In this document: piece after piece, positions 1 to 64,000 of the stretch
Layout: every line of letters starts with the position of its first letter
How positions within the stretch are numbered: position 1 is the first letter of the stretch
Assembly (NCBI GenBank): GCA_023511625.1
Contig: JAIMBD010000001.1
Span: 248,001-312,000 of the forward strand
Origin: Bacillota bacterium
GTDB lineage: Bacteria; Bacillota; Sulfobacillia; Sulfobacillales; Sulfobacillaceae
Length of the DNA: 64,000 nt
Reading direction: 5' to 3'
The notes under the pieces: generated by a model
The model's database searches: none
What the model was told of the DNA's origin: nothing
Seen by the model: only the letters and a program-made list of their open reading frames with translations
Position numbers and translations under genes: made by a program

Positions 1-1
1 G

Positions 2-736
2 GTGTTGTTGGGGCTCGGCTACCTCCTTTTCTTCCTGCGGGTGCCGGAACAGGAGGCGGTGCTGGAGAGCCGGCGGGAGCACCGGCCGCGGCAACCGTTG
101 CGCGAGTTCTTCAACCGGGAACAGGGGAAGGTGTTGCTCCAGGTCTTCCTGTTGACCACCGGGTTTTGGCTGGCTGCGCAACCCGTGCTGTCGTTCACGC
201 CGGGGCTGCTCATCACGGTGCTCCACCAGTCTCCCAAGGCGGTGAGCCTGTTTGAGTTCTGGAGCAACATTCCGGCCATTGCCTTCGTGATCCTGTTCGG
301 CGCGCTCAGCCAGGTCTTGGGCCGCCGCCGCTTCCTCATCGCTATGGGCGGCTGGTTCATGGTGCTCAGCACGTTGTTCTACTACCTCATGATCCACTTC
401 GCCCGCCACGGCGGCGGCTTCGCGCTTTGGGTGGTGGGAGGCCTGGCCATCTTCCTCACCGACAACCCCCTGGCGCCGGTGATTCTCTACCTGGCCGAAC
501 GCTTTCCGGTGCAGCTGCGCTCTACCGGCGTCAGCATTCCCTATCAGTTCGGCCTCATCATTCCGTCGCTCTACAGCTTCTGGCTGTTGGGATTGAGTGC
601 CGTCATGCCCTACGCCTACACTCCGCTGGTGCTCATCGCCCTCGGCGGGGCCATGGTGTTGGTGGCGGGCTTGATGGGACCCGAGACGCGGGACTGGGAC
701 CTGATCCGGCGCGAAGAGACGCCGGCGTCGGCATGA
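2..736 (+). CDS. MFS transporter, C-terminal half (cut by window edge)
   Basis: C-terminal part of a 12-helix Major Facilitator transporter; the N-terminal half lies left of the window. About six hydrophobic helices are visible, with the charged loop GALSQVLGRRR (residues about 99-109) that matches the MFS loop motif repeated in the second half, and the C-terminal PETRDWDL that corresponds to the PETxG tail of the sugar and metabolite:proton symporter branch. The substrate cannot be read from this fragment. It is followed 166 bases later by a small CxxC protein and two paralogous unknown proteins on the same strand, so it may supply or export a substrate for them; that link is inference. Confidence 0.85.
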   Translation: MLLGLGYLLFFLRVPEQEAVLESRREHRPRQPLREFFNREQGKVLLQVFLLTTGFWLAAQPVLSFTPGLLITVLHQSPKAVSLFEFWSNIPAIAFVILFGALSQVLGRRRFLIAMGGWFMVLSTLFYYLMIHFARHGGGFALWVVGGLAIFLTDNPLAPVILYLAERFPVQLRSTGVSIPYQFGLIIPSLYSFWLLGLSAVMPYAYTPLVLIALGGAMVLVAGLMGPETRDWDLIRREETPASA

Positions 737-902
737 CCCTGTCGGGCCGGATCAGGAAGTTCCCCGCTTTCGCCTCGCTCGTAGTACCATGGGGGAGGGA
801 CACCTGAAGTCGCCGGGGTCCCCGGGCGCAATCGCTGGGGCTTCGGGGGCTTTTCGGCACCGCCGTTTTCTTGGGAGCAGGTGAGAGGGGAGGAGACCGG
901 CT

Positions 903-1157
903 ATGGCGGCATCCAACGTCGCGTTGGAAGAGGCCTTGCAGGAGATTCGGGCTGGGTTGGCTGCAGACGGATTCGATGTGGAAGTGGAGGATTGGCAGGA
1001 GGGCGGCCGCTTGGCCCTGAAGGTCACGGCGGGGGCCGAGGCGTGCCTGGACTGCTTGTTGCCCGAACCGGTGCTTGCGGCGATGGTCGAGGACATCCTT
1101 GGCCGCCATGGCGTGAGCGTGCGCGAGGTGGCGCTGTCGTTACCGGTCGAGGAATGA
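903..1157 (+). CDS. small CxxC protein resembling a NifU C-terminal domain
   Basis: An 84-residue soluble, acidic protein. It starts at ATG 903 behind a strong ribosome site (GGGAGGAG, 7 bases upstream). The order helix, strand, then C48-x-x-C51, then helix and a final VxxV strand follows the plan of the NifU C-terminal Fe-S scaffold domain, where a CxxC pair closes the loop after the second strand. The flanking residues differ from the usual GxCxxC, so cluster binding is only suggested. It sits 79 bases upstream of the first of two tandem DGLPV-motif proteins and is probably co-transcribed with them. It may carry or transfer a metal or sulfur ligand for them, which is inference. Confidence 0.7.
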   Translation: MAASNVALEEALQEIRAGLAADGFDVEVEDWQEGGRLALKVTAGAEACLDCLLPEPVLAAMVEDILGRHGVSVREVALSLPVEE

Positions 1158-1236
1158 TGGCAGCGGTGGGGGGAGCCCGGGCCGGGCACGGCCTGCTCCC
1201 CCCGGCGCTTTGACGGCCGCGAGAGGGGGAGTAGAC

Positions 1237-2310
1237 GTGACGGAAGACGCCCAAATGGGCGCGGTGTTGGCCATGGAGGCCGGCTACGAGGCGGGGTGGA
1301 GCGATGGCTTGCCGGTCTTGCCGCCGGTGCGCGAGAAGGTCGACGAGTTTTTGCGCTGGACGCCCCGCCGCCCGGACGAGGTTTTGCTGACCTTTGAGCA
1401 CGTGGGGCGGGAATGCACGGTGGAATTGGCGGCGGCCAACGCGGTCATGGCCGGATGCCGCCCGGAGTACCTCCCGGTGGTCATCGCGGCCCTGGAAGCG
1501 ATTCGGGCCGAGGGAGTGGCCACAGTGGGCGCGTGGCAGAGCACCACCGGCAGTGCCCCGCTGTTGGTGGTCAACGGGCCCGTGCGCCAGGCCTTGGGAT
1601 TTAACAGCGCCGGCAACGTGTTCGGTCCCGGATTTCGGGCCAACGCCACCGTCGGTCGCGCCATCCGGCTCATCATCCTCAACGTCTTTGGGATCCGCCC
1701 GCACGATTTGGAACAGGCCACGCAGGGCACTCCCGCCAAATACACCTGTTGCATTGCCGAGAACGAGGAGCAGAGCCCCTGGGAGCCCTTGCACGTCGAT
1801 CTCGGATACCCCAAGGATGCAGGGGTGGTCTCGTCTTTGCACGTGCGCAGCATCGACTTTCTGGACAACCGGCAAGCCAACCGGCCTGAGCAGCTGTTGA
1901 ACGACCTGGCCAACAGCATCACCCGCACCGGGGCCCAGGTCAACGCGCGCACCACCGTGCTGGTGGTGCTAGGACCTGAGCACGCGCAGTGGCTGGCCGC
2001 ACAGGGCTACAGCAAGGCGGACGTTCGCCAAGCCCTGTGGGAGCGGGCAGTGCGGTCCTACCGAGACCTGGCCCGCGCCGGCAAGGAGGCCGTAGACCAA
2101 CCGTTGGGCTGGCGCAGGCCCCATCGAGCCGAGGACGGCCCTCAACCCGATCCGGACACCATGATCCGGTTGGTCCAGCGCCCCGAGGACATCGTGCTGG
2201 TGGTGGCCGGTGCGGCCAACGCCGGAGTGTCGGCGGTTGCCCACGCGCTCGGCGCCAGTCTCAACCCCGACTTCCAGGGCTTGGGTAGTGCCCGGATCGA
2301 CACGGTGTGA
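1237..2310 (+). CDS. DGLPV-motif conserved protein, paralog 1
   Basis: A soluble 357-residue protein of unknown function. GTG 1237 is preferred because GAGAGGGGGA lies six bases upstream; a TTG at 1210 would add nine residues without a ribosome site. Visible features are DGLPVLPP (D23-V27), RECTVELAA with C60, AGCRPEY with C74, a QSTTG/VNGP/GPGFRANATVGRAIR block near residues 110-150, and the pair C171-C172. All but one cysteine of that last pair are shared with the next gene. The DGLPVxPP plus CxPEY pattern resembles proteins I recall being annotated near the UGSC (seleno)protein family, but that name is tentative. Conserved cysteines suggest thiol or metal chemistry; there is no signal peptide. 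Confidence 0.85.
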   Translation: MTEDAQMGAVLAMEAGYEAGWSDGLPVLPPVREKVDEFLRWTPRRPDEVLLTFEHVGRECTVELAAANAVMAGCRPEYLPVVIAALEAIRAEGVATVGAWQSTTGSAPLLVVNGPVRQALGFNSAGNVFGPGFRANATVGRAIRLIILNVFGIRPHDLEQATQGTPAKYTCCIAENEEQSPWEPLHVDLGYPKDAGVVSSLHVRSIDFLDNRQANRPEQLLNDLANSITRTGAQVNARTTVLVVLGPEHAQWLAAQGYSKADVRQALWERAVRSYRDLARAGKEAVDQPLGWRRPHRAEDGPQPDPDTMIRLVQRPEDIVLVVAGAANAGVSAVAHALGASLNPDFQGLGSARIDTV

Positions 2311-2373
2311 ATCGGCAACCAGGGCCAAGGGCAAAGTGCCCGTTGGCCTTCGCGCGGGAAAGGAGGCGCCCAG

Positions 2374-3438
2374 GTGGCGGCGGCAATGGACCCAGAGGCG
2401 GCTTTTACCGCCAACGAGTACTATTTCGAACAAGGGTGGGCCGATGGCCTGCCGGTCATCCCTCCCACGCCGGAGCGGTTGCAGGCTTTCCTGGCGACCA
2501 CCGACCGGGCTCCAGACGAGGTCTTGTGGCGCATGGAGGCCTTGGGGCGCGAGTGCACGGTGGAATTGGCGGCCATCAACGCCATTTTGGCCGGATGCCG
2601 GCCCGAGTATTTCCCAGTCGTGCTGGCGGCGTTTGAGGCCGTGGTAGACGAGGGGGCTCCGGCCATCGGGGCATGGCAAAGTACCACCGGAGGAGCGCCG
2701 ATGCTCATCGTCAACGGCCCCGTGCGCCAAAAGCTGGGGTTCAACGCGCGGGGCAACGTGTTCGGCCCCGGGTTTCGCGCCAATGCCACCGTCGGTCGGG
2801 CCATCCGGCTCATCATCGCCAACGTCTTCGGCCTGAAGCCCCACGAACTCGACCAGGCCACCCAAGGCACGCCGGGCCGCTACACGCTCTGCATCGCCGA
2901 AAACGAAGAGGAGAGTCCCTGGGAGCCGCTGCACGTTCAGTTGGGTTATCGACCCGAAGACAGCGTGGTCTCGGCCTTACACATCCGCAGCTGCGACTTC
3001 GTCGACAACCGGCACACCGAAGACCCCGAGGCCATCCTGTTTGACCTGGTCGACACCGTGTGTCGCACCGGCGTCCTGGTGCGCCCTCAGCAGTGGGCCA
3101 TCTTGGTGATGGGGCCGGAACACGCCCAACAGTTGGCGCGCCGCGGCTACTCCAAACGCGACGTGCAGCAGTACGTGTACGAGCACGCCGGCCATCGGGT
3201 GGCGGAATTGGCCAAAGTAGGCAAAGACGGCATCGAAGAGCCGATTCGCTTCACGCGGCCCGCGACGCCAGAAGAGCAGGCGGCGACAGCGCCAGACACT
3301 TGGCGGCCGTATCTCGCCTCCCCCGACCACGTGTTGGTGGTGGTGGCCGGGGCGAACAACGGCGGAGTCTCCACCGTGGTGCAGCCGTTCTCCAATCGGC
3401 GCAAGTTTCCCGGCACCGCCTTGGTGCAAAGCCGCTGA
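2374..3438 (+). CDS. DGLPV-motif conserved protein, paralog 2
   Basis: A 354-residue paralog of the preceding protein; the two align without large gaps over nearly the full length, so this is a tandem duplication. GTG 2374 follows GGAAAGGAGG by seven bases. It keeps DGLPV (D24), RECTVE (C61), AGCRPEY (C75), QSTTG, GPGFRANATVGRAIR, CIAENEE and GPEHAQ. It replaces the CC pair of paralog 1 with LC and differs most in the C-terminal 60 residues. The retained diads suggest both copies keep the same fold and perhaps form a hetero-oligomer, which is inference. The catalysed reaction is unknown. It is the last gene of the 2-3438 cluster. Confidence 0.85.
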   Translation: MAAAMDPEAAFTANEYYFEQGWADGLPVIPPTPERLQAFLATTDRAPDEVLWRMEALGRECTVELAAINAILAGCRPEYFPVVLAAFEAVVDEGAPAIGAWQSTTGGAPMLIVNGPVRQKLGFNARGNVFGPGFRANATVGRAIRLIIANVFGLKPHELDQATQGTPGRYTLCIAENEEESPWEPLHVQLGYRPEDSVVSALHIRSCDFVDNRHTEDPEAILFDLVDTVCRTGVLVRPQQWAILVMGPEHAQQLARRGYSKRDVQQYVYEHAGHRVAELAKVGKDGIEEPIRFTRPATPEEQAATAPDTWRPYLASPDHVLVVVAGANNGGVSTVVQPFSNRRKFPGTALVQSR

Positions 3439-3701
3439 AGAAGGCCCCGTCTAGCTGGGCGCTAAGTCCGGGAGTCTGTCCGCCGACCTTCGACGGTCAG
3501 GCTCCTTGAGCGCTTGGCCCTTCGCCCCGGTGCGTCGCATGCTTGCTGCTCCTCGTCTTTCGATGCAAAACCCCATCCGCTCCGGGCTGACGCAAGGCGA
3601 CAGAAGAGCCCGGCCGTCATGGGCGGCAGGGGAAAGGTCCCCCTTAAGTTAGTGAAGAGGGAGTTAAGGCGTCGGGTGCCCCCAGAAACGGGCGGGATGC
3701 C
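3439..3701. other. non-coding stretch downstream of the tandem paralogs
   Basis: No ORF with a ribosome site is seen. The region has a weak hairpin (GACC/GGTC near 3486) and a block around 3570-3660 with GACGCAAGGC and ATGGGCGGCAGGGG segments that superficially recall a c-di-GMP-I riboswitch but lacks the GAAA-capped P2 stem (see rejected items). Confidence 0.4.
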
Positions 3702-4151
3702 TTACGGCCAGTCCGCTGACCACGGTGACGCGTGGGGGGCGGGGGCCTGACGCCGCCGGGCGGACCGCCGCGCCCGCTCTGACCGCAAGAGCCGCCAGCC
3801 TGACGGTCGAGGCCGCCGGCGGCGGCTCGGTCGCAACCGGCGGACGGGCCAGACCCAGATCAGGGCTCCGGCCCCGGCCACGCTGAAGGCCGCCGTCCAA
3901 AGCTCCATCCAGGCCAGCCGGGCGACAAGCCCGGTCCATAGCGCCCACCCGGTCCAGGTGGTGGCGGCCAGCGTGGCAAGGCCGATGGCGATGACGGCGG
4001 CTACGCGCCGCCACCGGTAGCGTTGGGCCGGGGAGATAGGCAACCACGGCCCCCAACGCCAGAGGCCTCCCCGCGGAAGCGGCACCACCCGGCAGGGGGC
4101 CGTGCGAGACGGCGGCCCGCTGCCTTCAAAGCCACCGGGGCGAACATCCAC
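3702..4151 (-). CDS. possible two-helix membrane protein with Arg-rich tail
   Basis: Predicted from sequence character only. Starting at GTG 4151, which has GGGAGG about ten bases upstream on the minus strand, the reading frame gives about 149 residues. There are two long hydrophobic segments (AAVIAIGLATLAATTW and a second ending in GALIWVW) and a strongly basic C-terminal third. No family is recognised. A longer start at 4169 is possible. It is divergent from surE. In such GC-rich DNA arginine- and proline-rich tails can be spurious, so the gene call is moderate at best. Confidence 0.4.
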   Translation of the reverse strand: MDVRPGGFEGSGPPSRTAPCRVVPLPRGGLWRWGPWLPISPAQRYRWRRVAAVIAIGLATLAATTWTGWALWTGLVARLAWMELWTAAFSVAGAGALIWVWPVRRLRPSRRRRPRPSGWRLLRSERARRSARRRQAPAPHASPWSADWP

Positions 4152-4526
4152 GCTCTGCTCCCTCCCCAACCTGGTCGAACTCCGGTACCCGCGCCGTCTT
4201 CCCGTTGGCGCCGTTTCTCGTGCGGACCCGGGGCCTTTTGGGTCCCCTTCGGGCCTTCTGCCTTCCTGCGCCTAGCCCCTCTCGCTGGTCTTTCTTCTGC
4301 ATCCTAACCGTGACCTGTTAAGGGGCGATAAACCCCGCATAAATTCGCCGTTAAGGCCCGGTAAGCCATCGGCCCTTTTAGGGCATTTGGCCTAACCCAA
4401 ACTTCATTGCGGCGCAACGCCGCCTTCCCGGGATGTTAATGCCGCTCTGCTGTACTGAAAGACGAAGGCTCGAAAGGCGAAAATCTGCCGCCGGCGACCA
4501 CAGGGAGCGGCGGCTTTGGGGAGGCG
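4152..4526. other. divergent intergenic region upstream of surE
   Basis: 375 bases without a gene between a minus-strand ORF and surE. Its right part (4315-4440) is less GC-rich than its surroundings and carries several TTAA-containing words plus a GGGG/CCCC inverted repeat (4322-4338). It probably holds the promoter of surE, but no convincing -35/-10 pair was found. The surE ribosome site TTTGGGGAGGCG ends at 4525. Confidence 0.4.
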
Positions 4527-5336
4527 ATGCGGGTGTTGGTGGTGCTGACCAACGACGACGGGATCGCGGCGGTGGGGCTCAAGGTCCTGACGCTGGTGGC
4601 GCGCGGGCTGGGGAGCGAGATCGCAGTGGTGGCCCCAGGCGAGGATCGGAGCGGTCAATCGCAGGCGATTACGGTAGCCGGGCCGGTGGAGTGCGAGGGA
4701 CGGCCGGATGCGGCGCCGCTGCGCCGGTATGCAGTCCGCGGGACCCCGGCCGATTGCGCCCGCCTCGTGGCCGGGGGGTGGCTCGGACAAAAGCCCGACC
4801 TTTTGATGGCGGGGGTCAATCACGGGCCCAACTTGGGCGAAGACATCTACGCCTCTGGCACCGTCGGGGCGGCGCGCTTGGCGGCCTGTCGCAAGATTCC
4901 TGCCGTCGCGGTGTCCTCGCTCAGCAGCGACTGGGCGTGGGTGGCCAAGACCCTCCTGCGCTACCTGCCTCTGGTGGCCGGCTGGGCCGTGGCCTGGCCT
5001 GGAGTGGTCTTTAACCTCAATCTGCCCCCGTTCGGGGGCCAGATAGCGCGATGGACACGGCTCAGCCGCGGCTGGTTCGAGGAGCAGCTAGAGGTTGGGG
5101 ATCAGGGGGCGGGTCGGCGTGACGCCGTGCGCTTCGTGCGACGTCGGCTTCCCCACACACCGTTTGCCGCCGAGGACGCCAGTGCCGTTACCAGTGGCAT
5201 GGTCTCGGTCACGCCGCTTGCGGTCTGGGACGGGGTCGATATCTGGGAAATGCTGGGGGTCCAGCCCGGCGAGCCCTTGCAGGCGCCGGCGGTGACGTGG
5301 GACGCGGCCGCCAGCCCCCGGCCCGTCTGGGGCTAG
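4527..5336 (+). CDS. surE: 5'-nucleotidase SurE
   Basis: SurE is a metal-dependent survival-protein phosphatase that dephosphorylates nucleoside 5'- and 3'-monophosphates and, in characterised members, cleaves short polyphosphate. The 269-residue length fits the family. The N-terminal LTNDDGI block (N9, D10, D11) supplies the metal ligands. A conserved serine-containing GEDRSGQSQ loop follows, and GVNHGPNLGEDIYASGTVGAA contains the family asparagine and the YxSGTVGAA signature (here YASGTVGAA). It starts at ATG 4527 behind GGGGAGGCG. The EAL-domain gene begins 11 bases after its stop, so the two are probably one transcript. This places a nucleotide phosphatase beside c-di-GMP turnover genes and phosphate-permease homologs. 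Confidence 0.93.
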   Translation: MRVLVVLTNDDGIAAVGLKVLTLVARGLGSEIAVVAPGEDRSGQSQAITVAGPVECEGRPDAAPLRRYAVRGTPADCARLVAGGWLGQKPDLLMAGVNHGPNLGEDIYASGTVGAARLAACRKIPAVAVSSLSSDWAWVAKTLLRYLPLVAGWAVAWPGVVFNLNLPPFGGQIARWTRLSRGWFEEQLEVGDQGAGRRDAVRFVRRRLPHTPFAAEDASAVTSGMVSVTPLAVWDGVDIWEMLGVQPGEPLQAPAVTWDAAASPRPVWG

Positions 5337-5347
5337 CCGGGGCAAAG

Positions 5348-6187
5348 ATGGGGGCGATGGCAGTGGCGGTGGGCACGGCGTCGAGCGAGCTTAAGGCGGC
5401 CGTGGAGGCTCCCAGTCGCTGGCAAGGACATGTTTTGGGAATCCAGACGGCGTTTCAGCCCATCCGCCGACTCGACACCTTGGCGGTCGTCGGCTACGAG
5501 GCACTGTTGCGGATAGTGGACCGTTGTTGCCGCAAACCGATCGCCGTCCCGGAGTGGATCGCCGCCTACAAGGTAGAGGGCGGGACGGAGGCCTTGGGCC
5601 ACGCCGAGCGGTGGTGGTGGACGCACCATCTTCAGCGCGCGGCGGGGTTGGGCGCGCCCGGTGGGCGGTGGCTGTTTCTCAACGCCGAGCCGCGTACGCT
5701 CCTCGGACAAGACCTTGCAGGGCTGGGCGGAGACGGCCAGGGATGGGGCCGCCGGGTAGTGGTGGAGGTCACCGAACGCGAGCGCGAGACCTTGACCCGC
5801 AGCGAGTGGGACGCCGTGGGACGGGCCATCCGCGCCCAGGGTTGGCAGGTGGCCCTCGACGACTGGGACCTCCTTGCCGGTGACTGGAGTGCCATCGAGG
5901 GCCTGGCGCCAAACTGGATCAAGATTCCGGCACCGGCGCTGTCTGGTGTCCGGGGAGATGAAGACGCGGCGCGCGCGCGGGTGGCGGCATTGGCCACGGG
6001 GGGGATCCGGGTGGTGATGGAGGGGATTGCCGACGCCGACGTTCTTCAGTCCGCCCGCGCCTTGGCGGTGCCGTTCGGACAGGGGTATTTCTTGGGCCGG
6101 CCGCGTCCGATCTCTGATGGGAGCGCCTCGCCTCGGAAGGGGAGCTCCGGCGCCTGGGGTCCCGGGAAGGGGTCGCACCGAGTTTAA
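5348..6187 (+). CDS. EAL-domain protein (c-di-GMP phosphodiesterase-like)
   Basis: A single-domain EAL protein of about 279 residues, with no membrane segment or attached sensor. The EAL signature is YEALLR (E51). It is followed by LNAEP (substrate Asn), VVVEVTER (ExxE metal site), LDDWD (the usual DDFG pair of aspartates), WIKIP (catalytic lysine), VMEGI (glutamate of the EGVE strand) and FGQGYFLGRP (QGY). Thus the metal and catalytic residues persist, but loop 6, normally DFGTGYSS, reads DWDLLAGDWS. Loop 6 controls dimerisation and activity, so it may be weakly active or a binding protein. The start is taken at ATG 5348, just after surE; ATG 5357 is an alternative. The next gene carries GGDEF. 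Confidence 0.85.
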   Translation: MGAMAVAVGTASSELKAAVEAPSRWQGHVLGIQTAFQPIRRLDTLAVVGYEALLRIVDRCCRKPIAVPEWIAAYKVEGGTEALGHAERWWWTHHLQRAAGLGAPGGRWLFLNAEPRTLLGQDLAGLGGDGQGWGRRVVVEVTERERETLTRSEWDAVGRAIRAQGWQVALDDWDLLAGDWSAIEGLAPNWIKIPAPALSGVRGDEDAARARVAALATGGIRVVMEGIADADVLQSARALAVPFGQGYFLGRPRPISDGSASPRKGSSGAWGPGKGSHRV

Positions 6188-6228
6188 CCGGAAAAGCCGC
6201 ACGCGCTTTCAGGGAAAGGAGGAGCGCC

Positions 6229-8601
6229 GTGGAGCAGACGGCTCAGAGCGTGCTCCAGGTGCTAGACGAAACGCCGGTCACGCCCTACCACTGGCGGACC
6301 ATCCTCACCACCGGTCTTGGGTTTTTTACCGATGCCTACGACCTTTTCATCATCGGCACGGCGACCAGCTGGCTTGCACCCCGCTGGCACCTCGGCGCCT
6401 GGCAGGTAGGGCTTTTGAACAGCACGGCACTCTTGGCTTCGGTGGCCGGATGCCTCGGACTGGGATGGTGGATGGATCGCCTCGGGCGACGGGCGCTCTA
6501 CGGGCTCGAAGCGGCGCTTCTGACGGTGGGGGCGGTGGTCTCGGCGCTTGCGCCCAATTTTTTAGGGCTGTTGTCGGGGCGCGCCCTGGTGGGACTAGGG
6601 GTGGGGGGCGATTATCCGGCCAGCGCCGTCATCGTCAGCGAGTTTGCCAACCGCTCCGACCGCGGGCGGCTGGTGACGCTGGTCTTCGCCATGCAGGGGC
6701 TCGGGCTTTTGGCGGGGCCGGGTGTGGCGTTGGCCCTCGCGGCACTGGGACTCGAAGGCCGTTGGGGTTGGCGGCTTTGCCTCGGCTTGGGCGCCGTTCC
6801 CGCCCTGGCCGCGTTTTTCTTGCGGCGGGGCATGGCCGAGACGCCGCGCTTTGCCCTGCATGTGCGCGGAGACGTGGAGGGGGCCCGGGCGGCGGTAAGC
6901 CGCGTCGTCGGCGGCCGAGTGCCGAGTATGGCTCCGGCGCGCAGTGCCGTACCGCCTTCGGAGCCGTGGCGGCTATTTCGTCCCCCGTTAAGCCGCCGGT
7001 TGGCGGCGGCGACGGCGGCGTGGTTTTTGGTCGATGTCGCCTTTTACGGGCTTGGGATCTTCTCGCAACCGGTCTTGGCGCAGTTAGGCCAGGCCCTTCC
7101 GGGATGGTCGCCCCCTGCGCTTGCGCTGGCGGTGTTCGCCCTAAGCGCCCTGCCCGGCTACCTGGTTGCGGCATGGCAGATGGACCGCATGGGCCGGCGC
7201 GCCATCCAGACCCTGGGGTTTTCGGTGATGGCCGCAGCATACGCCCTGCTGGCGGTGATGGCCGGCCGGCCTCTCTCCAATGGGCTGCTGCTCGTGATCC
7301 TGTATGCCCTCAGCTATTTCTTTGTGGAATTCGGGCCCAACGCCACCACCTTTCTTTATCCCTCGGAACTGTTTCCCACGCCGGTGCGCGGTCAGGGCCA
7401 CGGCATTGCAGCTGCGGGGGGCAAGCTCGGGGCGTGGTTGGCAGCTTTTTGCTTTCCGTGGGCGCTTTCGGCCCTCGGAGCCCGGGTGGTGTTTTTCGGA
7501 TTGGCCGGCTCGGCCCTGGCCGGCGTGGCGGTCACCTGCCTTCTGCTCCCGGAACCCAAGCGACAGAGCTTAGAAGAGCTCAGCCACGGTTCGGGCGCCA
7601 CCTTGCACGAGACCTACTCGCGCATCCTGGAAGCCTTGAGCCAAGAGCGGGTGGCCGACGCCATGGCGGCCGAGGCGGCCATCTTGACCGGGGCCGACTG
7701 GGCGCTGGTGCACGAGGTCGAAGACGGGCGCAGGCGCTATGCGCTGCGGGGGTGGTACCCGCCAGAGGCGGCGCGGCTGCTGGCGGAGGACGGGGGGCCG
7801 GCCGCGGGGCTGGTGGGACAGGTGGACCGCTCCCGGCAGCCGGTGTGGATCCGGGGCGGGGCCGGGGAACGCTTTGGGCCTGCCCGCTCGGCCGTGGCTT
7901 TGCCCCTGGTCGACCGGACCCAGATGGTCGGGGTGTTGAGCCTTTGGCACCGCGATGCCGACGGCATGGGGGCGGCCCAAGTCCAGGCCCTGGGCCGATT
8001 TTTGCGGGTGGCCGCTTTGGCGCTGGCCTATCAGCGCCAATACCGGTCTTTGGCCGAACAGGCCCTGACCGATCCCCTGACGCAGCTCTTGAATCGGCGC
8101 GGGCTCGAACTCGAAATCGAGCGCCGGCGAGGACTCGCGGCGCGCTTTGCCTTTGTGCTTTGGGATCTCGACCGCTTCAAGGCCCATAACGATACCTGGG
8201 GCCACCAGAGCGGGGACGCCGTGCTGGCGGCCATCGGTGAGCACCTGCGGGCGGTGTTGGGCCCCAACGATGCCGCCGCGCGCCTCGGTGGGGACGAGTT
8301 TATCCTCCTCCTGGACGGCACGGCTACCCCTGAAGCGGCGCGGGCGCAATTGGCGGTCCTGGCTCCGGACGCCCTGCTGGCGCGATTTGGCCTTGGCCTC
8401 AGCATGGGCATCAGCCTCTATCCCTTGGATGGCGATACCTATCAAACCCTGTACCGCGTGGCGGACCGGCGGCTTTACGCCGCCAAACAACGCGGAGGCG
8501 GCCGGGCCGTGGCGGGCGACGACGAGGGAGCGCCGCCGCGCGATCCGCGGGCCTTCACCAATCCTTCACCACACGTTAACACACCCTTCGCCGGGGATTA
8601 A
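6229..8601 (+). CDS. phosphate-permease-type MFS transporter fused to GAF and GGDEF domains
   Basis: A 790-residue fusion. Residues about 20-450 form a complete 12-helix MFS transporter of the phosphate:proton symporter (PHS) type: GLGVGGDYPASA, DVAFYGLGI and FGPNATTFLYPSELFP closely match the PHS signatures known from Pho84-like permeases, and PEPK (441-444) is the usual MFS tail. Residues about 463-605 look like a GAF domain. Residues 613-770 are a diguanylate cyclase domain with DPLTQLLNRR, WDLDRFKAHND and an intact GGDEF (687-691). The RxxD inhibitory site before GGDEF reads GPND, so classical product inhibition is probably absent. ATG 6229 follows AAAGGAGGAG. This suggests transport-coupled c-di-GMP synthesis at the membrane (inference). 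It lies 41 bases after the EAL gene. Confidence 0.92.
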   Translation: MEQTAQSVLQVLDETPVTPYHWRTILTTGLGFFTDAYDLFIIGTATSWLAPRWHLGAWQVGLLNSTALLASVAGCLGLGWWMDRLGRRALYGLEAALLTVGAVVSALAPNFLGLLSGRALVGLGVGGDYPASAVIVSEFANRSDRGRLVTLVFAMQGLGLLAGPGVALALAALGLEGRWGWRLCLGLGAVPALAAFFLRRGMAETPRFALHVRGDVEGARAAVSRVVGGRVPSMAPARSAVPPSEPWRLFRPPLSRRLAAATAAWFLVDVAFYGLGIFSQPVLAQLGQALPGWSPPALALAVFALSALPGYLVAAWQMDRMGRRAIQTLGFSVMAAAYALLAVMAGRPLSNGLLLVILYALSYFFVEFGPNATTFLYPSELFPTPVRGQGHGIAAAGGKLGAWLAAFCFPWALSALGARVVFFGLAGSALAGVAVTCLLLPEPKRQSLEELSHGSGATLHETYSRILEALSQERVADAMAAEAAILTGADWALVHEVEDGRRRYALRGWYPPEAARLLAEDGGPAAGLVGQVDRSRQPVWIRGGAGERFGPARSAVALPLVDRTQMVGVLSLWHRDADGMGAAQVQALGRFLRVAALALAYQRQYRSLAEQALTDPLTQLLNRRGLELEIERRRGLAARFAFVLWDLDRFKAHNDTWGHQSGDAVLAAIGEHLRAVLGPNDAAARLGGDEFILLLDGTATPEAARAQLAVLAPDALLARFGLGLSMGISLYPLDGDTYQTLYRVADRRLYAAKQRGGGRAVAGDDEGAPPRDPRAFTNPSPHVNTPFAGD

Positions 8602-8681
8602 CCGGCGCTTGGTACGGTGGAGGCGAAGGCGGCGCCGGAGCGGCGAAAGAGGCGAGGCGCCGCGGGAGAGGAGGAGCCGGC

Positions 8682-9377
8682 GTGCCGGTGATCGTGGCCG
8701 CCGAACCGGCCCGGGCAATGGCGTGGCGCGCGTGGATGGAGCCGGGGGAAGAGGTCCGGCCGGCGCACACCTTAAACCAATTGCTGGCGCTCCTGAGCCG
8801 CGCCCAGGGCGGCCAAACCGAGGTGTGGCTCGATCCGGCGTGGGTGGAGCCTGGGTGGTGGCCGGGCATCTTGGCGCTGGCGGCCATCGTGGCCGTGCCC
8901 ATCTGGGTGGCCGTGGAAACCGCCCGGGGTTGGGAATGGTGGGAGATGCGGCGCGACGAGCCGGAGCGTTACCGCCCCGCCCCGTCGGGGGGGTGCGTGG
9001 AGCGGGTGCCAGGACAACCGCTGAGGCATCGGGGCCAGCCGTTGGCGCTGTCGCCCCGCTTGACGGCACTCTTGGAAGTTTTGTCGCAAGGGCAACCGGG
9101 GCACGCCTGGACCCTTCCCGCGATCAACCAGGCCTTGGCCGCCCGAGGGTTGCCGCCCCTGTCTCGTCAGGCGTTAAAAGTGCACATCCATGCCTTGCGC
9201 GACCGTCTCGGCCCCGAGCACCTCAAAACGCTGCCGCGCTACGGGTACCAGTGGCAACCCTGCGGGGACAGGCGAGAGGGCGCGCCGGGAGGTCCAGCGG
9301 TCGAATGCGGGGCCGTGGGCGGGGGGCGGGCGACGTGCGGTCCTAGCCCGCCACGCTCTGGCGTGTTGCGGAGGTAA
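8682..9377 (+). CDS. OmpR/PhoB-family regulator with degenerate receiver domain
   Basis: The C-terminal half (residues about 112-195) is a winged-helix DNA-binding domain of the OmpR type: LALSPRLTALLEVL, then SRQALKVHIHALRDRLGPEHLKTLPRYGYQW matches the recognition helix and the GY hairpin. The first 100 residues show an alternating strand/helix pattern like a receiver (VIVAAEP, EVWLDPAW, PIWVAVET, YRPAP). The strand-3 aspartate and the strand-4 threonine are present, but the N-terminal acidic pair is reduced to one Glu and the conserved Lys is Arg. It is probably a pseudo-receiver that does not use normal phosphorylation. GTG 8682 follows GAGAGGAGGAG. It lies between two PHS-type transporters, so it may control one or both; no histidine kinase is nearby. 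Confidence 0.82.
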   Translation: MPVIVAAEPARAMAWRAWMEPGEEVRPAHTLNQLLALLSRAQGGQTEVWLDPAWVEPGWWPGILALAAIVAVPIWVAVETARGWEWWEMRRDEPERYRPAPSGGCVERVPGQPLRHRGQPLALSPRLTALLEVLSQGQPGHAWTLPAINQALAARGLPPLSRQALKVHIHALRDRLGPEHLKTLPRYGYQWQPCGDRREGAPGGPAVECGAVGGGRATCGPSPPRSGVLRR

Positions 9378-9459
9378 CGGCTGCGGCGGCTGGTCGCCGC
9401 GCGGTGGTGACTGGGAACGGTTGGAGGGCGGAGCGATACGGGAGGAGGTACTCGACAGT

Positions 9460-10872
9460 ATGGAAATGGCCGAGCCGAGGCCAGGCATCCGCGATGAGGT
9501 GCTCAGGCCGCTGGAAGAGGCAGGGTTGAAGGGGTTTCACTGGCGCACGTGGCTTACGGCCGGGATGGGGTTCTTCACCGACGCCTACGACCTCTTCATC
9601 ATCGGCGTGGTGACGACGCTGTTGGTGCCGCTTTGGCACTTGACGACGCTGGAGTTGATGTTGCTCAACAGCTCGGCCCTAGCCGCCTCGGTATTGGGAG
9701 CGCTCATCTTCGGGCGGTTGATGGACCGCTGGGGGCGCAAGGCCGTATACGGCATCGAGGCGCTGTTGTTGACGGTCGGGGCGCTCCTTTCGGCCTTCTC
9801 GGTCAACTTCTGGATGTTGTTCGCGCTGAGGTTCCTCGTGGGGATGGGAGTCGGCGGGGATTACCCCATGAGTGGGGTGATCATGAGCGAGTACTCCAAC
9901 CGCAAGCGCCGCGGGTTTTTGGTCAATGCCGTCTTTGCCATGCAGGGGTTTGGCCTCCTCATCGGTCCCTTGGTAGCCTACCTCCTGCTTCAGACCGGCG
10001 TGCCGACGCAGTCGGCGTGGCGGATCATGTTGGGGCTCGGCGCCGTGCCGGCGGCCGTGGTGATCTACCTGCGGCGGCGGATCGCGGAGACGCCGCACTT
10101 TGCGGCAGGAGTGCAGGGAGACGTCAAGGCGGCCGCGGAGACGGTCTCGCGCCTGACCGGGACGGCGGTGGCGGTAGAGGGCAAGGCGCCCGCGCTGCCC
10201 CAAGACGCGGGCCTGCTCTGGCGCCGTTACCTCGGCACCTTGTTGGGCACGGCCCTGTGCTGGATGCTCCTCGACATGGCCTTTTACGGCAACAGCGTCT
10301 CCTCGGGACTGATCCTCAAGGCGTTGGAACCGCATGGTACACTGGCCGGCAACACCTTGACCTCGCTCTTGATTTTCCTCGTGGCGGCGGCACCGGGGTA
10401 TTGGGTCTCGGCCCTGACCATTGACCGCCTCGGGCGGCGGCGCATCCAGGTGTTGGGGTTTTCGGTCATGGCCTTGGCCTACGCCGCGCTGTGGCTCATC
10501 CCCGGCATCGCCGAGCGGCCGGAGGAATTCCTCCTGGTCTACGCCGTGAGCTACTTCTTCATCGAATTCGGGCCCAACAGCACCACCTTTGTCTACCCGT
10601 CGGAGGTGTTTCCGGTCACTGTGCGGGGGATTGGGTTCGGCGTGTCGGCCTCGGCCGGCAAGGCCGGTGCAGCCGTGGCCACGTTTCTCTTCCCCCTCCT
10701 GCTCTTGCACCTTAAGCTGTCTGGCACCATGGGGCTTTTGGCCGGGATCTCGGCCTTGGGGGCCCTTCTGACGCTTGGGCTCTTGCCAGAACCGAAGGGA
10801 CAGACGCTACGCGAAGCGTCGGGGGAGGACCGGTTGGAGACCGAGGCGCCGATGCAGGCGATCTCCGGCTGA
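9460..10872 (+). CDS. MFS transporter of the phosphate:proton symporter type
   Basis: A 470-residue transporter closely related to the MFS half of the GGDEF fusion two genes upstream but without added domains. ATG 9460 follows GGGAGGAGGT. Shared PHS signatures are GMGVGGDYPMSG, DMAFYGNSV, FGPNSTTFVYPSEVFP and the tail LPEPKGQTL. Both proteins keep GMGFFTDAYDLF or its equivalent in helix 1. The likely substrate is inorganic phosphate or a phosphate-like anion in symport with protons, by family; other small anions are possible. It is the last gene of the surE-to-MFS cluster and ends at a strong inverted repeat. Confidence 0.88.
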   Translation: MEMAEPRPGIRDEVLRPLEEAGLKGFHWRTWLTAGMGFFTDAYDLFIIGVVTTLLVPLWHLTTLELMLLNSSALAASVLGALIFGRLMDRWGRKAVYGIEALLLTVGALLSAFSVNFWMLFALRFLVGMGVGGDYPMSGVIMSEYSNRKRRGFLVNAVFAMQGFGLLIGPLVAYLLLQTGVPTQSAWRIMLGLGAVPAAVVIYLRRRIAETPHFAAGVQGDVKAAAETVSRLTGTAVAVEGKAPALPQDAGLLWRRYLGTLLGTALCWMLLDMAFYGNSVSSGLILKALEPHGTLAGNTLTSLLIFLVAAAPGYWVSALTIDRLGRRRIQVLGFSVMALAYAALWLIPGIAERPEEFLLVYAVSYFFIEFGPNSTTFVYPSEVFPVTVRGIGFGVSASAGKAGAAVATFLFPLLLLHLKLSGTMGLLAGISALGALLTLGLLPEPKGQTLREASGEDRLETEAPMQAISG

Positions 10873-10892
10873 TTCCGGCTGACAAGGAAGGC

Positions 10893-10923
10893 GAGGCCTC
10901 GGGGCGGATGACCCTGAGGCCTC
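10893..10923. terminator. inverted repeat between convergent genes
   Basis: GAGGCCTC (10893-10900) is repeated as its own complement at 10916-10923, with an adjoining GGG/CCC extension. It lies between the MFS stop (10872) and the acyl-CoA synthetase stop (10954), where a bidirectional terminator is expected. There is no T-run directly after the stem on the plus strand. Confidence 0.5.
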
Positions 10924-10953
10924 TGTGCGCGTTTTGGGAGGGGGGAGGGGCCG

Positions 10954-12582
10954 TCAGACGTCGGCATCGAGGTGTTGCCGAAGGGCCGCCCGCGCCAGCT
11001 TGCCGGTGGGGGTGCGCGGTAACCGTTCGAGCCGGACCAGCCGTTCGGGCCATTTGTAGCGAGCGACGCCCTCGGTGGCGAGATAGGCCTGGATGGCGTC
11101 TAAGGTGAGCGCCGGGGACCCCTCGTAGACCATGACTGCCCGCTCCCCGAGGCGGGGGTCGGGTTCCGGCAGCACAGCCACCGCTTCCACGCCCGGAAGA
11201 GCCGCCAAGACGGCTTCGAGCTCCAACGCGCTGACCTTCATTCCCCCGCGGTTGATCACCGCTTTGGCACGGCCTAGGAACGTCACCCGCCCATCGCGGC
11301 GCAAGGCTGCGAGGTCGCCGGTGCGAAACCAGGCCTGCCCTCCATGGAACACGTAGCTTTGGTCGGTGGCTTCGGGGTTGCGGTAGTAGCCGAAAAAGAG
11401 GGAGGGACCGCGAAACAAGAGCTCGCCTTTGGCCTCGGCGGCCGTCGCGACGGCGCCGTCGCGGGTGAGGACGGCTACCTCCGAGCCCCGAGGAGGCCGT
11501 CCGATGGAGCTCCAGGCCGCTATGCCCTGCTCTTCCGGCCGGGTGTAGGTCCCGGCTCCGAGCTCGGACATCCCCCACTGCACCACCACGCCGGCCCCGA
11601 AGGCGCGGTGGGCCGCCGCCGCCAGCGCCGGGGCAAGCCATTGGCCGGCGATGCGCAGCTCGCGCAGGCGAAGGCCCCGGGCCAAGGTCGCTTCGGCTCC
11701 GACTGCTGCCACGAGGTCCCAGAGCTGGGTGGGGACGGCGAGGGCCACCGTGACTCCAAAGCGCCGGGCGCAGGCCAAAAACGTGCGGGCGTCGAAACGT
11801 TCCAGGGCCACCTGGGTGGCTCCGGTCCACCACGACAGGTGCAGCGCCAAGATGCCGAAAAGGTGCGTAAAAGGGCTGGCCGAACAGATGACGTCAGCGG
11901 CGCCGATGCCGGCGTCTTCGGCCACCCATCCGGCGTTGGAGACCAGGGTGTCGTGGGTGTGCAGGCAGGCCTTCGGGGCCGTGGAATCGGTGCCCGAGGT
12001 AAAAAAGAGGGCCAGCGGCGCGTCGGGGTCCACGCCGGGAATGGTACCAGGCGGGGACGACGGGCGGATCCATTGCCCCCAGGAAGAAGCCTTGGGGTGG
12101 CGGGGGTGGGGCCCTCCCGTGACCAGGGCCAAGGCCAATTCCGGCAGTTTTGGCCAGACCTCCACCAGGTTTTGCCACGGTGCCCCGCCCTTCCACCGAG
12201 CCGGCAACACCACTGCCCGGGCACTTACCGCCGAAAGGAGCGCTTCCAGTTCGCGGGGGCCGTAGGGGAGGTGCAGGGTGGCCGTCACGGCCCCGATACG
12301 AGCCAGCGCCAGGTGAGCGATGGCAAACTCGCGACCGTTGGGGAGGTAAAGGCCGACCACCTCCCCCGGCCCGATCCCTGCGCCCAAGAGGCGACCGGCC
12401 AAGGCCTCGGCCGCTTCGGCCAAGGCCGACCACGTCAAGGCCCCCCGGCGGTCGATGAGGGCCGGGAGTGCGGGACGGGTTTTTGCGGTGGACCAAAACA
12501 CGTCCCACAGGGTACGACCCCGAAGGCGCGCCGAATCGCCCGCGGCGGTGTCCGGGCGCCGGTAGTCGGCTCGGGCGATCAT
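10954..12582 (-). CDS. acyl-CoA synthetase / AMP-binding enzyme
   Basis: A 542-residue class I adenylate-forming enzyme that would activate a carboxylic acid as acyl-AMP and transfer it to CoA. The P-loop LFFTSGTDSTAPKACLHTH replaces the usual TSGTTGxPK with an alanine before PK. Later motifs are QWGMSELGAGTYT (A5), FRTGDLAALRRDGR (A7), GRAKAVINRGGMKVSALELE (A8 hinge) and PTGKLAR with the catalytic lysine (A10). Length and domain order are complete. ATG 12582 follows GGGAGGAGA on the minus strand. Substrate specificity cannot be told; no beta-oxidation or polyketide gene is adjacent, and it appears to be a single-gene unit. Confidence 0.9.
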   Translation of the reverse strand: MIARADYRRPDTAAGDSARLRGRTLWDVFWSTAKTRPALPALIDRRGALTWSALAEAAEALAGRLLGAGIGPGEVVGLYLPNGREFAIAHLALARIGAVTATLHLPYGPRELEALLSAVSARAVVLPARWKGGAPWQNLVEVWPKLPELALALVTGGPHPRHPKASSWGQWIRPSSPPGTIPGVDPDAPLALFFTSGTDSTAPKACLHTHDTLVSNAGWVAEDAGIGAADVICSASPFTHLFGILALHLSWWTGATQVALERFDARTFLACARRFGVTVALAVPTQLWDLVAAVGAEATLARGLRLRELRIAGQWLAPALAAAAHRAFGAGVVVQWGMSELGAGTYTRPEEQGIAAWSSIGRPPRGSEVAVLTRDGAVATAAEAKGELLFRGPSLFFGYYRNPEATDQSYVFHGGQAWFRTGDLAALRRDGRVTFLGRAKAVINRGGMKVSALELEAVLAALPGVEAVAVLPEPDPRLGERAVMVYEGSPALTLDAIQAYLATEGVARYKWPERLVRLERLPRTPTGKLARAALRQHLDADV

Positions 12583-12847
12583 GGGGGGGTCTCCTCCCGT
12601 ACTTTGGCTGCGGGCGCTCCGGTGCGCCCCCGGGGCCCAACCGGCTCGATCCCTTGGGATTGGCAGCTGTACGCATTTTAGGCAATGGCGGCTGTGTCCA
12701 CAAGCCGGGGGGATTTAGGCCGGAGCCGGTTGGTGTATGATGAGCAACAAAGAGGGTGTCGGCCGGCGCCTTTTGGGGGCCGGTTCGCCTCGGCGAACGG
12801 GGCCCACCGGGCGCCTTCGGGATACCGTGCAGTGAAGGAGAGTGGCC

Positions 12848-13177
12848 ATGGCGCTTCATCTCAGCCTTTCGCCCAAGGCCTTCGAGGCGTTAGAACGCCT
12901 CGGGCGCGCACATCCTGGGCAGGACCTGCACCTTGCAGTGGTCCCGGAGTGCGCGTGCGGCAAAATGGCATTTACGTGGACGTGGGAGCCGCGCGCGGAC
13001 AGCCCGGCCTTGGCGTTGGAGGTGGCGGGCGTGCGGATTGTCGCCGACCCCGCCCAAGCCGATCAGATCGACGGGGCCGATGTGGACTACGAGGACGCCT
13101 TGATGACCAAGCGCTTTGTGGTCCACCACCCGCGGGTTATCACCGAGTGTCAGGGCCCCCGCATCGGAGGCGACTAG
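12848..13177 (+). CDS. HesB/IscA-like small protein
   Basis: A 109-residue protein with the pattern of the Fe-S biosynthesis (HesB/IscA) fold: a first helix after LSLSPKAFEALERL, a central strand series, then VRIVADPAQADQIDGADVDYEDALMTKRFVVHHP, which resembles the DxxSxxxLxGxxIDY...GFxIxNP block of the family. The classical three Cys are not conserved: cysteines are C35 and C37 (ECACGK) near the N-terminus and one in TECQG at the end. It is more like the degenerate YneR/HesB relatives of Firmicutes than true IscA, so cluster delivery is not assured. ATG 12848 follows GAAGGAG by seven bases. Confidence 0.75.
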   Translation: MALHLSLSPKAFEALERLGRAHPGQDLHLAVVPECACGKMAFTWTWEPRADSPALALEVAGVRIVADPAQADQIDGADVDYEDALMTKRFVVHHPRVITECQGPRIGGD

Positions 13178-13178
13178 G

Positions 13179-13370
13179 GTGATCTGGTGGGGCTGGATCT
13201 CGGGCCTGGCTGCCGTGGCAGTGGGGATCTGGCTGTGGCGGTACCCGAGCCGCTACGGCCGAGGCATGGTGCAGGCCATCAGCCTGGTGATCATCCTCGG
13301 CGGCGTCTACGTGATTTGGGCCAGCCACATCATGGCAGGGCACGCGGTGTTGACCCATGCCCTGTTCTGA
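13179..13370 (+). CDS. small two-helix membrane protein
   Basis: A 63-residue protein with two transmembrane helices (WISGLAAVAVGIWLW and MVQAISLVIILGGVYVIWA) joined by a short basic loop RYPSRYGRG. GTG 13179 begins directly after the HesB-like gene stop (TAG 13175-13177), with GGAGG eight bases upstream, so the two genes are translationally linked. No family is recognised. The association with a possible Fe-S protein is the only functional hint. Confidence 0.75.
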   Translation: MIWWGWISGLAAVAVGIWLWRYPSRYGRGMVQAISLVIILGGVYVIWASHIMAGHAVLTHALF

Positions 13371-13377
13371 AGCAGTC

Positions 13378-13400
13378 GGCGGGCAGCTCGACTGCCCGCC
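13378..13400. terminator. hairpin between convergent genes
   Basis: A perfect nine-base stem GGCGGGCAG/CTGCCCGCC with a CTCGA loop lies eight bases after the stop of the small membrane protein and seven before the stop of the convergent gene. It is a likely bidirectional terminator, though without a clear T-run. Confidence 0.65.
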
Positions 13401-13406
13401 GCGCCT

Positions 13407-13652
13407 TCAGTCGGCCGCGAACTCGCCGTGGCCTACGGCCTGGATGAAGAGCTGGGCAAGGCGGCGCCGTTCGTCGGGACCGGCTTGCTGAAAGGCGCTC
13501 CAGGCCCAACGGGCGGCAGGGTCGTGGGGCGGATCGCCGCCTGCGGCCTCGCCTAAGGCCACAAGCTCGTCGTCCAGGCCGCGGCCCTGGCCTTCCGCCA
13601 GGCGTCGGCGGGTCCACGCCCACAACTCTTCTAACGTATGCGGCTCGGCCAT
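13407..13652 (-). CDS. small acidic protein of unknown function
   Basis: An 81-residue soluble protein with a mainly helical character (TLEELWAWTRRRLAEGQGRGLDDELVALGEAAGG). ATG 13652 is preceded on the minus strand by GGAGGT with ideal spacing, the strongest reason to call it. It begins 17 bases after the end of the transglutaminase-like gene and is probably its operon partner. No family is recognised. Confidence 0.7.
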   Translation of the reverse strand: MAEPHTLEELWAWTRRRLAEGQGRGLDDELVALGEAAGGDPPHDPAARWAWSAFQQAGPDERRRLAQLFIQAVGHGEFAAD

Positions 13653-13669
13653 TGCACTCACCTCCGCCC

Positions 13670-14788
13670 TTAATATGGGCCCGCCACTTGGGTCCCATTC
13701 CCGGGCGGCAGCGCCGTCCACGTGCTCCACCACGGGGCCCAAGCGGCCCAAGCCGCGCGCAGGGGCAAGGTCAGGTGCGGAAAGATGGGCGGTGGCCCCG
13801 GGATCGGGGCCGGGGAAGCGGTCGGCGGCGGGAAGTGGTAGTGCAAGCCGATGGCCACGTCGGCGGCACCCGGCTGGTCGGGCGGGTTGCGCCACTGGAC
13901 GGTGGTGTCGGCCCCCAAGCCGACGTACAGCGGGATGTGCCAGGCGTCGTCCAGGGCCGCGAAATAGCCGTACGCCCCCCAGGTGGGGTCGGCTGGCACC
14001 CATCCGGTGCCGGGGAGATAGAATTCGTCCCACTGGTGAAATCCTCCCGCCCCGGCTCCGTTGTTGGTGACATACCCCGACACGATGCGCGCAGGGATGC
14101 CGTCGGTGCGCAACATGGCGGCATACAATTCGGCGATGTCGCTGCAGACCCCCGTGCCTGCGGCCAACGTGGCCAAGGCGCCCCCTGAGGGCACGAGGCG
14201 GTAGTTGTAGCGGATGTGGGTCACCACCCAGTTGAACAGCGCTCGCGCCCGTGCGGCGGGGGCCATCGGGGCAGGGGTCAGCCGCCGGTCGAGCGCCACG
14301 ATCTGCGGGGCACCGGTGTTGACGCCCTCGGCGGCTTCCAAGCTCGGGCTGGTGTAGAAGCGGTACAGGGCGGCGGCCCGGTCGTAAGCGGCCGAGGCAT
14401 CCGGCAACCGGTAGCGGACGGGAGCCGTCTTGGCCGCGAAGGTCAGGGTGACGGTTTCGGTCTGCCCCGGCTGGAGCACCGGCCAGCGGTACACCGCTAT
14501 CCAATTGCCGTAGGCGTCGCGGCGAAGCCGCGTCCACGGGGGATTCGCCGTGAGCACGGTAAGGCTCGCATCGACGCCCTTCGGGGGCAGTACCGTCACC
14601 TGGGCGCTGACATCGAAGGCCGGGGCCCGGCCTCGGTTGGTAAAGGTCACGGTTTTGGTGAACCGGTCGACCACCGGAGAGGGGGTGGCGGCTAACGTTG
14701 CGGCCGGCGTGGGGGCTGGCGCACCCACGGGCCCGAGGTGAAACCAGGCCAAGAATGCCGCCAACCACGACTTCCACCACGCCATCAT
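13670..14788 (-). CDS. secreted or membrane-anchored transglutaminase-like protein
   Basis: About 372 residues. A short N-terminal basic and hydrophobic segment (WWKSWLAAFLAWFHLG) looks like a signal or anchor. A beta-rich domain follows, with TVTFTNRGRAPAFDVSAQVTVLPP typical of bacterial transglutaminase N-terminal regions. The core has the catalytic triad pattern: GVCSDIAELYAAMLR (Cys), GFHQWDEFYLPGTGW (His) and PADPTW (Asp). The C-terminus is proline-rich. It would act as a protease or crosslinking enzyme at the cell surface, by family. The start is ambiguous: ATG 14788 has GGAGGAG eleven bases upstream; GTG 14821 would add eleven residues. Confidence 0.85.
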   Translation of the reverse strand: MMAWWKSWLAAFLAWFHLGPVGAPAPTPAATLAATPSPVVDRFTKTVTFTNRGRAPAFDVSAQVTVLPPKGVDASLTVLTANPPWTRLRRDAYGNWIAVYRWPVLQPGQTETVTLTFAAKTAPVRYRLPDASAAYDRAAALYRFYTSPSLEAAEGVNTGAPQIVALDRRLTPAPMAPAARARALFNWVVTHIRYNYRLVPSGGALATLAAGTGVCSDIAELYAAMLRTDGIPARIVSGYVTNNGAGAGGFHQWDEFYLPGTGWVPADPTWGAYGYFAALDDAWHIPLYVGLGADTTVQWRNPPDQPGAADVAIGLHYHFPPPTASPAPIPGPPPIFPHLTLPLRAAWAAWAPWWSTWTALPPGNGTQVAGPY

Positions 14789-14852
14789 CGCCGCGAGGGC
14801 TCCTCCGGGGCCCAAGAACACCGCCTTCGCCGATCCTTCCCATTGCGCTGCC

Positions 14853-15368
14853 TCACCGGATCTTTTCCACCTCCGCGCGGATATCCTCCAGCTTGATATA
14901 GCGGTCGCAGGCGTTTTCGAGTTCGGAGGAGATCATGCCTCGGGTGCCGACGCCGACGATCTCCTTGCCCTTGGACCGAAGAAGCTCGACGGCTCGCTCG
15001 AAGTCGCCGTCGCCGCTCATGAGGATGGCGATGTCGTAGCGACTGGCAGTGTTGAACATGTCGATGACGATCTCGATGTCGAGGTTGGCGCGCCGGACAA
15101 CGGTGTTGGTGTTCTGGTCTAATGTTTCCTTGATGGTCTTTTCGCGAATGGTGAAGCCAAGGTGGCGCAGCGCGGTCAGGAAATCCCGCTGGCTCGTGTC
15201 GGGCGGCACCTGCACGCCGGTGTAGTAAAAGGCGTTGTAGATCTCCTTGCCTCGGGTAAAGTACTCGATGACGCGGGCAAAGTCGAGGTGCCAGCCCAAG
15301 ATGCGTTGGGCGTAAAACATGTTGGCGCCGTCCACGAAGATGGCGACGCGTTCGGGCCTGCAGTCCAC
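14853..15368 (-). CDS. NYN-domain (LabA/DUF88) putative RNase
   Basis: A 171-residue PIN-like NYN-domain protein. FVDGANMFY holds the first catalytic aspartate and asparagine. DIEIVIDMFNTAS, LMSGDGDFERAVELLRSKG and SSELENACDRYIKLE give the remaining acidic residues and the core strands of the family. Such proteins are metal-dependent nucleases or regulatory proteins acting on RNA. GTG 15368 follows AGGGGGTG closely. It is divergent from the lipoprotein gene at 15633. It is complete and unfused, unlike many LabA proteins that carry a C-terminal OST-HTH/LOTUS domain. Confidence 0.9.
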   Translation of the reverse strand: MDCRPERVAIFVDGANMFYAQRILGWHLDFARVIEYFTRGKEIYNAFYYTGVQVPPDTSQRDFLTALRHLGFTIREKTIKETLDQNTNTVVRRANLDIEIVIDMFNTASRYDIAILMSGDGDFERAVELLRSKGKEIVGVGTRGMISSELENACDRYIKLEDIRAEVEKIR

Positions 15369-15463
15369 GGTGCACCCCCTACACCAAGACGATCGCCCCC
15401 ACGATGGGCGACGCGAAGACCACGGGCAAGAGTCGGCTCGGCTGGGCTAGGCGTCTTCTCCCA

Positions 15464-15469
15464 ATTGTA
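15464..15469 (-). promoter_or_regulatory. possible -10 element for the NYN gene
   Basis: TACAAT on the minus strand, about 95 bases upstream of the NYN start, in an otherwise GC-rich divergent region. No good -35 was found at the matching distance. Confidence 0.3.
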
Positions 15470-15475
15470 CCTGAT

Positions 15476-15492
15476 CCCGCGGACGCCGCGGG
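15476..15492. repeat. palindrome between divergent promoters
   Basis: A perfect seven-base inverted repeat CCCGCGG/CCGCGGG with a three-base ACG spacer sits between the -10 elements of two divergent genes. It could be an operator or a hairpin that insulates the two units. Confidence 0.4.
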
Positions 15493-15527
15493 AATTTCTC
15501 CGCCCCCCAATCGGGCTCCCGGGACCA

Positions 15528-15536
15528 TGATATGAT
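15528..15536 (+). promoter_or_regulatory. extended -10 promoter of the lipoprotein gene
   Basis: TGATATGAT fits the extended -10 pattern TGnTATAAT with one mismatch. It lies about 97 bases upstream of the TTG start at 15633. No convincing -35 is present, which is usual for extended -10 promoters. Confidence 0.5.
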
Positions 15537-15632
15537 GGAGGCGCAAAAACCGAACGAATAGGCCTTGAGGGCAGCCCACGGTGGACGTCCGCACGAGAGG
15601 AGGGGGCCCCGACGCCTTTAAGGCGACACCAA

Positions 15633-16697
15633 TTGCGAACGACCGCAGTGGCGGCCTTGACGCTGGCCGCCGCAGGGTGCGGAGGCCCCGGCCCTGCGGC
15701 CGGGCCGACGCCGAGCGCCGCGCCCCAGCACCTCGTCGAGCCCGTGCTGCGCGCCGTCTCCAACTGGCCGGGCGTGGATGAGACCTTTACCGAAACGGTG
15801 GCACTCGAGGGTCACCCGGCCCAGCACTACACGGTCCACTTGGTCGAGGTGCCCGGGCGCTTTCGACTGACGGTGGCGGCGCCGGGGGCTTCGGCCATCA
15901 CGGCTCAGGGAGACGGCCACGAGGTGGTCTGGCAGTCTGGGGCCAGCGGCCTTACCGTGGCGTTGCCGGCCTTGGCGCCCTCTCCCGACGGCTTTCGCTG
16001 GCTCGGCCTTGCACTCCAAGGCGCGCTCAGAAGCGCGTCGGGCATGACGGCCACGGCCTTGGGGACGGAAGGGGTCACGCTGCGGTGGACCGGCGCGTTG
16101 CCGGGCGCAGGCACGGCGCGATGCCGGCTGACCTTTGACGTCGCCCGGGGGGCGCCGGTGACATTTTCGGCCCGCTTTGCCGGGGGTCGCGTCGAGGACG
16201 AGGTCACGGCGTTTCACACGGTCCGCGCGCTGGCGCTGGCCCCGTTCCCTGGCGGCCCCACGCGGCCGTTGGACGTGGCGCCGGCCCAAGGGACGACCCT
16301 TTTAGGGGTGGCGGCGGCGGCAGTGCACTTTCCCGCCTTCTTGCCGCCACCGTCGGCGGGATTGACTCTGAGCCACGTCGACGTCCCGGCGGGCTCGACG
16401 CCGGCGGTGTTGCTCTTGACCTACACGGCCCCCGACGGCTCCCAGATCTTGGTCAGCGAGGGGCACGGAGCCGTACCGACGCCGCCTGGCGCCGTCGCCA
16501 CGACCGTGACCGAAAACGGCTGGGCAGTGCAGGAGGCGCTTTTGCCCCGAGGGGAGGCATGGCAGGCCTTCTCGGTAGGGAACACCTGGGTCGAGGCGGT
16601 GGGGCCGGCGGATTGGGTCGAGCGGTCTGTGGCCGACTGGCTTTTGGCTTGGGGTCCGGGACCGGCAGCGAGCGGTGGTGCGGCGCCTTCGGCCTGA
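15633..16697 (+). CDS. lipoprotein with LolA-like and DUF4367-like regions
   Basis: A 354-residue secreted lipoprotein. The N-terminal TAVAALTLAAAGCGG has a lipobox with Cys near residue 16. Residues about 35-200 resemble the LolA/RseB-like fold of Firmicutes sporulation lipoproteins (YdcC, GerS): VDETFTETVALEGHP, then repeated strands and DVARGAPVTFSARF. The C-terminal region (about 225-340) with LLLTYTAPDGSQILVSEG and ERSVADWLLAW looks like DUF4367. It may therefore help lipid-related or cortex processes in sporulation, by analogy only. The start is uncertain: TTG 15633 has no close ribosome site, while GAGAGGAGGGGG lies about 29 bases upstream. Confidence 0.75.
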   Translation: MRTTAVAALTLAAAGCGGPGPAAGPTPSAAPQHLVEPVLRAVSNWPGVDETFTETVALEGHPAQHYTVHLVEVPGRFRLTVAAPGASAITAQGDGHEVVWQSGASGLTVALPALAPSPDGFRWLGLALQGALRSASGMTATALGTEGVTLRWTGALPGAGTARCRLTFDVARGAPVTFSARFAGGRVEDEVTAFHTVRALALAPFPGGPTRPLDVAPAQGTTLLGVAAAAVHFPAFLPPPSAGLTLSHVDVPAGSTPAVLLLTYTAPDGSQILVSEGHGAVPTPPGAVATTVTENGWAVQEALLPRGEAWQAFSVGNTWVEAVGPADWVERSVADWLLAWGPGPAASGGAAPSA

Positions 16698-16702
16698 AGG
16701 CC

Positions 16703-17197
16703 TCAGCGGACCGACGGGAAGTCGGGGCCGCGGCTCGGGGCGAGGGCCAGCCCCGTTCCCATGGCCAGGGCGGCGGCCAGCCAGGTCAGGGCGGCTCCCC
16801 ATCCGTAGGCCGCCCCGAAGGGGCCGGGCGCCAAGATGGCCCCCGACTGGACCAAGGGGCTGAACCGATCGAACAGCGGCAGGCCCACTGCCCCGACGGC
16901 CACGGCCCACGCCGCGCCAAAACCAAGACCTTGCCCAAGCGGCGGCGCCGGTCGAAAACGCGCCAGCGTCTCGTAGAGGAACGCGGCCAAGTACCCGAGC
17001 CCGCCTTCCGCGACCCAGCCCAGCGCGATGGCCGCGCGCGGAGGGAGGGGGAACCAGGCGCCGAGCCACCAGGCCAAGTGGATGGGCGGAAGGCCCAAGC
17101 GGCGTCCCCAGACAAACGGCAAAAGATAGAGCCCTGTGGCCAGAAGGCCGCGCTCGACGCGCCGGATCCAATCCCTCCGTGCAGGCGACCGGGTCAT
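16703..17197 (-). CDS. polytopic membrane protein of unknown function
   Basis: 164 residues with a basic N-terminus (TRSPARRDWIRRVERG), about four transmembrane segments (LLATGLYLLPFVW, RAAIALGWVAEGGLGYLAAFLY, GAAWAVAVGAVGLPLF, AALTWLAAALAMGTGLAL) and a short charged tail. ATG 17197 follows GAAGGGGGCGCC on the minus strand. It converges on the lipoprotein gene with only five bases between stops. No family is recognised. Confidence 0.65.
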   Translation of the reverse strand: MTRSPARRDWIRRVERGLLATGLYLLPFVWGRRLGLPPIHLAWWLGAWFPLPPRAAIALGWVAEGGLGYLAAFLYETLARFRPAPPLGQGLGFGAAWAVAVGAVGLPLFDRFSPLVQSGAILAPGPFGAAYGWGAALTWLAAALAMGTGLALAPSRGPDFPSVR

Positions 17198-17255
17198 GGC
17201 GCCCCCCTTCCCTCATGGCGAGGCCTCACGTACCCCTACGCTCCAGCGGCTGCGG

Positions 17256-17675
17256 TTAGACCGGGCAGGCGTCGGGGTCGAGGGCGCGGAGATGGCGGAT
17301 CCAGAACGCTGCGGGCTCGCGGTCCCACGCCACCGTCCCGTGGCGGTGAAATCCCGGGCCATGGCGGTTGTGATGCCAGCACTCGAGTCCTCGAGCCCCC
17401 GGTTCCAATTTGAACACCACCCGTCCGGTGGCATCGACCCACTCCACGGCTTGATAGGCGAATCCTTGTCGGCGCCCTTGGCGGATGCGAGCGTCAAGGC
17501 CGGGCAAGACGAGCCGGTCGGGGCTCGGCACCCAATCCCACCACCGGCGCCAAAATCGCGTCTGGTAACGGCCTCGGCGAATCTCGTCGCGGTACGGCAT
17601 GGTCGTCGGCTCGCTTCCCCGCCCCTCGTCGGCAGGGGCGATGGCGTAAGGCCGCAATAGGCGGCGCGTGTACAA
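17256..17675 (-). CDS. basic protein of unknown function
   Basis: 139 residues, rich in Trp, Arg and His (FWRRWWDWVPSPDRLVL, LECWHHNRHGPGFHRHG). TTG 17675 has GGAAGG seven bases upstream; an ATG 25 codons later is an alternative. There is no signal peptide or membrane helix. No family is recognised. The frame lacks close relatives in my memory, so the call rests on the ribosome site and an uninterrupted frame. Confidence 0.5.
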   Translation of the reverse strand: MYTRRLLRPYAIAPADEGRGSEPTTMPYRDEIRRGRYQTRFWRRWWDWVPSPDRLVLPGLDARIRQGRRQGFAYQAVEWVDATGRVVFKLEPGARGLECWHHNRHGPGFHRHGTVAWDREPAAFWIRHLRALDPDACPV

Positions 17676-17785
17676 CCTCAGACCTTCCGAAGAGCGTTCT
17701 AATGGGTGGACTTTGGGGAGCTTCCGCCGCTAGGGGCCCGCTTGTCGCGCAGGCCGGCGGGCAAGCGTTATGCCATCGGCCGGCG

Positions 17786-17812
17786 GCCGGTGCGGTTAAA
17801 GACCGCACCGGC
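17786..17812. terminator. strong hairpin downstream of hsp20
   Basis: A perfect 11-base stem GCCGGTGCGGT/ACCGCACCGGC with a five-base loop TAAAG, 24 bases beyond the hsp20 stop on the minus strand. Very stable, but without a following T-run. Confidence 0.6.
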
Positions 17813-17835
17813 AGCGCCTGGCAGGCGTCGAACGA

Positions 17836-18264
17836 CTACTTGATGGGGATAGAGCGCGAGCGGCTGCCGCCGGGCTTCGGCAGGCGCAGCGTGAGCACGC
17901 CATCGGCCAGCGAGGCCTCGGCGCGTTCGGGGTCGACCTCGCTCGGCAGCACGACCTCGTAGTGGTAGGTGCCAAAGGTGCGGGTCCGCCGGCGCAGGAC
18001 GCCCACCCGTTCCCGCTCGCGCAATTCGGCGGTGACTACCAGGCGCTGGCCGCTTAAGTCGATGGTGATGTCTTGCTTCTTTACACCGGGCAGTTCGATC
18101 TCGATCAAAAAGGCGTCGTCGGTCTCTTCGATGTCGGCCGAAGGAACCAGTCCGTCGCCGCCCGTGGGCCAGTATCCACTGCCCTCGAGGACGTTCAGCA
18201 TCTCTTGGGACAGGCGCCGGAAGTTCTCCAGCGGATCCCAGCGGGTGATGGGCAGTCGCGGCAC
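17836..18264 (-). CDS. Hsp20-family small heat-shock protein
   Basis: A 142-residue alpha-crystallin-domain chaperone that would hold unfolded proteins in an ATP-independent way. The N-terminal arm contains WDPLENFRRLSQEML. The domain runs from about residue 40 (PSADIEETDDAFLIEIELPGV) through TIDLSGQRLVVTAELR to the typical strand region TYHYEVVLPSEVDPERAEASLADGVLTLRLPK, including the conserved A-x-x-x-n-GVL motif. The tail SRSIPIK contains the I-x-I motif for oligomer assembly. GTG 18264 follows AAAGGAGGG by seven bases. No CIRCE or HspR-type operator was seen upstream. Confidence 0.93.
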   Translation of the reverse strand: MPRLPITRWDPLENFRRLSQEMLNVLEGSGYWPTGGDGLVPSADIEETDDAFLIEIELPGVKKQDITIDLSGQRLVVTAELRERERVGVLRRRTRTFGTYHYEVVLPSEVDPERAEASLADGVLTLRLPKPGGSRSRSIPIK

Positions 18265-18451
18265 CGAAACTCCCTCCTTTGTGCGCGTCGCGCGATATGG
18301 GGGACAGGTTTTAAGCCAAAGCGCCGAGTGGTATCCAGGGGCCCTCCTGTCCATTACCAGTATATACCGCAACCGCCAAAGTCGGCGGGATGTACATAGT
18401 CGGGGCCGGCGCCGGGGAGGCTTCGAGAAAGAAAGGGGGCAGACGTGGCCC

Positions 18452-18613
18452 GTGACGCCGTTTCTCTGGGCCATGGCGATTCTGTTCGGAGTCGGGCTCT
18501 TGGCGTTTTTGGCCGTCATCCCCTGGGGGTATCGGCTGGACCGGCGGCGGCGGATTGACCCGTTGCCGACGGCAAGGCGGCAAGCCCGCCGCGTGCGGGG
18601 GAGACGGCGTTGA
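18452..18613 (+). CDS. short single-helix protein coupled to SQR-like gene
   Basis: About 53 residues: one transmembrane helix (WAMAILFGVGLLAFLAVIPW) followed by a strongly basic tail (RLDRRRRIDPLPTARRQARRVRGRRR). GTG 18452 is assumed; the ATG six codons later is possible. Its TGA stop overlaps the TTG start of the flavoprotein (TTGA), which implies translational coupling. It may serve as a membrane anchor or assembly partner, which is inference. Confidence 0.5.
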   Translation: MTPFLWAMAILFGVGLLAFLAVIPWGYRLDRRRRIDPLPTARRQARRVRGRRR

Positions 18614-19791
18614 ACGCTCATCCCCTGCGGGTGGTGGTGCTGGGTTCGCGCTTTGGAGGCCTTGCGGTCTTGGTGTGGCTTCGTCGGCGACTGGGCTCTG
18701 GCGTGGCCGTCACGGTGGTGGAGCAATTCGCCGAGATGGTCTTCCGCCCGGGCCTGGTGGTGGCAGGAGCCGGGGATGCGGACGCGGTGGCCCGATGGCG
18801 ATTTCCCTTGGCGGCGGTCTGGCGGCGGCTCGGCGTCGCGGGGATTCACGACACGGCAGTGGCCATTGACCCGGAACGGCGCCGCGTGGAGCTGGCTTCA
18901 CACCCGCCGCTCACCTACGACGTCCTCTTCTTGGCGACGGGGGTCGATGCGGCCTGGGAGCACATTTCTGGCCTCGGGCCAGACCGGGGCGGCGTGTGCG
19001 AGATGCCTTTGGCCTATCGCAGCGCGTGGCGGTTAAGGGCGTGGAGCGGCGGCACCTTGGTCTTCGCGGCAGGCCCCCTCGTGACCGATGACGCGGGGAC
19101 GCCGCGGGCGGGGTGCGAGTGCCCCTTGGTGGAGACGGCTCTACTCTGCGACGCTGCCTTCCGGCGCCGCGGGGTGCGGCGGCGCACGCGGATGGTCGTG
19201 GTCACGGCGGCCCGGGCGCTCGGGGAAGAAGGCGGGCCCCAGGGCCAAGCCGCCTTGCTGCGGCGCTTGCGCGAGTGCGCCATCGAGGTGGTGGCCGGAG
19301 CGCGGTTTTTGCGCGTCACCGGGCGGCGCCTGGAGCTTGAGGGGGGCGTGGTGCTGCCGACCGACGCCCAGATCTGGACGCCCCCCTATGCCGGCTCTGC
19401 ACTGGCTCGCCGCTCTGGTCTTGCCGATGGGGCCGGCTTCGTCCCGGTCACGGAATTCGGGCGGCATCGGCGCTGGGAGGACGTCTATGCCGTCGGCGAC
19501 GTCGCCGCCCAGCCGGGGCCCAAAAGTGCCCACGCCGCCATGGTCCAAGCCCGGGTGGCAGTCGGCCACTTGGCGGCCAGGCTCGGGCGGGGACGGCTGC
19601 CGGATCCTTACCGGCCCCTGACGCTGTGGGCGATGGAGACCGGCTTCGGGCAGGGGCTTTGGGTGGTCTCTGACGTCTTTTGGGGCGGCCGCCGGCAATG
19701 GGTGGCCGAAGGGCGGTGGCCCTGGCTCGTCAAGCAGGGCTTTAACCGAGCCTATCGGCGTTGGCAGGGATGCCTTCCGGTCATGCCGTAG
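18610..19791 (+). CDS. FAD/NAD(P) oxidoreductase, SQR/NDH-2-like
   Basis: A 393-residue two-dinucleotide-fold flavoprotein. The N-terminal FAD motif is VVVLGSRFGGL, lacking the first glycine pair of the GxGxxG consensus. TYDVLFLATGV and EDVYAVGDVAA (FAD ribityl Asp) are typical of sulfide:quinone reductases and type II NADH dehydrogenases. C130, the pair C169/C171 (GCECPL) and C388 sit near the positions of the three catalytic cysteines of sulfide:quinone oxidoreductase, which favours that branch. It would be a peripheral membrane enzyme passing electrons to quinone. TTG 18610 follows GGGGGAGA. It is convergent with, and overlaps by 11 bases, the methyltransferase gene. Confidence 0.82.
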   Translation: MNAHPLRVVVLGSRFGGLAVLVWLRRRLGSGVAVTVVEQFAEMVFRPGLVVAGAGDADAVARWRFPLAAVWRRLGVAGIHDTAVAIDPERRRVELASHPPLTYDVLFLATGVDAAWEHISGLGPDRGGVCEMPLAYRSAWRLRAWSGGTLVFAAGPLVTDDAGTPRAGCECPLVETALLCDAAFRRRGVRRRTRMVVVTAARALGEEGGPQGQAALLRRLRECAIEVVAGARFLRVTGRRLELEGGVVLPTDAQIWTPPYAGSALARRSGLADGAGFVPVTEFGRHRRWEDVYAVGDVAAQPGPKSAHAAMVQARVAVGHLAARLGRGRLPDPYRPLTLWAMETGFGQGLWVVSDVFWGGRRQWVAEGRWPWLVKQGFNRAYRRWQGCLPVMP

Positions 19792-20497
19792 GGGCTTTGC
19801 GGGCAGCGAGCAAGAGGATGACCTCGGTGGGGCGGCTGTGGGCCTCGGGCGGGGCAAACCCCGCCCGCCGCAGCCACTCGGGCAGGTCGCTGGGATTCCA
19901 GCGGCGATGGCTTTCCGACAGCCACCGGTAGGGAGGAATGCGGTTGGGGAAGGGCCAGTCGCGCGTCAGCCAGAGGCGGCCGAGCAGGGGCAAAAGGCCG
20001 TGGAAGTAGGCGCGAAACCCGATGCCGCGCCACCCGGTGGGGGTATGAGTCTCCAAGAGGACGAGATGGCCGCCCGGGCGGAGGACTCGGGCCGCGGCGC
20101 GCAGATAGCCCACCGGGTCGGCGAGGTCGCGCAGGACGAAGGTGGTGGTCAGCACTTCGCACTCGGCCGGATGGGCCAGGGCATACGCCTCCAGCGTGGT
20201 CCGGTGCCAATCCCCGGGCGCGTGGCCGGCCATCTCGGCCATGCCCGAAGAGGGTTCCACGGCCACCAGGCGGCACTGTGGCAGGCGGCGGGCAAGCTCC
20301 CGGAGCAGCACGCCCGTGCCCGCCCCGGCGTCGACCAACACCGTGGGGTTCAGTGCCGCCGCCACCGCGGCCGTGCGCGCCATCCACCGTCGGTAGCGGC
20401 CCCAGGAGACGGTGGCGGTCTGGCGCTCGTAACGGGGCGCCATCCAGTCGAAAGTCGGCGTCAATGGCGAGGTGTCTAGGGCTTGACTCCGCTCCAT
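19781..20497 (-). CDS. UbiE/MenG-like class I methyltransferase
   Basis: A 238-residue SAM-dependent methyltransferase. Motif I is VLVDAGAGTGVLLREL, motif II VAVEPSSGMAEMA, and the post-I region TTTFVLRDLADPVGYLRAAARVLRPGGHLVLLETH closely follows the UbiE/MenG pattern. It could methylate demethylmenaquinone or another small molecule; the C-terminus diverges from true MenG. ATG 20497 has AAAGGAG twelve bases upstream. Its start overlaps the end of the FMN glutamate-synthase-like gene by 22 bases, making it the last gene of the germination operon. Confidence 0.85.
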   Translation of the reverse strand: MERSQALDTSPLTPTFDWMAPRYERQTATVSWGRYRRWMARTAAVAAALNPTVLVDAGAGTGVLLRELARRLPQCRLVAVEPSSGMAEMAGHAPGDWHRTTLEAYALAHPAECEVLTTTFVLRDLADPVGYLRAAARVLRPGGHLVLLETHTPTGWRGIGFRAYFHGLLPLLGRLWLTRDWPFPNRIPPYRWLSESHRRWNPSDLPEWLRRAGFAPPEAHSRPTEVILLLAARKAPTA

Positions 20498-21981
20498 GGC
20501 GTAGCTTCGCTCCTTTGGGCCCGGCCTGGTAGGGGGGAACCCTCCGCGTAGGCGAGGCGCTCGAGGTGCTGTCTTAGGATTCGGTTGAGGCGGTCGTATT
20601 CTGCAACCAATTGCCCGAGTTTATCCGCCGGCCCGTAAGGCGGGGCGGCGGCCAGGGAGGCGATGCCAAGGGCCTTGGCCACCTTTGGGTCTTCCGCCCG
20701 CAGGTGGTTGGGACCCAGCTGGTCCGGGCGCTCCAACCCCAGGGCGGCGAGGATGGTGGTAAGCTCCTCGGCGGTGGCGCAGAACCAGCGAAAGGCGTGT
20801 TCGGTGGCCTGGTTTATGTCGAGCGTCTGCTGCCCCCGAGGGCGAGCCAAGATGAGCGCCGTCGGCGGCTCGGGCGCGTGGCGCGCCACTTGGTTGTGGG
20901 TCAAGGCCAGGAGCAACACCGAGCCCACCGCCACGGCGTCGGCCCCCAACGCCAACAGGATGGCGATGTCGGCGGCATCTCGAACCCCTCCTGAGGCGAC
21001 GAGGGACAGGCGGCCGACAAGGCCGGCGCGCGCCCGCCAGCGGGCGGCGCGAGCCACGGCGAGGACTGTGGGCAGGCCGAAGCGGTCGCTCAGTACCGCG
21101 GGACTTCCGGCGCTTCCCGCCTCGCGCCCGTCGATGGTGACGACGTCGACCCCGAGGCCCGCCAGGACCTCGAGGTCCTCCTCCAGGTGGTCGCTGGCGG
21201 CGATCTTCACTCCTACCGGAACCTCGGGGTTGAGCGCCCGGATATGTCGGAGGGTTTGGGCGAGAGCCCCGTGCGCGGGCCGCAGGCGGGCCCGGCGCAC
21301 CCCTGCGGGCAAGGCCCGGGCCACCCGCCCTTCGAGGGAGGGCGCCGGTTTGGCGATGCCGACTCCGCCCTCGGAACCCTGGCTCCACTGGATCTCCACC
21401 ATGTCGGCGAGGCGCACCACCGCCGCCTGATGGGCCCAGGGCCCGCGACTCCACTGCAACACCCATCGCCAGGCGGCAGCGCGCTCCTCCGGGAGGTAAG
21501 GCCCTTCCCCGGAGACCACGGCAGTGCCGGCGAGCGCGGCCGCCTGGGCCAGGGCCACCTTGGCCTCGGCCTGAAGCCCGATCCCCCAGCCCATAGGCGC
21601 GACCAGCACCGGCAGGCGCAAGGTAAGGGGCCGGGCTGCCCGGGGCCCGAGGGTGGTGGCAAGCACGTCGGGGTCGGGGCGGGGGCGAGGCGGCGGCCGG
21701 AGCGTGGCGGGGTCAAACCCGATGCGGTCGAACCAGGGCCGAGCCTCCGGGGAGCCCATGGGGTGTTCGGCGGCGGCACCGCGCTGGGCCCGTTGCAGGG
21801 TAAGGAGCAGGTCGGGCAGAGACATGGCGTCTAACGTAAACAGCGCCTCCGTCCAGGTGTTCTCGGGCGGATCCCCGAGGCGCCGCTCCTCGCGGGCCAA
21901 CATCCTCCGCACGCCGGCCGCAAACAGCCCGCCCCCGGTGCCGGCGGCCACGAGTGCCGCCAGCGGTAACCACGGGCTCAC
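20476..21981 (-). CDS. FMN-binding glutamate-synthase-like protein
   Basis: About 501 residues with an N-terminal hydrophobic helix (WLPLAALVAAGTGGGLFAAGV) and the central alpha/beta-barrel domain of the glutamate synthase large subunit: VLVAPMGWG, AVVSGEGPYLPEE, ALNPEVPVGVKIAA, VDVVTIDGREAGSAGSP, LVASGGVRDAADIAILLALGADAVAVGSVLL. It lacks the amidotransferase and GXGXG domains, like stand-alone FMN paralogs of unknown function. GTG 21981 overlaps the gerB stop as GTGA, with GGAGG nine bases upstream; a start at 22017 is less likely. Its place inside a spore-germination operon suggests a spore membrane role, which is inference. Confidence 0.85.
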   Translation of the reverse strand: MSPWLPLAALVAAGTGGGLFAAGVRRMLAREERRLGDPPENTWTEALFTLDAMSLPDLLLTLQRAQRGAAAEHPMGSPEARPWFDRIGFDPATLRPPPRPRPDPDVLATTLGPRAARPLTLRLPVLVAPMGWGIGLQAEAKVALAQAAALAGTAVVSGEGPYLPEERAAAWRWVLQWSRGPWAHQAAVVRLADMVEIQWSQGSEGGVGIAKPAPSLEGRVARALPAGVRRARLRPAHGALAQTLRHIRALNPEVPVGVKIAASDHLEEDLEVLAGLGVDVVTIDGREAGSAGSPAVLSDRFGLPTVLAVARAARWRARAGLVGRLSLVASGGVRDAADIAILLALGADAVAVGSVLLLALTHNQVARHAPEPPTALILARPRGQQTLDINQATEHAFRWFCATAEELTTILAALGLERPDQLGPNHLRAEDPKVAKALGIASLAAAPPYGPADKLGQLVAEYDRLNRILRQHLERLAYAEGSPLPGRAQRSEATPWSGVKP

Positions 21982-23096
21982 GGCGCCGGCCTCCGGCGCG
22001 GGGGAAAGAGGAGCCACCGGATAAGCGAGGCCACGGTGAGGAGTGCCACCCAGGCCAAGTCATAGGGGTTGATGACGCTGAAGATGAGCTGGTGGGCGGC
22101 GACGTCCGAGGGGATGGCGAGGGAGACTCCCCATACGGCGATGCCCATTGCGGCCACCAAGGCCGGGCGGCCCTCGGGGCGCCAGCGGAAAGCCATCTGC
22201 AGGTTCCAGGTGGCGCAGAAGAGGTGGACCGTCTGGTAGAGGACCATGGCCACCGTCCAGGTGATGACGATGAAGGCGCCGAGGCCCTTGACGAAGAAGC
22301 TGCGCACGGTGATGAGAGAAAAGACGTAGATGATGGGCCAGCGCAGCTCGGCCACTGCCGCCGGCCCTAAGGTGGAGACCACCACCACGTACAGGACCAG
22401 GAGCATGAAGCCCTGAAAGGCGATGGCGTACAGCGCGAGCGGGGCCGTCTGGGCCTGGCCGCGATGGCGGACGTGGGCGGAGAGGGTCATGGTCACGCCG
22501 CCGTTGACGTAGAGAAACCAGGTGCCGAGGGCCGCACGGCCGATGGGGGCGACGTACAGGGTGGGCGCGGGGAGAGCGGCTCGCCAATGGTGGGTGTTGG
22601 GAAGGCCCGAGGCGATGACCACGGCCACGGAGAGGATGACCAAAGGAAACCAGAACTGCACGTTGCGGGCCACGCCGCTGAGCGACTTGGCCGCGATCCA
22701 CCCCGCCATGGCCATCAGGCACAAGGTGGTGAACCAAGCGGGCGTAAAGGGGTAGTAGAACTCTTTGAGCATGTCGCCGTACAGCGAGAGCAGGCAGCCG
22801 TCGAGCGCAAGACACCAAGCCATGGTGCCCCCAAGGCCGAGGATCATGCCGGCCTTGCCCCAGGTCCGGGCCAGCACCTGGGCCAAGGTGGCGGCGCGGG
22901 TGCGCGCGCCCCACAAGGTCTGCAGCCAGGACAGGCCCATGGCCGCGGCGGTGGTGAGGAGCAGGCCCCACAGGGCGTCGGCGCCGCCGGCCCGGACGAG
23001 GTAGGCCGGCCAGAGGTAGACGCCGCCCGCCACCACCGAGATGGCCACCATCATGAGGTACTGACCTGGGCTGATGGGTTCGGCCGGGGCCCTCAT
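21978..23096 (-). CDS. gerB: germinant receptor B subunit (GerAB-type permease)
   Basis: A 372-residue integral membrane protein of the spore-germination permease family (amino-acid permease fold), with about ten helices. The start ISPGQYLMMVAISVVAGGVYLWP matches the conserved first helix of GerAB/GerBB/GerKB. It is thought to recognise the germinant in the spore inner membrane together with subunits A and C. ATG 23096 overlaps the gerC stop (ATGA). The order A, C, B here matches the gerK arrangement of Bacillus rather than the gerA order. Confidence 0.92.
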   Translation of the reverse strand: MRAPAEPISPGQYLMMVAISVVAGGVYLWPAYLVRAGGADALWGLLLTTAAAMGLSWLQTLWGARTRAATLAQVLARTWGKAGMILGLGGTMAWCLALDGCLLSLYGDMLKEFYYPFTPAWFTTLCLMAMAGWIAAKSLSGVARNVQFWFPLVILSVAVVIASGLPNTHHWRAALPAPTLYVAPIGRAALGTWFLYVNGGVTMTLSAHVRHRGQAQTAPLALYAIAFQGFMLLVLYVVVVSTLGPAAVAELRWPIIYVFSLITVRSFFVKGLGAFIVITWTVAMVLYQTVHLFCATWNLQMAFRWRPEGRPALVAAMGIAVWGVSLAIPSDVAAHQLIFSVINPYDLAWVALLTVASLIRWLLFPPRRRPAP

Positions 23097-24190
23097 CCGC
23101 CGACCCCCACGTCGCGCAGGTCCACGCGCACGGCGATATGGGCTTGGATGGGAAGGTGGGTGAAGGCGGGGGAGTAGGCCAAGGGCGAGATCCCCATCTC
23201 CTGCCAGAAGAGGGTGCGGGCGTAGCCAAAGGGGTCGGTGTGGGTGCGGTTGGCCTCGCTGATGGCCGCCTCGCAGTCCTGCCAGACCGACCGTTCGACG
23301 AGACGCCGCAGCTGGTTGAGCCGGGGTTGGGTCAGGGGCACGCCTGAGGGCCAGGAGGCCAGAATGCCGTGAACGACCACCAGGCTCGACACCCCTACGC
23401 TGTGGGGCAGGCGACGGATTTGCGTGAAGGTCTCGCCGCGCATCTGGCCCACGTCGACGTATCCCCAGGGGGTGCCCAGATGTACCGCCTCCTTGGATAC
23501 GCGGCCGGTGAGATACGCCCAACCCAGGGTTTCGGGGCGCGTCCAGATGGTGGGAGGACCGTGGTCGCCGTAGACCGCGATGCGGTCGATGCGGGTGCGC
23601 GTGGAGGCCACCGGCACCACCGGCGAGATGCCGGGCGTCACGAAGTTGGCCCACACCTGCCAGAAGTAGCGGCCCAAAAACGCCGGTTGGCACTGCTGGC
23701 AGTCAAAGTAGCGGGTGATGTAGATGGAGGGGATGGCCTCTTGGGGCGTGACCTCTACCAAAGGCACCAAGGGGGGCCGGCCGAGGAGGACCCAGAAGCT
23801 TTTCGGGATCTGGCCCTGGCGGTTCAGCGAGGCCACGAGCCGGCGCACGCGCGCCACCGGCATGGTGTTGGCCCAGATCACCACCTCCAGCTGGCCGAGG
23901 TAAAGGTCGCGGGCCAACTTTTGCTGGACGCGGACGAAGGCCTTGGCCAAAGACGGTGCCTCCACGGCGACTGCGTACAGTTGCTCGCGCGGCGGCAGCG
24001 ACGACAGCGAGCTGACCGTCACGGTGGTGTTGGGAAAGATGAAGTTCCACAGGTACTCGCCGGGGCGGTTGGTGGGCGAGACCTCCATGATGAGGGCACT
24101 GGCCCGATTGGTGAACGATTCCTGGTCCCAGCAGCCGGTCAGGACCAAGCTTAGCGTCATCAGCAGCGCCATCCAGCCTCGCCGTCGCAA
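23093..24190 (-). CDS. gerC: germinant receptor C subunit, lipoprotein (Ger(x)C)
   Basis: A 365-residue lipoprotein. The signal GWMALLMTLSLVLTGCWDQ has a lipobox LTGC with the lipidated Cys at about residue 20, followed by the WDQ that nearly all Ger(x)C proteins carry. Later conserved pieces are LYLGQLEVVIWANTM and the C-terminal domain near QDCEAAISEANRTHTDPFGYARTLFWQEM. It anchors to the outer face of the spore inner membrane as part of the receptor. TTG 24190 follows AAGGGGGAG by five bases and lies 28 bases after gerA. Confidence 0.93.
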   Translation of the reverse strand: MRRRGWMALLMTLSLVLTGCWDQESFTNRASALIMEVSPTNRPGEYLWNFIFPNTTVTVSSLSSLPPREQLYAVAVEAPSLAKAFVRVQQKLARDLYLGQLEVVIWANTMPVARVRRLVASLNRQGQIPKSFWVLLGRPPLVPLVEVTPQEAIPSIYITRYFDCQQCQPAFLGRYFWQVWANFVTPGISPVVPVASTRTRIDRIAVYGDHGPPTIWTRPETLGWAYLTGRVSKEAVHLGTPWGYVDVGQMRGETFTQIRRLPHSVGVSSLVVVHGILASWPSGVPLTQPRLNQLRRLVERSVWQDCEAAISEANRTHTDPFGYARTLFWQEMGISPLAYSPAFTHLPIQAHIAVRVDLRDVGVGG

Positions 24191-24218
24191 TCGCGCTCCC
24201 CCTTCTCTGGCGGCCGCC

Positions 24219-25817
24219 CTAGAATCCTCGCTGGCGGCGGCGGATCAAGCTTTTCTGCACGTCGACAGGCACCGGTCGCTGCCAGAGGGGACGGACCGGC
24301 CGCCCGGCGGTGGGCCGGGTGCGCATGAGGCTCCAGGGCAGGCGCAGCACCGCGTCCTTCCAGTCGTTCCAGCGGAAGGGGGCCCAGGGGGTGAAATACG
24401 GCGTGCCGAAGGTCTGCATGGTGGTGATCTCGGCGATGTAGCCCATGGTGACGAGGAGGATCCCCAAAAGGCCCAACGTGGCACCAGCCAAGAGCAGCGC
24501 GAAGGCGATGAAGCGCCACGCCCCGATCATCTCGTAGACCGGCGTGGAAAAGAGGCTCAAGGCCGTCAGCGTGATGACCACGATCATCTGGGGGCTGACC
24601 AGCCCTGCTTTGACCACGGCCGTGCCCACCACGATGGCGCCCACGGTGCCGATGGTGGTGGAGAGGAGCTTCGGCAGGCGTAAGGCCGACTCGCGCAGGA
24701 TCTCGATGATGAGGATCATCAGCACTGCTTCCAAGGCCGGCGGGAAGGGAAGCCCGGCGTGGCTTCCGGCGATGATGACGTAAAGGGGAGCCGGGATGAG
24801 GTTTGGGTTGACCTCGGTCAGGGCGATGTACAGCGGAGGCAGGTAGAGTCCTAAGAGCCAGCCCGCGAATCGGATGGCGCGGATGAAGCTCGAGTCGACC
24901 CAGGGGCTCGAGTAGTCCATGGCAGTGCGGTAGAAGTCCATGAGCGGGGCCGGAGCCACGAGGCAAAAGGGGTCGCCGTCGACCAGGATCACTGCCTTGC
25001 CTTCGAGGAGCCGCCAGACGGCGATGTCCACCCGCTCGGTGGCGCGGATGGTGGGAAAGACCGAATGCGGGTGGTCGCGGATGATGCCGGCGATGGTGGA
25101 GGAGTTGGCGTAGCCGTCGATGCGGACGTGGCTTAAGCGCTCGACGATGGTCTCCACCAAGGCAGGGTTGGCGACGCCCTCGAGCCACGCCACGGAGACG
25201 GTGCTGTGCTGATAGCGCCCGATCTGTAGGTCGTAAAAGCGCAGCGCCGGGTCCTTGAAGCGCCGGCGCAGCTGGGCCTTTTGGGTCAGGAGCACCTCGT
25301 TGAACGACTCCTCCGGCCCGCGCACGGCCTGCTCGCTCTGTGGCCGCTCGACGGCGCGCTGGGTGTACTTGACGGTGTCCACCACCCAGGCGTGGCCGAG
25401 GCCGGGAGCGATCACCACGGTGCTGCCGCCGGCCAGGGCCTGCAGGATCTGCGACCACGTGCGGGCTTTCTCCACATGGGCCGGGGTGAATACGGTTTGG
25501 TCCCAGGTGTCGGGGGGCTCCCGGGTGGTCAGGAGCGGGGCCACGATGTCCTGGTCGACCATGCGGGCGTCGGAGATCCCGTCGATGCAGGCCAGGATCA
25601 CCGGGCCCTGTGGGCAGGCCGGTACTTTCAGCCGGCGGATGAAGACGTCTTGGTTAAGCCCGATCCCGCCGTGCAAGCGGGCCAGCACGGCGGGGGGATC
25701 GGGCGCGAAGGTGTTGACCGACGTGGGTCCCTGAGCGAACAGCGGCAACCACGCGTCGATCCGAAACTGCAAAATTTGGGTCAGGGTGATGAGGTCGGGC
25801 ACGGCTTCGGTGTTCAC
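24219..25817 (-). CDS. gerA: germinant receptor A subunit
   Basis: A 532-residue GerA-family protein. The large N-terminal soluble domain contains FIRRLKVPACPQGPVILACIDGISD and ALAGGSTVVIAPG, and a conserved segment VSVAWLEGVANPALV. About five membrane helices follow from residue 290 on, including LYIALTEVNPNLIPAPLYVIIAG and FPPALEAVLMILIIEILRES, then a basic tail ending RRRQRGF. It is the first gene of the operon. GTG 25817 follows GGGAGGGAAGCC. A candidate sporulation-type promoter lies about 50 bases upstream. Presence of the receptor is direct evidence for an endospore former. Confidence 0.95.
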   Translation of the reverse strand: MNTEAVPDLITLTQILQFRIDAWLPLFAQGPTSVNTFAPDPPAVLARLHGGIGLNQDVFIRRLKVPACPQGPVILACIDGISDARMVDQDIVAPLLTTREPPDTWDQTVFTPAHVEKARTWSQILQALAGGSTVVIAPGLGHAWVVDTVKYTQRAVERPQSEQAVRGPEESFNEVLLTQKAQLRRRFKDPALRFYDLQIGRYQHSTVSVAWLEGVANPALVETIVERLSHVRIDGYANSSTIAGIIRDHPHSVFPTIRATERVDIAVWRLLEGKAVILVDGDPFCLVAPAPLMDFYRTAMDYSSPWVDSSFIRAIRFAGWLLGLYLPPLYIALTEVNPNLIPAPLYVIIAGSHAGLPFPPALEAVLMILIIEILRESALRLPKLLSTTIGTVGAIVVGTAVVKAGLVSPQMIVVITLTALSLFSTPVYEMIGAWRFIAFALLLAGATLGLLGILLVTMGYIAEITTMQTFGTPYFTPWAPFRWNDWKDAVLRLPWSLMRTRPTAGRPVRPLWQRPVPVDVQKSLIRRRQRGF

Positions 25818-25869
25818 GGCTTCCCTCCCTGGTCGCGGCCCACCCCACGACGCGGGCGCGTCTTCGCCC

Positions 25870-25899
25870 TAATCTTTCCGCCCTGCCCTTCACCTATTC
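25870..25899 (-). promoter_or_regulatory. candidate forespore (SigG-type) promoter of the ger operon
   Basis: On the minus strand GAATA (25895-25899) fits the SigG -35 consensus GHATR. After 18 bases AAGATTA (25870-25876) matches five of seven positions of CATHHTA. The distance to the gerA start is about 50 bases. Germination receptors are SigG-dependent in Bacillus, so the match is biologically sensible, but it is short. Confidence 0.35.
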
Positions 25900-26045
25900 G
25901 GGCCAAGCCGCCCAGCTTTTGTCAGCATCTCCCAAAGTCGGACCGGCAGGAAGTTTGGCCCAGGGTGTCGAATCGATCGCCCATCGCCAAGACCGTGTCA
26001 GGTCCACACCGCGCCGGACCGACGCCGTGCGAGGGAGGGAGCAGG

Positions 26046-27362
26046 TTGCAGGGAGCGCGTTGGTGGGCAGCTGGGATCGCCGCCTTGTTGGTGGTGGGCT
26101 TCGGCTCCTCCTGGGCCGGAGCGGCGAGCGTCAGCCAGCTGCAGCAGGAGGAGGCCCAGGCCGAGGCACAGCTCAACCAGGACCGCAACGCGTACCAGCA
26201 AAGCCAGGCGTCCATCAATTCCATCCTCGCGGAGTTGGCCCAGCTGCGCCAGTCGTGGCAGGCCGACCAGGCCACGGCGAGTTCAGCCGCCGCCCAGCTT
26301 CGGGCCACCGATGCCCAGATCCGCGAGGTGCAGGGGCTCATCGCGCAAAATCAAGCCCAGATGCACACCTTACAAGCCGAAATCGCCACCACCACCGCCG
26401 AGTACCAGCACACCGAGGCCAACATCGCCACCACCCAGCGGCGTCTTGACCGCGAGGCGACGCTTTTGGGCGGACAGCTTCGGCTGATCGAAGAGCGCGG
26501 GAGCCTCGGGTATCTGGATGTGCTCTTCGGGGCCCGCAGCTTTTCGGACTTCATCAGCCGGGTGATGGTGTTCGGGCAGATCGCCGCCGCCGCAGCGCAG
26601 GAGGTCGACCGCATCCGCCACGAGGAGTTGGCGCTCGAGGCCGAGAAGGCGGCCTTGGCCCAGCAAGAGGCGGGGCTGAAGGTCAATGAGGCCTCCCTCG
26701 AAGCCCATCAAAACCTGTTGAACCAGGAACAGGCGGCCTTGAGCGCGGCCGAGGCCCATGCCCAGGCGCTCCAACAAGCGGCCCAAGCCGATGCCCAGTT
26801 GGCCTCGGCCAAGATGGCGCAGGAGAACCAGCTCATGGCCCAGCTGCGCCAGCAGCAGCAAGCCCTCCAGCAGCAGATGGCGGCGTTGGCGGGGGAGATC
26901 GACCGCATCGCGGCGCAATTGGATCAGCTGCTGTCGCAGTACAACCAGGGCTACCTGTCGCGGCGGGCGCTGTACGATGCCATGTTGCCGCTGGTCGAGC
27001 CCATTGCCGCCAAATTCGGCCTGCCGCCGGCGCTGGTGATTGCGGTCATCACCGAAGAGTCGGGGGGCAACCAGGCCGCTCGCAGCGTGACCGGCGCCAT
27101 TGGGCTCATGCAGCTCGAGCCGGGGACGGCGGCCGAACTCGGCATCGATCCGTACAACCCGGAACAGAACGTGCTCGGCGGATGCCTGTACCTGCACCAG
27201 ATGTTGCAGCTGTTCCACGGCAACCTGTCGCTGGCGCTGTCGGCCTACAACGCCGGACCCGGTGCCGTGGAAGCCAACGGCGACCAGGTGCTGCCCTACA
27301 CCGAGGCCTACGTCGCCAACGTCGAGGCGCTGTACGCCCTGTACCAGTCCTACAGCGGGTGA
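26046..27362 (+). CDS. coiled-coil lytic transglycosylase (CwlO-like helix region plus SLT domain)
   Basis: A 438-residue secreted wall hydrolase. A signal peptide (WWAAGIAALLVVGFGSSWAGAAS) is followed by a long Gln/Ala-rich coiled coil (about residues 30-285) with the GYLDVLFGARSFSDFISR element typical of CwlO/PcsB-type N-terminal domains. The C-terminal SLT lysozyme-like domain (about 305-430) carries the catalytic glutamate in VITEESGGNQAARS, plus GAIGLMQLEPGTA and LSAYNAGPGAVE. It would cut peptidoglycan glycan strands. The pairing of a CwlO-type coil with an SLT rather than NlpC/P60 domain is uncommon. TTG 26046 follows GGAGGGAG. It is divergent from gerA. Confidence 0.9.
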   Translation: MQGARWWAAGIAALLVVGFGSSWAGAASVSQLQQEEAQAEAQLNQDRNAYQQSQASINSILAELAQLRQSWQADQATASSAAAQLRATDAQIREVQGLIAQNQAQMHTLQAEIATTTAEYQHTEANIATTQRRLDREATLLGGQLRLIEERGSLGYLDVLFGARSFSDFISRVMVFGQIAAAAAQEVDRIRHEELALEAEKAALAQQEAGLKVNEASLEAHQNLLNQEQAALSAAEAHAQALQQAAQADAQLASAKMAQENQLMAQLRQQQQALQQQMAALAGEIDRIAAQLDQLLSQYNQGYLSRRALYDAMLPLVEPIAAKFGLPPALVIAVITEESGGNQAARSVTGAIGLMQLEPGTAAELGIDPYNPEQNVLGGCLYLHQMLQLFHGNLSLALSAYNAGPGAVEANGDQVLPYTEAYVANVEALYALYQSYSG

Positions 27363-27816
27363 TTGGCGCGGCCTCCGTCCCTCGGGCAAAGCCTCTTCCT
27401 CTTCGGCGCACGAACGAGCTGCCGACGGACGGGTTGGTCGGTCTCTTGGGAAAAGGGAACGCCGGCGCCTTCGGGGGCGTGTGGAGCCCGGCCGTAGGCC
27501 GAAGGCGCCGCCGGCCGGCGGAATCGACCTCGACAGGGGGGCAAGACCGAAGGCGTTTTCGGGCAAGCCGGTGAGGGAGGTCCCTAGGGTCGCCGAGGTG
27601 GCCGCGAGCTGTCGCGCATCGGGTTTTTGGATGTGGGCTGCGTGCTCGTGGAATTCGCGGGAGGTGGTTGCCGCGTCTTGCGCCGCCACCGCTTGCTTTG
27701 TCCGCCCGGCGTGTCTGCCCCATATCGACATCTTGTGCCCCCTGGTGTTGGGCCAGAGCGACGGATTTTAGCGGGCGTGCGGTTTTCGCGCAAAGTAGCC
27801 CGGATAGGAGGGAAGG
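27363..27816. other. non-coding, structured stretch after the transglycosylase gene
   Basis: No credible ORF. It contains an 11-base perfect inverted repeat GGCGCCTTCGG (27464-27474) / CCGAAGGCGCC (27499-27509), capable of a long stem, with a further GCCGGCCGGC palindrome beside it. This could be the transcription end of the transglycosylase gene or a structured RNA. Confidence 0.45.
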
Positions 27817-28209
27817 CTAAGAGGGCGGTGGGCCGAAAGGGCGCGCGTTCTGCGTCGGCCGGGGTAGCCCTCCGGCCAGCAGGCAAAGCAGCGCACTCGG
27901 CACCCAGTAGGAATCTAGGCCCATGGAGAGGACAAAAAAGGCCATCAAGGCGGCGCCCCACAGGACCGATCCCCATCGGTACCGCCGAAGCTTCCAGGGG
28001 ATAATGGTGCCCCCGACGGTCAACCCCATCACTATCCAGAAAATCGCTTGGGGATAGCCGGATTGGGACATTGCTGTGATCACGCTCACGGCGTGGCAAC
28101 CGCCGCCGGTGGTGCAGGCCATGCCAAATGCCCCCACCAAGGCCCAAATGCCTGCCGCAAGGCTGGTGGCAGAGGCCAAAAGGGACAGGAGCTCGCGAAG
28201 GCGGTCCAT
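27817..28209 (-). CDS. small membrane protein of unknown function
   Basis: 130 residues with four hydrophobic segments (SLAAGIWALVGAFGMAC, AIFWIVMGLTVGGTII, WGSVLWGAALMAFFVLSMG, SALLCLLAGG) and two cysteines in GMACTTGGGCHAV. ATG 28209 follows AAAAGGAGA by nine bases, so the thirteen residues of the longer frame are excluded. No family is recognised. Confidence 0.7.
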   Translation of the reverse strand: MDRLRELLSLLASATSLAAGIWALVGAFGMACTTGGGCHAVSVITAMSQSGYPQAIFWIVMGLTVGGTIIPWKLRRYRWGSVLWGAALMAFFVLSMGLDSYWVPSALLCLLAGGLPRPTQNARPFGPPPS

Positions 28210-28872
28210 GGGCGGCGTTCTCCTTTTCTGCAAATTCCTCCGAGCCACGGTGCGCCCCCCTCTACTTTAGCAACGGCGAGGCAGGGACTCCATCCTCCAA
28301 GGCCTTAGGGAGGGGCCTGCTCGCCTGTCCCGGCGCTACCCCCTGAAGGGGGTCCCCGGCCGAGGGTGGCCGAAGGTACCGGATGGGCGCAAGGGATGCG
28401 TGACGGGTGCCGGGGCCGTTGGCAGCCATCGCGCGCACATCCTTTGCCCACCCCAACCGTTTTGACCGAGGCGGGAAATCCAAAACGGGGCTTTGGGCCA
28501 TTGCCCGATGCGGCCGGCGGCTTTTCGGGGACCAGACCCACGCCGCATCCTGGAAAGGCGCGGCCGTTTGGGGCCGTGACTTTCGACCCGGGGGGCTTTT
28601 GGCCCGGCCCAGGACAGGGCCCTGCGGCAGGGTCCTTGTGCGGGATGGCGTACATTCCCGATGGCCTAAGCCCTCCGGCGCGATGCGACGCAATTCCCGA
28701 AACGCCATCCGCGTGGGAATCGGGGCGCTCTTGGGCGACCTGCGGGGACCGACTGATCACCCGGTTTTGGGACCATCCGCGAAGGGCGAGCGGATGGACG
28801 ACGACTGCAGGCGGGGAGGGGGCGGCGCAAGAACGCCGCGGTGCATGTTGGCGGGCTTCAGGGCGCGCCGCC
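28210..28872. other. long non-coding stretch upstream of ftsH
   Basis: About 660 bases without a supported gene between a divergent membrane protein and the ftsH promoter. Frames here are arginine- and proline-rich and lack ribosome sites. Several inverted repeats are present, for example CCGTTTTG (28457-28464) / CAAAACGG (28481-28488) and GGGCCCTGCGGCAGGGTCC near 28617. A non-coding RNA is possible but none was recognised (no tmRNA, SRP or RNase P motifs). Confidence 0.45.
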
Positions 28873-28901
28873 TTTCCACGGAAAAGCAACTGGGTTACAC
28901 T
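28873..28901 (+). promoter_or_regulatory. candidate housekeeping promoter of ftsH
   Basis: TTTCCA (28873-28878) and TACACT (28896-28901) are separated by exactly 17 bases and each match four of six SigA consensus positions. The predicted start near 28908 would leave a 28-base leader containing the ribosome site GGGGGAGGG. Confidence 0.45.
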
Positions 28902-28935
28902 AAGGACGCGAAGAGGCCGTGAAAGGGGGAGGGTC

Positions 28936-30735
28936 ATGCAGAACCGATGGTTGCGGGGGGTCATCACCATCGTGTTGGTGGTGCTCTTCATCTCAACCCT
29001 GATGGACTTTCTCAATGCCCCGGGGCAGACGCCGACCCACGCGCCGTACAGCACGCTCGTGGTCAGCGCCCAACACCATCAGGTGGCAACGGCCCACGTC
29101 GACCCCCAGTCCCACGTGGTGACCTGGACCACCCCCGACGGCAAGCAATATCGGACCGTCTACGCCCCCAACGACACCCAACGGCTGAGTAACTTCCTGA
29201 ACACCGAAGGGGCGAAGGTCAGCATCGCACCCACCTCAGCCAATTCCATGTGGCTGTCGCTATTGGGAGACATCCTCCCCATCCTGGTGGTGGGCGGCTT
29301 CCTGTTTCTCATCTTGCGGCAGGGCCAGGGCGGAAACCGGATGATGTCTTTCGGCAAATCGCAGGCGCGCATGCTGTCCGAGAACCTGCCCAAGGTCACC
29401 TTCGACGACGTGGCGGGGGTGGACGAGGAGAAGCAGGAACTCGAAGAAGTGGTCGACTTCCTCAAGAACCCCAAACGTTATCTGGACCTCGGAGCGCGGA
29501 TTCCGAAGGGGGTGCTGCTTTATGGGCCGCCTGGCACCGGTAAGACCCTACTGGCGCGGGCGGTAGCCGGAGAGGCCGGGGTGCCCTTCTTCTCTGAGAG
29601 CGGGTCGGGGTTTGTGGAGATGTTCGTCGGTGTGGGCGCGGCGCGCGTGCGCGACCTGTTTGAGCAGGCCAAGAAGAACGCCCCCTGCATCCTCTTTATC
29701 GACGAGCTCGACGCCGTGGGGCGCATGCGCGGGGCGGGCTATGGCGGCGGCAACGACGAGCGGGAGCAGACGTTGAATCAGCTGCTGGTCGAGATGGACG
29801 GCTTTGGCGTCAACGAGGGCGTCATCGTGATGGCGGCGACCAACCGCCCGGACGTCTTGGACCCGGCGCTGTTGCGCCCAGGGCGGTTTGACCGGCAGAT
29901 CGTGGTGCACCGTCCGGACTTAAAGGGTCGCATCCAGATTTTGAAGGTCCATACCCGCAACAAGCCGTTGGCCAAGGATGTCGACCTCGAGGCCATCGCC
30001 CGGCGCACGCCGGGATTTACAGGGGCCGACCTCGCCAACCTGGCCAACGAGGCCGCGCTCTTGGCGGCGCGGGCCCGGCAAAAGCAGATCACCATGGCCA
30101 ATTTCATCGAGGCCACTGAGCGGGTCATCGCCGGTCCCGAGAAGCGCACGCGGGTCGTGACCGACCTGGAAAAGCGCGTGGTGGCGTTTCACGAGTCGGG
30201 CCACACGTTGGTGGGCATGATGGTGCCGCACGGCGACCCGGTGAACAAGGTTACCATCATCCCGCGGGGGATGTCGCTCGGCTACACGTTGCCGGTGCCG
30301 GAGGAGGACCGGTACCTGGTCACACGGGACCAGATCCTCGACCGCGTGGCGATGTCTTTGGCAGGCCGGGCGGCGGAGCAGATCGTGTTCGGCGAGGTCT
30401 CGACCGGTGCCCACGACGACCTCGAGAAGTCTACCAACTGGGTCCGGCAGATGATCACCGAGTACGGCATGTCGGAAGAGCTCGGGCCGATGACCTACGG
30501 CACTCGGCAAGACCAGGTGTTCTTAGGGCGCGACCTGATTCGGCAGCGAGATTATTCGGAAGAGGTGGCGTCGAAGATCGATCAAGCCATTCGCCACATC
30601 GTGTTTCAGCAGTTTGAACGGGCCAAGTCCATCCTGTTGCAGCACCGCGCCACCTTGAACCGGCTGGCGCTGGCCCTGTTGGAGAAGGAGACGTTGGAAG
30701 GCGAGGAGCTGCGGGAGATCGTGTTTGGATCCTGA
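28936..30735 (+). CDS. ftsH: ATP-dependent zinc metalloprotease FtsH
   Basis: A 599-residue membrane-bound AAA+ protease that degrades misfolded membrane and regulatory proteins. The first helix is residues about 7-25 and the second near 105-125 ([22 protein letters not shown]). Walker A is GPPGTGKT (197-204), Walker [13 protein letters not shown], and the second region of homology [20 protein letters not shown]. The zinc site is HESGH (419-423) in place of the usual HEAGH, and [10 protein letters not shown] supplies the third ligand region. Length and order are standard. Unlike many Firmicutes there is no tilS or hpt upstream. The next gene is convergent, three bases away. Confidence 0.97.
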
Positions 30736-30738
30736 GGG

Positions 30739-31014
30739 TTACTTCGGCCACACCAAGGCCAGGTTGTGGGGGGTGATCACCCGCAGGTTGCCCTCGCCGT
30801 TGGGCAACGGCATACGCCGCACGGCGCGTTCTGCCAGGAGGTCTAACAACAGCTCCGGAGGGCGCGGGTCCTCCTCGAGGACTCGGCGTAGGGCGTCCCG
30901 CTCGATGGCGACCGTGACCGGCTCACTCCCCTCGGGATGGCGTTCGTCGACCGCGAGGGTGACCAAGATGCGATGGGCATCGGAATGGGCGTCCACGTGG
31001 TGAATAGCGGTCAC
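30739..31014 (-). CDS. small acidic protein of unknown function
   Basis: About 88-91 residues (RILVTLAVDERHPEGSEPVTV, RRVLEEDPRPPELLLDLLAERAV, NLRVITPHNLALVWPK). No family is recognised. The start is unusual: GTG 31014 overlaps the ribosome site itself (GGGAGGTGA), while an ATT codon at 31005 stands at ideal spacing. A rare ATT start is therefore possible. It is convergent with ftsH and divergent from the AEC transporter. Confidence 0.55.
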   Translation of the reverse strand: MTAIHHVDAHSDAHRILVTLAVDERHPEGSEPVTVAIERDALRRVLEEDPRPPELLLDLLAERAVRRMPLPNGEGNLRVITPHNLALVWPK

Positions 31015-31108
31015 CTCCCGGCGATGTCAATCCGACCACATACTATACCGGTTGGCGGTTCTGCTGTCTATGGATCGCGTGCAGGACCCCCGGCAGGGAG
31101 GCGTCGGC

Positions 31109-32035
31109 ATGGCCGAAACCGCGAGCTGGCTTGGAGGCATCTTGATCCCCGTCGGCGCCTTTGTCGCGGCCGGCTTTCTTTTGCGCCGGCGCCTCGGCGT
31201 AGGCATGGGCGCACTTGGCCGGGTGGGCCTTTACGTCTTCAGCCCGGCCCTGGTCTTTCAATCGATCGTCACCTCGCGCCTCTCCGGCCATGACCTTTGG
31301 GGCATCGGGGCGTTTGCCGCGGCCATGGCGGCGACCGGCGTGGGCATAAGCCGCGCCGCCGGTCGCCTGTTTCGCCTGCCTCCAGCGGAGCAGGCGGCGT
31401 GGGATTTGGCCACCACCTTTTCCAACACCGCCAACTTGGGGCTGCCGGTGGTGGCCTTCGCCCTCGGCACCCAAAGCCTCCACGCGGCGGTGCTGTTCGT
31501 CCTCACCCAAGTGGTGCTGGTCAACACCGTAGGCGCTTATCTGGCCGGCCAGAGCGGTCTCGACCCGCGCTCGGCGTGGGGGCGTATCGTGCGCCTGCCG
31601 GCTTTGTGGGCGCTTTTGGCGGCCGTCGCCTGGCGCCTGGTCGGCTGGCCGCTACCGGTAGGACTGGCCCGGGCGCTTTCCGCCGGAAGCGAAGCCTACT
31701 CCCCGACGGTCCTGCTGGTGTTAGGCGGCGCCCTGGCCGACTGGCGAGCGGGGGAGGACCGGCGCCTGGATCGGCCGGCAGCTTGGGGATTGACCCTCTT
31801 GCGCCTGACGGTGATGCCGCTGGCGGCCGTGGCCTGGGTGAAGCTTTTGGGCTTGAGCGGCCCCACCGAGCGCGCGCTCATCCTCGAGCTCGCTATGCCG
31901 GTGGCCGTCAACGCCCTCATTCTGGCCCAGGAGTTCGAGGCGGCCCCGCTCGTGGTGGGCCAGGCGGTGGCGCTCTCGACCCTGGCTGCGGCCGTCACCG
32001 TGCCGGCCTGGCTCTGGCTCTTGGTACGGGGCTAA
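31109..32035 (+). CDS. AEC-family transporter
   Basis: A 308-residue membrane protein of the auxin-efflux-carrier family with about ten helices. Family hallmarks are the first-half segment LYVFSPALVFQSIVTS, TTFSNTANLGLPVVAFALG with the conserved N-x-G-x-P break, and ILELAMPVAVNALILAQEFEA with the matching second-half break. Members move carboxylates such as malate or unknown organic acids. ATG 31109 follows GGGAGG by seven bases; the longer frame to 31052 has no ribosome site. It seems to be a single-gene unit ending before the glycan operon promoter. Confidence 0.88.
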   Translation: MAETASWLGGILIPVGAFVAAGFLLRRRLGVGMGALGRVGLYVFSPALVFQSIVTSRLSGHDLWGIGAFAAAMAATGVGISRAAGRLFRLPPAEQAAWDLATTFSNTANLGLPVVAFALGTQSLHAAVLFVLTQVVLVNTVGAYLAGQSGLDPRSAWGRIVRLPALWALLAAVAWRLVGWPLPVGLARALSAGSEAYSPTVLLVLGGALADWRAGEDRRLDRPAAWGLTLLRLTVMPLAAVAWVKLLGLSGPTERALILELAMPVAVNALILAQEFEAAPLVVGQAVALSTLAAAVTVPAWLWLLVRG

Positions 32036-32105
32036 AAACGGTGGTGGCGGCTTTCGGCACTCCGCGAGGGCGGCGCCCGCAAGGAGCGCCAGGGTTCCAG
32101 GATTC

Positions 32106-32120
32106 GGGGGCTACGCCCCC
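32106..32120. terminator. short hairpin before the glycan operon promoter
   Basis: Perfect six-base stem GGGGGC/GCCCCC with loop TAC, bracketed by direct repeats of GATTCGGG (32101-32108 and 32121-32128). It may end the AEC transcript. The direct repeats lie where a regulator of the next promoter could bind. Confidence 0.45.
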
Positions 32121-32131
32121 GATTCGGGAAG

Positions 32132-32140
32132 TGCTATAAT
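32132..32140 (+). promoter_or_regulatory. extended -10 promoter of the nucleotide-sugar operon
   Basis: TGCTATAAT is a perfect extended -10 element (TGnTATAAT). No -35 of quality is seen. The start of transcription would be near 32147, about 32 bases before the TTG start of the first gene. The following CGGGTCG is shared with the promoter of the LCP gene at 57469-57475. Confidence 0.65.
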
Positions 32141-32178
32141 CGGGTCGCTTAGTGTGCTGGGGACAAGGGGGGGATCGT

Positions 32179-34065
32179 TTGCGCCGGCGGCTTTGGTTTT
32201 ACGCCAAGATCGGGGCCACGATGGCGCTGGACGGTTCCCTCATTAACGCTGCGGTCTACCTCGCGCTGTACCTGCGGTTCGACACGCCGCACCTTCCCGA
32301 AGCCTACCTGACGCCTTATCTGCAGGTGATGCCGGAGTTCACGCTGGGCACGCTGGCCCTGTTTGCCCTGACGCGGGTGTATCACCGGCTGTGGCAGTAC
32401 GCCGGGTTTCGCGACGCGCAGGTGCTGGTCGGGGCCGTGTTGGCGAGCGCCATCTGGCTTGGAGCGCTCCTGTTTTGGTCGGGCGCGGCGCACTACCCTC
32501 GCGCCGTTTATCTCTTGTACGCGGTCTTGGCGGTGGCGCTCCTCGGGGGCTGGCGGTTTCTCCTGCGCTCGTTTTACGACTTCACTTGGGTGCCCCGGCT
32601 GGCCCGCGGCCCGCGGGTGCTGATCGTCGGCGCGGGCAAGGCCGGGCAGCTCGTGGCCCAAGAGCTGGCCCGCCACCCTGAGACCGGCTGCGCGATCGGG
32701 TTTTTGGACGATGACGAGCGCAAGCGAGGGATGCAGATCGGCTCGTTGCGGGTGCTCGGGGGCCTTGGGCACTTTCGCCAGGTGGTCCGCCAATACGGGG
32801 TGGAGCAGGCCATCGTGGCCATGCCCTCTGCCGGGGGCAAGGTGCTGCGCCCCCTGGTGGAAGAAAGTCGCGAACTGGGCGTGAAGATCCGGATCCTGCC
32901 GGGGATCAACCAGGTGATCGGGGGGCAGGTGCGGGTCAGCCAGATTCGGGACGTCCAGATCGAGGACCTCCTGCAGCGCGAGCCGGCCTCGGTGGATTTG
33001 GCCGAAATCGCTGGGTATTTAACCGGGCGCGTGGTGATGGTCACCGGCGCAGGCGGCACCATCGGGTCCGAACTGGCCCGGCAGGTGGCGCAGTTCGCGC
33101 CGCGGCGGCTTTTGCTGGTGGGGATGGACGAGACTTCGGTGTTCGAGATCCACCGCGAACTGGCGGCCGAGTTTCCCGATCTGGCGACTGTGCCGGTGGT
33201 GGGCGACATTCGCGACCCGGTGCGGATGACGGCGGTCTTTCACCGCGAACGCCCGCAGGTTATCTTCCATGCCGCGGCGCACAAGCACGTGCCGCTCATG
33301 GAGTTGCAACCTGAGGAGGCCGTGCGCAACAACGTCGAAGGGTCTTGGCGGTTGGTGGACCTGGCCCATCGCTACGAAGCCGAGTCGTTCGTCTTCATCT
33401 CCACCGACAAGGCGGTCAATCCCACCAGCGTCTACGGGGCCACCAAGCGGGTGGGCGAGCTTTTGGTGCGCGGCTACGCGCAGCGCTCCCGCACCCGCTT
33501 CGTCAGCGTGCGCTTTGGCAACGTCTTGGGCTCGCGCGGCAGCGTGGTTCCGATTTTCCAGCAGCAAATCGCCCAGGGGGGGCCGGTCACCATCACCCAT
33601 CCCGACATGACCCGCTACTTCATGACGGTGACCGAAGCCGCCCAGTTGGTGATTCAGGCCGGGGCCATGGGCCGTGGAGGCGAGATTTTCGTTCTGGACA
33701 TGGGGGAGCCGATTCGCATCTGGGATCTGGCCACCAACTTGATCCGACTCTCCGGCTTTCGGCCTGGGGTAGACATCGACATTGCCGTCATTGGACTGAG
33801 GCCCGGCGAGAAGTTGCACGAGGAGCTCCTGACTCCGGAAGACCGCACGCGCGTGACCCGGCATCAGCGCATCTTCATCCACGCCGAGCCGCCGGTGGAC
33901 GTGCCGGCGCTGTTTCGCGGGGTGGAGGAACTGATCCGCCGCGCCGAAGACGGGCCGGAGCGCATCCGCGCGCAGCTCAAGGCAGTGGTGCCGGAGTATC
34001 GGCCGGAAGGGGCCGGCGTGATCCGAATCCCGGAGGGAGAACGGGCGCATGCCATCGAATCGTGA
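32179..34065 (+). CDS. membrane-bound nucleotide-sugar 4,6-dehydratase (CapD/PglF/FlaA1 type)
   Basis: About 628 residues. Four N-terminal helices are followed by a CoA-binding-like Rossmann domain (VLIVGAGKAGQLVAQEL) and a second short-chain dehydrogenase domain with VTGAGGTIGSELARQV from about residue 286. It has ISTDKAVNPTSVYGATKR, the region carrying the catalytic residues of these dehydratases, and RFGNVLGSRGSV. By family it converts UDP-GlcNAc to the 4-keto-6-deoxy sugar. TTG 32179 follows AAGGGGGGG; the longer GTG 32152 lacks a ribosome site. It leads the operon and overlaps the next gene by 17 bases. Confidence 0.9.
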   Translation: MRRRLWFYAKIGATMALDGSLINAAVYLALYLRFDTPHLPEAYLTPYLQVMPEFTLGTLALFALTRVYHRLWQYAGFRDAQVLVGAVLASAIWLGALLFWSGAAHYPRAVYLLYAVLAVALLGGWRFLLRSFYDFTWVPRLARGPRVLIVGAGKAGQLVAQELARHPETGCAIGFLDDDERKRGMQIGSLRVLGGLGHFRQVVRQYGVEQAIVAMPSAGGKVLRPLVEESRELGVKIRILPGINQVIGGQVRVSQIRDVQIEDLLQREPASVDLAEIAGYLTGRVVMVTGAGGTIGSELARQVAQFAPRRLLLVGMDETSVFEIHRELAAEFPDLATVPVVGDIRDPVRMTAVFHRERPQVIFHAAAHKHVPLMELQPEEAVRNNVEGSWRLVDLAHRYEAESFVFISTDKAVNPTSVYGATKRVGELLVRGYAQRSRTRFVSVRFGNVLGSRGSVVPIFQQQIAQGGPVTITHPDMTRYFMTVTEAAQLVIQAGAMGRGGEIFVLDMGEPIRIWDLATNLIRLSGFRPGVDIDIAVIGLRPGEKLHEELLTPEDRTRVTRHQRIFIHAEPPVDVPALFRGVEELIRRAEDGPERIRAQLKAVVPEYRPEGAGVIRIPEGERAHAIES

Positions 34066-35389
34066 GTCCCCTTGGCTCGCCGAGCTCCTCCGACGGCTGG
34101 AGGACAAGACGGCGCTGGTGGCCGTGGTGGGACTGGGATACGTGGGGCTGCCGCTGGCCGTCACCCATGCCCGGGCCGGCTTTCGCGTCCTCGGCCTGGA
34201 CGACAACCCGCGCAAGGTGGAATGGGTGAACGCCGGCACCAGTTACATCCCTGATGTCGACAAGGACGCCCTGGCGGCCCTGGTGACTGCGGGGCGGCTT
34301 TCTGCCACCGGCGACTATCAGGCCTTGGCGGCGGCCGACGTCATCACCATCTGCGTGCCCACTCCGCTGACGGAGAACAAGGAGCCTGACCTGTCCTACA
34401 TCTTGAGCGTCGCCGACAAGGTGCGGAAGATCATGCGGCCGGGGCAGTTGGTGGTGTTGGAGAGCACCACCTACCCCGGCACCACCGAAGAGGTGCTGCA
34501 GCCCATCTTGGAGACGAGCGGGCTTCGGCTGGGCGAGGAGTTTTTCTTGGCGTTCTCTCCTGAGCGCGTAGACCCCGGCAACCCGGTCTACCAGACCCAC
34601 AACACCCCGAAGCTTTTAGGCGGAGTGACGGAAGCCTGCCGCACGGCCGGCGAGTGCCTCTACCGTCAGTCCCTGGACCAGGTGGTGCCGGTCTCCTCTC
34701 CGCGGGTGGCGGAGATGGCCAAGGTGTTCGAGAACACCTACCGGGCGGTGAACATTGCCCTGGTCAACGAGATGGCGCTCTTGTGCGACCGCATGGGCCT
34801 CGACGTCTGGGAGGTCTTGGAGGCGGCTGCTACCAAGCCCTTCGGGATCCAGGTCTTCTCCCCGGGACCGGGGGTAGGCGGCCACTGCATTCCCCTCGAT
34901 CCCTTTTACCTCGCCTGGAAGGCGCGCGAGTACGACTTCCCCACGCGCTTCATCGAGCTTGCGGGGGAGATCAACATCCGCATGCCGTTCTTCGTCGTCG
35001 ACAAGATCGCGCGCGCCTTGAACCGGGAGAAAAAGGCGCTCAACGGCGCCTCGGTGGTGCTGTTGGGCGTGGCCTACAAGCGCGACGTCAACGACGAGCG
35101 AGAATCCCCGGCACTGAAGGTCTACCAGTTGTTGGAGGCGGCCGGCGCACGAGTGGTCTACCACGACCCGTACATCCCGGCCGTGCGGCCCCACCCGTTC
35201 TTCCGGCGCCAGATCCGGTCGGTGCCGCTGGATGCGGCGCTGTTGGAATCGGCCGACTGCGTGGTGATCACCACCGACCACTCCTGCATCGACTATCAGT
35301 GGGTGGTTTCCCATAGCCGCCTCGTGGTGGACACCCGCAACGCCACGCGAGCGGTGCGCGAACACCGGGAGCGGGTGGTGCGCCTGTGA
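34049..35389 (+). CDS. UDP-N-acetylglucosamine/mannosamine 6-dehydrogenase (WbpA-like)
   Basis: A 446-residue nucleotide-sugar dehydrogenase performing the two-step NAD-dependent oxidation of the sugar C6 to a uronic acid. Motifs: VVGLGYVGLPLAV (NAD), STTYPGTTEEVL, FSPERVDPGN, the lysine-containing ENTYRAVNIALVNE, and GPGVGGHCIPLDPFYL with catalytic C280, then GVAYKRDVNDERESPAL. The sequence type fits the WbpA/WecC/TviB group acting on UDP-HexNAc rather than UDP-glucose. It overlaps the upstream gene. It is step one of the diacetamido-uronate pathway proposed for this operon. Confidence 0.9.
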   Translation: MPSNRESPWLAELLRRLEDKTALVAVVGLGYVGLPLAVTHARAGFRVLGLDDNPRKVEWVNAGTSYIPDVDKDALAALVTAGRLSATGDYQALAAADVITICVPTPLTENKEPDLSYILSVADKVRKIMRPGQLVVLESTTYPGTTEEVLQPILETSGLRLGEEFFLAFSPERVDPGNPVYQTHNTPKLLGGVTEACRTAGECLYRQSLDQVVPVSSPRVAEMAKVFENTYRAVNIALVNEMALLCDRMGLDVWEVLEAAATKPFGIQVFSPGPGVGGHCIPLDPFYLAWKAREYDFPTRFIELAGEINIRMPFFVVDKIARALNREKKALNGASVVLLGVAYKRDVNDERESPALKVYQLLEAAGARVVYHDPYIPAVRPHPFFRRQIRSVPLDAALLESADCVVITTDHSCIDYQWVVSHSRLVVDTRNATRAVREHRERVVRL

Positions 35390-35479
35390 CCGAGGGCGCG
35401 GCGCGGCCGGGGCGCCCAAGTCCGCTGGAGTGCCGGAGCCGAATCGGGTGAAGAGGAGTTGGGGAAAGGAGGGGCGGAC

Positions 35480-36511
35480 ATGGACCCGGTGCGACTGGCG
35501 TTGGTGGGATGCGGCAAGATCGGCCAAAAGCACCTGCAGGCCTTGGTACACCTCCCAGAAGCGGCTCTGGTGGCGACGGTCGACCCTGATCTCGAGCAGG
35601 CGGAGGCGGCAGCAGTGGCCTTCGACGCCACCCCCTACGCCGATTTGGAGGAGGCCTTGGCGGCGGCGCCGCTCGAGGCGGCCATCATCGCGACGCCTTC
35701 GGGGATGCACCCAGAGCTCGCGCGGCGGTGCCTCGAGCGAGACCTGCACGTGTTGGTGGAGAAACCCCTGGCACTGTCGTACCGCGAGGCTCAGGCGGTG
35801 GTGGGCTTGGCGCGCCGGCGCAACCGGGTGCTGGCTGTGACCCACTTCAACCGGTTCCTGCCTGCCGTCTCCCGCATGTTGGAGGTCTGTCAGAGCGGCC
35901 GCATCGGGCGCATCCTGACCGCTGAGGTGGTGGTGGCGTGGAATCGCCCCCAGTCGTACTACGAGGAGGCCGCGTGGCGGGGAACGCGGGCCATGGATGG
36001 CGGAATTCTCTTCAACCAGGCCATTCACGCCCTCGACGTGCTGGTCCAGGCCGCCGGTCCGGCCGAGACGGCCTTTGCCTGGTCCGATACCCTGAACCAC
36101 CAGATCGAGACCGAGGACGCCCTGGCCGGAGCCGTGCGCTTTCGCTCGGGGGCACTGGCTTCGGTGATGGCCACCACCACCGTGGCACGGGCCAACCTGG
36201 AGGAGCGCATCGCCGTCATCGGTGAACACGGGGCGGTGGCCGTGGGGCCGACGCCCTCGCAGCTGTTGTACTGGCGGATTGAGGGCGAAGATGAGGACGC
36301 GATGCGCCAGGCGGTGGCCGCAGCGCCTTCGCGCACCGGATGGCAGAGCCATTGGGAGGCGTTAAGCGACTTCGTGGCTGCCATCCGCAACCAGGGAGTG
36401 CCGGCCTTGTCGGGCGAAAGTGCGCTCCCGGTCCTGGCCTTGGTCGAGGCGCTGACCCGGTCGGGCCGCGAGCGGCGGGTGGTGCCGCTAAGCGAGGTGA
36501 TGGCCGGATGA
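35480..36511 (+). CDS. Gfo/Idh/MocA oxidoreductase (WbpB-like)
   Basis: A 343-residue NAD-dependent oxidoreductase. LALVGCGKIGQKHLQAL binds the dinucleotide, and VEKPLALSYREA contains the EKP lysine of the family. AWRGTRAMDGGILFNQAIHALDVL is typical of the WbpB branch that oxidises the 3-hydroxyl of UDP-GlcNAc-uronate. ATG 35480 follows GGAAAGGAGGGG. The next gene overlaps its stop (ATGA). Context strongly supports the WbpB role, since the four partner enzymes are all present. Confidence 0.88.
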   Translation: MDPVRLALVGCGKIGQKHLQALVHLPEAALVATVDPDLEQAEAAAVAFDATPYADLEEALAAAPLEAAIIATPSGMHPELARRCLERDLHVLVEKPLALSYREAQAVVGLARRRNRVLAVTHFNRFLPAVSRMLEVCQSGRIGRILTAEVVVAWNRPQSYYEEAAWRGTRAMDGGILFNQAIHALDVLVQAAGPAETAFAWSDTLNHQIETEDALAGAVRFRSGALASVMATTTVARANLEERIAVIGEHGAVAVGPTPSQLLYWRIEGEDEDAMRQAVAAAPSRTGWQSHWEALSDFVAAIRNQGVPALSGESALPVLALVEALTRSGRERRVVPLSEVMAG

Positions 36512-37281
36512 AGGGGCCAAGCGGCGACTTTAACCTCGGCGAGGGCTGCGTAATCGCTCCCGGAACGGTTATCGGCCGGGGGGTGCAGATCGGCCACCGG
36601 GTGGTGATCCATCCCGGCGTGGTGCTGGAGGATGGCGTCACGGTGGGTGATGGCGCCGTGTTGGGCATGCGCCCGGCCCGAGCCCGGACCAGCACCTTGG
36701 CGCTGTCGGAGCTTGCCCCTTTGCGGATCGGGCGCGGGAGCTACGTGGGGGCGCTGGCTGTGGTGTATGCCGGCAGCGAGATCGGGCCGGAGTGCTTCAT
36801 CGCCGACGGCGCCCAGGTCCGCGAGCGCTGCCGCCTTGGGCAGGGGGTGGTGGTGGGCCACGCGGCCACGGTGGAGAACGACTGCACCGTCGGCGACTTC
36901 ACCAAGCTTCAGACCGGCGTCTACTTGACGGCCCACAGCACTGTGGAGGACTGGGTCTTTCTGGCCCCCATGGTCACCACCACCAACGACCGTTACCTCG
37001 CCCGCACCGAGGCGCGGCATGCCGCCATCCGCGGCCCGCGGATCCGGCGCGGCGCCCGCATCGGGGCGGCGGCCGTGCTCTTGCCGGGCGTGGAGGTGGG
37101 GCAAGAGGCGGTGGTGGCGGCAGGAGCCGTGGTCACGCGCGACGTGCCGCCGTACCGCGTGGTGATGGGGGTGCCGGCCCGGGTGGTGCGCCCGACGCCG
37201 GAAGAACAGCGCCTGTTCCCGGAACCCGCTGCCCCGGGAACGGCCGAGGAGGGGGCAGGCGATGCGGATTCCGGCCTTTGA
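36508..37281 (+). CDS. hexapeptide-repeat N-acetyltransferase (WbpD-like)
   Basis: A 257-residue left-handed beta-helix acetyltransferase. It contains many hexapeptide turns (VIAPGTVIGRGVQIGHRVVIHPGVVLEDGV, VVVAAGAVVTRDVPPYRVVMGVPARVV at the end). It would acetylate the 3-amino group of UDP-3-amino-GlcNAc-uronate. Compared with the compact WbpD it has extra sequence between the first repeats (MRPARARTSTLALSELAP) and a 30-residue acidic tail. ATG 36508 overlaps the previous stop; its own end overlaps the aminotransferase start by 20 bases. Confidence 0.85.
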   Translation: MKGPSGDFNLGEGCVIAPGTVIGRGVQIGHRVVIHPGVVLEDGVTVGDGAVLGMRPARARTSTLALSELAPLRIGRGSYVGALAVVYAGSEIGPECFIADGAQVRERCRLGQGVVVGHAATVENDCTVGDFTKLQTGVYLTAHSTVEDWVFLAPMVTTTNDRYLARTEARHAAIRGPRIRRGARIGAAAVLLPGVEVGQEAVVAAGAVVTRDVPPYRVVMGVPARVVRPTPEEQRLFPEPAAPGTAEEGAGDADSGL

Positions 37282-38371
37282 CCTCACCCGTCAGCTCGGA
37301 GAGCTGGGCGATGCCATCCGAGCGGCGATGGCTTCGGTGATGGAGACGGGGCAGTTCATCCTCGGCCCGGCCGTGGCGGCGTTCGAGACCGAGGTGGCCG
37401 CGTGGCTCGGGGTAGAGCACGCCATCGGCGTCGCCAACGGCTCGGACGCCTTGTACCTGGCCTTAAAGGCGCTCGGCGTGGGGCCCGGCGATGAGGTCAT
37501 CGTGCCCGCCTTTACCTTCTTCGCCACAGCTGGCAGCGTGGTGCGTTGTGGCGCGCGGCCGGTCTTTACCGACATCGATCTGGATACGTTTAATATGGAA
37601 CCGGAGGAAGCCTTGTCCCGTGTAACCCCTCGCACACGGGCGATCCTGCCGGTTCACCTGTTTGGCTGGCCTTGCGACCTTGACCGCTTGCGAGAAGGGT
37701 TCTCCGGGCCGGTGGTGGAAGATGCGGCCCAGGCCTTCGGGGCCGAGTGGGCCGGGCGCCGGGTAGGGGGATGGGGCACGGTGGGCTGCTTCAGCTTTTT
37801 CCCGACCAAGAACCTCGGGGCCTTGGGGGACGGGGGGCTTGTCACCACCCGCGACGCCGACCTCGCCGCCCGCGTCCGCCGGCTTCGCGTGCACGGGGCG
37901 ACGCAGAAGTACGTGCACGCCGAGGTCGGCATCAATTCCCGGCTCGATGCCTTGCAGGCGGCGGTGCTGTCGGTCAAGCTGCCGCGCGTGGCGGCGTGGA
38001 ACCAGCGGCGCGCGGCCATCGCCGCCCGTTACGCGGCAGGGTTTTCTGCTTTCGGCCTGGGGGAGGTAGTGGCGTGGCCCCGGGTGCCCGCCGAGGTGGG
38101 CCACGTGTTTCACCAGTACACGGTGCGGGTGGCCGACCGCGACCGGCTGCGCCAGCACCTTGCCCAACACGGGGTCGAAACGGCCGTCTACTACCCCCTG
38201 CCGCTCCACCTGCAGCCGGCCCTGGCGGAATACGGCGAAGGTCCAGGGAGCTTGCCGCGGGCCGAGGCCGCGTGCCAGACGGTACTCTCCCTGCCGATGT
38301 TCCCCGAGCTGACCGATGCCGAGGTGGACCGGGTGGTGGAGTTGGTGGCGGCGTTTTACGGGAAAGCCTAA
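37262..38371 (+). CDS. DegT/DnrJ/EryC1 aminotransferase (WbpE-like)
   Basis: A 369-residue PLP-dependent sugar aminotransferase. GVANGSDALYLALKALGVGPGDEV, FTFFATAGSVVRCGARPVFTDID, VVEDAAQAFGAEW and CFSFFPTKNLGALGDGG with the PLP lysine K183 are all present. The closest functional match by context is the 3-keto transaminase that makes UDP-3-amino-GlcNAc-uronate before acetylation. The C-terminal YYPLPLHLQPAL block is also standard. It starts inside the acetyltransferase gene, with GGAGGGGGCAGGCG upstream. Confidence 0.9.
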   Translation: MRIPAFDLTRQLGELGDAIRAAMASVMETGQFILGPAVAAFETEVAAWLGVEHAIGVANGSDALYLALKALGVGPGDEVIVPAFTFFATAGSVVRCGARPVFTDIDLDTFNMEPEEALSRVTPRTRAILPVHLFGWPCDLDRLREGFSGPVVEDAAQAFGAEWAGRRVGGWGTVGCFSFFPTKNLGALGDGGLVTTRDADLAARVRRLRVHGATQKYVHAEVGINSRLDALQAAVLSVKLPRVAAWNQRRAAIAARYAAGFSAFGLGEVVAWPRVPAEVGHVFHQYTVRVADRDRLRQHLAQHGVETAVYYPLPLHLQPALAEYGEGPGSLPRAEAACQTVLSLPMFPELTDAEVDRVVELVAAFYGKA

Positions 38372-38372
38372 G

Positions 38373-39410
38373 ATGCGGGTGTTGACGGTGGTGGGGGCGC
38401 GGCCGCAGTTCATCAAGGCGGCGGTGGTGTCGCCGCGGCTGCGCGAGGTGGCCGAGGAGGTGCTGGTGCACACCGGCCAGCACTACGACCGCGAGCTGTC
38501 GGCAGTCTTCTTCGACGAACTTGAGCTTGCGCGGCCCGACTACGAGCTCGGGGTGGGATCGGCGGAGGCCGCCGTGCAGACGGGGCGGATGCTCGAGGCT
38601 TTGGCCCCCATCGTGGCGGCGGTGCGGCCCGACTGGGTGCTGGTGTACGGCGATACCAACTCCACGCTGGCGGGCGCGTTGGCCGCTGCCCAGGCGAAGG
38701 TCCCCCTGGCTCACGTGGAGGCCGGGCTGCGCAGTTACGACCGCACCATGCCGGAGGAGATCAACCGGGTGGTGGCCGACCACTTGGCGACGGCCCTGTA
38801 CTGTCCCACGCCCCACGCCGTGGAGAACCTGCGCCGCGAAGGCATCGAGCGCGGGGTGGTCTTGAGCGGCGACGTCATGGCCGTGGCGTTGCGCCGCATC
38901 CCGCCAGATCCCGAGGTCCTGGCCCGGTGGGACCTGGTCCCGGGAGGATATTATCTGGTCACGGTGCACCGGGCGGCCAACACCGACGACCGCGAGCGGC
39001 TCGGGGGGATCGTGGCGGGGCTTGGGGCCCTGCCGGGCCCGGTGGTGTGGCCGGTGCATCCCCGGGCGCAGGCGCGACTTTCTGCCTTTGCCCTGCCACT
39101 GCCTCCGAACCTTCGCCTAATCCCCCCGGTGGGCTACCGGGCCATGATTACCTTGGAGGGGGCCGCGCGGGCGGTGTTGACCGATTCCGGCGGCGTGCAG
39201 CGCGAGGCGGCGTGGCTCGGGGTGCCGGTCTACATCCTGCGCGAGGAGACGGAGTGGCGCGAGCTTTTGGAATCGGGCCAAGCGGTGTTGACCGGCACCG
39301 ACCCTGCCCGCATCGCCGCGGCGGTCCAGGCCGGGGCGGCCGTAGGGCGTCCGGCGCCGCCTACCGACGACCCCGTGACGGCCATCGTGGAAGACTTGCG
39401 CCGGCGATAA
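38373..39410 (+). CDS. UDP-N-acetylglucosamine 2-epimerase (WecB/WbpI-like)
   Basis: A 345-residue GT-B-fold epimerase. The start LTVVGARPQFIKAAVVSP, the HTGQHYDRELS motif, VYGDTNSTLAG, HVEAGLRSYDRTMPEEINR and LTDSGGVQREA are classic signatures of non-hydrolysing epimerases. In this operon the substrate is probably the diacetamido-glucuronate, which would become the manno-configured sugar, as in WbpI. ATG 38373 starts two bases after the aminotransferase stop. Confidence 0.93.
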   Translation: MRVLTVVGARPQFIKAAVVSPRLREVAEEVLVHTGQHYDRELSAVFFDELELARPDYELGVGSAEAAVQTGRMLEALAPIVAAVRPDWVLVYGDTNSTLAGALAAAQAKVPLAHVEAGLRSYDRTMPEEINRVVADHLATALYCPTPHAVENLRREGIERGVVLSGDVMAVALRRIPPDPEVLARWDLVPGGYYLVTVHRAANTDDRERLGGIVAGLGALPGPVVWPVHPRAQARLSAFALPLPPNLRLIPPVGYRAMITLEGAARAVLTDSGGVQREAAWLGVPVYILREETEWRELLESGQAVLTGTDPARIAAAVQAGAAVGRPAPPTDDPVTAIVEDLRRR

Positions 39411-39443
39411 GCCCCGCTCCCCGGCGGGGGAGGGAGGATCGTG

Positions 39444-40601
39444 ATGCCAGAACCGTTTCTGCCCTTCAACCGCCCCGAACTCGATGAGCGCGAGGCGGAG
39501 GCGTTGGCCGAGGTGGTGCGCTCGCGGTGGATCACCCGGGGGCCGGTCACTGAGCGCTTTGAGGCGGCCTTGTCCCGCTATCTCGACGGGATGCCGGTGG
39601 TGGCGCTCAACTCGTGCACTGCGGGGCTGCACTTGGCGTTAAAGGTGCTAGGGGTGGGGCCTGGGGACGAGGTGGTAACCACCCCCTACACCTTTGCGGC
39701 CACCGTCAACGTCATCGAACACGTCGGGGCCCGCCCGGTACTGGTGGACGTCGAAGCAGACACCGCCAACCTCGACCTCAATGCAGTGCCACACCGCATC
39801 AGCCGGCGCACGCGGGTGCTTTTGCCGGTGCACTTTGCCGGCCACCCGGTAGACATGGATGCATTGGCCGAGATCAGCCAGCGCCACGGGGTGGCGGTGG
39901 TGGAGGATGCCGCCCACGCCCTGGCGGCGGAGTGGGACGGGCGGCGCATCGGGACATTCGGTTTCCTGGCCGCGTTTTCGTTCTACGCCACCAAAAACTT
40001 GGCCACAGGAGAGGGAGGCGCCTTGGTGGTGCCGGACCCTGCGCTTCGGGCGCGGGTGCGGACGCTTTCCCTCCACGGCCTCTCCCAGAATGCCTGGGCT
40101 CGCTACACCGAGCGCGGCCAATGGGCGTACGCCATCGAAGAGCCGGGCTACAAGTACAACATGACCGACCTGCAGGCGGCCATGGGGTTGGTGCAGTTAG
40201 AAAAGCTGGAGGGGATGCAGGCCAGGCGCCGGGCTCTCGCGGCCCGGTATCACCAGAAGCTCGCGGGCCTGCCGGTGGTGCTGCCCGCGGTAAGGCCGCG
40301 AGTGGGCCATGCCTGGCATCTTTATCCCCTGCGCCTTCGGCTCGAGCAGCTGACCTGCGACCGCAGCGCCGTCATCGAGGCCTTGCGCGCAGCGGGCATT
40401 GGCACCTCGGTCCACTTCATCCCCATCCACCTGCACCCGTACTATCAGCGCCGGTACGGGTGGCGACCCGGCGATTTTCCCCGCGCCGAGGCGTACTTTG
40501 CCGCCGAGATCTCGTTGCCGCTGTACCCGGGGATGGCCGACGCCGATGTCGACCGAGTCGCAGACACCCTCGCCCGCATTTTGGAGCGCTACCAGCGGTG
40601 A
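39444..40601 (+). CDS. DegT-family aminotransferase, second copy (PglE/PseC-like)
   Basis: A 385-residue PLP enzyme with LNSCTAGLHLALKVLGVGPGDEVVTTPYTF, VEDAAHALAAEW and FSFYATKNLATGEGG carrying K184. It is only moderately similar to the copy two genes upstream. The placement next to a 4,6-dehydratase and an initiating transferase suggests C4 amination of the UDP-4-keto-6-deoxy sugar, as in the UDP-bacillosamine route, though no PglD-type acetyltransferase is adjacent. GGGGGAGGGAGGATC precedes GTG 39441 / ATG 39444. Confidence 0.88.
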   Translation: MPEPFLPFNRPELDEREAEALAEVVRSRWITRGPVTERFEAALSRYLDGMPVVALNSCTAGLHLALKVLGVGPGDEVVTTPYTFAATVNVIEHVGARPVLVDVEADTANLDLNAVPHRISRRTRVLLPVHFAGHPVDMDALAEISQRHGVAVVEDAAHALAAEWDGRRIGTFGFLAAFSFYATKNLATGEGGALVVPDPALRARVRTLSLHGLSQNAWARYTERGQWAYAIEEPGYKYNMTDLQAAMGLVQLEKLEGMQARRRALAARYHQKLAGLPVVLPAVRPRVGHAWHLYPLRLRLEQLTCDRSAVIEALRAAGIGTSVHFIPIHLHPYYQRRYGWRPGDFPRAEAYFAAEISLPLYPGMADADVDRVADTLARILERYQR

Positions 40602-41200
40602 GGGATCCGGTCTGGAAGCGGGCCATGGACCTCGGGCTCGCAGTGCCCTTGGCCATCCTGGCGCTGCCGCTTGGGGTGGTGGTGGCGCTGGCCATCGTGC
40701 TCGACTCGCCGGGGCCCGTCTTCTTTCGGCAGTGGCGCATCGGGCAGGGCGGTCGGCCCTTTCGGATGTGGAAGTTCCGCACCATGCGGGTGGGGGCCGA
40801 ACGGGAGTGGGTGCCTCCGGCCGACACCGCGGCCCTGGCCACGTACCGCTTTCAGTCCGAGGACGACCCTCGTATCACGCGCGTGGGCCGGCTCTTGCGC
40901 CGGACCTCGCTCGACGAGTTGCCGCAACTCGGGCACGTGATCTGCGGCACCATGTCCTTGGTGGGGCCACGCCCGGAGGTGCCCGAGGTGGTGGCCCTGT
41001 ATCCCCCCGAGGCCCATCGGCGCCACGCCGTCAAACCCGGGATCACCGGCTGGGCGCAGGTGGCCGGTCGCGGCGAGTTGACTACAGCCGAGAGCCTGCG
41101 CTGGGATCTGGCCTACTGCGACGCCCGCTCGCTGGGCCTGGACCTTTGGATCCTTTGGCAGACGGTAAAGGCGGTGCTTGGCGGTCGCGGCGCTCGCTGA
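40598..41200 (+). CDS. initiating sugar-phosphate transferase (short, PglC-type)
   Basis: A 200-residue member of the bacterial sugar transferase family that links the first sugar phosphate to undecaprenyl phosphate. One N-terminal membrane segment (LAVPLAILALPLGVVVALAIVL) precedes RQWRIGQGGRPFRMWKFRTM, RRTSLDELPQL with the catalytic Asp-Glu pair, MSLVGPRPEVPE and KPGITGWAQVAGRG. It has the short monotopic form without the extra helices of WbaP or WcaJ. GTG 40598 overlaps the previous stop (GTGA). It is the last gene of the operon and the only transferase in it. Confidence 0.93.
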   Translation: MRDPVWKRAMDLGLAVPLAILALPLGVVVALAIVLDSPGPVFFRQWRIGQGGRPFRMWKFRTMRVGAEREWVPPADTAALATYRFQSEDDPRITRVGRLLRRTSLDELPQLGHVICGTMSLVGPRPEVPEVVALYPPEAHRRHAVKPGITGWAQVAGRGELTTAESLRWDLAYCDARSLGLDLWILWQTVKAVLGGRGAR

Positions 41201-41338
41201 CACAAAATTCATTCCCCCAGCACTTTACAGAAGGACTTTTCGCCATCGCCGGAGAATTTTTTAGGTGGGCGGTGTTTTAAGCCCCCGGAAGGGCCGTTTC
41301 GGTGGGCGACCTCCCAACGCGTTCATTGCACGTTTTAT

Positions 41339-41383
41339 CCAAAAACCCGGAGGACAAGCCCGCCGCAAGGCGGGGGATTTTGG
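41339..41383 (+). terminator. hairpin between the glycan and molybdenum hydroxylase operons
   Basis: The inner stem CCCGCC/GGCGGG with a GCAA tetraloop (41359-41374) is followed by GGATTTTGG. An outer arm CCAAAA (41339-41344) can pair with TTTTGG (41378-41383). It can end the glycan transcript or form a leader structure for the next operon, whose start codon is at 41401. Confidence 0.5.
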
Positions 41384-41400
41384 ATGAGGGGCGGTGAGGA

Positions 41401-42282
41401 ATGAAACCGGCTCCATTTCGGTATGCGGCGCCCCGCACGCTCGACGAGGCCTTGGCGGTGCTCAGTCAGCACGGGGCAGAGGCCAAGGTGCTGGCCGGCG
41501 GACAAAGTTTGGTGCCGCTGTTGAACCTGCGCCTGGCCCGGCCAGAGTTGGTGGTCGACATCAACCGCGTGGCAGGACTCGACGCCGTCCGCCACGAGGA
41601 CGGGTGGGTGGAGATCGGGGCCTTGGTGCGACAGTGGGACGCCGAGCGCGACCCCTTGGTGCGAAGTCAGGTGCCGCTTTTGGCTCAGGCCTTGGGCTAC
41701 GTGGCCCATCCGCAGATCCGGGCCCGAGGCACGCTGTGCGGCAGTGTGGCCCACGCCGACCCGGCGGCGGAGATCCCGCTGGTCTTGACCACTTTGGGCG
41801 GCGAGGTGGTGGCGGCCCGGGCCGGGGGCAGCCGGACGCTGCCTGCAGAGGCCTTTTTCCTGGACCTTTTCACGACGGCGCTGGCATCCGATGAGTTGGT
41901 GACGGCCATTCGCCTGCCGGCCGGCGGTTTTCAGGGAACGGCGTTTTGCGAGTTCAGCCCCCGCGAGGGCGATTTTGCCCTGGTGGCCGTGGCGGTGGCG
42001 CTACGCTGGGATGCGGGCGGACGGATCCAAGAGGCGCGGGTGGGCGTATCCGGGGTCGGTCCCACGGCTCGGCGCGTAGTGGAGGCCGAGGCGGCCTTGG
42101 CGGGGGAGGAAAAGAGCCGCAGCGCGGCCCAGCGCGCAGGCGAGGCCGTGGCGGCCGCCGTGCACGCGAGCGGCGACGTGCACGCCTCGGCCGAGTACCG
42201 ACGGCACTTGGCGCGGGTCTTGACCGAGCGGGCAGTGGTGCAGGCGATGGCAATCGGAGGGGAAGGGGTAGACGCCCAATGA
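41401..42282 (+). CDS. molybdenum hydroxylase FAD subunit (CoxM-like)
   Basis: A 293-residue FAD-binding medium subunit. The two flavin motifs are AGGQSLVPLLNLRLARPE and the TLCGSVAHADPAAEIP region, a variant of the TIGGxxxxxDPxxD pattern. The C-terminal CO-dehydrogenase flavoprotein domain ends with ASAEYRRHLARVLTERAV. It passes electrons from the 2Fe-2S subunit to FAD and on to an acceptor. GAGGGGCGGTGAGGA precedes ATG 41401. Its stop overlaps the next start (ATGA). Confidence 0.92.
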   Translation: MKPAPFRYAAPRTLDEALAVLSQHGAEAKVLAGGQSLVPLLNLRLARPELVVDINRVAGLDAVRHEDGWVEIGALVRQWDAERDPLVRSQVPLLAQALGYVAHPQIRARGTLCGSVAHADPAAEIPLVLTTLGGEVVAARAGGSRTLPAEAFFLDLFTTALASDELVTAIRLPAGGFQGTAFCEFSPREGDFALVAVAVALRWDAGGRIQEARVGVSGVGPTARRVVEAEAALAGEEKSRSAAQRAGEAVAAAVHASGDVHASAEYRRHLARVLTERAVVQAMAIGGEGVDAQ

Positions 42283-42779
42283 ACGGCGAAGCAGAGCGGA
42301 CGGTGGCCTTCACCGTCAACGGCAGCCCCTGGCGGGGCACTGTGGAGGTGCGGCAGTCCCTGGCCGACGTCTTGCGCGAGGCGGTGGGGCTCACCGGCAC
42401 CCACCTCGGCTGCGAGCACGGGGTGTGCGGGGCGTGTACGGTGTTGGTGGACGGGCGGCCGGTGCGCTCCTGCCTGATGTTGGCGGTTCAGGCCGACGGC
42501 GCCCAGATTCTGACGGTGGAAGGACTGGCCCCGGGGCCCGACCAGTTGCACCCCCTACAGGAGGCGTTTTGGAACCATCATGCCCTGCAGTGCGGGTTTT
42601 GCACGCCGGGCATGTTGATGACCGCCTGGGCGCTGTTGCAGGAACACCCCCAGCCGACGCGCGCCGAGATCCAGACGTGGCTTTCGGGCAACATCTGCCG
42701 GTGCACGGGGTACCAGAACATCGTCGAGGCGGTGGAGGAGGCGGCCGTGCGGATGGCTGGGGAAGGAGGGAGAGCGTGA
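42279..42779 (+). CDS. molybdenum hydroxylase 2Fe-2S subunit (CoxS-like)
   Basis: A 166-residue small subunit with two [2Fe-2S] clusters. The plant-ferredoxin cluster uses C45, C50, C53 and C65 (GCEHGVCGACTVL...RSC). The second, near the molybdenum, uses C105, C108, C140 and C142 (QCGFCTPG, NICRCTGY). All ligands are present. The domain order and length match the xanthine oxidase family small subunits. The overlaps with both neighbours indicate one translationally coupled operon. Confidence 0.95.
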   Translation: MNGEAERTVAFTVNGSPWRGTVEVRQSLADVLREAVGLTGTHLGCEHGVCGACTVLVDGRPVRSCLMLAVQADGAQILTVEGLAPGPDQLHPLQEAFWNHHALQCGFCTPGMLMTAWALLQEHPQPTRAEIQTWLSGNICRCTGYQNIVEAVEEAAVRMAGEGGRA

Positions 42780-45109
42780 GCGTGCTCAGTGCTCCGCGGT
42801 TTGTCGGGCAGCGCATTCGGCGCGTGGAAGACCCGCGCTTTCTCACGGGACGCGGTCGGTACGTGGCCGACCACGAACCGGTGGGCACGCTGCACGTGGC
42901 CTTTTTGCGCAGCCCCCACGCCCACGCCCGCATCACCCGCCTCGATCCCGGCCCTGCCGAACGCGCGGCGGGCGTGGTGGCGGTTCTGACCGGACAAGAG
43001 CTGGAGGCGGCGCAGATCCGCTACGCCGGCTTTGCCGGGCAGCCGATTGCGCCCTTGGCCGTGGACGAGGTGCTGTACGTGGGGCACCCCATCGCGGCCG
43101 TGGTGGCGCACTCCCGGCGACAGGCCGAGGACGCCGTCGAGCTCATCGCGGTGGACTACGAGCCCTTGCCGGCCGTGGTAGACCCCTTGGCGGCGCTGGC
43201 CGAGGGCGCGCCTTTGGCCAATAGCCGGGCGGCGTCCAACGTCTGCTTCCACCTCGAGCACCAACCGGCGGAGATCGACCAGCTGTTTCAAGAGGCCGAC
43301 CTCATCGTCCGCGAGACCTTCCGCACCCACCGGCAGACGGCAGTGCCGATGGAGCCGCGCGGCATTTTGGCCACCTGGGAGCCGGTGGCAGGGATGCTCA
43401 CCGTCATTGGGTCGAGCCAGTGGGCGCACGGCCTGCGCGACGGGTTGGCGGCTGCCCTGCACCTCTCGCAGTCCAAGGTGCGGGTGGTGGTGCCGGATGT
43501 GGGGGGCGGGTTCGGCGTCAAATACGGCATCTACCCCGAGGACGTGGCCGTGGCGTATCTGGCCACGCGTCTTGGCCGGGCCGTGAAGTGGGTCAGCGAC
43601 CGCATCGAGGCCATGATCTCTGACTTTCACGCCCGCGACGGCATCCACATGGCCGAGGCCGCCTTTCGCAAGGACGGGACCTATCTCGCCATCCGCGACC
43701 GCATGGTCTCTCCGGCCGGCGCCTTTATGTTGGACGGATCGGCGGCGGTGTTGGAGACGGTCATCGGGTCGTTGGTGCTGCCGGGCCCCTACAAGGTGCA
43801 GGCGGTAGGGTTCACCATCGACGGGGTGCTGACCAACACCACGCCGCTCGGCACCTACCGGGGGGTGTGGGGACCGGCCGCTACCTGGGTGCAGGAGGGC
43901 CTTTTGGAGCGCGCGGCCGAAAAGCTCGGGCTTGACCGGGTCCAGATGCGGCTACAGAACATGGTGCGCAAGGAGGACTTCCCGTATCACTCGCCGACCG
44001 GCGTGGTCTACGACCCCGGCTCCTACCAGGAGTCGCTGAAACTTGCGGCGGAGCGCATCGGCTATGCCGACTTCGCGCGCGAGAAGGCGGAGGCCGCGCG
44101 CCAGGGGCGCCTCATTGGCCTCGGCATCGCCGCCTTCATCGAGCCCACCTCGCTCGGGGCGTGGCAACCCGAACCGCCCACGGTGCCCTACGAGTCGGCC
44201 GTGGTGCGCATGGAGCCGAGCGGGGAAGTGCTGGTCCAGGTGAGCGTCAACTCTCACGGCCAGGGGCACGAGACCACCATCGCGCAGCTGGTGGCGGATG
44301 TCCTCGGCGTGGACTTCTCCGCGGTGGCCGTGCGCTTCGGCGACACCGCTGCGGCGCCGTTCGGCGGGGGCACCTTCGGCAGCCGCAGCATCACGGTGGG
44401 CGGCGGGGCGGCCCTGGAGGCGGCCACCAAGTTGCGCGAAAAGGTGTTGGCCATCGCCAGCCACCTGTTGGAGGCGGCTGTGGAGGACCTGGAGATCGGG
44501 GACGGGGCCGTGGCGGTCAAAGGGGTGCCGGCGCGGCGCGTAACCTTGGGGGAGATCGGGCGGGTGGCCTACTGGATCCCCGGCAAGATGCCGCCGGGCA
44601 TGGAGATGGGACTTGAGGCTTCGAGCCGCTACGTGCCGCCTCCCATGACCTTCTCCAACGGCTGCCATGCCGTGGTGGTGGAGGTGGATCCCGACACCGG
44701 CCGCGTCAAGGTCTTGCGGTACGTGGTGGTGGAAGACTGCGGGACCATGGTCAACCCCAACATCGTGGAGGGGCAGATCGTGGGCGGAGTGGCCCAAGGC
44801 GTGGGCGCGGTCTTCCTCGAAGAGATGGGGTACAGTGACGACGGACAGCCCTGGGCCACCACCTTGATGGACTACCATCTGCCACTGGCCTCGGACGTGC
44901 CGACCGTCGAGTGCCTGCACCTCGAGACGCCGAGCAGCACGCCGGGCGGTATGAAGGGGATGGGCGAGTCGGCCATGGTGGCGGCGCCCGCCGCGTTGAT
45001 CGGGGCCGTAGAGGATGCCTTGAGCCCCTATGGGGTGCGTTTCCAACGGCTGCCGCTGACGCCGGAGCGGGTCTGGCAGGCCATCCAAGCGGCGTCGCAA
45101 CCGAAGTAG
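42776..45109 (+). CDS. molybdenum hydroxylase large subunit (CoxL-like, unknown substrate)
   Basis: A 777-residue molybdopterin-binding large subunit of the xanthine oxidase/aerobic CO dehydrogenase family. PRFVGQRIRRVEDPRFLTGRGRYVAD opens it as in CoxL. PDVGGGFGVKYGIYPEDV, GQGHETTIAQLVADVLG and GGMKGMGESAM with the catalytic glutamate E731 are intact. The substrate loop is TYRGVWGP (T360-P367): it is neither AYRCSFR of form I CO dehydrogenase nor the common AYRGAGR of form II. So it is unlikely to oxidise CO, and the substrate is unknown. GTG 42776 overlaps the previous stop. No coxDEF or maturation gene follows. Confidence 0.92.
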   Translation: MSVLSAPRFVGQRIRRVEDPRFLTGRGRYVADHEPVGTLHVAFLRSPHAHARITRLDPGPAERAAGVVAVLTGQELEAAQIRYAGFAGQPIAPLAVDEVLYVGHPIAAVVAHSRRQAEDAVELIAVDYEPLPAVVDPLAALAEGAPLANSRAASNVCFHLEHQPAEIDQLFQEADLIVRETFRTHRQTAVPMEPRGILATWEPVAGMLTVIGSSQWAHGLRDGLAAALHLSQSKVRVVVPDVGGGFGVKYGIYPEDVAVAYLATRLGRAVKWVSDRIEAMISDFHARDGIHMAEAAFRKDGTYLAIRDRMVSPAGAFMLDGSAAVLETVIGSLVLPGPYKVQAVGFTIDGVLTNTTPLGTYRGVWGPAATWVQEGLLERAAEKLGLDRVQMRLQNMVRKEDFPYHSPTGVVYDPGSYQESLKLAAERIGYADFAREKAEAARQGRLIGLGIAAFIEPTSLGAWQPEPPTVPYESAVVRMEPSGEVLVQVSVNSHGQGHETTIAQLVADVLGVDFSAVAVRFGDTAAAPFGGGTFGSRSITVGGGAALEAATKLREKVLAIASHLLEAAVEDLEIGDGAVAVKGVPARRVTLGEIGRVAYWIPGKMPPGMEMGLEASSRYVPPPMTFSNGCHAVVVEVDPDTGRVKVLRYVVVEDCGTMVNPNIVEGQIVGGVAQGVGAVFLEEMGYSDDGQPWATTLMDYHLPLASDVPTVECLHLETPSSTPGGMKGMGESAMVAAPAALIGAVEDALSPYGVRFQRLPLTPERVWQAIQAASQPK

Positions 45110-45130
45110 GCCAGGCCGGCCGCAGGGTCA

Positions 45131-45172
45131 GGGGGCCGGGGCGCGCCCAAAGCGGGCGGGGTCCCGGCCCCC
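45131..45172. terminator. inverted repeat between convergent genes
   Basis: Ten-base perfect arms GGGGGCCGGG (45131-45140) and CCCGGCCCCC (45163-45172) with a 22-base loop lie between the molybdenum hydroxylase stop (45109) and the stop of the convergent secreted-protein gene (45197). It is a likely shared terminator. Confidence 0.55.
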
Positions 45173-45196
45173 CGGTTGACGTGGGCTCTGGGAGGG

Positions 45197-48100
45197 CTAC
45201 GAGGCCGGGGTCACGGTGGCCGCCACGCTCGCGCCGGTCATGCCGTCAACGACCGCAAGCGCCCCGGGACCGGTGACGGTCAACGCCACCGGCCACGGGG
45301 CGGCGGCCGTGCCCAAGAGGGTTCCGGTGGGGCTGAAGGCTTCGACGCGCCCGTTTAGGGTGTCGGCCACGTAGACCGTCCCATGCGGGCCTACCGCGAC
45401 TTGACTTGGGCCGTCGAACTGCCCCGGTTGGCTTCCCCCCTGCCCCCAGCGCCGAAGAAAGCGGCCAGAGGGCGAGTACGCCACCACGGCCTCCTGCCCG
45501 GCGTCGGCCACGTACACGGTGCCGTCCGGGGCCACAGCGATGCCGCTTGGCCCCAAAAGCTCGCCCGGGCCGGTGCCGTATCCGCCAAAGGCGGCGATGA
45601 GCCGGCCGTTGGGCAGATAGGCCAAGATGTCGTGATGGCCAAGGTTGGCCACGTAGACCCAGCCGTTCGGCCCCACGGCTGCCGCAACGGGATGGGACAG
45701 GGAGAGCGGTCCTTCTCCCGGGCTGTGGACCCAATGCCGGGCGGGACCGTCTTGGATGACCACCTGGCTTGCGGCGGGATTGACGGCCACGGCGATGGCT
45801 CCGCGCCGCACCGACCAGGGCACTGGCGCCCCCGGCTGCCAGGCGGCATTGGAGGGGTACGGCCACTGGTCTTGCGCCGCCCATTGGGTGGGAGTGCCGG
45901 CTTGGCCGGGGGCCACGGTTTGGGTGACGAGAAGGGGCGGGCCGCCGATGGCGGCTTGAAACGAGGTCGCATCGTAGGTGGCGGGCTTCAGCGCAAGGGT
46001 AAAGGTGCCGCCTTTGGCCCGGATGGTGGTGGTATGGCCCGTGAGGTCGGTGACGGTGGCCGTCGGGGCCAAGGCCACCAGGTGCACCACCGTGGGATGA
46101 AAGCCTTGGTCCCAGACCACTTGGATGAGGCGGCCGGGGGCACCCCAGGTGGCGATGGCGGGCGTCGAGGGAGTGGGGTAGCCGCGCTTCCAGGTCCAGA
46201 GCTGGTTGTGGAGCCAGGTGGCCCCGGTCAGGGCCGCGACCAGAGTGTGGAAGGCGGTGGCCTCAAGGCGCGGCGTGCCCTGGGCCGTAAAGAGGCCGTA
46301 GGAGTCGCCGCCCGAATCCTCCAGCTGATAGGCTTCGGCCCGTGTCACCCACTGGAAGCTCGTGGCCAGCATTTCGACGAGAAAGCTGGCCTGCTCGATG
46401 GGGTCGGCTCCTTTGGGGTTGGCCGCCGAGGCAGGGGCGACGTTGGTTTCGGTCAGCCACACGGGAAGCCCTTGAAGCCCTGCCGACTGGAGCAGGGCGG
46501 CGTAGGTGGCGTAGATCATGGGGTTGTATTCGATGGTGTTGTACAGGTTGACGTCGAGGCCGTCGAGGAAGTCGTGGTGGGCCTGAGCTCCCGGCAGCGC
46601 GGCCAGAGCCTGGAGCAAGGCCGCCGTCACCTTGCCGCGGGCGTACCAGTACGGTGTGGCCGGGCCAAGCACGTGCGCGGCAGGGTTCGCGGCATGGATG
46701 GCGGCGTAGGCCACCGCGATCAGGCGCGCGAACTCGGGCACCGTGCCGCCCCAGGTGGCGTACGGCCCCTGGGGGATGCTGATCTCGTTGCCGATGATCC
46801 AGGTGTTGATGAGACCCTCGTAGTGCTTGGCGAGATGGTAGACGAACTGTCCCCAGAGGTTTCCGGGGGCGTTCCAGGGGAGGTCGAGCCCCTTGGGGGC
46901 CGTCTCGACCCCCGGCTTGGGCGAAGCCTCGGCCCAGGTGGGCGCCCCCTCGATGACCCCCACGAGGTGCACGCCGGATGCGGCCAGGGCCCGCTCCGGC
47001 GCGTCGCCGTCGGTGGCAAAGGCGTTGAATACGCCCGGTTTGGGCTCGAGGTCGTTCCAGAAGAAAGGGATCCGGCTCCAGCCGGCTCCGAGCGCGACCG
47101 CCTCGGACGGGTTGTCTTGGGCATTGGCCACGCCGAAGCGGGGATCCGGGAGCTGGGGCACAGCCGTGGGAAGCCGCACGATGGGGGAGCGTGCGGAACC
47201 GAGGGCGTCCTGCACCCGGCGGGTGTCGCCGGCCGGGATGGCGGCCGTCCCGCCTAAGGTGACGATGGGCAGGGTGGGGGAGAGCCGGCCGAGGTAGCGG
47301 CGAACCAGGGCGTCGGGCACCGTGCCGCCAGCTACCAGCACGATGGGGGCATGCCATCGGGCCGCCAAAGGCGCCGCCGTGACCGCGTCGCTGAAGTGGT
47401 GCGGCAGGCCGTCGGCGACGAAGAGTCCCTCGGGTTGCGGAAAGCCTTGCGCTGCCACCCGGGCGCTCGTGCCAAAACGGTCTTGTCCGGCCAGCGCCAC
47501 CTGCTGCACGCCGGGCGGCATGCCCGTGAGGGTGGCGTGGCCCACGGCACCGAGGAGGTAAGCAGTGGCAGTGCCGCGGACCCACCGCGCTTCCTCGGCC
47601 GGCAGCGCAGTGGTGCCGTCGGTGGGAGGCGGGACCAAGAGGATGGGGGCTTGGGCTTCCGCCGCTGCCGGGCCACTGGAGAGCGCGTCGACCAAGCTGG
47701 CGGGAGCGTCGCTGGCCACGAAGACGGTGGGGAAGGTGGCCTGACCCGTCGCTTGGCTTAAGGCCGCGGCGACGGCGGCGGCCGTAGCCACCGGGTTCTG
47801 GCCACCGATACCGGGCGCGGCAGAGAAGCCCGCCGCCTCGATGGCCGCTGTCATCGCCGGGGTATTGTCGGCTCCGAGCGGCACCACCTGGGTCACGCCG
47901 AGTTCGCGCAATCCCGAAAGGGTGCTGGGATTGAGGGAAGACGGCGAGTCGGTCAAGAGGATGGGCACGTGCCAATCGAACGCCAAGGGGCCTGCCACCA
48001 GGGCATCGACGAGGTCCGGGGTGGCGCCCGAAACCAGAAGGGCACGATGGCTTGGGACGCCGTCGGGAAACTCGGCAGTGGCCACCGCGACGGCCGTGGC

Positions 48101-48241
48101 GGCCCGGGTGGGTCCGGCGAGGCGTGTGGGCCATGCCGGAAAGGGAGCCGATGCGGCGGGGACGGCCGGGGCCAATGGGGCGATGCCGACCAAGACGGCC
48201 GCGAAGATCCGGGCCGGCCGGGAGCGAAGGAATCCGCGCAA
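45197..48241 (-). CDS. secreted CWB2 - glycoside hydrolase-like - NHL repeat protein
   Basis: About 1014 residues. A signal peptide (IFAAVLVGIAPLAPAVPAASA) is followed by three cell-wall-binding (CWB2) repeats (about 35-350), recognisable by RALLVSGATPDLVDALVAGPLA, PTVFVASDAPASLVDALSSGP and GLFVADGLPHHFSDAVTAAPLA. Residues about 360-700 form a glycoside-hydrolase clan-A-like barrel with IIGNEIS (acid/base E486) and VWLTETN (nucleophile E598). The end (about 855-985) has three NHL repeats such as HPVAAAVGPNGWVYVAN and GPSGIAVAPDGTVYVAD. It probably works at the cell surface on a polysaccharide. TTG 48241 has GGAGG seven bases upstream; TTG 48247 is too close. Confidence 0.88.
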   Translation of the reverse strand: MRGFLRSRPARIFAAVLVGIAPLAPAVPAASAPFPAWPTRLAGPTRAATAVAVATAEFPDGVPSHRALLVSGATPDLVDALVAGPLAFDWHVPILLTDSPSSLNPSTLSGLRELGVTQVVPLGADNTPAMTAAIEAAGFSAAPGIGGQNPVATAAAVAAALSQATGQATFPTVFVASDAPASLVDALSSGPAAAEAQAPILLVPPPTDGTTALPAEEARWVRGTATAYLLGAVGHATLTGMPPGVQQVALAGQDRFGTSARVAAQGFPQPEGLFVADGLPHHFSDAVTAAPLAARWHAPIVLVAGGTVPDALVRRYLGRLSPTLPIVTLGGTAAIPAGDTRRVQDALGSARSPIVRLPTAVPQLPDPRFGVANAQDNPSEAVALGAGWSRIPFFWNDLEPKPGVFNAFATDGDAPERALAASGVHLVGVIEGAPTWAEASPKPGVETAPKGLDLPWNAPGNLWGQFVYHLAKHYEGLINTWIIGNEISIPQGPYATWGGTVPEFARLIAVAYAAIHAANPAAHVLGPATPYWYARGKVTAALLQALAALPGAQAHHDFLDGLDVNLYNTIEYNPMIYATYAALLQSAGLQGLPVWLTETNVAPASAANPKGADPIEQASFLVEMLATSFQWVTRAEAYQLEDSGGDSYGLFTAQGTPRLEATAFHTLVAALTGATWLHNQLWTWKRGYPTPSTPAIATWGAPGRLIQVVWDQGFHPTVVHLVALAPTATVTDLTGHTTTIRAKGGTFTLALKPATYDATSFQAAIGGPPLLVTQTVAPGQAGTPTQWAAQDQWPYPSNAAWQPGAPVPWSVRRGAIAVAVNPAASQVVIQDGPARHWVHSPGEGPLSLSHPVAAAVGPNGWVYVANLGHHDILAYLPNGRLIAAFGGYGTGPGELLGPSGIAVAPDGTVYVADAGQEAVVAYSPSGRFLRRWGQGGSQPGQFDGPSQVAVGPHGTVYVADTLNGRVEAFSPTGTLLGTAAAPWPVALTVTGPGALAVVDGMTGASVAATVTPAS

Positions 48242-48878
48242 CGCCAAACCTCCTCTCCTTCTTGCGGGAGCGCTTTGGGGGAGAGGAATACGCGGTGCGC
48301 CGCGGGGCCTCCTCCATTTTGGGGGGTGAAAACGGTGGGGGAAAAGACGCCAGGGTCCCCACGCGGGAGACCCCTTTGGCCTTTTAGCGTGCGGCTATGG
48401 GCGGCGGTCGGCGGCTTAGGCATCGAGCGTAATCGGCCGGCTCGGTCTGGTCGCGGCCTTCGGCGCCCCCCGCGAGGCGCACAACGGCCACGGCACGGCC
48501 AACTTGACCATCCGCGCCCAAACGGCGGCATAGGGCCGGCAGGACTCGCGCGCCGGCGGGGAGAGGGGAGGACCCCGCTCGGGAACTTTTTTCGCCACTC
48601 GCGACGGCTCTGGGGAGGTGGCCCGGAGGTGGCTAGATTCGCCGCGGATGTTGCAGGTGAAGAGGTTGGTGGCGGCGCTGGACCGGATGGTGGCTGGCGC
48701 CAGCGCCATCGCCGCTGCCGCGAAGGCGAGGCCGGAAAACCCGGGCGGGTAGTCCTTCAAGGAAGCGCTCGGGGATGACCAGGTTTGTGACTTTGGCAGG
48801 ACGCCGGCGGCGATGGCGGCAGACCCGAGGAGCGCGAGCCTTCGCAGAGTAGGCGGGGAGGGCATGAGATGGCGGAGG
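48242..48878. other. non-coding stretch with a doubtful minus-strand ORF
   Basis: About 640 bases. One minus-strand frame (48416-48865) begins with a signal-like LRRLALLGSAAIAAGVL just after the MFS gene but has no ribosome site, and its second half looks non-coding. It may be a decayed secreted protein. Nothing else is supported. Confidence 0.35.
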
Positions 48879-50126
48879 CTAGTGGCTCAAGGCTACGCGG
48901 CGCCGGGCCAGGTTCCAAAACCCCACCGCCCCAAGCAGGCAGAGGAGGTCGAGGGCCACCACGCCAGGGTAGTGGTAGCGCGGCCAGATCCAGCCGGGGA
49001 CGGCCGAACCCGCCGCGCCACCGAGATAGTAGAGGACGGTGTAAAGTCCCCCGGCGGCCCCGCGACCGTGGGAGGCCACCTGTCCCGCCAAGGCGGGCGT
49101 GAGCGCCTGGGCCGTGAACTGGCCGCAGGTGACGCAGCACAGCCCAGCCACGATGACCGGCAAGCTCGGGGCCAAGGTCAAGAGGGTGCCGGCGATGAGG
49201 AGCGCCAGTCCTGCCCCCACCACCGGAAACGGCCCCACCCGCGCGCTCAAACGTCCGGCTACGGGGGAGGCGGCCACGCCAAAGAGATACGTGAAGAAGA
49301 GGAGGCTGATGGCGATTTGGGAGAGGCGGAAGGGGGGATCGGCGAGATCGTAGGTGAGGAAGGTGAAACTGGAGAGAAACGCAAAAAAGTACGAGAATCC
49401 GAGAAACCCAAGGGAAAGTAGCGTGGGGTCGCCGAAACTACGCGCAAGGTCGCCGAATGAGCGGGCCCAGCTCGAATTCGGCCGAAACCGCCGACTCGGC
49501 GGCAGGGCCACGGTCAAGACCGCGCCAGCGGCCAAAGTCACCCACCCCACGGTGGCGATGGCGGCCCGCCATCCCCACCACGCCGCCAAAAGCCCCGTCC
49601 CCACCCGACCGACCAATCCGCCCACTACCGTCGCGGAGACGTAAAGACTCATCAGGACGTGAGAGGCCGGCGGCCGGTACTCTTCGTTGACGTAGGCGAT
49701 GACCACGGCGATGACGCTGGGGATCACGAGGCCGGTGGCAGTGCGCGCAGCGAGAAAGCTCCACAGATCCGGCGCGTGGGCGGCGGCCAGAGTCGGCAGC
49801 GCGATGAGGAGGGTTCCGGCCACCATCACCCGCTTGCGGCCCCAGCGGTCGGAGAGCGGCCCGATGACCAAGGAGGAGACCGCGACGGCCAGCACCGGCA
49901 AGGCGATGGCAAGGCTGACGGCGGCCTCCCCTGCTCCAAAGACCTGGCGCAGGCGCGGCAAGAGCGGCTGCACGTCGTAGAGGTTTAAGAACACCAAAAG
50001 GCCAGCCGTCACAAGGCTCGCGGCGGCCTGAAAGGGCACGGCCGTGGCGGCGGGCGGAAGGGGCGCCCCGCCGGGCGGCGCTTCTTCGCGAAAGGCGTCG
50101 GAGCCAAAATGGCTTGCGTCGCTCAT
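48879..50126 (-). CDS. MFS transporter (YnfM/arabinose-efflux type)
   Basis: A 415-residue, 12-helix drug- or sugar-efflux-type MFS protein. LNLYDVQPLLPRLRQVFGAGEAAVSLAIALPVLAVAVSSLVIGPLSDRWGRKRVMV includes the GxLSDRxGRKR loop 2-3 motif. LTYDLADPPFRLSQIAISLLFFTYLFG and GQFTAQALTPALAGQVASHGRG resemble YnfM. The substrate is unknown. ATG 50126 has no ribosome site; GATACA about 14 bases upstream could be a -10, so the mRNA may be nearly leaderless, or the start may lie further in. It is divergent from the Nudix-like gene. Confidence 0.85.
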   Translation of the reverse strand: MSDASHFGSDAFREEAPPGGAPLPPAATAVPFQAAASLVTAGLLVFLNLYDVQPLLPRLRQVFGAGEAAVSLAIALPVLAVAVSSLVIGPLSDRWGRKRVMVAGTLLIALPTLAAAHAPDLWSFLAARTATGLVIPSVIAVVIAYVNEEYRPPASHVLMSLYVSATVVGGLVGRVGTGLLAAWWGWRAAIATVGWVTLAAGAVLTVALPPSRRFRPNSSWARSFGDLARSFGDPTLLSLGFLGFSYFFAFLSSFTFLTYDLADPPFRLSQIAISLLFFTYLFGVAASPVAGRLSARVGPFPVVGAGLALLIAGTLLTLAPSLPVIVAGLCCVTCGQFTAQALTPALAGQVASHGRGAAGGLYTVLYYLGGAAGSAVPGWIWPRYHYPGVVALDLLCLLGAVGFWNLARRRVALSH

Positions 50127-50220
50127 GACCCCACTGTATCATGAAGCGGAATGCCAGGAAAGGCAGCAGGGCGCGTTCCGGCCAAAAGCGCCTGAAGGCA
50201 CGGATAGGAGCGAGGAGACG

Positions 50221-50964
50221 GTGGAATGGATTGCCGAAGACCGACTGGCGGTGGAGGTGCATCCGGAGCCGGTGCGCCTGCCGGATTGGCTTCGGCGAGC
50301 GGTCGACCGCCACTGGGAGGCCGAGGTGGCCGAGCATCCCCGCTTCTTTCGAGGGCCGGTGTTGACGGTGGCCACCGCTGTGCAGGAGGCCGGCCGGCTC
50401 CAGGTGTTGGCCCAGTTCACCGACTACGCCCACTACCTGTTCGGACGCCATTTGCCGTCAGGCGACCGCTGGCGCGTGCGCCCGGTGTTTGCCGTGGCCT
50501 GCCCGCTGACCGCCGAAGGCCATCTGGTGGTGGCGCAAATGAGCGAGGAGACGGCGCGGCCGCTCTGGGTCCAAGCCATTGGCGGCGCGGCCACCCCGGA
50601 GGATGTGGCAGGGGGTCGCTTTTTGCCCGTGCCGGCAGCGTCCCGGGCCGTCGTGGCGGCGTTGGGCCTCGACCTCGAACATGACCTGAAGCGCCCGCCG
50701 GCCTTCGTGGGGGCAGTGTGGGACCCCACGGGGCCTCTGGCCCTGGCGGTGCGCTTTGACCTCATTGCGCCGTGGGAGGACGTGGAGCGGAGTGCGCGGG
50801 CCCGCCGGGAGGCGGCTGAAGCCGGCAAGCCCTCCGACTGGGCCCGGCTTCTGGCCCTGCCCTGGGGGGAGGCGGGCCTTGAGGTGCTGCGCTCGGCGCA
50901 ATGGGAAGTGGCTCCCTATCTCCCCGCGCTGTTGGCGCAGGAGGCCCTCCGCCGCGCTCTCTAG
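50221..50964 (+). CDS. Nudix-like protein without a Nudix box
   Basis: A 247-residue soluble protein. PRFFRGPVLTVATAV and VLAQFTDYAHYLFGRHLP, then RPVFAVACPLTAEGHLVVAQMS resemble the strands of Nudix-like folds (as in NUDT22-type proteins). The Glu-rich Nudix helix GX5EX7REUXEEXGU is not found. It may bind a nucleotide-sugar or be inactive; the assignment is tentative. GTG 50221 follows GAGCGAGGAGACG. Confidence 0.6.
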   Translation: MEWIAEDRLAVEVHPEPVRLPDWLRRAVDRHWEAEVAEHPRFFRGPVLTVATAVQEAGRLQVLAQFTDYAHYLFGRHLPSGDRWRVRPVFAVACPLTAEGHLVVAQMSEETARPLWVQAIGGAATPEDVAGGRFLPVPAASRAVVAALGLDLEHDLKRPPAFVGAVWDPTGPLALAVRFDLIAPWEDVERSARARREAAEAGKPSDWARLLALPWGEAGLEVLRSAQWEVAPYLPALLAQEALRRAL

Positions 50965-51070
50965 ACCCTGCCCGATCGGCTAAAGCGCCGAAAGCCCGTC
51001 AGGGCGTGGCCTCTGACCGTCTTTGGGCCCAGTCGACGGGGGTAAGGCCGCGGGGCCGGGACTGTGGCGT

Positions 51071-51232
51071 TCAGCGCCCGTCGCGGGCCCAGCCTTCTAG
51101 GGGCTCTTCTTCCCTTCCGCCGTCAGCGAGCCGGCCCCAGCGCCGGTGGAAGTGGGCGAGGGAGGCACCAAGCGCAGCCGAGAGGAGGGCGAAGAGCCCC
51201 CACACGAGGGGATTCCACCATGCGTATGCCAT
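51071..51232 (-). CDS. small membrane protein downstream of the FNT channel
   Basis: 53 residues: one transmembrane helix (WNPLVWGLFALLSAALGASLAHF) followed by a charged tail (RRWGRLADGGREEEPLEGWARDGR). ATG 51232 has AAGGAG nine bases upstream. It begins 17 bases after the end of the formate/nitrite channel gene, so it is probably co-expressed and could be a small subunit or assembly factor. Confidence 0.65.
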   Translation of the reverse strand: MAYAWWNPLVWGLFALLSAALGASLAHFHRRWGRLADGGREEEPLEGWARDGR

Positions 51233-51249
51233 CGGACGCCTCTCCTTCT

Positions 51250-52209
51250 CTAAAGGGTGCCCCCGGTGTCGACCCGTAAGCCCGCGCTCCGCGCTTTTCC
51301 CGTCGCCCGCCGGGCGCGCCCTTGGTAGAGCGCGCGCAGGCGCTCGGGGTCGGCCGCCCACTGGAAGGCCGTGGCCACGAACAGCGTGCCGCCGACGAAG
51401 TTGCCGAGCAGCGTGAACAGCTGGTCGTGTGCCCATCCGTACCGCCCGAATCCCCAGTGAAGCCAGGCCGTGGGCCCCGATGCGGTCAGGGCCAGATGGG
51501 TGACCGGCGTGAACAACGGCTGGGTCAAGAGGGGCAGGGCCAAGAATCCGATGTTGGCGATGGAGTGTTCGGTCATGCCGGCCACGAAGGCCAACGGGCC
51601 GTAGTAGGCCAGAAGCATTTTGCCGATGTCGGTTCGGGCTTTGAGGTAGAGAATCATGGCGGTTTGCAGAAGCCACGTGCACAATATCCCCAAAAGAAAG
51701 GTGGAAAAGTCCGGCATGCCCATCTTGCTGGCCGCCAAGGCGTGGGCGCGGATCAAGATCGGCGCCGTCCAGTAGGGACCACCGGCAGTGGCTACGATGG
51801 CCATGAAGCAAAAGCTGCCCAAGGCGTTGCCCACGTAGCTTGCGCCCACAAATCCGAGGTACTGGCGCAACCGGAGCCGGCCGTGGTAGACGGCGAGGAT
51901 GCCCAACGCCATGTCGGCCGTGACCAGAGAGACCTCCGAGACCATGATGATGACCAGCGAGAATCCAAACACGCCGCCGCTGATGAGGTTGGCCAACCCG
52001 GGGACGGCGATGCCGGCCGAGGTGGCAAGGGCCAGCATGGCGCCGAAGGCTACCATGGCTCCGCCCAGCGCCGCCTGCAGCCCGAAGGCCACCGGGCGGG
52101 AGACCAGGAGGCGGAATCGGCGCACGGCCAAGTCGGCGGCGCGCACCAAGGCCACTTCCAAGGGCCACGGGTCCAGTTCAGGCCCTTCTAGGACGGCACG
52201 GTCCAACAT
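51250..52209 (-). CDS. formate/nitrite transporter family (FNT) channel
   Basis: A 319-residue membrane protein with about six helices. The FNT signature is seen as YVGNALGSF near the middle and AGMTEHSIANIGF in the fifth helix region, where the pore His sits. The family carries formate, nitrite, hydrosulfide or lactate. Cytoplasmic ends are longer than in FocA (about 45 residues at the N-terminus). ATG 52209 has GAAGG before GGCGCCC. The acyl-CoA dehydrogenase homolog starts upstream in the same direction. Confidence 0.88.
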   Translation of the reverse strand: MLDRAVLEGPELDPWPLEVALVRAADLAVRRFRLLVSRPVAFGLQAALGGAMVAFGAMLALATSAGIAVPGLANLISGGVFGFSLVIIMVSEVSLVTADMALGILAVYHGRLRLRQYLGFVGASYVGNALGSFCFMAIVATAGGPYWTAPILIRAHALAASKMGMPDFSTFLLGILCTWLLQTAMILYLKARTDIGKMLLAYYGPLAFVAGMTEHSIANIGFLALPLLTQPLFTPVTHLALTASGPTAWLHWGFGRYGWAHDQLFTLLGNFVGGTLFVATAFQWAADPERLRALYQGRARRATGKARSAGLRVDTGGTL

Positions 52210-52278
52210 GGGCGCCCCTTCTTTCTTTCCAACCACTGTTGCCGACCCCTCGCGACCGAAAGCTCTGCCTGCAGCGCA

Positions 52279-53445
52279 TCAACGACCAGGGGCCCCCGAA
52301 ATCTCCCGGGCCCATTTTGCGGCCGCTGGCCTCATGAGGCCGGTCGCGACCGGGGCGCGCGCCGGCTCCGCCGCTTGGCGGAGGCGGTGCAGCTCTAAGG
52401 CCAGATGCTTGAGCGAGGGCGTGACCACGCTCAGGAAGTACGCCTCGAGCAGGCGGGTCGCCCCGTAGCTGCCGGCGCAGTATCCGCCGGCGCCGAGCCC
52501 CACCATGGCGTGGCGGGCCAGGTCCAAGAGGTGCCAGGCGGCGCGGGCCCGGGTGGTCAGGACCTGTTGCCAATGCGCTGGGCTTGGGTCGAGCGGGTCC
52601 TTGCGCCCGAGCTCCCAGGTGGCGTCTCGTAGGACCCGCATGGCTTCCGCCACTGTGCCCCAGCCCGGCCACTCGAAGTCCTCCCACCCGCACCAGCGGT
52701 CGGCCATGCGCCCAAGGCGTCCGATGAGGTCTTCGGCGGCGCCGAAGGCCATCGCCGACTGGGTCCACACGAAGGCGGGGCGAATGGCCTTTACTACTGC
52801 GTCGGCGCATTCGTGGACCACCCACTCGCGCGGGACCTCGACCCCCTCAAAGGTGACGGCGTAGGTGGCGGTCCCGTTGAGCGCTACAAAGGGGCGCCGC
52901 TCCTGGACCTTCACCGACGCCGCCGCGGTGGGAATGAGAGCCAAAAGCCGCTGTTCGGGGGAGATTGCCGCCACCACCGCCATCCACCCGTCGCGGGTGA
53001 GGTTGGAGACGGCTGGCAAGCGGCCGCAAATGCGCCAGCCGGTCCGGGTGGGCGTGGCCTGAAGCCGGAGCGGTTCGAGGCCGGCGTAAAACTTCATGGC
53101 GTTGGAAAGACCGGTGGCTCCGGCCACTTCGCCCGCCGCCAGCTGGGGCAACAGCGCTTGGCGCAGCGCGGGGTTGGCACCGGCCGCAAGGTAGGCCATG
53201 GTCGCCGTGTGGCACCACACCACGAAGGCCGCGCTGAGGGAGAGGGCCGCAACCGCCTCGATGAGGAGAAAGCGCTGCCGCTCCCACTCGGCGGGGTCTT
53301 GCGTGGGGTCGCCGAGCGCGCCCAACCGGCCGAGGTCTGAAAGTAACTGGGCGGGATATTGCCCAGCCGCAATGGCCCGTTGGCGGGGGGCCACCGCCTC
53401 CTCGAGGTAGCGGTGCCAAGGGGCCGGCGTCTTTCCGCTGTGCAT
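52279..53445 (-). CDS. acyl-CoA dehydrogenase-family flavoprotein
   Basis: A 388-residue protein with the acyl-CoA dehydrogenase fold order: helical N-terminal domain (PAQLLSDLGRLGALGDP), a middle beta domain (GEVAGATGLSNAMKF, NGTATYAVTFEGVEVPREWVV) and a C-terminal helical domain ending GLGAGGYCAGSYGATRLLEAYFLSVVTPS. The usual catalytic glutamate near the end is not obvious, so it may act on a different substrate or as a monooxygenase-type homolog (DszC/SfnC branch), which is possible but unproved. ATG 53445 follows AAGGAGG by seven bases. The next gene downstream is the FNT channel. Confidence 0.82.
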   Translation of the reverse strand: MHSGKTPAPWHRYLEEAVAPRQRAIAAGQYPAQLLSDLGRLGALGDPTQDPAEWERQRFLLIEAVAALSLSAAFVVWCHTATMAYLAAGANPALRQALLPQLAAGEVAGATGLSNAMKFYAGLEPLRLQATPTRTGWRICGRLPAVSNLTRDGWMAVVAAISPEQRLLALIPTAAASVKVQERRPFVALNGTATYAVTFEGVEVPREWVVHECADAVVKAIRPAFVWTQSAMAFGAAEDLIGRLGRMADRWCGWEDFEWPGWGTVAEAMRVLRDATWELGRKDPLDPSPAHWQQVLTTRARAAWHLLDLARHAMVGLGAGGYCAGSYGATRLLEAYFLSVVTPSLKHLALELHRLRQAAEPARAPVATGLMRPAAAKWAREISGAPGR

Positions 53446-54246
53446 GGCCACGCCTCCTTGTCTTGGGGTCTTGAGCGATGGAAACGCGCCGTCGTCGTGC
53501 TTGGGGAAAGGATGGGGGACGCCGGGGCAAGGACCCCCCTTGTGGACGTGGGGGATTCCAGGGACGTTCCCGCCGCCCTCCCCCCTGTCTGCCCGGAGCG
53601 GGTGGCGTTCGCCGTCGAATGAGTGTAGGCCCGGTACGGGCGTTGCGCCCCCGCGCTCCGCAAGACTGCTGCCCCGCGCCAGACGGGCCGGACGCTTTGG
53701 CCGCCGGTGCGCCCCCGTGCGGGCCCGCGCGTGCAAGAGGACGCGGCGGGCCGCCCCTGCGGGACCCATGCGCGGATCGCCCTGAAAGGCTGCGAGGGCC
53801 CGGCTGGCCGACGGGACCTCGGCCCCGAGGGGTGGGGCGGAATCGACGTCCGCCGCGACCGCCACCTGCACCGAGGGGACTGCCACCACCTGCGGGGGCT
53901 GGCGGACCGTGCTCACGGATGCCGGCGGCGCCCTGCAGCCGGCCCCGGCTCTCGCCGCCCGGGCTGCCCACCCTGGCGGTGACGCCGTACGCCGCAGCTT
54001 TGAAGCCACCGGCGTCTGGGTCTCGCACCCGGCCTTGTGGCTCGGCCCAGCACGCTGCCCCGCTCCGGGTGCGTCTTTCTGCGCCCTCGGACCGTGCGGC
54101 GCTACGTCGCCTGCTTCCCCAACGTGCCCGGGTCCTGCCGGTCGTGACCACTTTGGGGTCCACGGGGGGGTTCGTGTGCCTCTCGCTTGACCCTTCCACG
54201 GGTCTTGCCATTTCCCCCCCATTTTTCTTCCCGGCGGCGCTTGGGG
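53446..54246. other. 800-base stretch without a convincing gene
   Basis: Very GC-rich DNA between the acyl-CoA dehydrogenase homolog and the OsmC gene. Six-frame translations are long but are dominated by Arg, Pro and Gly, without ribosome sites or known motifs. It may contain a decayed gene. No insertion sequence ends, tRNA or terminator were recognised. Confidence 0.4.
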
Positions 54247-54777
54247 TCAGGGATTGAGCTCGGCCACCACCCGCACCGGGTTGCGCAAGGTGTTGGCCAC
54301 CGGCGACCACCGCAGCGTCCGCTCGTGGAGTTCGCGTTCTTGTTCTGGCGTCATGTCGGCCTTGATGTGGGCCTTGACGCGGATTTCGGTAAACCCGGCC
54401 ACCTGGTCTGGCGGCGTTTCCCGCCGTACGCCCCACACGGGCGAGATGTCGATGTCGCCTTCCAGTTCCAGGCGCAACTCTTCTACGGCGATGCCCATGG
54501 CGGTAGCGTTGGCCATGTAGCCCACGGAAAGGCAGGCGCCCAAGGCGGCGAGCACATGCTCCGACGGGTTTGGGGTGGTGTCGGTGCCCAAAAGCTGCGG
54601 CGGTTCGTCGATCATCACCGGATTGCGGTCGCGAATGTACGTGGCGTTGAGAAAGCCGCCCTGGCAGACGGTGACGGCGCGACTGACCTTTTTAAACGCC
54701 GCCGGGTCTTGATTGGCGGCATCGACCAAGGCCTTGAGCCGGTCTTCCGGAACGGTGCTAAGACGGGTGTTGGCCAT
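54247..54777 (-). CDS. OsmC/Ohr-family protein
   Basis: A 176-residue OsmC-like protein that by family reduces organic hydroperoxides with two cysteines. They are at GGFLNATY-adjacent VCQGG and in the helix HVLAALGACLSVGYMANA. PNPSEHVLAALGAC is the family signature. ATG 54777 has GAAGGAGGG seven to nine bases upstream. It has a clear housekeeping promoter overlapped by a palindrome, so it is probably regulated by a peroxide- or stress-responsive repressor (inference). It is a single-gene unit. Confidence 0.9.
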   Translation of the reverse strand: MANTRLSTVPEDRLKALVDAANQDPAAFKKVSRAVTVCQGGFLNATYIRDRNPVMIDEPPQLLGTDTTPNPSEHVLAALGACLSVGYMANATAMGIAVEELRLELEGDIDISPVWGVRRETPPDQVAGFTEIRVKAHIKADMTPEQERELHERTLRWSPVANTLRNPVRVVAELNP

Positions 54778-54860
54778 GACATGCCCTCCTTCGGATGCCG
54801 ATGCGAGCGATGGGACGTCGGTGCGTCTGCCTCCCGAAGACCGTACGGAGGCTGGAAAGG

Positions 54861-54889
54861 AGAATAGCATAGATAAGAGATATTGTCTA
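54861..54889 (-). promoter_or_regulatory. SigA-type promoter of the osmC-like gene
   Basis: On the minus strand TAGACA (54884-54889, five of six matches to TTGACA), a 17-base spacer and TATTCT (54861-54866). It lies in an AT-rich island unlike the surroundings. The transcript would begin near 54854, giving a leader of about 77 bases. Confidence 0.65.
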
Positions 54890-54898
54890 GAGTCTCTA
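54888..54898. promoter_or_regulatory. palindromic operator candidate
   Basis: TAGAGTCTCTA is a perfect 11-base palindrome overlapping the -35 of the osmC-like promoter; further half-sites AGAGA/TCTCT flank it. The position suits a repressor such as an OhrR/MarR-type protein, but the sequence is not the known Bacillus OhrR site. Confidence 0.45.
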
Positions 54899-55328
54899 TA
54901 GGATATTGGGCCATTCTCGGTGGCAGCCGAGGAGGGAGCGTGCGGCACCTGCGGTCAGGGGCCGCTGCGGTTCGTGGCCACCCCAACCCAAATGAAAACG
55001 AAAGACCTCGAGCACGCACGCTGACGCGGATCGATAGCATTCGCTATGATCTGACCGGCCGTGTTGTTTCGTTCCCTCTGTCTTATGGGCGGCGGCCGAA
55101 GGGAGGCGTCCTTCCAGTCTTTCCGGGGGGCGGGATGTCAACCCCCCGCACAGCGTGCAGGTTGAGGGGGGTCCGCCTACGCCCGGCGGTCCGTTCCGGG
55201 AACGATAGGGCAAGCAGGAGCGAGGGGGATCAAGGGGGCGGGATGCCGCGGCCCGCTTCCGGGTTGCCAGTGGGCCCGGGGAATGGGCGCCGTCTGGCCT
55301 GGTAGGGTGAGTCGGCACGGAGGGTGCC

Positions 55329-56180
55329 ATGGTTGGGGCGAGATGGTCGGGATGGGTCCTGTTGCGTCCTTGGCCCACCTTGGGCTATGGGCTTTCGGCG
55401 GTGGCCGTGGGGGCTTGCCTTGCTCGCCGCCCGTGGGCGCCGCACGCCTGGGCCGCGCTGGGGTTGGCCGCCGCCGGCGTGGGGGTGGTGCAAGGGGTCT
55501 TGGCCCACGCCTGGAACGACCGGCAAGATCGCGCCTCTGGCGCCGACGCCAGAGCGGCTAGCGACTGGGACCGGTGGGTGGCACCGGCAGTGGTGCTGTA
55601 TGCGGCCCTGGGGGCGGCGGGGGTTCTCCTCCGGGGGCCTTGGGCCGGGGTTTTGGCCGCGCTTGGGATATGGAGCGCATGGGCCTACAGCGTGCCGGCC
55701 TGGCGCCTTGCGTATCGTCCCTTTTGGGGGGAGTGGGGGGCCATCTTTCCGGGGGTGGCGGCGGCAGTAGTGGCAGGGAGCCTTGCCGCAGGCGGCCTCA
55801 CCGGGTCGGTGGGCTGGGCGGCAGGGCTTGAGGGGGGACTTACCGTGGCGGCAGTCCTGCACCACCACCTGCGCGATGTGGAGACCGACTGGTCGGCTCG
55901 GCCCCAAAAGCGCACCACGCCGGCTTGGTGGCGCCATCGGCGCGGTGGCGACCCGCGTCTTCCCGCCGGGGTGGCGGCGGCTTTGGTGACCGTAGGCGGC
56001 GTGGTCGCGGCAGCCTTCTGGACACCGTTTTTGGGCACGGCAGTGGCCGGCCTTCTCGCCGCCTGGTTGGCCTTCCGACCGGACTTGAGGCCTTGGGCCG
56101 TAAGCCGGCGCGACCGTTGGTTCAAGGGGCTCGTGGCGGCCCACGCCTTGTGGTTGGTGGCGGCGGGCCTTGGCCGTTGA
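55329..56180 (+). CDS. UbiA-family prenyltransferase-like protein
   Basis: A 283-residue protein with about eight helices. The first Asp-rich motif is NDRQDRASGAD within VLAHAWNDRQDR (compare NDxxDxxxD of UbiA/MenA), and the second is RDVETDWSARPQKRTT (compare DxxxD plus K-T). These bind the prenyl diphosphate through Mg. The helix between, FWGEWGAIFPG, also matches. It might act in menaquinone or related lipid synthesis; the substrate is unclear. ATG 55329 follows GGAGGG. It is convergent with the LCP gene, ten bases away. Confidence 0.82.
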   Translation: MVGARWSGWVLLRPWPTLGYGLSAVAVGACLARRPWAPHAWAALGLAAAGVGVVQGVLAHAWNDRQDRASGADARAASDWDRWVAPAVVLYAALGAAGVLLRGPWAGVLAALGIWSAWAYSVPAWRLAYRPFWGEWGAIFPGVAAAVVAGSLAAGGLTGSVGWAAGLEGGLTVAAVLHHHLRDVETDWSARPQKRTTPAWWRHRRGGDPRLPAGVAAALVTVGGVVAAAFWTPFLGTAVAGLLAAWLAFRPDLRPWAVSRRDRWFKGLVAAHALWLVAAGLGR

Positions 56181-56190
56181 GCGGAGGCGG

Positions 56191-57438
56191 TCACAGCCGG
56201 GCGGACGGATTGAGGTGCAAGGCGCTTCCGACGGTGATCACCAGGTCGACGCCGGGGACGTCGTGATACGGGATGTTCTCCACCGTTACGGACCCCGGGC
56301 CGCCGAGTGCCTGCTCCAGGCGGTCGGCCAGGTACTGGTCACCGGTGTAGTTGGCGATGATGGTGCGGGTGGCGTGATGCTGATTGGCCCACAAGGCCGG
56401 TCCTACCGTCACCCCTTGGCTTTGCAGCCAGTCGACCACGCTCGTGGCCGGGGCAAGACTTTCGGTGCCGCTCGCCACCTCGGCGCGCAGGCGGTGGAGG
56501 TCTTCGGGGGTAAGACCGCCGATCAGGGTGTCGTGCTCCACCACCGGCAAAAGTCGCTGGTCGAGCACCCAGTAGCTGATGCCCCCTTGGGTCCACGGAG
56601 AGCCGGGGAGGGTGGCGTAACGGACCTGGCTCAGATGCACCTTTCGCGCCAACAGGGCCAAGGCGAAGAGGTCTTGGCGGGAGAGGTCGGTGCGGACGTC
56701 TTGGCGTATCAGGCCGATCACCCGCGGCCATTGGGAAAGCTCAGCCGGAGTCATAAGCTTTTGCAAGATGAGGCGGAGCACGTACTGCTGCTGCTGGATG
56801 CGCCCGATGTCGCCGAGCGCCTCGTTGCGAAAGCGCACGAACTCCAGCACCTGGTATCCGTTGAGGTGGTGGGTTCCCGGCTGGAGGTGGATGTTCAGAT
56901 AGCTGTAGGGGCCGGTGGCCGTGCCGTAGTTCATGGCGTAGGGGACGTAGACGTCAAGCCCCCCGATGGCGTTGATGACTTGGGCAAAATGGGCCATGGT
57001 GATCTCGGCGTAAAAGTCGACCGGCACTCCGAGCGTCTTTTCCACCACTGCTTGGGCCAGCGCGGGGCCTCCGACGAAGTTGGCGTCGTTGATCTTGGCG
57101 ATCCCGCCGGCTTGCGGAAGGTCGATGCGGCTGTCGCGCGGGATGGAGACCACGCCCGCTTGTCCGGTGCGAAGGTTCAGGGCCACCAGCATCATGGTGT
57201 CGGTCTGGTCGGGGACGTTGACCGGGTTCACGATGTCGGTGGCGCCGTTTTCCACCAATCCCTCCCCTAACAGGAGCACCGTGATGGTGTGTTGGAAGGG
57301 CGGAGGGTTGTGGGCGGCCACGGCCGAAAGCGCCGCCTTGGCTGAACGGTAGAGCACGAAGCCGCCGAGGCCCAAGGCCATGACCAAAACTCCCAAGCAC
57401 AGTCCCACTATGCGTCCCCATCGGGCTCTGCGCCGCAT
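56191..57438 (-). CDS. LCP-family wall polymer transferase (LytR-CpsA-Psr)
   Basis: A 415-residue membrane-anchored enzyme that attaches undecaprenyl-linked glycopolymers to peptidoglycan. One N-terminal helix (IVGLCLGVLVMALGLGGFVLY) precedes the LCP domain (about 55-250): DQTDTMMLVALN, GVVSIPRDSRIDL with the conserved Arg, INAIGGLDVYVP and FVRFRNEALGDIGRIQRQ-like FVRFRNEALGDIGRIQQQQ. The C-terminal part (about 320-410) resembles LytR_C. Its promoter shares 13 bases with the promoter of the nucleotide-sugar operon, which suggests that it ligates that glycan. Confidence 0.93.
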   Translation of the reverse strand: MRRRARWGRIVGLCLGVLVMALGLGGFVLYRSAKAALSAVAAHNPPPFQHTITVLLLGEGLVENGATDIVNPVNVPDQTDTMMLVALNLRTGQAGVVSIPRDSRIDLPQAGGIAKINDANFVGGPALAQAVVEKTLGVPVDFYAEITMAHFAQVINAIGGLDVYVPYAMNYGTATGPYSYLNIHLQPGTHHLNGYQVLEFVRFRNEALGDIGRIQQQQYVLRLILQKLMTPAELSQWPRVIGLIRQDVRTDLSRQDLFALALLARKVHLSQVRYATLPGSPWTQGGISYWVLDQRLLPVVEHDTLIGGLTPEDLHRLRAEVASGTESLAPATSVVDWLQSQGVTVGPALWANQHHATRTIIANYTGDQYLADRLEQALGGPGSVTVENIPYHDVPGVDLVITVGSALHLNPSARL

Positions 57439-57468
57439 GCCGCCCTCCTCCTCGCCGCGATTCGACCC

Positions 57469-57475
57469 GATTATA
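57469..57475 (-). promoter_or_regulatory. -10 element of the LCP gene
   Basis: TATAAT at 57470-57475 on the minus strand, followed by CGGGTCG. The same 13 bases occur at 32135-32147. The start of transcription would lie about 25 bases before the ATG, just ahead of the ribosome site GGAGGAGGG. Confidence 0.55.
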
Positions 57476-57546
57476 CCCTAGCCGCGCGCGGCGGCGGGCC
57501 GGCAACATTTGGCGGAGCCCCGAGGGTGCCGAGGAGCAGGCTTGTG

Positions 57547-58179
57547 TCAGGCCGGGAACGGGCCGAACACCCAGGCCCACATGGTGCCCTCCAGCGCTGG
57601 CAGCGGACGCGGGGCCGGCGGGATGTCCGCTACCTGATCGGCATGGGCCAACACCGAAAGACGCCCCGCCGGGGCCAGGCGGGGACGGGCCGCCTGGACG
57701 AGGCGGCTTAACGAGAGGGCCTGCGGAGCCAGCACCAGGATGCGGTCCCACCGGCGGGAGTCCCCGGCCAAAAACTCCCACAGGTCGGCCACCACCAGTT
57801 CTGTGGGGGCGGCGAGGCCCACTGCCTGGCCCACGGCCACGAGCTTCGGGTCGCGCTCGACGCCGACCACCGGGCTGGCGCCGAGGTCGCGCAGGATGCG
57901 CACCTCAAGGCCGGCGTGGGCGCCGAGGGTGAGAACCGACTGCGCGGCCAGGGCGGCGCGCCGAGGCACGCCCGAGGCCCAAAGCGCCGCCGCCACGCGG
58001 GCGTGGACGAAACTCGGGATGAGGGCCGGCGTCCCGATATGGCCGAGGGCCAAAAGCCGTTCCTCGGCGGCCCGGGCCAGCGTCTGCCAGCCCCGGCGTT
58101 CTGCCTTTTTCGAGGGGAATCGGCGGTAGAGGGACTCAAAATGCACAAGGTCCATGCCGCCTTCCGCGGCGCGGCTCAT
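57547..58179 (-). CDS. class I SAM-dependent methyltransferase-like protein
   Basis: 210 residues. The central VLTLGAHAGLEVRILRDLGASPVVGVERDPKLVAVGQAVGL reads as motif I and the acidic loop after strand 2 of a Rossmann methyltransferase, and LVVADLWEFLAGDSRRWDRILVLAPQ as motifs II-III. The N-terminus is helical (FESLYRRFPSKKAERRGWQTLARAAEERLL). Motif I is degenerate (GAHAG), so activity is uncertain. Its ATG overlaps the stop of the hemerythrin-like gene (ATGA), so the two are one operon. Confidence 0.7.
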   Translation of the reverse strand: MSRAAEGGMDLVHFESLYRRFPSKKAERRGWQTLARAAEERLLALGHIGTPALIPSFVHARVAAALWASGVPRRAALAAQSVLTLGAHAGLEVRILRDLGASPVVGVERDPKLVAVGQAVGLAAPTELVVADLWEFLAGDSRRWDRILVLAPQALSLSRLVQAARPRLAPAGRLSVLAHADQVADIPPAPRPLPALEGTMWAWVFGPFPA

Positions 58180-58697
58180 GGGCGGTCTTCGAGCAGCCGG
58201 ATGGGCGGGCGGGCGGAAAGGCCGAGGCCGGCGACTCCGCTTCCCGCGTCAGGCTCGGGGCACTCGGAGGCCGGAGCCGGACGGGGATGCCTAGCGTGTG
58301 GCCAGGCCCAAAGCGCCGCCTCCTCGTCGTCTGCGTGGCGGCGAAAAAGGGCGTCGAGGTCTTGGAGCAGCGCCAGCACGGCCTCCCAATCCGCGTTTTC
58401 CAGGGAGTCGGCCAGCCGGTCGACGCCTTCGGCGATGGCGCGGTGTTGTGCGCTCAGCGCGGCGTGGGGAAAGCCGGCCCAGGCCGGCGACTGTGCCCAC
58501 GCTGCCTCCTCGGTTTCGGCGTGGGCTAAGACCCGCTCGCGCCAATGGGCCAAGGCAGCGGAGGCGACCTCGGCCCGAAGCGCGGGCGATGCCTCCCGAA
58601 TCGCCTGCGCCATCGCTTCGGTCCACGCTTCTCCTTCGGCCGTTGTGGCCAGGTGGATGCGGCGATGCCAATAGGGGTCGGCCAAGGCGGGTCCCAT
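58176..58697 (-). CDS. hemerythrin-like domain protein
   Basis: 173 residues, mostly alpha-helical. HWRERVLAHAETEEAAW, AQHRAIAEGVDRLADSL and DLDALFRRHADDEEAALW give the spaced His/Glu pattern (H-x-x-x-E) of hemerythrin HHE domains that bind a di-iron centre. Such proteins bind oxygen or nitric oxide or sense redox state. The last 50 residues are Pro-rich and may be disordered. ATG 58697 follows GGGAGGTG. It is divergent from the large membrane protein at 59017, which may also deal with oxygen or nitrogen oxides (inference). Confidence 0.78.
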   Translation of the reverse strand: MGPALADPYWHRRIHLATTAEGEAWTEAMAQAIREASPALRAEVASAALAHWRERVLAHAETEEAAWAQSPAWAGFPHAALSAQHRAIAEGVDRLADSLENADWEAVLALLQDLDALFRRHADDEEAALWAWPHARHPRPAPASECPEPDAGSGVAGLGLSARPPIRLLEDRP

Positions 58698-59016
58698 GGG
58701 GCACCTCCCAATTCGCGCCGTCTCTTTGAACCTCTTACTTTCTCTCATTATCGAGGGCTTTCCTGCGGGGGCCAAGGGCCGTCCGGTGCGCGAAGAAGGG
58801 TCAGGCGGGCCGGGGAAGAGGGCCCGAACGGCGCATCCGGCAGTCGCCCCTCCGAGCATGGTGATCGCGATCACGGACGGGCGGGCGGGTTCGGCGCACA
58901 GTGGCGATGGGATTGGCATCGGGAGCGTGCTCGGGGGTAAGATGAGGGCAAAGTTTGGGTGCACATCCCGGCGGGCGCGACCGGTGGGGCTTGCAGGGCT
59001 GAAGGGGGAAGCGGCG

Positions 59017-60369
59017 TTGCAGGGAGAAAATCGACCGCCGAGGACAGCGGAGGGTGCCGGGGCCGGATACCGGCCGTCGGTGAACGTCGAACAGGCCCCT
59101 CCGGCCGCATTGGTCTTGGGGTTTTCCGCCCTGGGATGGTGCTTTTTGGCTGCGGTCGGGGTGGGGGTGGCGCGCCTTTCCGGAGCGCTGGCCGCTCACC
59201 AGTTTGCCGCCTTCGGGGTCTTGGGGGTGGTGCACCTCTTTACGCTCGGATTTCTCACCACCTCCATGATGGGCACCCTCTATCAATGGATTCCGGTCGT
59301 CTTTGACGTGCCGGCAGTGCCTGCCCATCTCGCCGTGCGCCAGGCGGCCATCTGGTTGGGCGGAGTCGGAGTCTTCGTGGCCGGCTGGTTCTCGGGGAGC
59401 GTGGCCTTGGTGGCGGCGGGCGGCGGCGTGGCCGCTCTGGCCCTCCTGCTCTTTACCCTGCTGGTCAGCGAGCGGATGGCCAAAAGCGCGCGCCGGCGCG
59501 ACACCATCTTCTGGACGGTCTCGGCGAGCCTGGTCGGGCTGAATCTGACCTGGGTCTTGGGACTCGGCATGGCGTTATCCTGGAACACGCCGGCCGTCGG
59601 CGGCTTCGTGCCCTTCTGGCTTCCGCTGCACCTGGCCACGGCCCTGGTGGGGTGGGTCGGGTTTTTGGTGTTGGGCGTGGAGCTGAAACTGGTGCCGATG
59701 TTTGCCATGGCCTCGCTTGCGGGCGTGATGACCGGGGGGCCGCCGGCCTTGGCCGGTCTAGGCTACCTCCTCTTTGGCCTCAAGCCGTGGCTCGGCGCCT
59801 CGACGGGGTTTTTCGCCGCGGCGGCGTGGCTCGGGGCAGCCGTTTGGGCCTTGGGCCAGGTGTTCTTGGCCATCACCCGCAGCCGAGCGCCCGGCCGACC
59901 AGATCCGGTGTTCGTCGCGACCGTCTCAGGATGGCTGTTGTGGGTGGCGGCGGCGGCCTTGTCGGCTGAGGCAGGATGGGCGGCCGTGGCTCTGGCCATG
60001 GCCGGCGCCGGCCTTTTCCTCCTCGGCTATCAGTCGCGCATCCTGCCGTTCGTCGTGGCTCTTGCCATTAGTCGGCGTCTTCCAGGCCCGGCCGTCAAGG
60101 CCTTCTACTTGGCCCGGGGACTGCAGCCGGTGTGGGCTCCCCCTATGGCGGCGGCCCTGTGGCTGGCGATGGTCTTGGGGGTGACGAGCGGCGTGGAAAG
60201 TGGCCAGGCCTGGCAGGTGCGGCTTGGCGCCGCCTTCTTGGAGGCCGCGGTGGTGGTGCACGTGGTCAGCCTGGCGGCGATGGCGTACGCCCGGCGTGGG
60301 ACTTCAAATGCGCTGGGTTCCAGGGAGCAGTCGCCGGGGGAGGCTCCCCGTCCGGGCTCGGACCTTTAA
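59017..60369 (+). CDS. polytopic membrane protein related to heme-copper oxidase subunit I/NnrS
   Basis: A 450-residue protein with about twelve helices. Histidines sit in helices, e.g. ALAAHQFAAFGVLGVVHLFTLGFLTTSMMGTLYQW and WLPLHLATALVGWVGFLVLGVELKLVPMF, a pattern reminiscent of heme-ligating helices in NnrS and cytochrome oxidase I-like proteins. The full set of oxidase ligands is not present, so a catalytic oxidase is unlikely. TTG 59017 follows GAAGGGGGAA. It leads a run of four plus-strand genes with two DUF488 proteins. The N-terminal 30 residues are soluble. Confidence 0.7.
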   Translation: MQGENRPPRTAEGAGAGYRPSVNVEQAPPAALVLGFSALGWCFLAAVGVGVARLSGALAAHQFAAFGVLGVVHLFTLGFLTTSMMGTLYQWIPVVFDVPAVPAHLAVRQAAIWLGGVGVFVAGWFSGSVALVAAGGGVAALALLLFTLLVSERMAKSARRRDTIFWTVSASLVGLNLTWVLGLGMALSWNTPAVGGFVPFWLPLHLATALVGWVGFLVLGVELKLVPMFAMASLAGVMTGGPPALAGLGYLLFGLKPWLGASTGFFAAAAWLGAAVWALGQVFLAITRSRAPGRPDPVFVATVSGWLLWVAAAALSAEAGWAAVALAMAGAGLFLLGYQSRILPFVVALAISRRLPGPAVKAFYLARGLQPVWAPPMAAALWLAMVLGVTSGVESGQAWQVRLGAAFLEAAVVVHVVSLAAMAYARRGTSNALGSREQSPGEAPRPGSDL

Positions 60370-60388
60370 GGCGGGAGGAGGAGGGGGT

Positions 60389-60766
60389 ATGGCAGCAGTG
60401 GCCATGGGGCGCTTGGGCGACGGGTTTGCCGCGGGCACCCGGCGGGTGCTGGTGGACCGGCTTTGGCCGCGGGGGGTGCGCAAAGACGCCGGCCTTTTTG
60501 ACGAGTGGTGCCCCGAAGTGGCGCCGAGTACGGCCCTGCGCCGCTGGTACGGCCATGATCCCGCCCGCTTTGAGGAGTTTGCCCGGCGTTACCGCGCCGA
60601 ACTGGAGGCCTTGGACGGCCATCCCACGCTGGTGCACCTTCGGGCTTTGGCCGAGGGCGGGCGCTTGGCGCTCCTGACGGCCAGCCGAGATGTGGCCCGA
60701 AGTCAGGTGCCGGTCCTGCGGGCGTTTTTGCTCGCCCCCCTCCCCGGACCGGAGGGAAAGGGCTAA
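60389..60766 (+). CDS. DUF488-family protein, short type
   Basis: A 125-residue protein of the DUF488 family. The hallmark is RRVLVDRLWPRGVRKD near the start, then EFARRYRAELEAL and LLTASRDVARSQVPVL. Function is unknown; the family is sometimes noted near stress or DNA-related genes. ATG 60389 has GGAGGAGGAGG immediately upstream. It begins 19 bases after the membrane protein. Confidence 0.85.
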   Translation: MAAVAMGRLGDGFAAGTRRVLVDRLWPRGVRKDAGLFDEWCPEVAPSTALRRWYGHDPARFEEFARRYRAELEALDGHPTLVHLRALAEGGRLALLTASRDVARSQVPVLRAFLLAPLPGPEGKG

Positions 60767-60769
60767 GCT

Positions 60770-61210
60770 ATGCCCATAGCCGAGGGGGGGATCTGGGTGG
60801 CAGCAAGAAAGCGGTCGAGCGCCGCGCAGACGCCGGTGGCACCGGGAAAGGTCTCGCGCCATTCGCAGGCGTTGCTCCTTTCGCGGCGGGATCCCGAAGC
60901 GATGCGGACGGTCGCCGACCGGGTGGTCCTGGATGCGGTGTTGCCCGATGGACGCTGGGCAGTCTGGGTGGCGGGATTGGACACGGTGGTGGTGGACGTG
61001 CGGGCGCTTCCGGCGCCCGAGGGCATGGAACGGGTCAAGCAAGCCATCGCGGCCTGGCGCGGGCCCGGCCCCTTGGATGTCCTGGTCGTCACCCGCCGAC
61101 CCTTTCTCATCTACGACGCCTTAAACGACCTCGACCTCCCTTATCGGGTAGAGAGCCACGACGGATGCTTTTACTTTGCGGTGGGTCCGGGGCCGGATTC
61201 GGCCGCATGA
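60770..61210 (+). CDS. unknown protein between two DUF488 genes
   Basis: 137-146 residues. Recognisable strands are RVVLDAVLPDGRWAVWVAGLDTVVVDVRALPAPEG and LDVLVVTRRPFLIYDALNDLDLPYRVESHDGCFYFAV. No family recognised. Two starts are plausible: ATG 60770 (AAGGG upstream) and GTG 60797 (GAGGGGGG upstream). It begins three bases after the short DUF488 gene and is part of the same operon. Confidence 0.6.
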   Translation: MPIAEGGIWVAARKRSSAAQTPVAPGKVSRHSQALLLSRRDPEAMRTVADRVVLDAVLPDGRWAVWVAGLDTVVVDVRALPAPEGMERVKQAIAAWRGPGPLDVLVVTRRPFLIYDALNDLDLPYRVESHDGCFYFAVGPGPDSAA

Positions 61211-61226
61211 GCAAAGGGTGGCAGCG

Positions 61227-61769
61227 ATGGGCCCGGTGTACACGGTGGGCCATGGCAGCCAAAGCTGCGAGGCCTTTTTGGCCGGACTGAAGTCGGCCGG
61301 GGTGGGCACTGTGGTGGACGTGCGCCGTTTCCCCGCCTCGCGGCGCCATCCGCACTTCAGCGCCGATGCGCTCGACGCCGTCTTGGCGCGCGCCGGGATC
61401 CGGTACCGTTGGCTTAGGGAGCTCGGCGGGCGCCGGCGCGACGAAGCCCCCGATCCGGCCACCGTGGCCGGGTGGGCCGTGGCGGGATTTCGCCATTACG
61501 CGGCCTACATGCAGACGCCCGAGTTTTGGGCAGCGCTCTCGGTGCTGGAAGCCTGGGCCGCGCAGGATCCGGTGGCCGTGCTGTGCAGTGAACGGCTCTG
61601 GTGGCGGTGCCACCGCCGGCTCATCGCCGATGCCCTCGTCGTGCGGGGGTGGACGGTGATCCACCTCGGCGCTGGCCTTGCGGCCCCCCACGTGTTAACT
61701 CCTTGGGCCGTCGCGGAGGGTGGGCGCCTTTACTATCCCGGTCCGACCAAGCCGGCTCCAACATCATAA
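61227..61769 (+). CDS. DUF488-family protein, long type
   Basis: A 180-residue protein of the other DUF488 subfamily. Signatures are VYTVGHGSQSCEAFLAGL (compare YTIGHS), VVDVRRFPASRRHPHFS (VDVRxxPxSRxPxF), YRWLRELGGRR and a CHR motif in LWWRCHRRLIADAL. Function unknown; the CHR cysteine and the DVR motif suggest an enzymatic site. ATG 61227 follows AAAGGG. It ends two bases before a strong hairpin. Confidence 0.88.
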   Translation: MGPVYTVGHGSQSCEAFLAGLKSAGVGTVVDVRRFPASRRHPHFSADALDAVLARAGIRYRWLRELGGRRRDEAPDPATVAGWAVAGFRHYAAYMQTPEFWAALSVLEAWAAQDPVAVLCSERLWWRCHRRLIADALVVRGWTVIHLGAGLAAPHVLTPWAVAEGGRLYYPGPTKPAPTS

Positions 61770-61770
61770 A

Positions 61771-61798
61771 GCGGCCCCGGGCGTTTTCCCGGGGCCGC
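61771..61798. terminator. strong hairpin between convergent genes
   Basis: Perfect 11-base stem GCGGCCCCGGG/CCCGGGGCCGC with a six-base CGTTTT loop, directly after the DUF488 stop and 12 bases from the cupredoxin stop. It probably serves both strands. Confidence 0.75.
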
Positions 61799-61810
61799 GC
61801 TGTGCGTCTC

Positions 61811-62401
61811 TCATTGGACGGTGACGGTGCCGGTCATGTAACCGGGGGTGATCATGGGGCCACCCCAGCCGCTCGCACCGGTGCCGCAGGGCGCTTCGCA
61901 CTGCCAGGTAAAGGTGCCGGCCTTTTGGGCCACGAATTCGGCCGTGACCGTCACCGTCTTGCCCGTCGGCGCCGCCGGAATGGGCACGTTTACGCCGAGT
62001 GCGGGGATGGTGAAGGTGTGGGCCACTTGATCCGGCGCCACGGCGCTCACCGGCTGCCCGTTGACGGTCTCATCGGGTGTGACCAGTCCCTGGACCTTGA
62101 GGAAGGGCGAGTTGGCCGGAAGCGGAGCCGTTCCGTCGTCGTAGCTGGTGATGACCAACCGCACCGTGGCTCCCTTAGGCACCGTGAAGGTGCTGGGTTG
62201 GAACTGAGGCCAACCCGGCTTGTGAATCATCTTGCCGGTCACGATGGTCAGGTGCTCGGTAACCACCCGCGGGGCCAGCGCTTGGACCTGGACCGCGTTG
62301 GACCCCTGTGGCCCCGCTGCCGGTTGGGATCCGCAGCCGGCCAGGATGGCCACTCCCAACACCCCTGCGCCTGCCGCCAGTGCCCACTTGGTCCGTCGCA
62401 T
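61811..62401 (-). CDS. cupredoxin-domain lipoprotein with CuA-like Cys pair
   Basis: A 196-residue lipoprotein (signal LAAGAGVLGVAILAGCGS, lipobox LAGC). The rest is a cupredoxin fold: TFTVPKGATVRLVITSYDDG, VAHTFTIPALGVNV with a histidine ligand, and FTWQCEAPCGTGASGWGGPM. CX3C resembles the CuA site of oxidase subunit II (CSxxCGxxHxxM), but the His between C and M is absent and the loop is longer. It could hold a modified copper site and carry electrons outside the membrane. ATG 62401 follows AAGGGGGTAC. Confidence 0.82.
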   Translation of the reverse strand: MRRTKWALAAGAGVLGVAILAGCGSQPAAGPQGSNAVQVQALAPRVVTEHLTIVTGKMIHKPGWPQFQPSTFTVPKGATVRLVITSYDDGTAPLPANSPFLKVQGLVTPDETVNGQPVSAVAPDQVAHTFTIPALGVNVPIPAAPTGKTVTVTAEFVAQKAGTFTWQCEAPCGTGASGWGGPMITPGYMTGTVTVQ

Positions 62402-62757
62402 GACGTGTACCCCCTTTTTCCCCTAGACCCCCCGCCTTATGTTCGGGAAGGTGCGTTGTCGTTCTCTGGCAATGAGGGTAACTCTTGCCCGGGCCGGCGC
62501 CCACGGCCGAGCGGCGCAGGATGGCAGCGACGACCGACGGAAGATCGGGGGGCCCACGCGGGGGGGCCCGCCTGGTTCTCCTGGACCGGGCCTTCGGTCC
62601 CACGGCGCCGCGCCTCGGCACGTCGGGCGGGCGCAAATGATACGAATGGCCCTAGGCAAGGCGATCCATTCTGGTTACGGTAACGCTTGGGCCGCGCGAT
62701 GCCCCGCCGGGCAGGAGAGCGGCGTTTCGGGCGGCGGAGCGGGCCACTCGTTGGGAG
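62402..62757. other. divergent intergenic region
   Basis: 356 bases between the cupredoxin and di-iron genes. It carries the palindrome GTTAC-G-GTAAC at 62674-62684, in the correct place to be an operator for the di-iron gene, and a small GGACCG/CGGTCC hairpin at 62583-62600. No ORF was supported. Confidence 0.45.
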
Positions 62758-63531
62758 GTGGAGTTCACGTTACGCGTACACCCTGAACTCAAGGACGACC
62801 TCTTGCTGCGGCTGTTTGATCGGGGGACCGAGCGCCAGTGGGGCACCGACACCCTCCACTGGGAGGAGCCGGAAACGTGGGACCGGGGCAGCCAAAAAGC
62901 CATGGCGGCCGTCTTGACTCCGATCTACCTGGGCGAACAGACGGCCATGCTCGGCGTCAGCGCCATGTTGCCGCAGATGTTGAACGGGCACGAACCGGAG
63001 GCGGCCTTGTGCTTGGCCAGCATGGGAATGGACGAGGCACGGCACTTCCGCAACCTCTGGCGGCTGTACCAGCGCTGGCAGCTCGAACCCTGGTCGACCC
63101 GCCAACTGCCGGAAATGTGGCGCTATCACGCCCGCCTCTTGCAGCGGCGCGACCCCTTGGACTGGCTGTGGGGCATCCTCATCAGCGACCTTTTCGCCAA
63201 CCGCTTCTACGGGCAGCTGGCCGAACGCTACCCCAATCTGCTCATCGGGCGCTTGGCGCGGCGCACGGTGGTGGATGAAGCGCGCCACCAAGCCTTCTCT
63301 GACCGCTATCTGACGGAGAAACTGAAGACGGTCGACGACACCCGCCGGCAAGAACTGTTGGACCTTCGAGAGGACCTCTTCCGGGTGATGGAAGGGCTGA
63401 CAAGGCGTCTGGCGTCTCCCTTGGATGACCTCGGGTGGTCGGCGCAAGCCTTTCTCGATGCCTTGTACCAAGACACCGAGCGGTGGGCGGGGCGGATTGG
63501 ACTGACAGGACCCGCGGCAGCGAACGATTAG
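62758..63531 (+). CDS. ferritin-like di-iron protein
   Basis: A 257-residue helical protein with the di-iron ligand pattern of ribonucleotide reductase R2-like oxidases: E60 (LGEQTAML), E93-x-x-H96 (MDEARHF), and E174-x-x-H177 (VDEARHQAF). The third-helix ligand is not obvious; LISDLFANRF offers an aspartate. By family it could be an oxygenase or N-oxygenase, or an iron-dependent oxidase; no substrate is suggested by context. GTG 62758 touches its own ribosome site (GGGAGGTG), which is poor spacing, so the true start is unsure. A stop codon at 62653 limits any extension. Confidence 0.8.
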   Translation: MEFTLRVHPELKDDLLLRLFDRGTERQWGTDTLHWEEPETWDRGSQKAMAAVLTPIYLGEQTAMLGVSAMLPQMLNGHEPEAALCLASMGMDEARHFRNLWRLYQRWQLEPWSTRQLPEMWRYHARLLQRRDPLDWLWGILISDLFANRFYGQLAERYPNLLIGRLARRTVVDEARHQAFSDRYLTEKLKTVDDTRRQELLDLREDLFRVMEGLTRRLASPLDDLGWSAQAFLDALYQDTERWAGRIGLTGPAAAND

Positions 63532-63558
63532 GGTGGGCGAGGGGCTTCGGCGGTGGCG

Positions 63559-64000
63559 TCAGCGGCGGCTTGGGGCCGAAAGCAGGATCCCGGCCGCCAG
63601 CACCGCGACCGCCGCGGCGTAGCCGTAGGCGGCCACCGGTGTCACGTGATACAGCACCCCCATGACCACGTTGGCCGCAAACAGCCCCAGGCTGCGGGCA
63701 GCCGTCAGGGCCCCCATGCCGCCACCGCCCCGAGGGGCCGGGACCCACTGGGCGACGAGCGCGGGTTCGGCGGTTTCGATGACGCCCAGAGCAAAACCCA
63801 AGGCGGCCACGGGGAGGATGAGCGCCCAAAAGCCGCCGTGCAGCGCGACGGCCGCCGCGAGGGCCGCCGAACCTACGGCTGCCGCGCCGTATCCCAAGAC
63901 CCCAAGCTCTCCCAGCCGTCCTTGTGACCGCTGTCCGTACAGCCATCCCACGAGGGCCGAGACGCCGAGAAAGACCACGTAGGAGGTCACGCCCAGCGCG
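63559..64000 (-). CDS. MFS transporter, C-terminal part (cut by window edge)
   Basis: About 146 residues of the second half of a Major Facilitator transporter, reading out of the right edge. Six hydrophobic helices are visible. VVFLGVSALVGWLYGQRSQGRLGELG fits the helix 7-8 loop, and GFALGVIETAEPALVAQWVPAPRGGGGMGALTAARSLGLFAANVVMG the helices 10-11. There is no PETxG tail. The N-terminal half is outside the window; the substrate is unknown. Confidence 0.8.
   Translation of the reverse strand, partial: ALGVTSYVVFLGVSALVGWLYGQRSQGRLGELGVLGYGAAAVGSAALAAAVALHGGFWALILPVAALGFALGVIETAEPALVAQWVPAPRGGGGMGALTAARSLGLFAANVVMGVLYHVTPVAAYGYAAAVAVLAAGILLSAPSRR

Follow-up and report, generated by a model that had tools for sequence, protein, structure and literature searches.

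The window, the 64 kb stretch of DNA analysed here, encodes a single-chain protein that begins with a PHS-type MFS transporter and continues with GAF and GGDEF domains, in that order. Judging from sequence, this fusion probably serves as a phosphate-sensing receptor derived from a PHS-type symporter, induced by starvation and setting c-di-GMP synthesis, with the product of an EAL-domain gene acting in opposition; it looks like a single-protein phosphate sensor governing bacterial lifestyle. The window belongs to a 2.59 Mb draft genome in 40 contigs (G000), and was compared with the sole other genome of the genus (G001).

A PHS-type transporter joined to GAF and GGDEF domains

The reading frame of the fusion opens with GTG, preceded by a Shine-Dalgarno-like AAAGGAGG read from the sequence, and runs for 790 codons with zero internal stops (Table 1), one continuous frame as the preliminary description of this DNA had it. 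The motifs listed in that description (GGDYP, DVAFYG, FGPNATTF, GGDEF at 687-691 and GPND at the inhibitory I-site) were all found, and its reading of the domains as PHS-type MFS, GAF and GGDEF is backed by Pfam and, for the transporter, by NCBIfam. Pfam Sugar_tr matches residues 58-452 (E 3e-51, above cut-off). Among the curated transporter models of NCBIfam, that for the phosphate:H+ symporter, TIGR00887, comes out on top at E 1e-81, with the runner-up at 3.6e-38. The score, 275 bits, is below the TIGR00887 equivalog cut-off of 610, as are those of the stand-alone bacterial relatives (at most 332 bits in a phylum sample with three candidates scored per genome), and we therefore class the fusion as a PHS relative, not as a TIGR00887 equivalog.

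Table 1. Features of the window around the fusion gene
Feature	Position	Strand	Basis or detail
Degenerate PHO-box-like element upstream of surE-EAL-fusion	4389..4450	+	Local alignment with the G001 element
surE-like 5'-nucleotidase/phosphatase gene, immediately ahead of EAL	4527..5336	+	Pfam SurE, E 2.6e-40
EAL-domain gene, candidate c-di-GMP phosphodiesterase	5348..6187	+	Pfam EAL, E 6.6e-21; possible starts 5297, 5348, 5357
Fusion gene, PHS-type MFS - GAF - GGDEF, 790 aa	6229..8601	+	ORF, Pfam, NCBIfam, ortholog, AlphaFold2 model
PHS-type MFS domain, residues 1-452, 12 TM helices	6229..7584	+	Profiles, alignment, model
GAF domain, residues 473-599	7645..8025	+	Pfam E 7e-9, above cut-off; model
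Single long helix, residues 589-612, GAF-GGDEF connector	7993..8064	+	AlphaFold2 secondary structure
GGDEF domain, residues 612-757	8062..8499	+	Pfam E 4e-34, above cut-off
PHO-box-like array, five 11-bp direct repeats	8554..8603	+	Top-scoring site in the 64 kb window
Gene whose product has a weak PhoB/OmpR-type DNA-binding domain at its C-terminus	8682..9377	+	Pfam Trans_reg_C, E 1e-5, slightly below cut-off
Second, stand-alone PHS-type permease gene	9454..10872	+	TIGR00887, E 1.8e-92

An AlphaFold2 model built from 26 sequences (mean pLDDT 87.7, pTM 0.70) sets out, in order, 12 long helices in the MFS fold, a short linker, a GAF fold, the long connecting helix and a GGDEF fold; confidence is low at residues 455-457 of the linker and over the last 23 residues, which are missing from the ortholog described below. 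As modelled, the connecting helix appears to be of the signalling-helix kind and may function as such. A Foldseek search of the PDB ranked PiPT, a fungal phosphate transporter, first along with its variants, and rice PHT1-11 shortly after; structural Z-scores fail to split PHS proteins from sugar porters, so the family assignment is the one made from sequence.

The same fusion in the sister genome

G001 carries an ortholog (L024:7980-10343) with the same architecture end to end, at about 55-57% identity (57% over 2-769): about 62-63% in the MFS domain, 39% in the GAF domain and 60% in the GGDEF domain. In a tree of MFS domains the two fused copies make up one clade, with 100/100 support and a long stem, so that a single fusion event accounts for both. 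A joining of two genes by sequencing or assembly error, for which the preliminary description had allowed near residue 450, might be imagined in a draft of 40 contigs; the presence of the same fusion, more than 40% diverged, in an independent genome of the same genus excludes it, and we regard the chance of an artefact as practically negligible.

The fused MFS domain has diverged faster than its free-standing counterparts, with 62% identity between the two species as against 81% and 85% for two pairs of stand-alone permeases from the same genomes. One or both fused copies are altered at 29 of 142 otherwise conserved positions; both are altered at 16 positions that are constant, or nearly so, among the stand-alone permeases. 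This faster evolution, together with the low identity of the GAF domains, would also fit relaxed constraint, a point against the receptor reading.

Residues of the transporter pocket and the cyclase

Eight residues of the fusion, D128, Y129, Q156, W265, D269, Y273, N371 and K399, align with D149, Y150, Q177, W320, D324, Y328, N431 and K459 of PiPT, the last seven of which we take to be phosphate-pocket residues; in the alignment none of the eight differs from PiPT in either fused protein, and almost all stand-alone relatives share them too. Solved structures of the PiPT mutants Y150A, D324E, Y328F and K459Q, found among the Foldseek PDB matches, support the pocket assignment, and so does work on yeast Pho84. 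There the counterparts D178, Y179, D358 and K492 act in transport and signalling, and loss of D358, which corresponds to D269 of the fusion, abolishes transport and largely spares signalling (PMC5159500, PMC3824880).

On the cyclase side, the GGDEF motif is intact and both copies retain D646, K651, N654 and D655 for metal and substrate, which leaves the catalytic residues intact. The RxxD inhibitory site, common in diguanylate cyclases and not required, is lost in both: it reads GPND here (G678..D681) and APGE (A..E) in G001. With the pocket and cyclase residues intact both halves look able to work, and with the I-site lost the cyclase should be free of the usual product inhibition.

An EAL gene accompanies the fusion among phosphate genes

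Immediately upstream of the fusion lies an EAL-domain gene that the preliminary description had missed. It ends 41 bases ahead of the fusion in the window, and its ortholog in G001 (L024:7193-7972, 39% identity) ends 7 bases ahead, EAL being directly upstream of the fusion in both genomes. On the predicted activities of the two enzymes, the output of the fusion is c-di-GMP, which the EAL protein would oppose.

The order in the window is surE, EAL, fusion, then the gene for the DNA-binding protein and the second PHS permease, which the tree places as ortholog of a stand-alone permease of G001 (G001:C250) and not of the fusion. In G001, pstB-pstS-pstC-pstA come directly after the fusion; the corresponding stretch of the window genome, nth then pstBSCA, is without the EAL-fusion pair, which lies ~41 kb away. 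These differing places imply that the pair moved as a unit. Both of its homes sit among phosphate genes, though in the window genome these are other phosphate genes and the pair is not beside pst, which counts against the receptor reading. Both species retain several stand-alone PHS permeases as well as pst.

The window genome has two pst sets (G000:C3:213009-217000 = L048:7010-10970, and L049): one has a strong PHO-box-like array and lacks a neighbouring PhoU, the second has PhoU and a PhoR-like PAS-HisKA kinase adjoining and no such array. Positions 1210-2310 and 2374-3438 of the window hold two tandem similar genes of ~360 codons, with no clear Pfam family.

PHO-box-like repeats

PHO boxes are 11-nt direct repeats, with GTTCACC as the form in Streptomyces coelicolor (PMC4415409). 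An array of similar build, TTCACC N5 TTCACC N5 TTAACA N5 TTCGCC N5 TTAACC, overlaps the fusion gene at its 3' end and precedes the next genes; the protein encoded directly behind it, with its weak DNA-binding domain, could be an atypical regulator. The pattern TTMACM N5 TTMACM has seven occurrences, in five places, in the whole window genome and 0 in the reversed control. Three of the five places belong to this array, to the pst operon and to a PHS paralog that has an ArsB gene as neighbour. At L072:1549-2883 the gene of an ArsB-type arsenite pump adjoins a PHS permease with a PHO-box-like array, an adjacency that suggests a link of phosphate uptake with arsenate entry. Among the pattern places of G001, one lies before an ABC ATPase gene and another between phosphoesterase and undecaprenyl-diphosphatase-like genes, on the same contig as surE. 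Two pattern sites, G000:C5:61877 and G001:C219:4406, have flagellar genes close by in each genome; they were rejected as PHO boxes and taken for probable ordinary promoters. A TTAACAcgtttTTAACA-like element is kept at these two sites, near flagellar export genes.

Scored with a weight matrix, the site upstream of pstB in G001 reaches 25.0 bits (95% of shuffles <14.0), and the site upstream of the EAL-fusion pair in G001 is weaker, at 16.0 bits (95% of shuffles <10.6; shuffled maximum 16.5, 200 runs per 16 kb). The latter element aligns with the one upstream of surE-EAL-fusion in the window, CTAACC N5 TTCATT N5 GCAACG N5 TTCCCG N5 TTAATG, in which the 11-bp phase is kept and the units are degenerate: the alignment score is 27.5, shuffles giving 11.1 +/- 1.8 with a maximum of 17.5 in 500. 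Of 19 stand-alone PHS genes in related genomes, 12 have an upstream site (shuffle p < 0.01), a count that does not amount to 12 independent events, since one of the 12 helped to train the matrix and some of the genes are closely related; some PHS-like genes of this clade are without a site. In sum, strong PHO-box-like repeats precede pst and PHS paralogs and mark the end of the fusion gene, and weak but conserved ones precede the fusion operon; this weakness, like the lack of a site at some PHS-like genes, counts against the receptor reading. The EAL-fusion operon is probably under Pho control. The assignment to phosphate made in the preliminary description gains strength from the pocket residues, the pst and surE neighbours and these repeats, and phosphate is, by inference, a well-supported candidate for the ligand of the MFS half.

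A possible mechanism and its alternatives

Scarcity of phosphate would lead the Pho regulator to turn on the EAL-fusion operon. Phosphate binding to the MFS half, or passing through it, would shift its conformation between inward and outward, TM12 and the 440-472 linker would relay this shift to the GAF domain, and the connecting helix would determine how two GGDEF domains pair, with a change in c-di-GMP synthesis as the result. The operon-mate EAL protein would remove c-di-GMP, the two proteins tuning its level by phosphate. As to the sign, our guess is that c-di-GMP would go up with phosphate and down in starvation. That phosphate controls the cyclase, by passage or occupancy as the preliminary description proposed, we infer as the natural reading. 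The proposal can be taken further, to a one-chain bacterial phosphate transceptor in which transport by, or occupancy of, a true PHS symporter sets c-di-GMP and the EAL protein is the off switch—in effect a Pho84 of prokaryotes that brings along the enzyme for its second messenger; this we hold tentatively, as somewhat short of an even chance.

A sub-case of the receptor reading, differing from it only in respect of transport, is that the MFS half binds phosphate and no longer carries it. The faster evolution of the fused domain would suit such a receptor, as would the 16 positions changed in both copies and the cover of bulk uptake by stand-alone PHS permeases and pst in both species; Ks-Amt5 provides a precedent (PMC5764959). 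Every checked pocket and proton-coupling residue is kept, however, and among them is D269: that it is preserved, though loss of its counterpart D358 in Pho84 largely spares signalling, makes it seem that transport is selected for. As regards the MFS half, then, its faster evolution somewhat favours a receptor, and its unchanged proton and pocket residues somewhat favour a transporter; we look on loss of transport as quite possible without being probable.

Other readings dispense with phosphate control of the cyclase. Small-ligand binding and dimer contacts are common roles of GAF domains, and the GAF half of the fusion is diverse (39% identity between the species), as could be expected if the MFS half only tethered a GAF-controlled cyclase and the GAF domain sensed another ligand. 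We think this unlikely: a 12-helix permease with an intact pocket in both species exceeds the needs of an anchor, and phosphate genes surround the fusion in both places. The signal might also run from the soluble half to the transporter, with the GAF-GGDEF half gating or localising an active permease. The intact transport residues are in keeping with this, but intact GGDEF catalytic residues and an EAL gene paired with the fusion in both genomes fit enzyme output better, and the I-site, at which regulatory GGDEF domains usually bind c-di-GMP, is lost; we rate control in this direction as quite improbable.

Relation to known systems

How a transporter can double as a receptor is an open question, pursued for the most part in yeast, whose transceptors have their output in separate proteins. 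In the fusion the transporter and its readout enzyme share one chain, so that purified protein could allow a direct measurement of substrate-dependent signalling, and pocket mutations already known to abolish transport could be used to take it apart; the receptor reading, if true, would also add a direct route from phosphate to c-di-GMP that bypasses transcription. Transporter-like receptors with fused enzymes, a PHS transceptor in yeast, and an effect of phosphate on c-di-GMP via RapA are already known.

CbrA has an SLC5 fold, a STAC linker and a kinase output, and hence neither the MFS fold nor c-di-GMP. Its likeness to the fusion is in having transporter and signalling domain in one chain (STAC/CbrA are mentioned in PMC11109136). 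The 5TMR/S-component receptors have a membrane fold shared with transporters and are often joined to GGDEF, and also to EAL outputs, but theirs is the small ECF S-component fold and not a 12-helix symporter (PMC11109136). According to a 2024 survey, strictly defined membrane transceptors are few and had until then been reported only in eukaryotes (PMC11109136). One of the yeast proteins, Pho84, is a PHS phosphate:H+ symporter and a transceptor signalling to PKA (PMC5159500, PMC3824880). Pho84 and PiPT are of the same family as the fusion by sequence, with the same pocket and proton residues; Pho84 likewise combines transport and signalling in one protein, but partners relay its signal to PKA and it has no output domain in the chain, whereas the fusion is bacterial and has a covalent GAF-GGDEF output. 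The Kuenenia ammonium transporter-histidine kinase Ks-Amt5 is similar in using a transporter domain as sensor and a C-terminal signalling enzyme; it differs in its Amt trimer fold, its ligand, ammonium, its histidine kinase, its lack of a GAF domain and its loss of transport (PMC5764959). In Pseudomonas fluorescens Pf0-1, phosphate sets c-di-GMP through RapA, a Pho-controlled EAL phosphodiesterase; control there is transcriptional only, whereas the fusion has a permease-like domain within the cyclase itself and an EAL gene paired with it (PMC3032545).

Occurrence of the architecture

The architecture is present in 2 of the 154 genomes of the class. Searches that reach relatives of the fusion protein gave no further fusion among the 40 remaining genomes of the order, nor, starting from the GAF half, beyond the pair in the 154 class genomes, and none of 72,556 plasmids gave a match covering 80% of the fusion query. 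Candidates rejected were the long frames around other PHS matches (L025, L027, L028), which are upstream read-through and not extra domains, and the GGDEF proteins of 700-750 codons (L036-L039), whose N-termini are non-MFS. The preliminary description knew of no described MFS-GAF-GGDEF protein, and in the open-licence literature, too, no description of an MFS or PHS transporter joined to GGDEF was found. PHS-type permeases are mainly known from eukaryotes; in this bacterial order they have multiplied, with several per genome, many of them with PHO-box-like repeats upstream.
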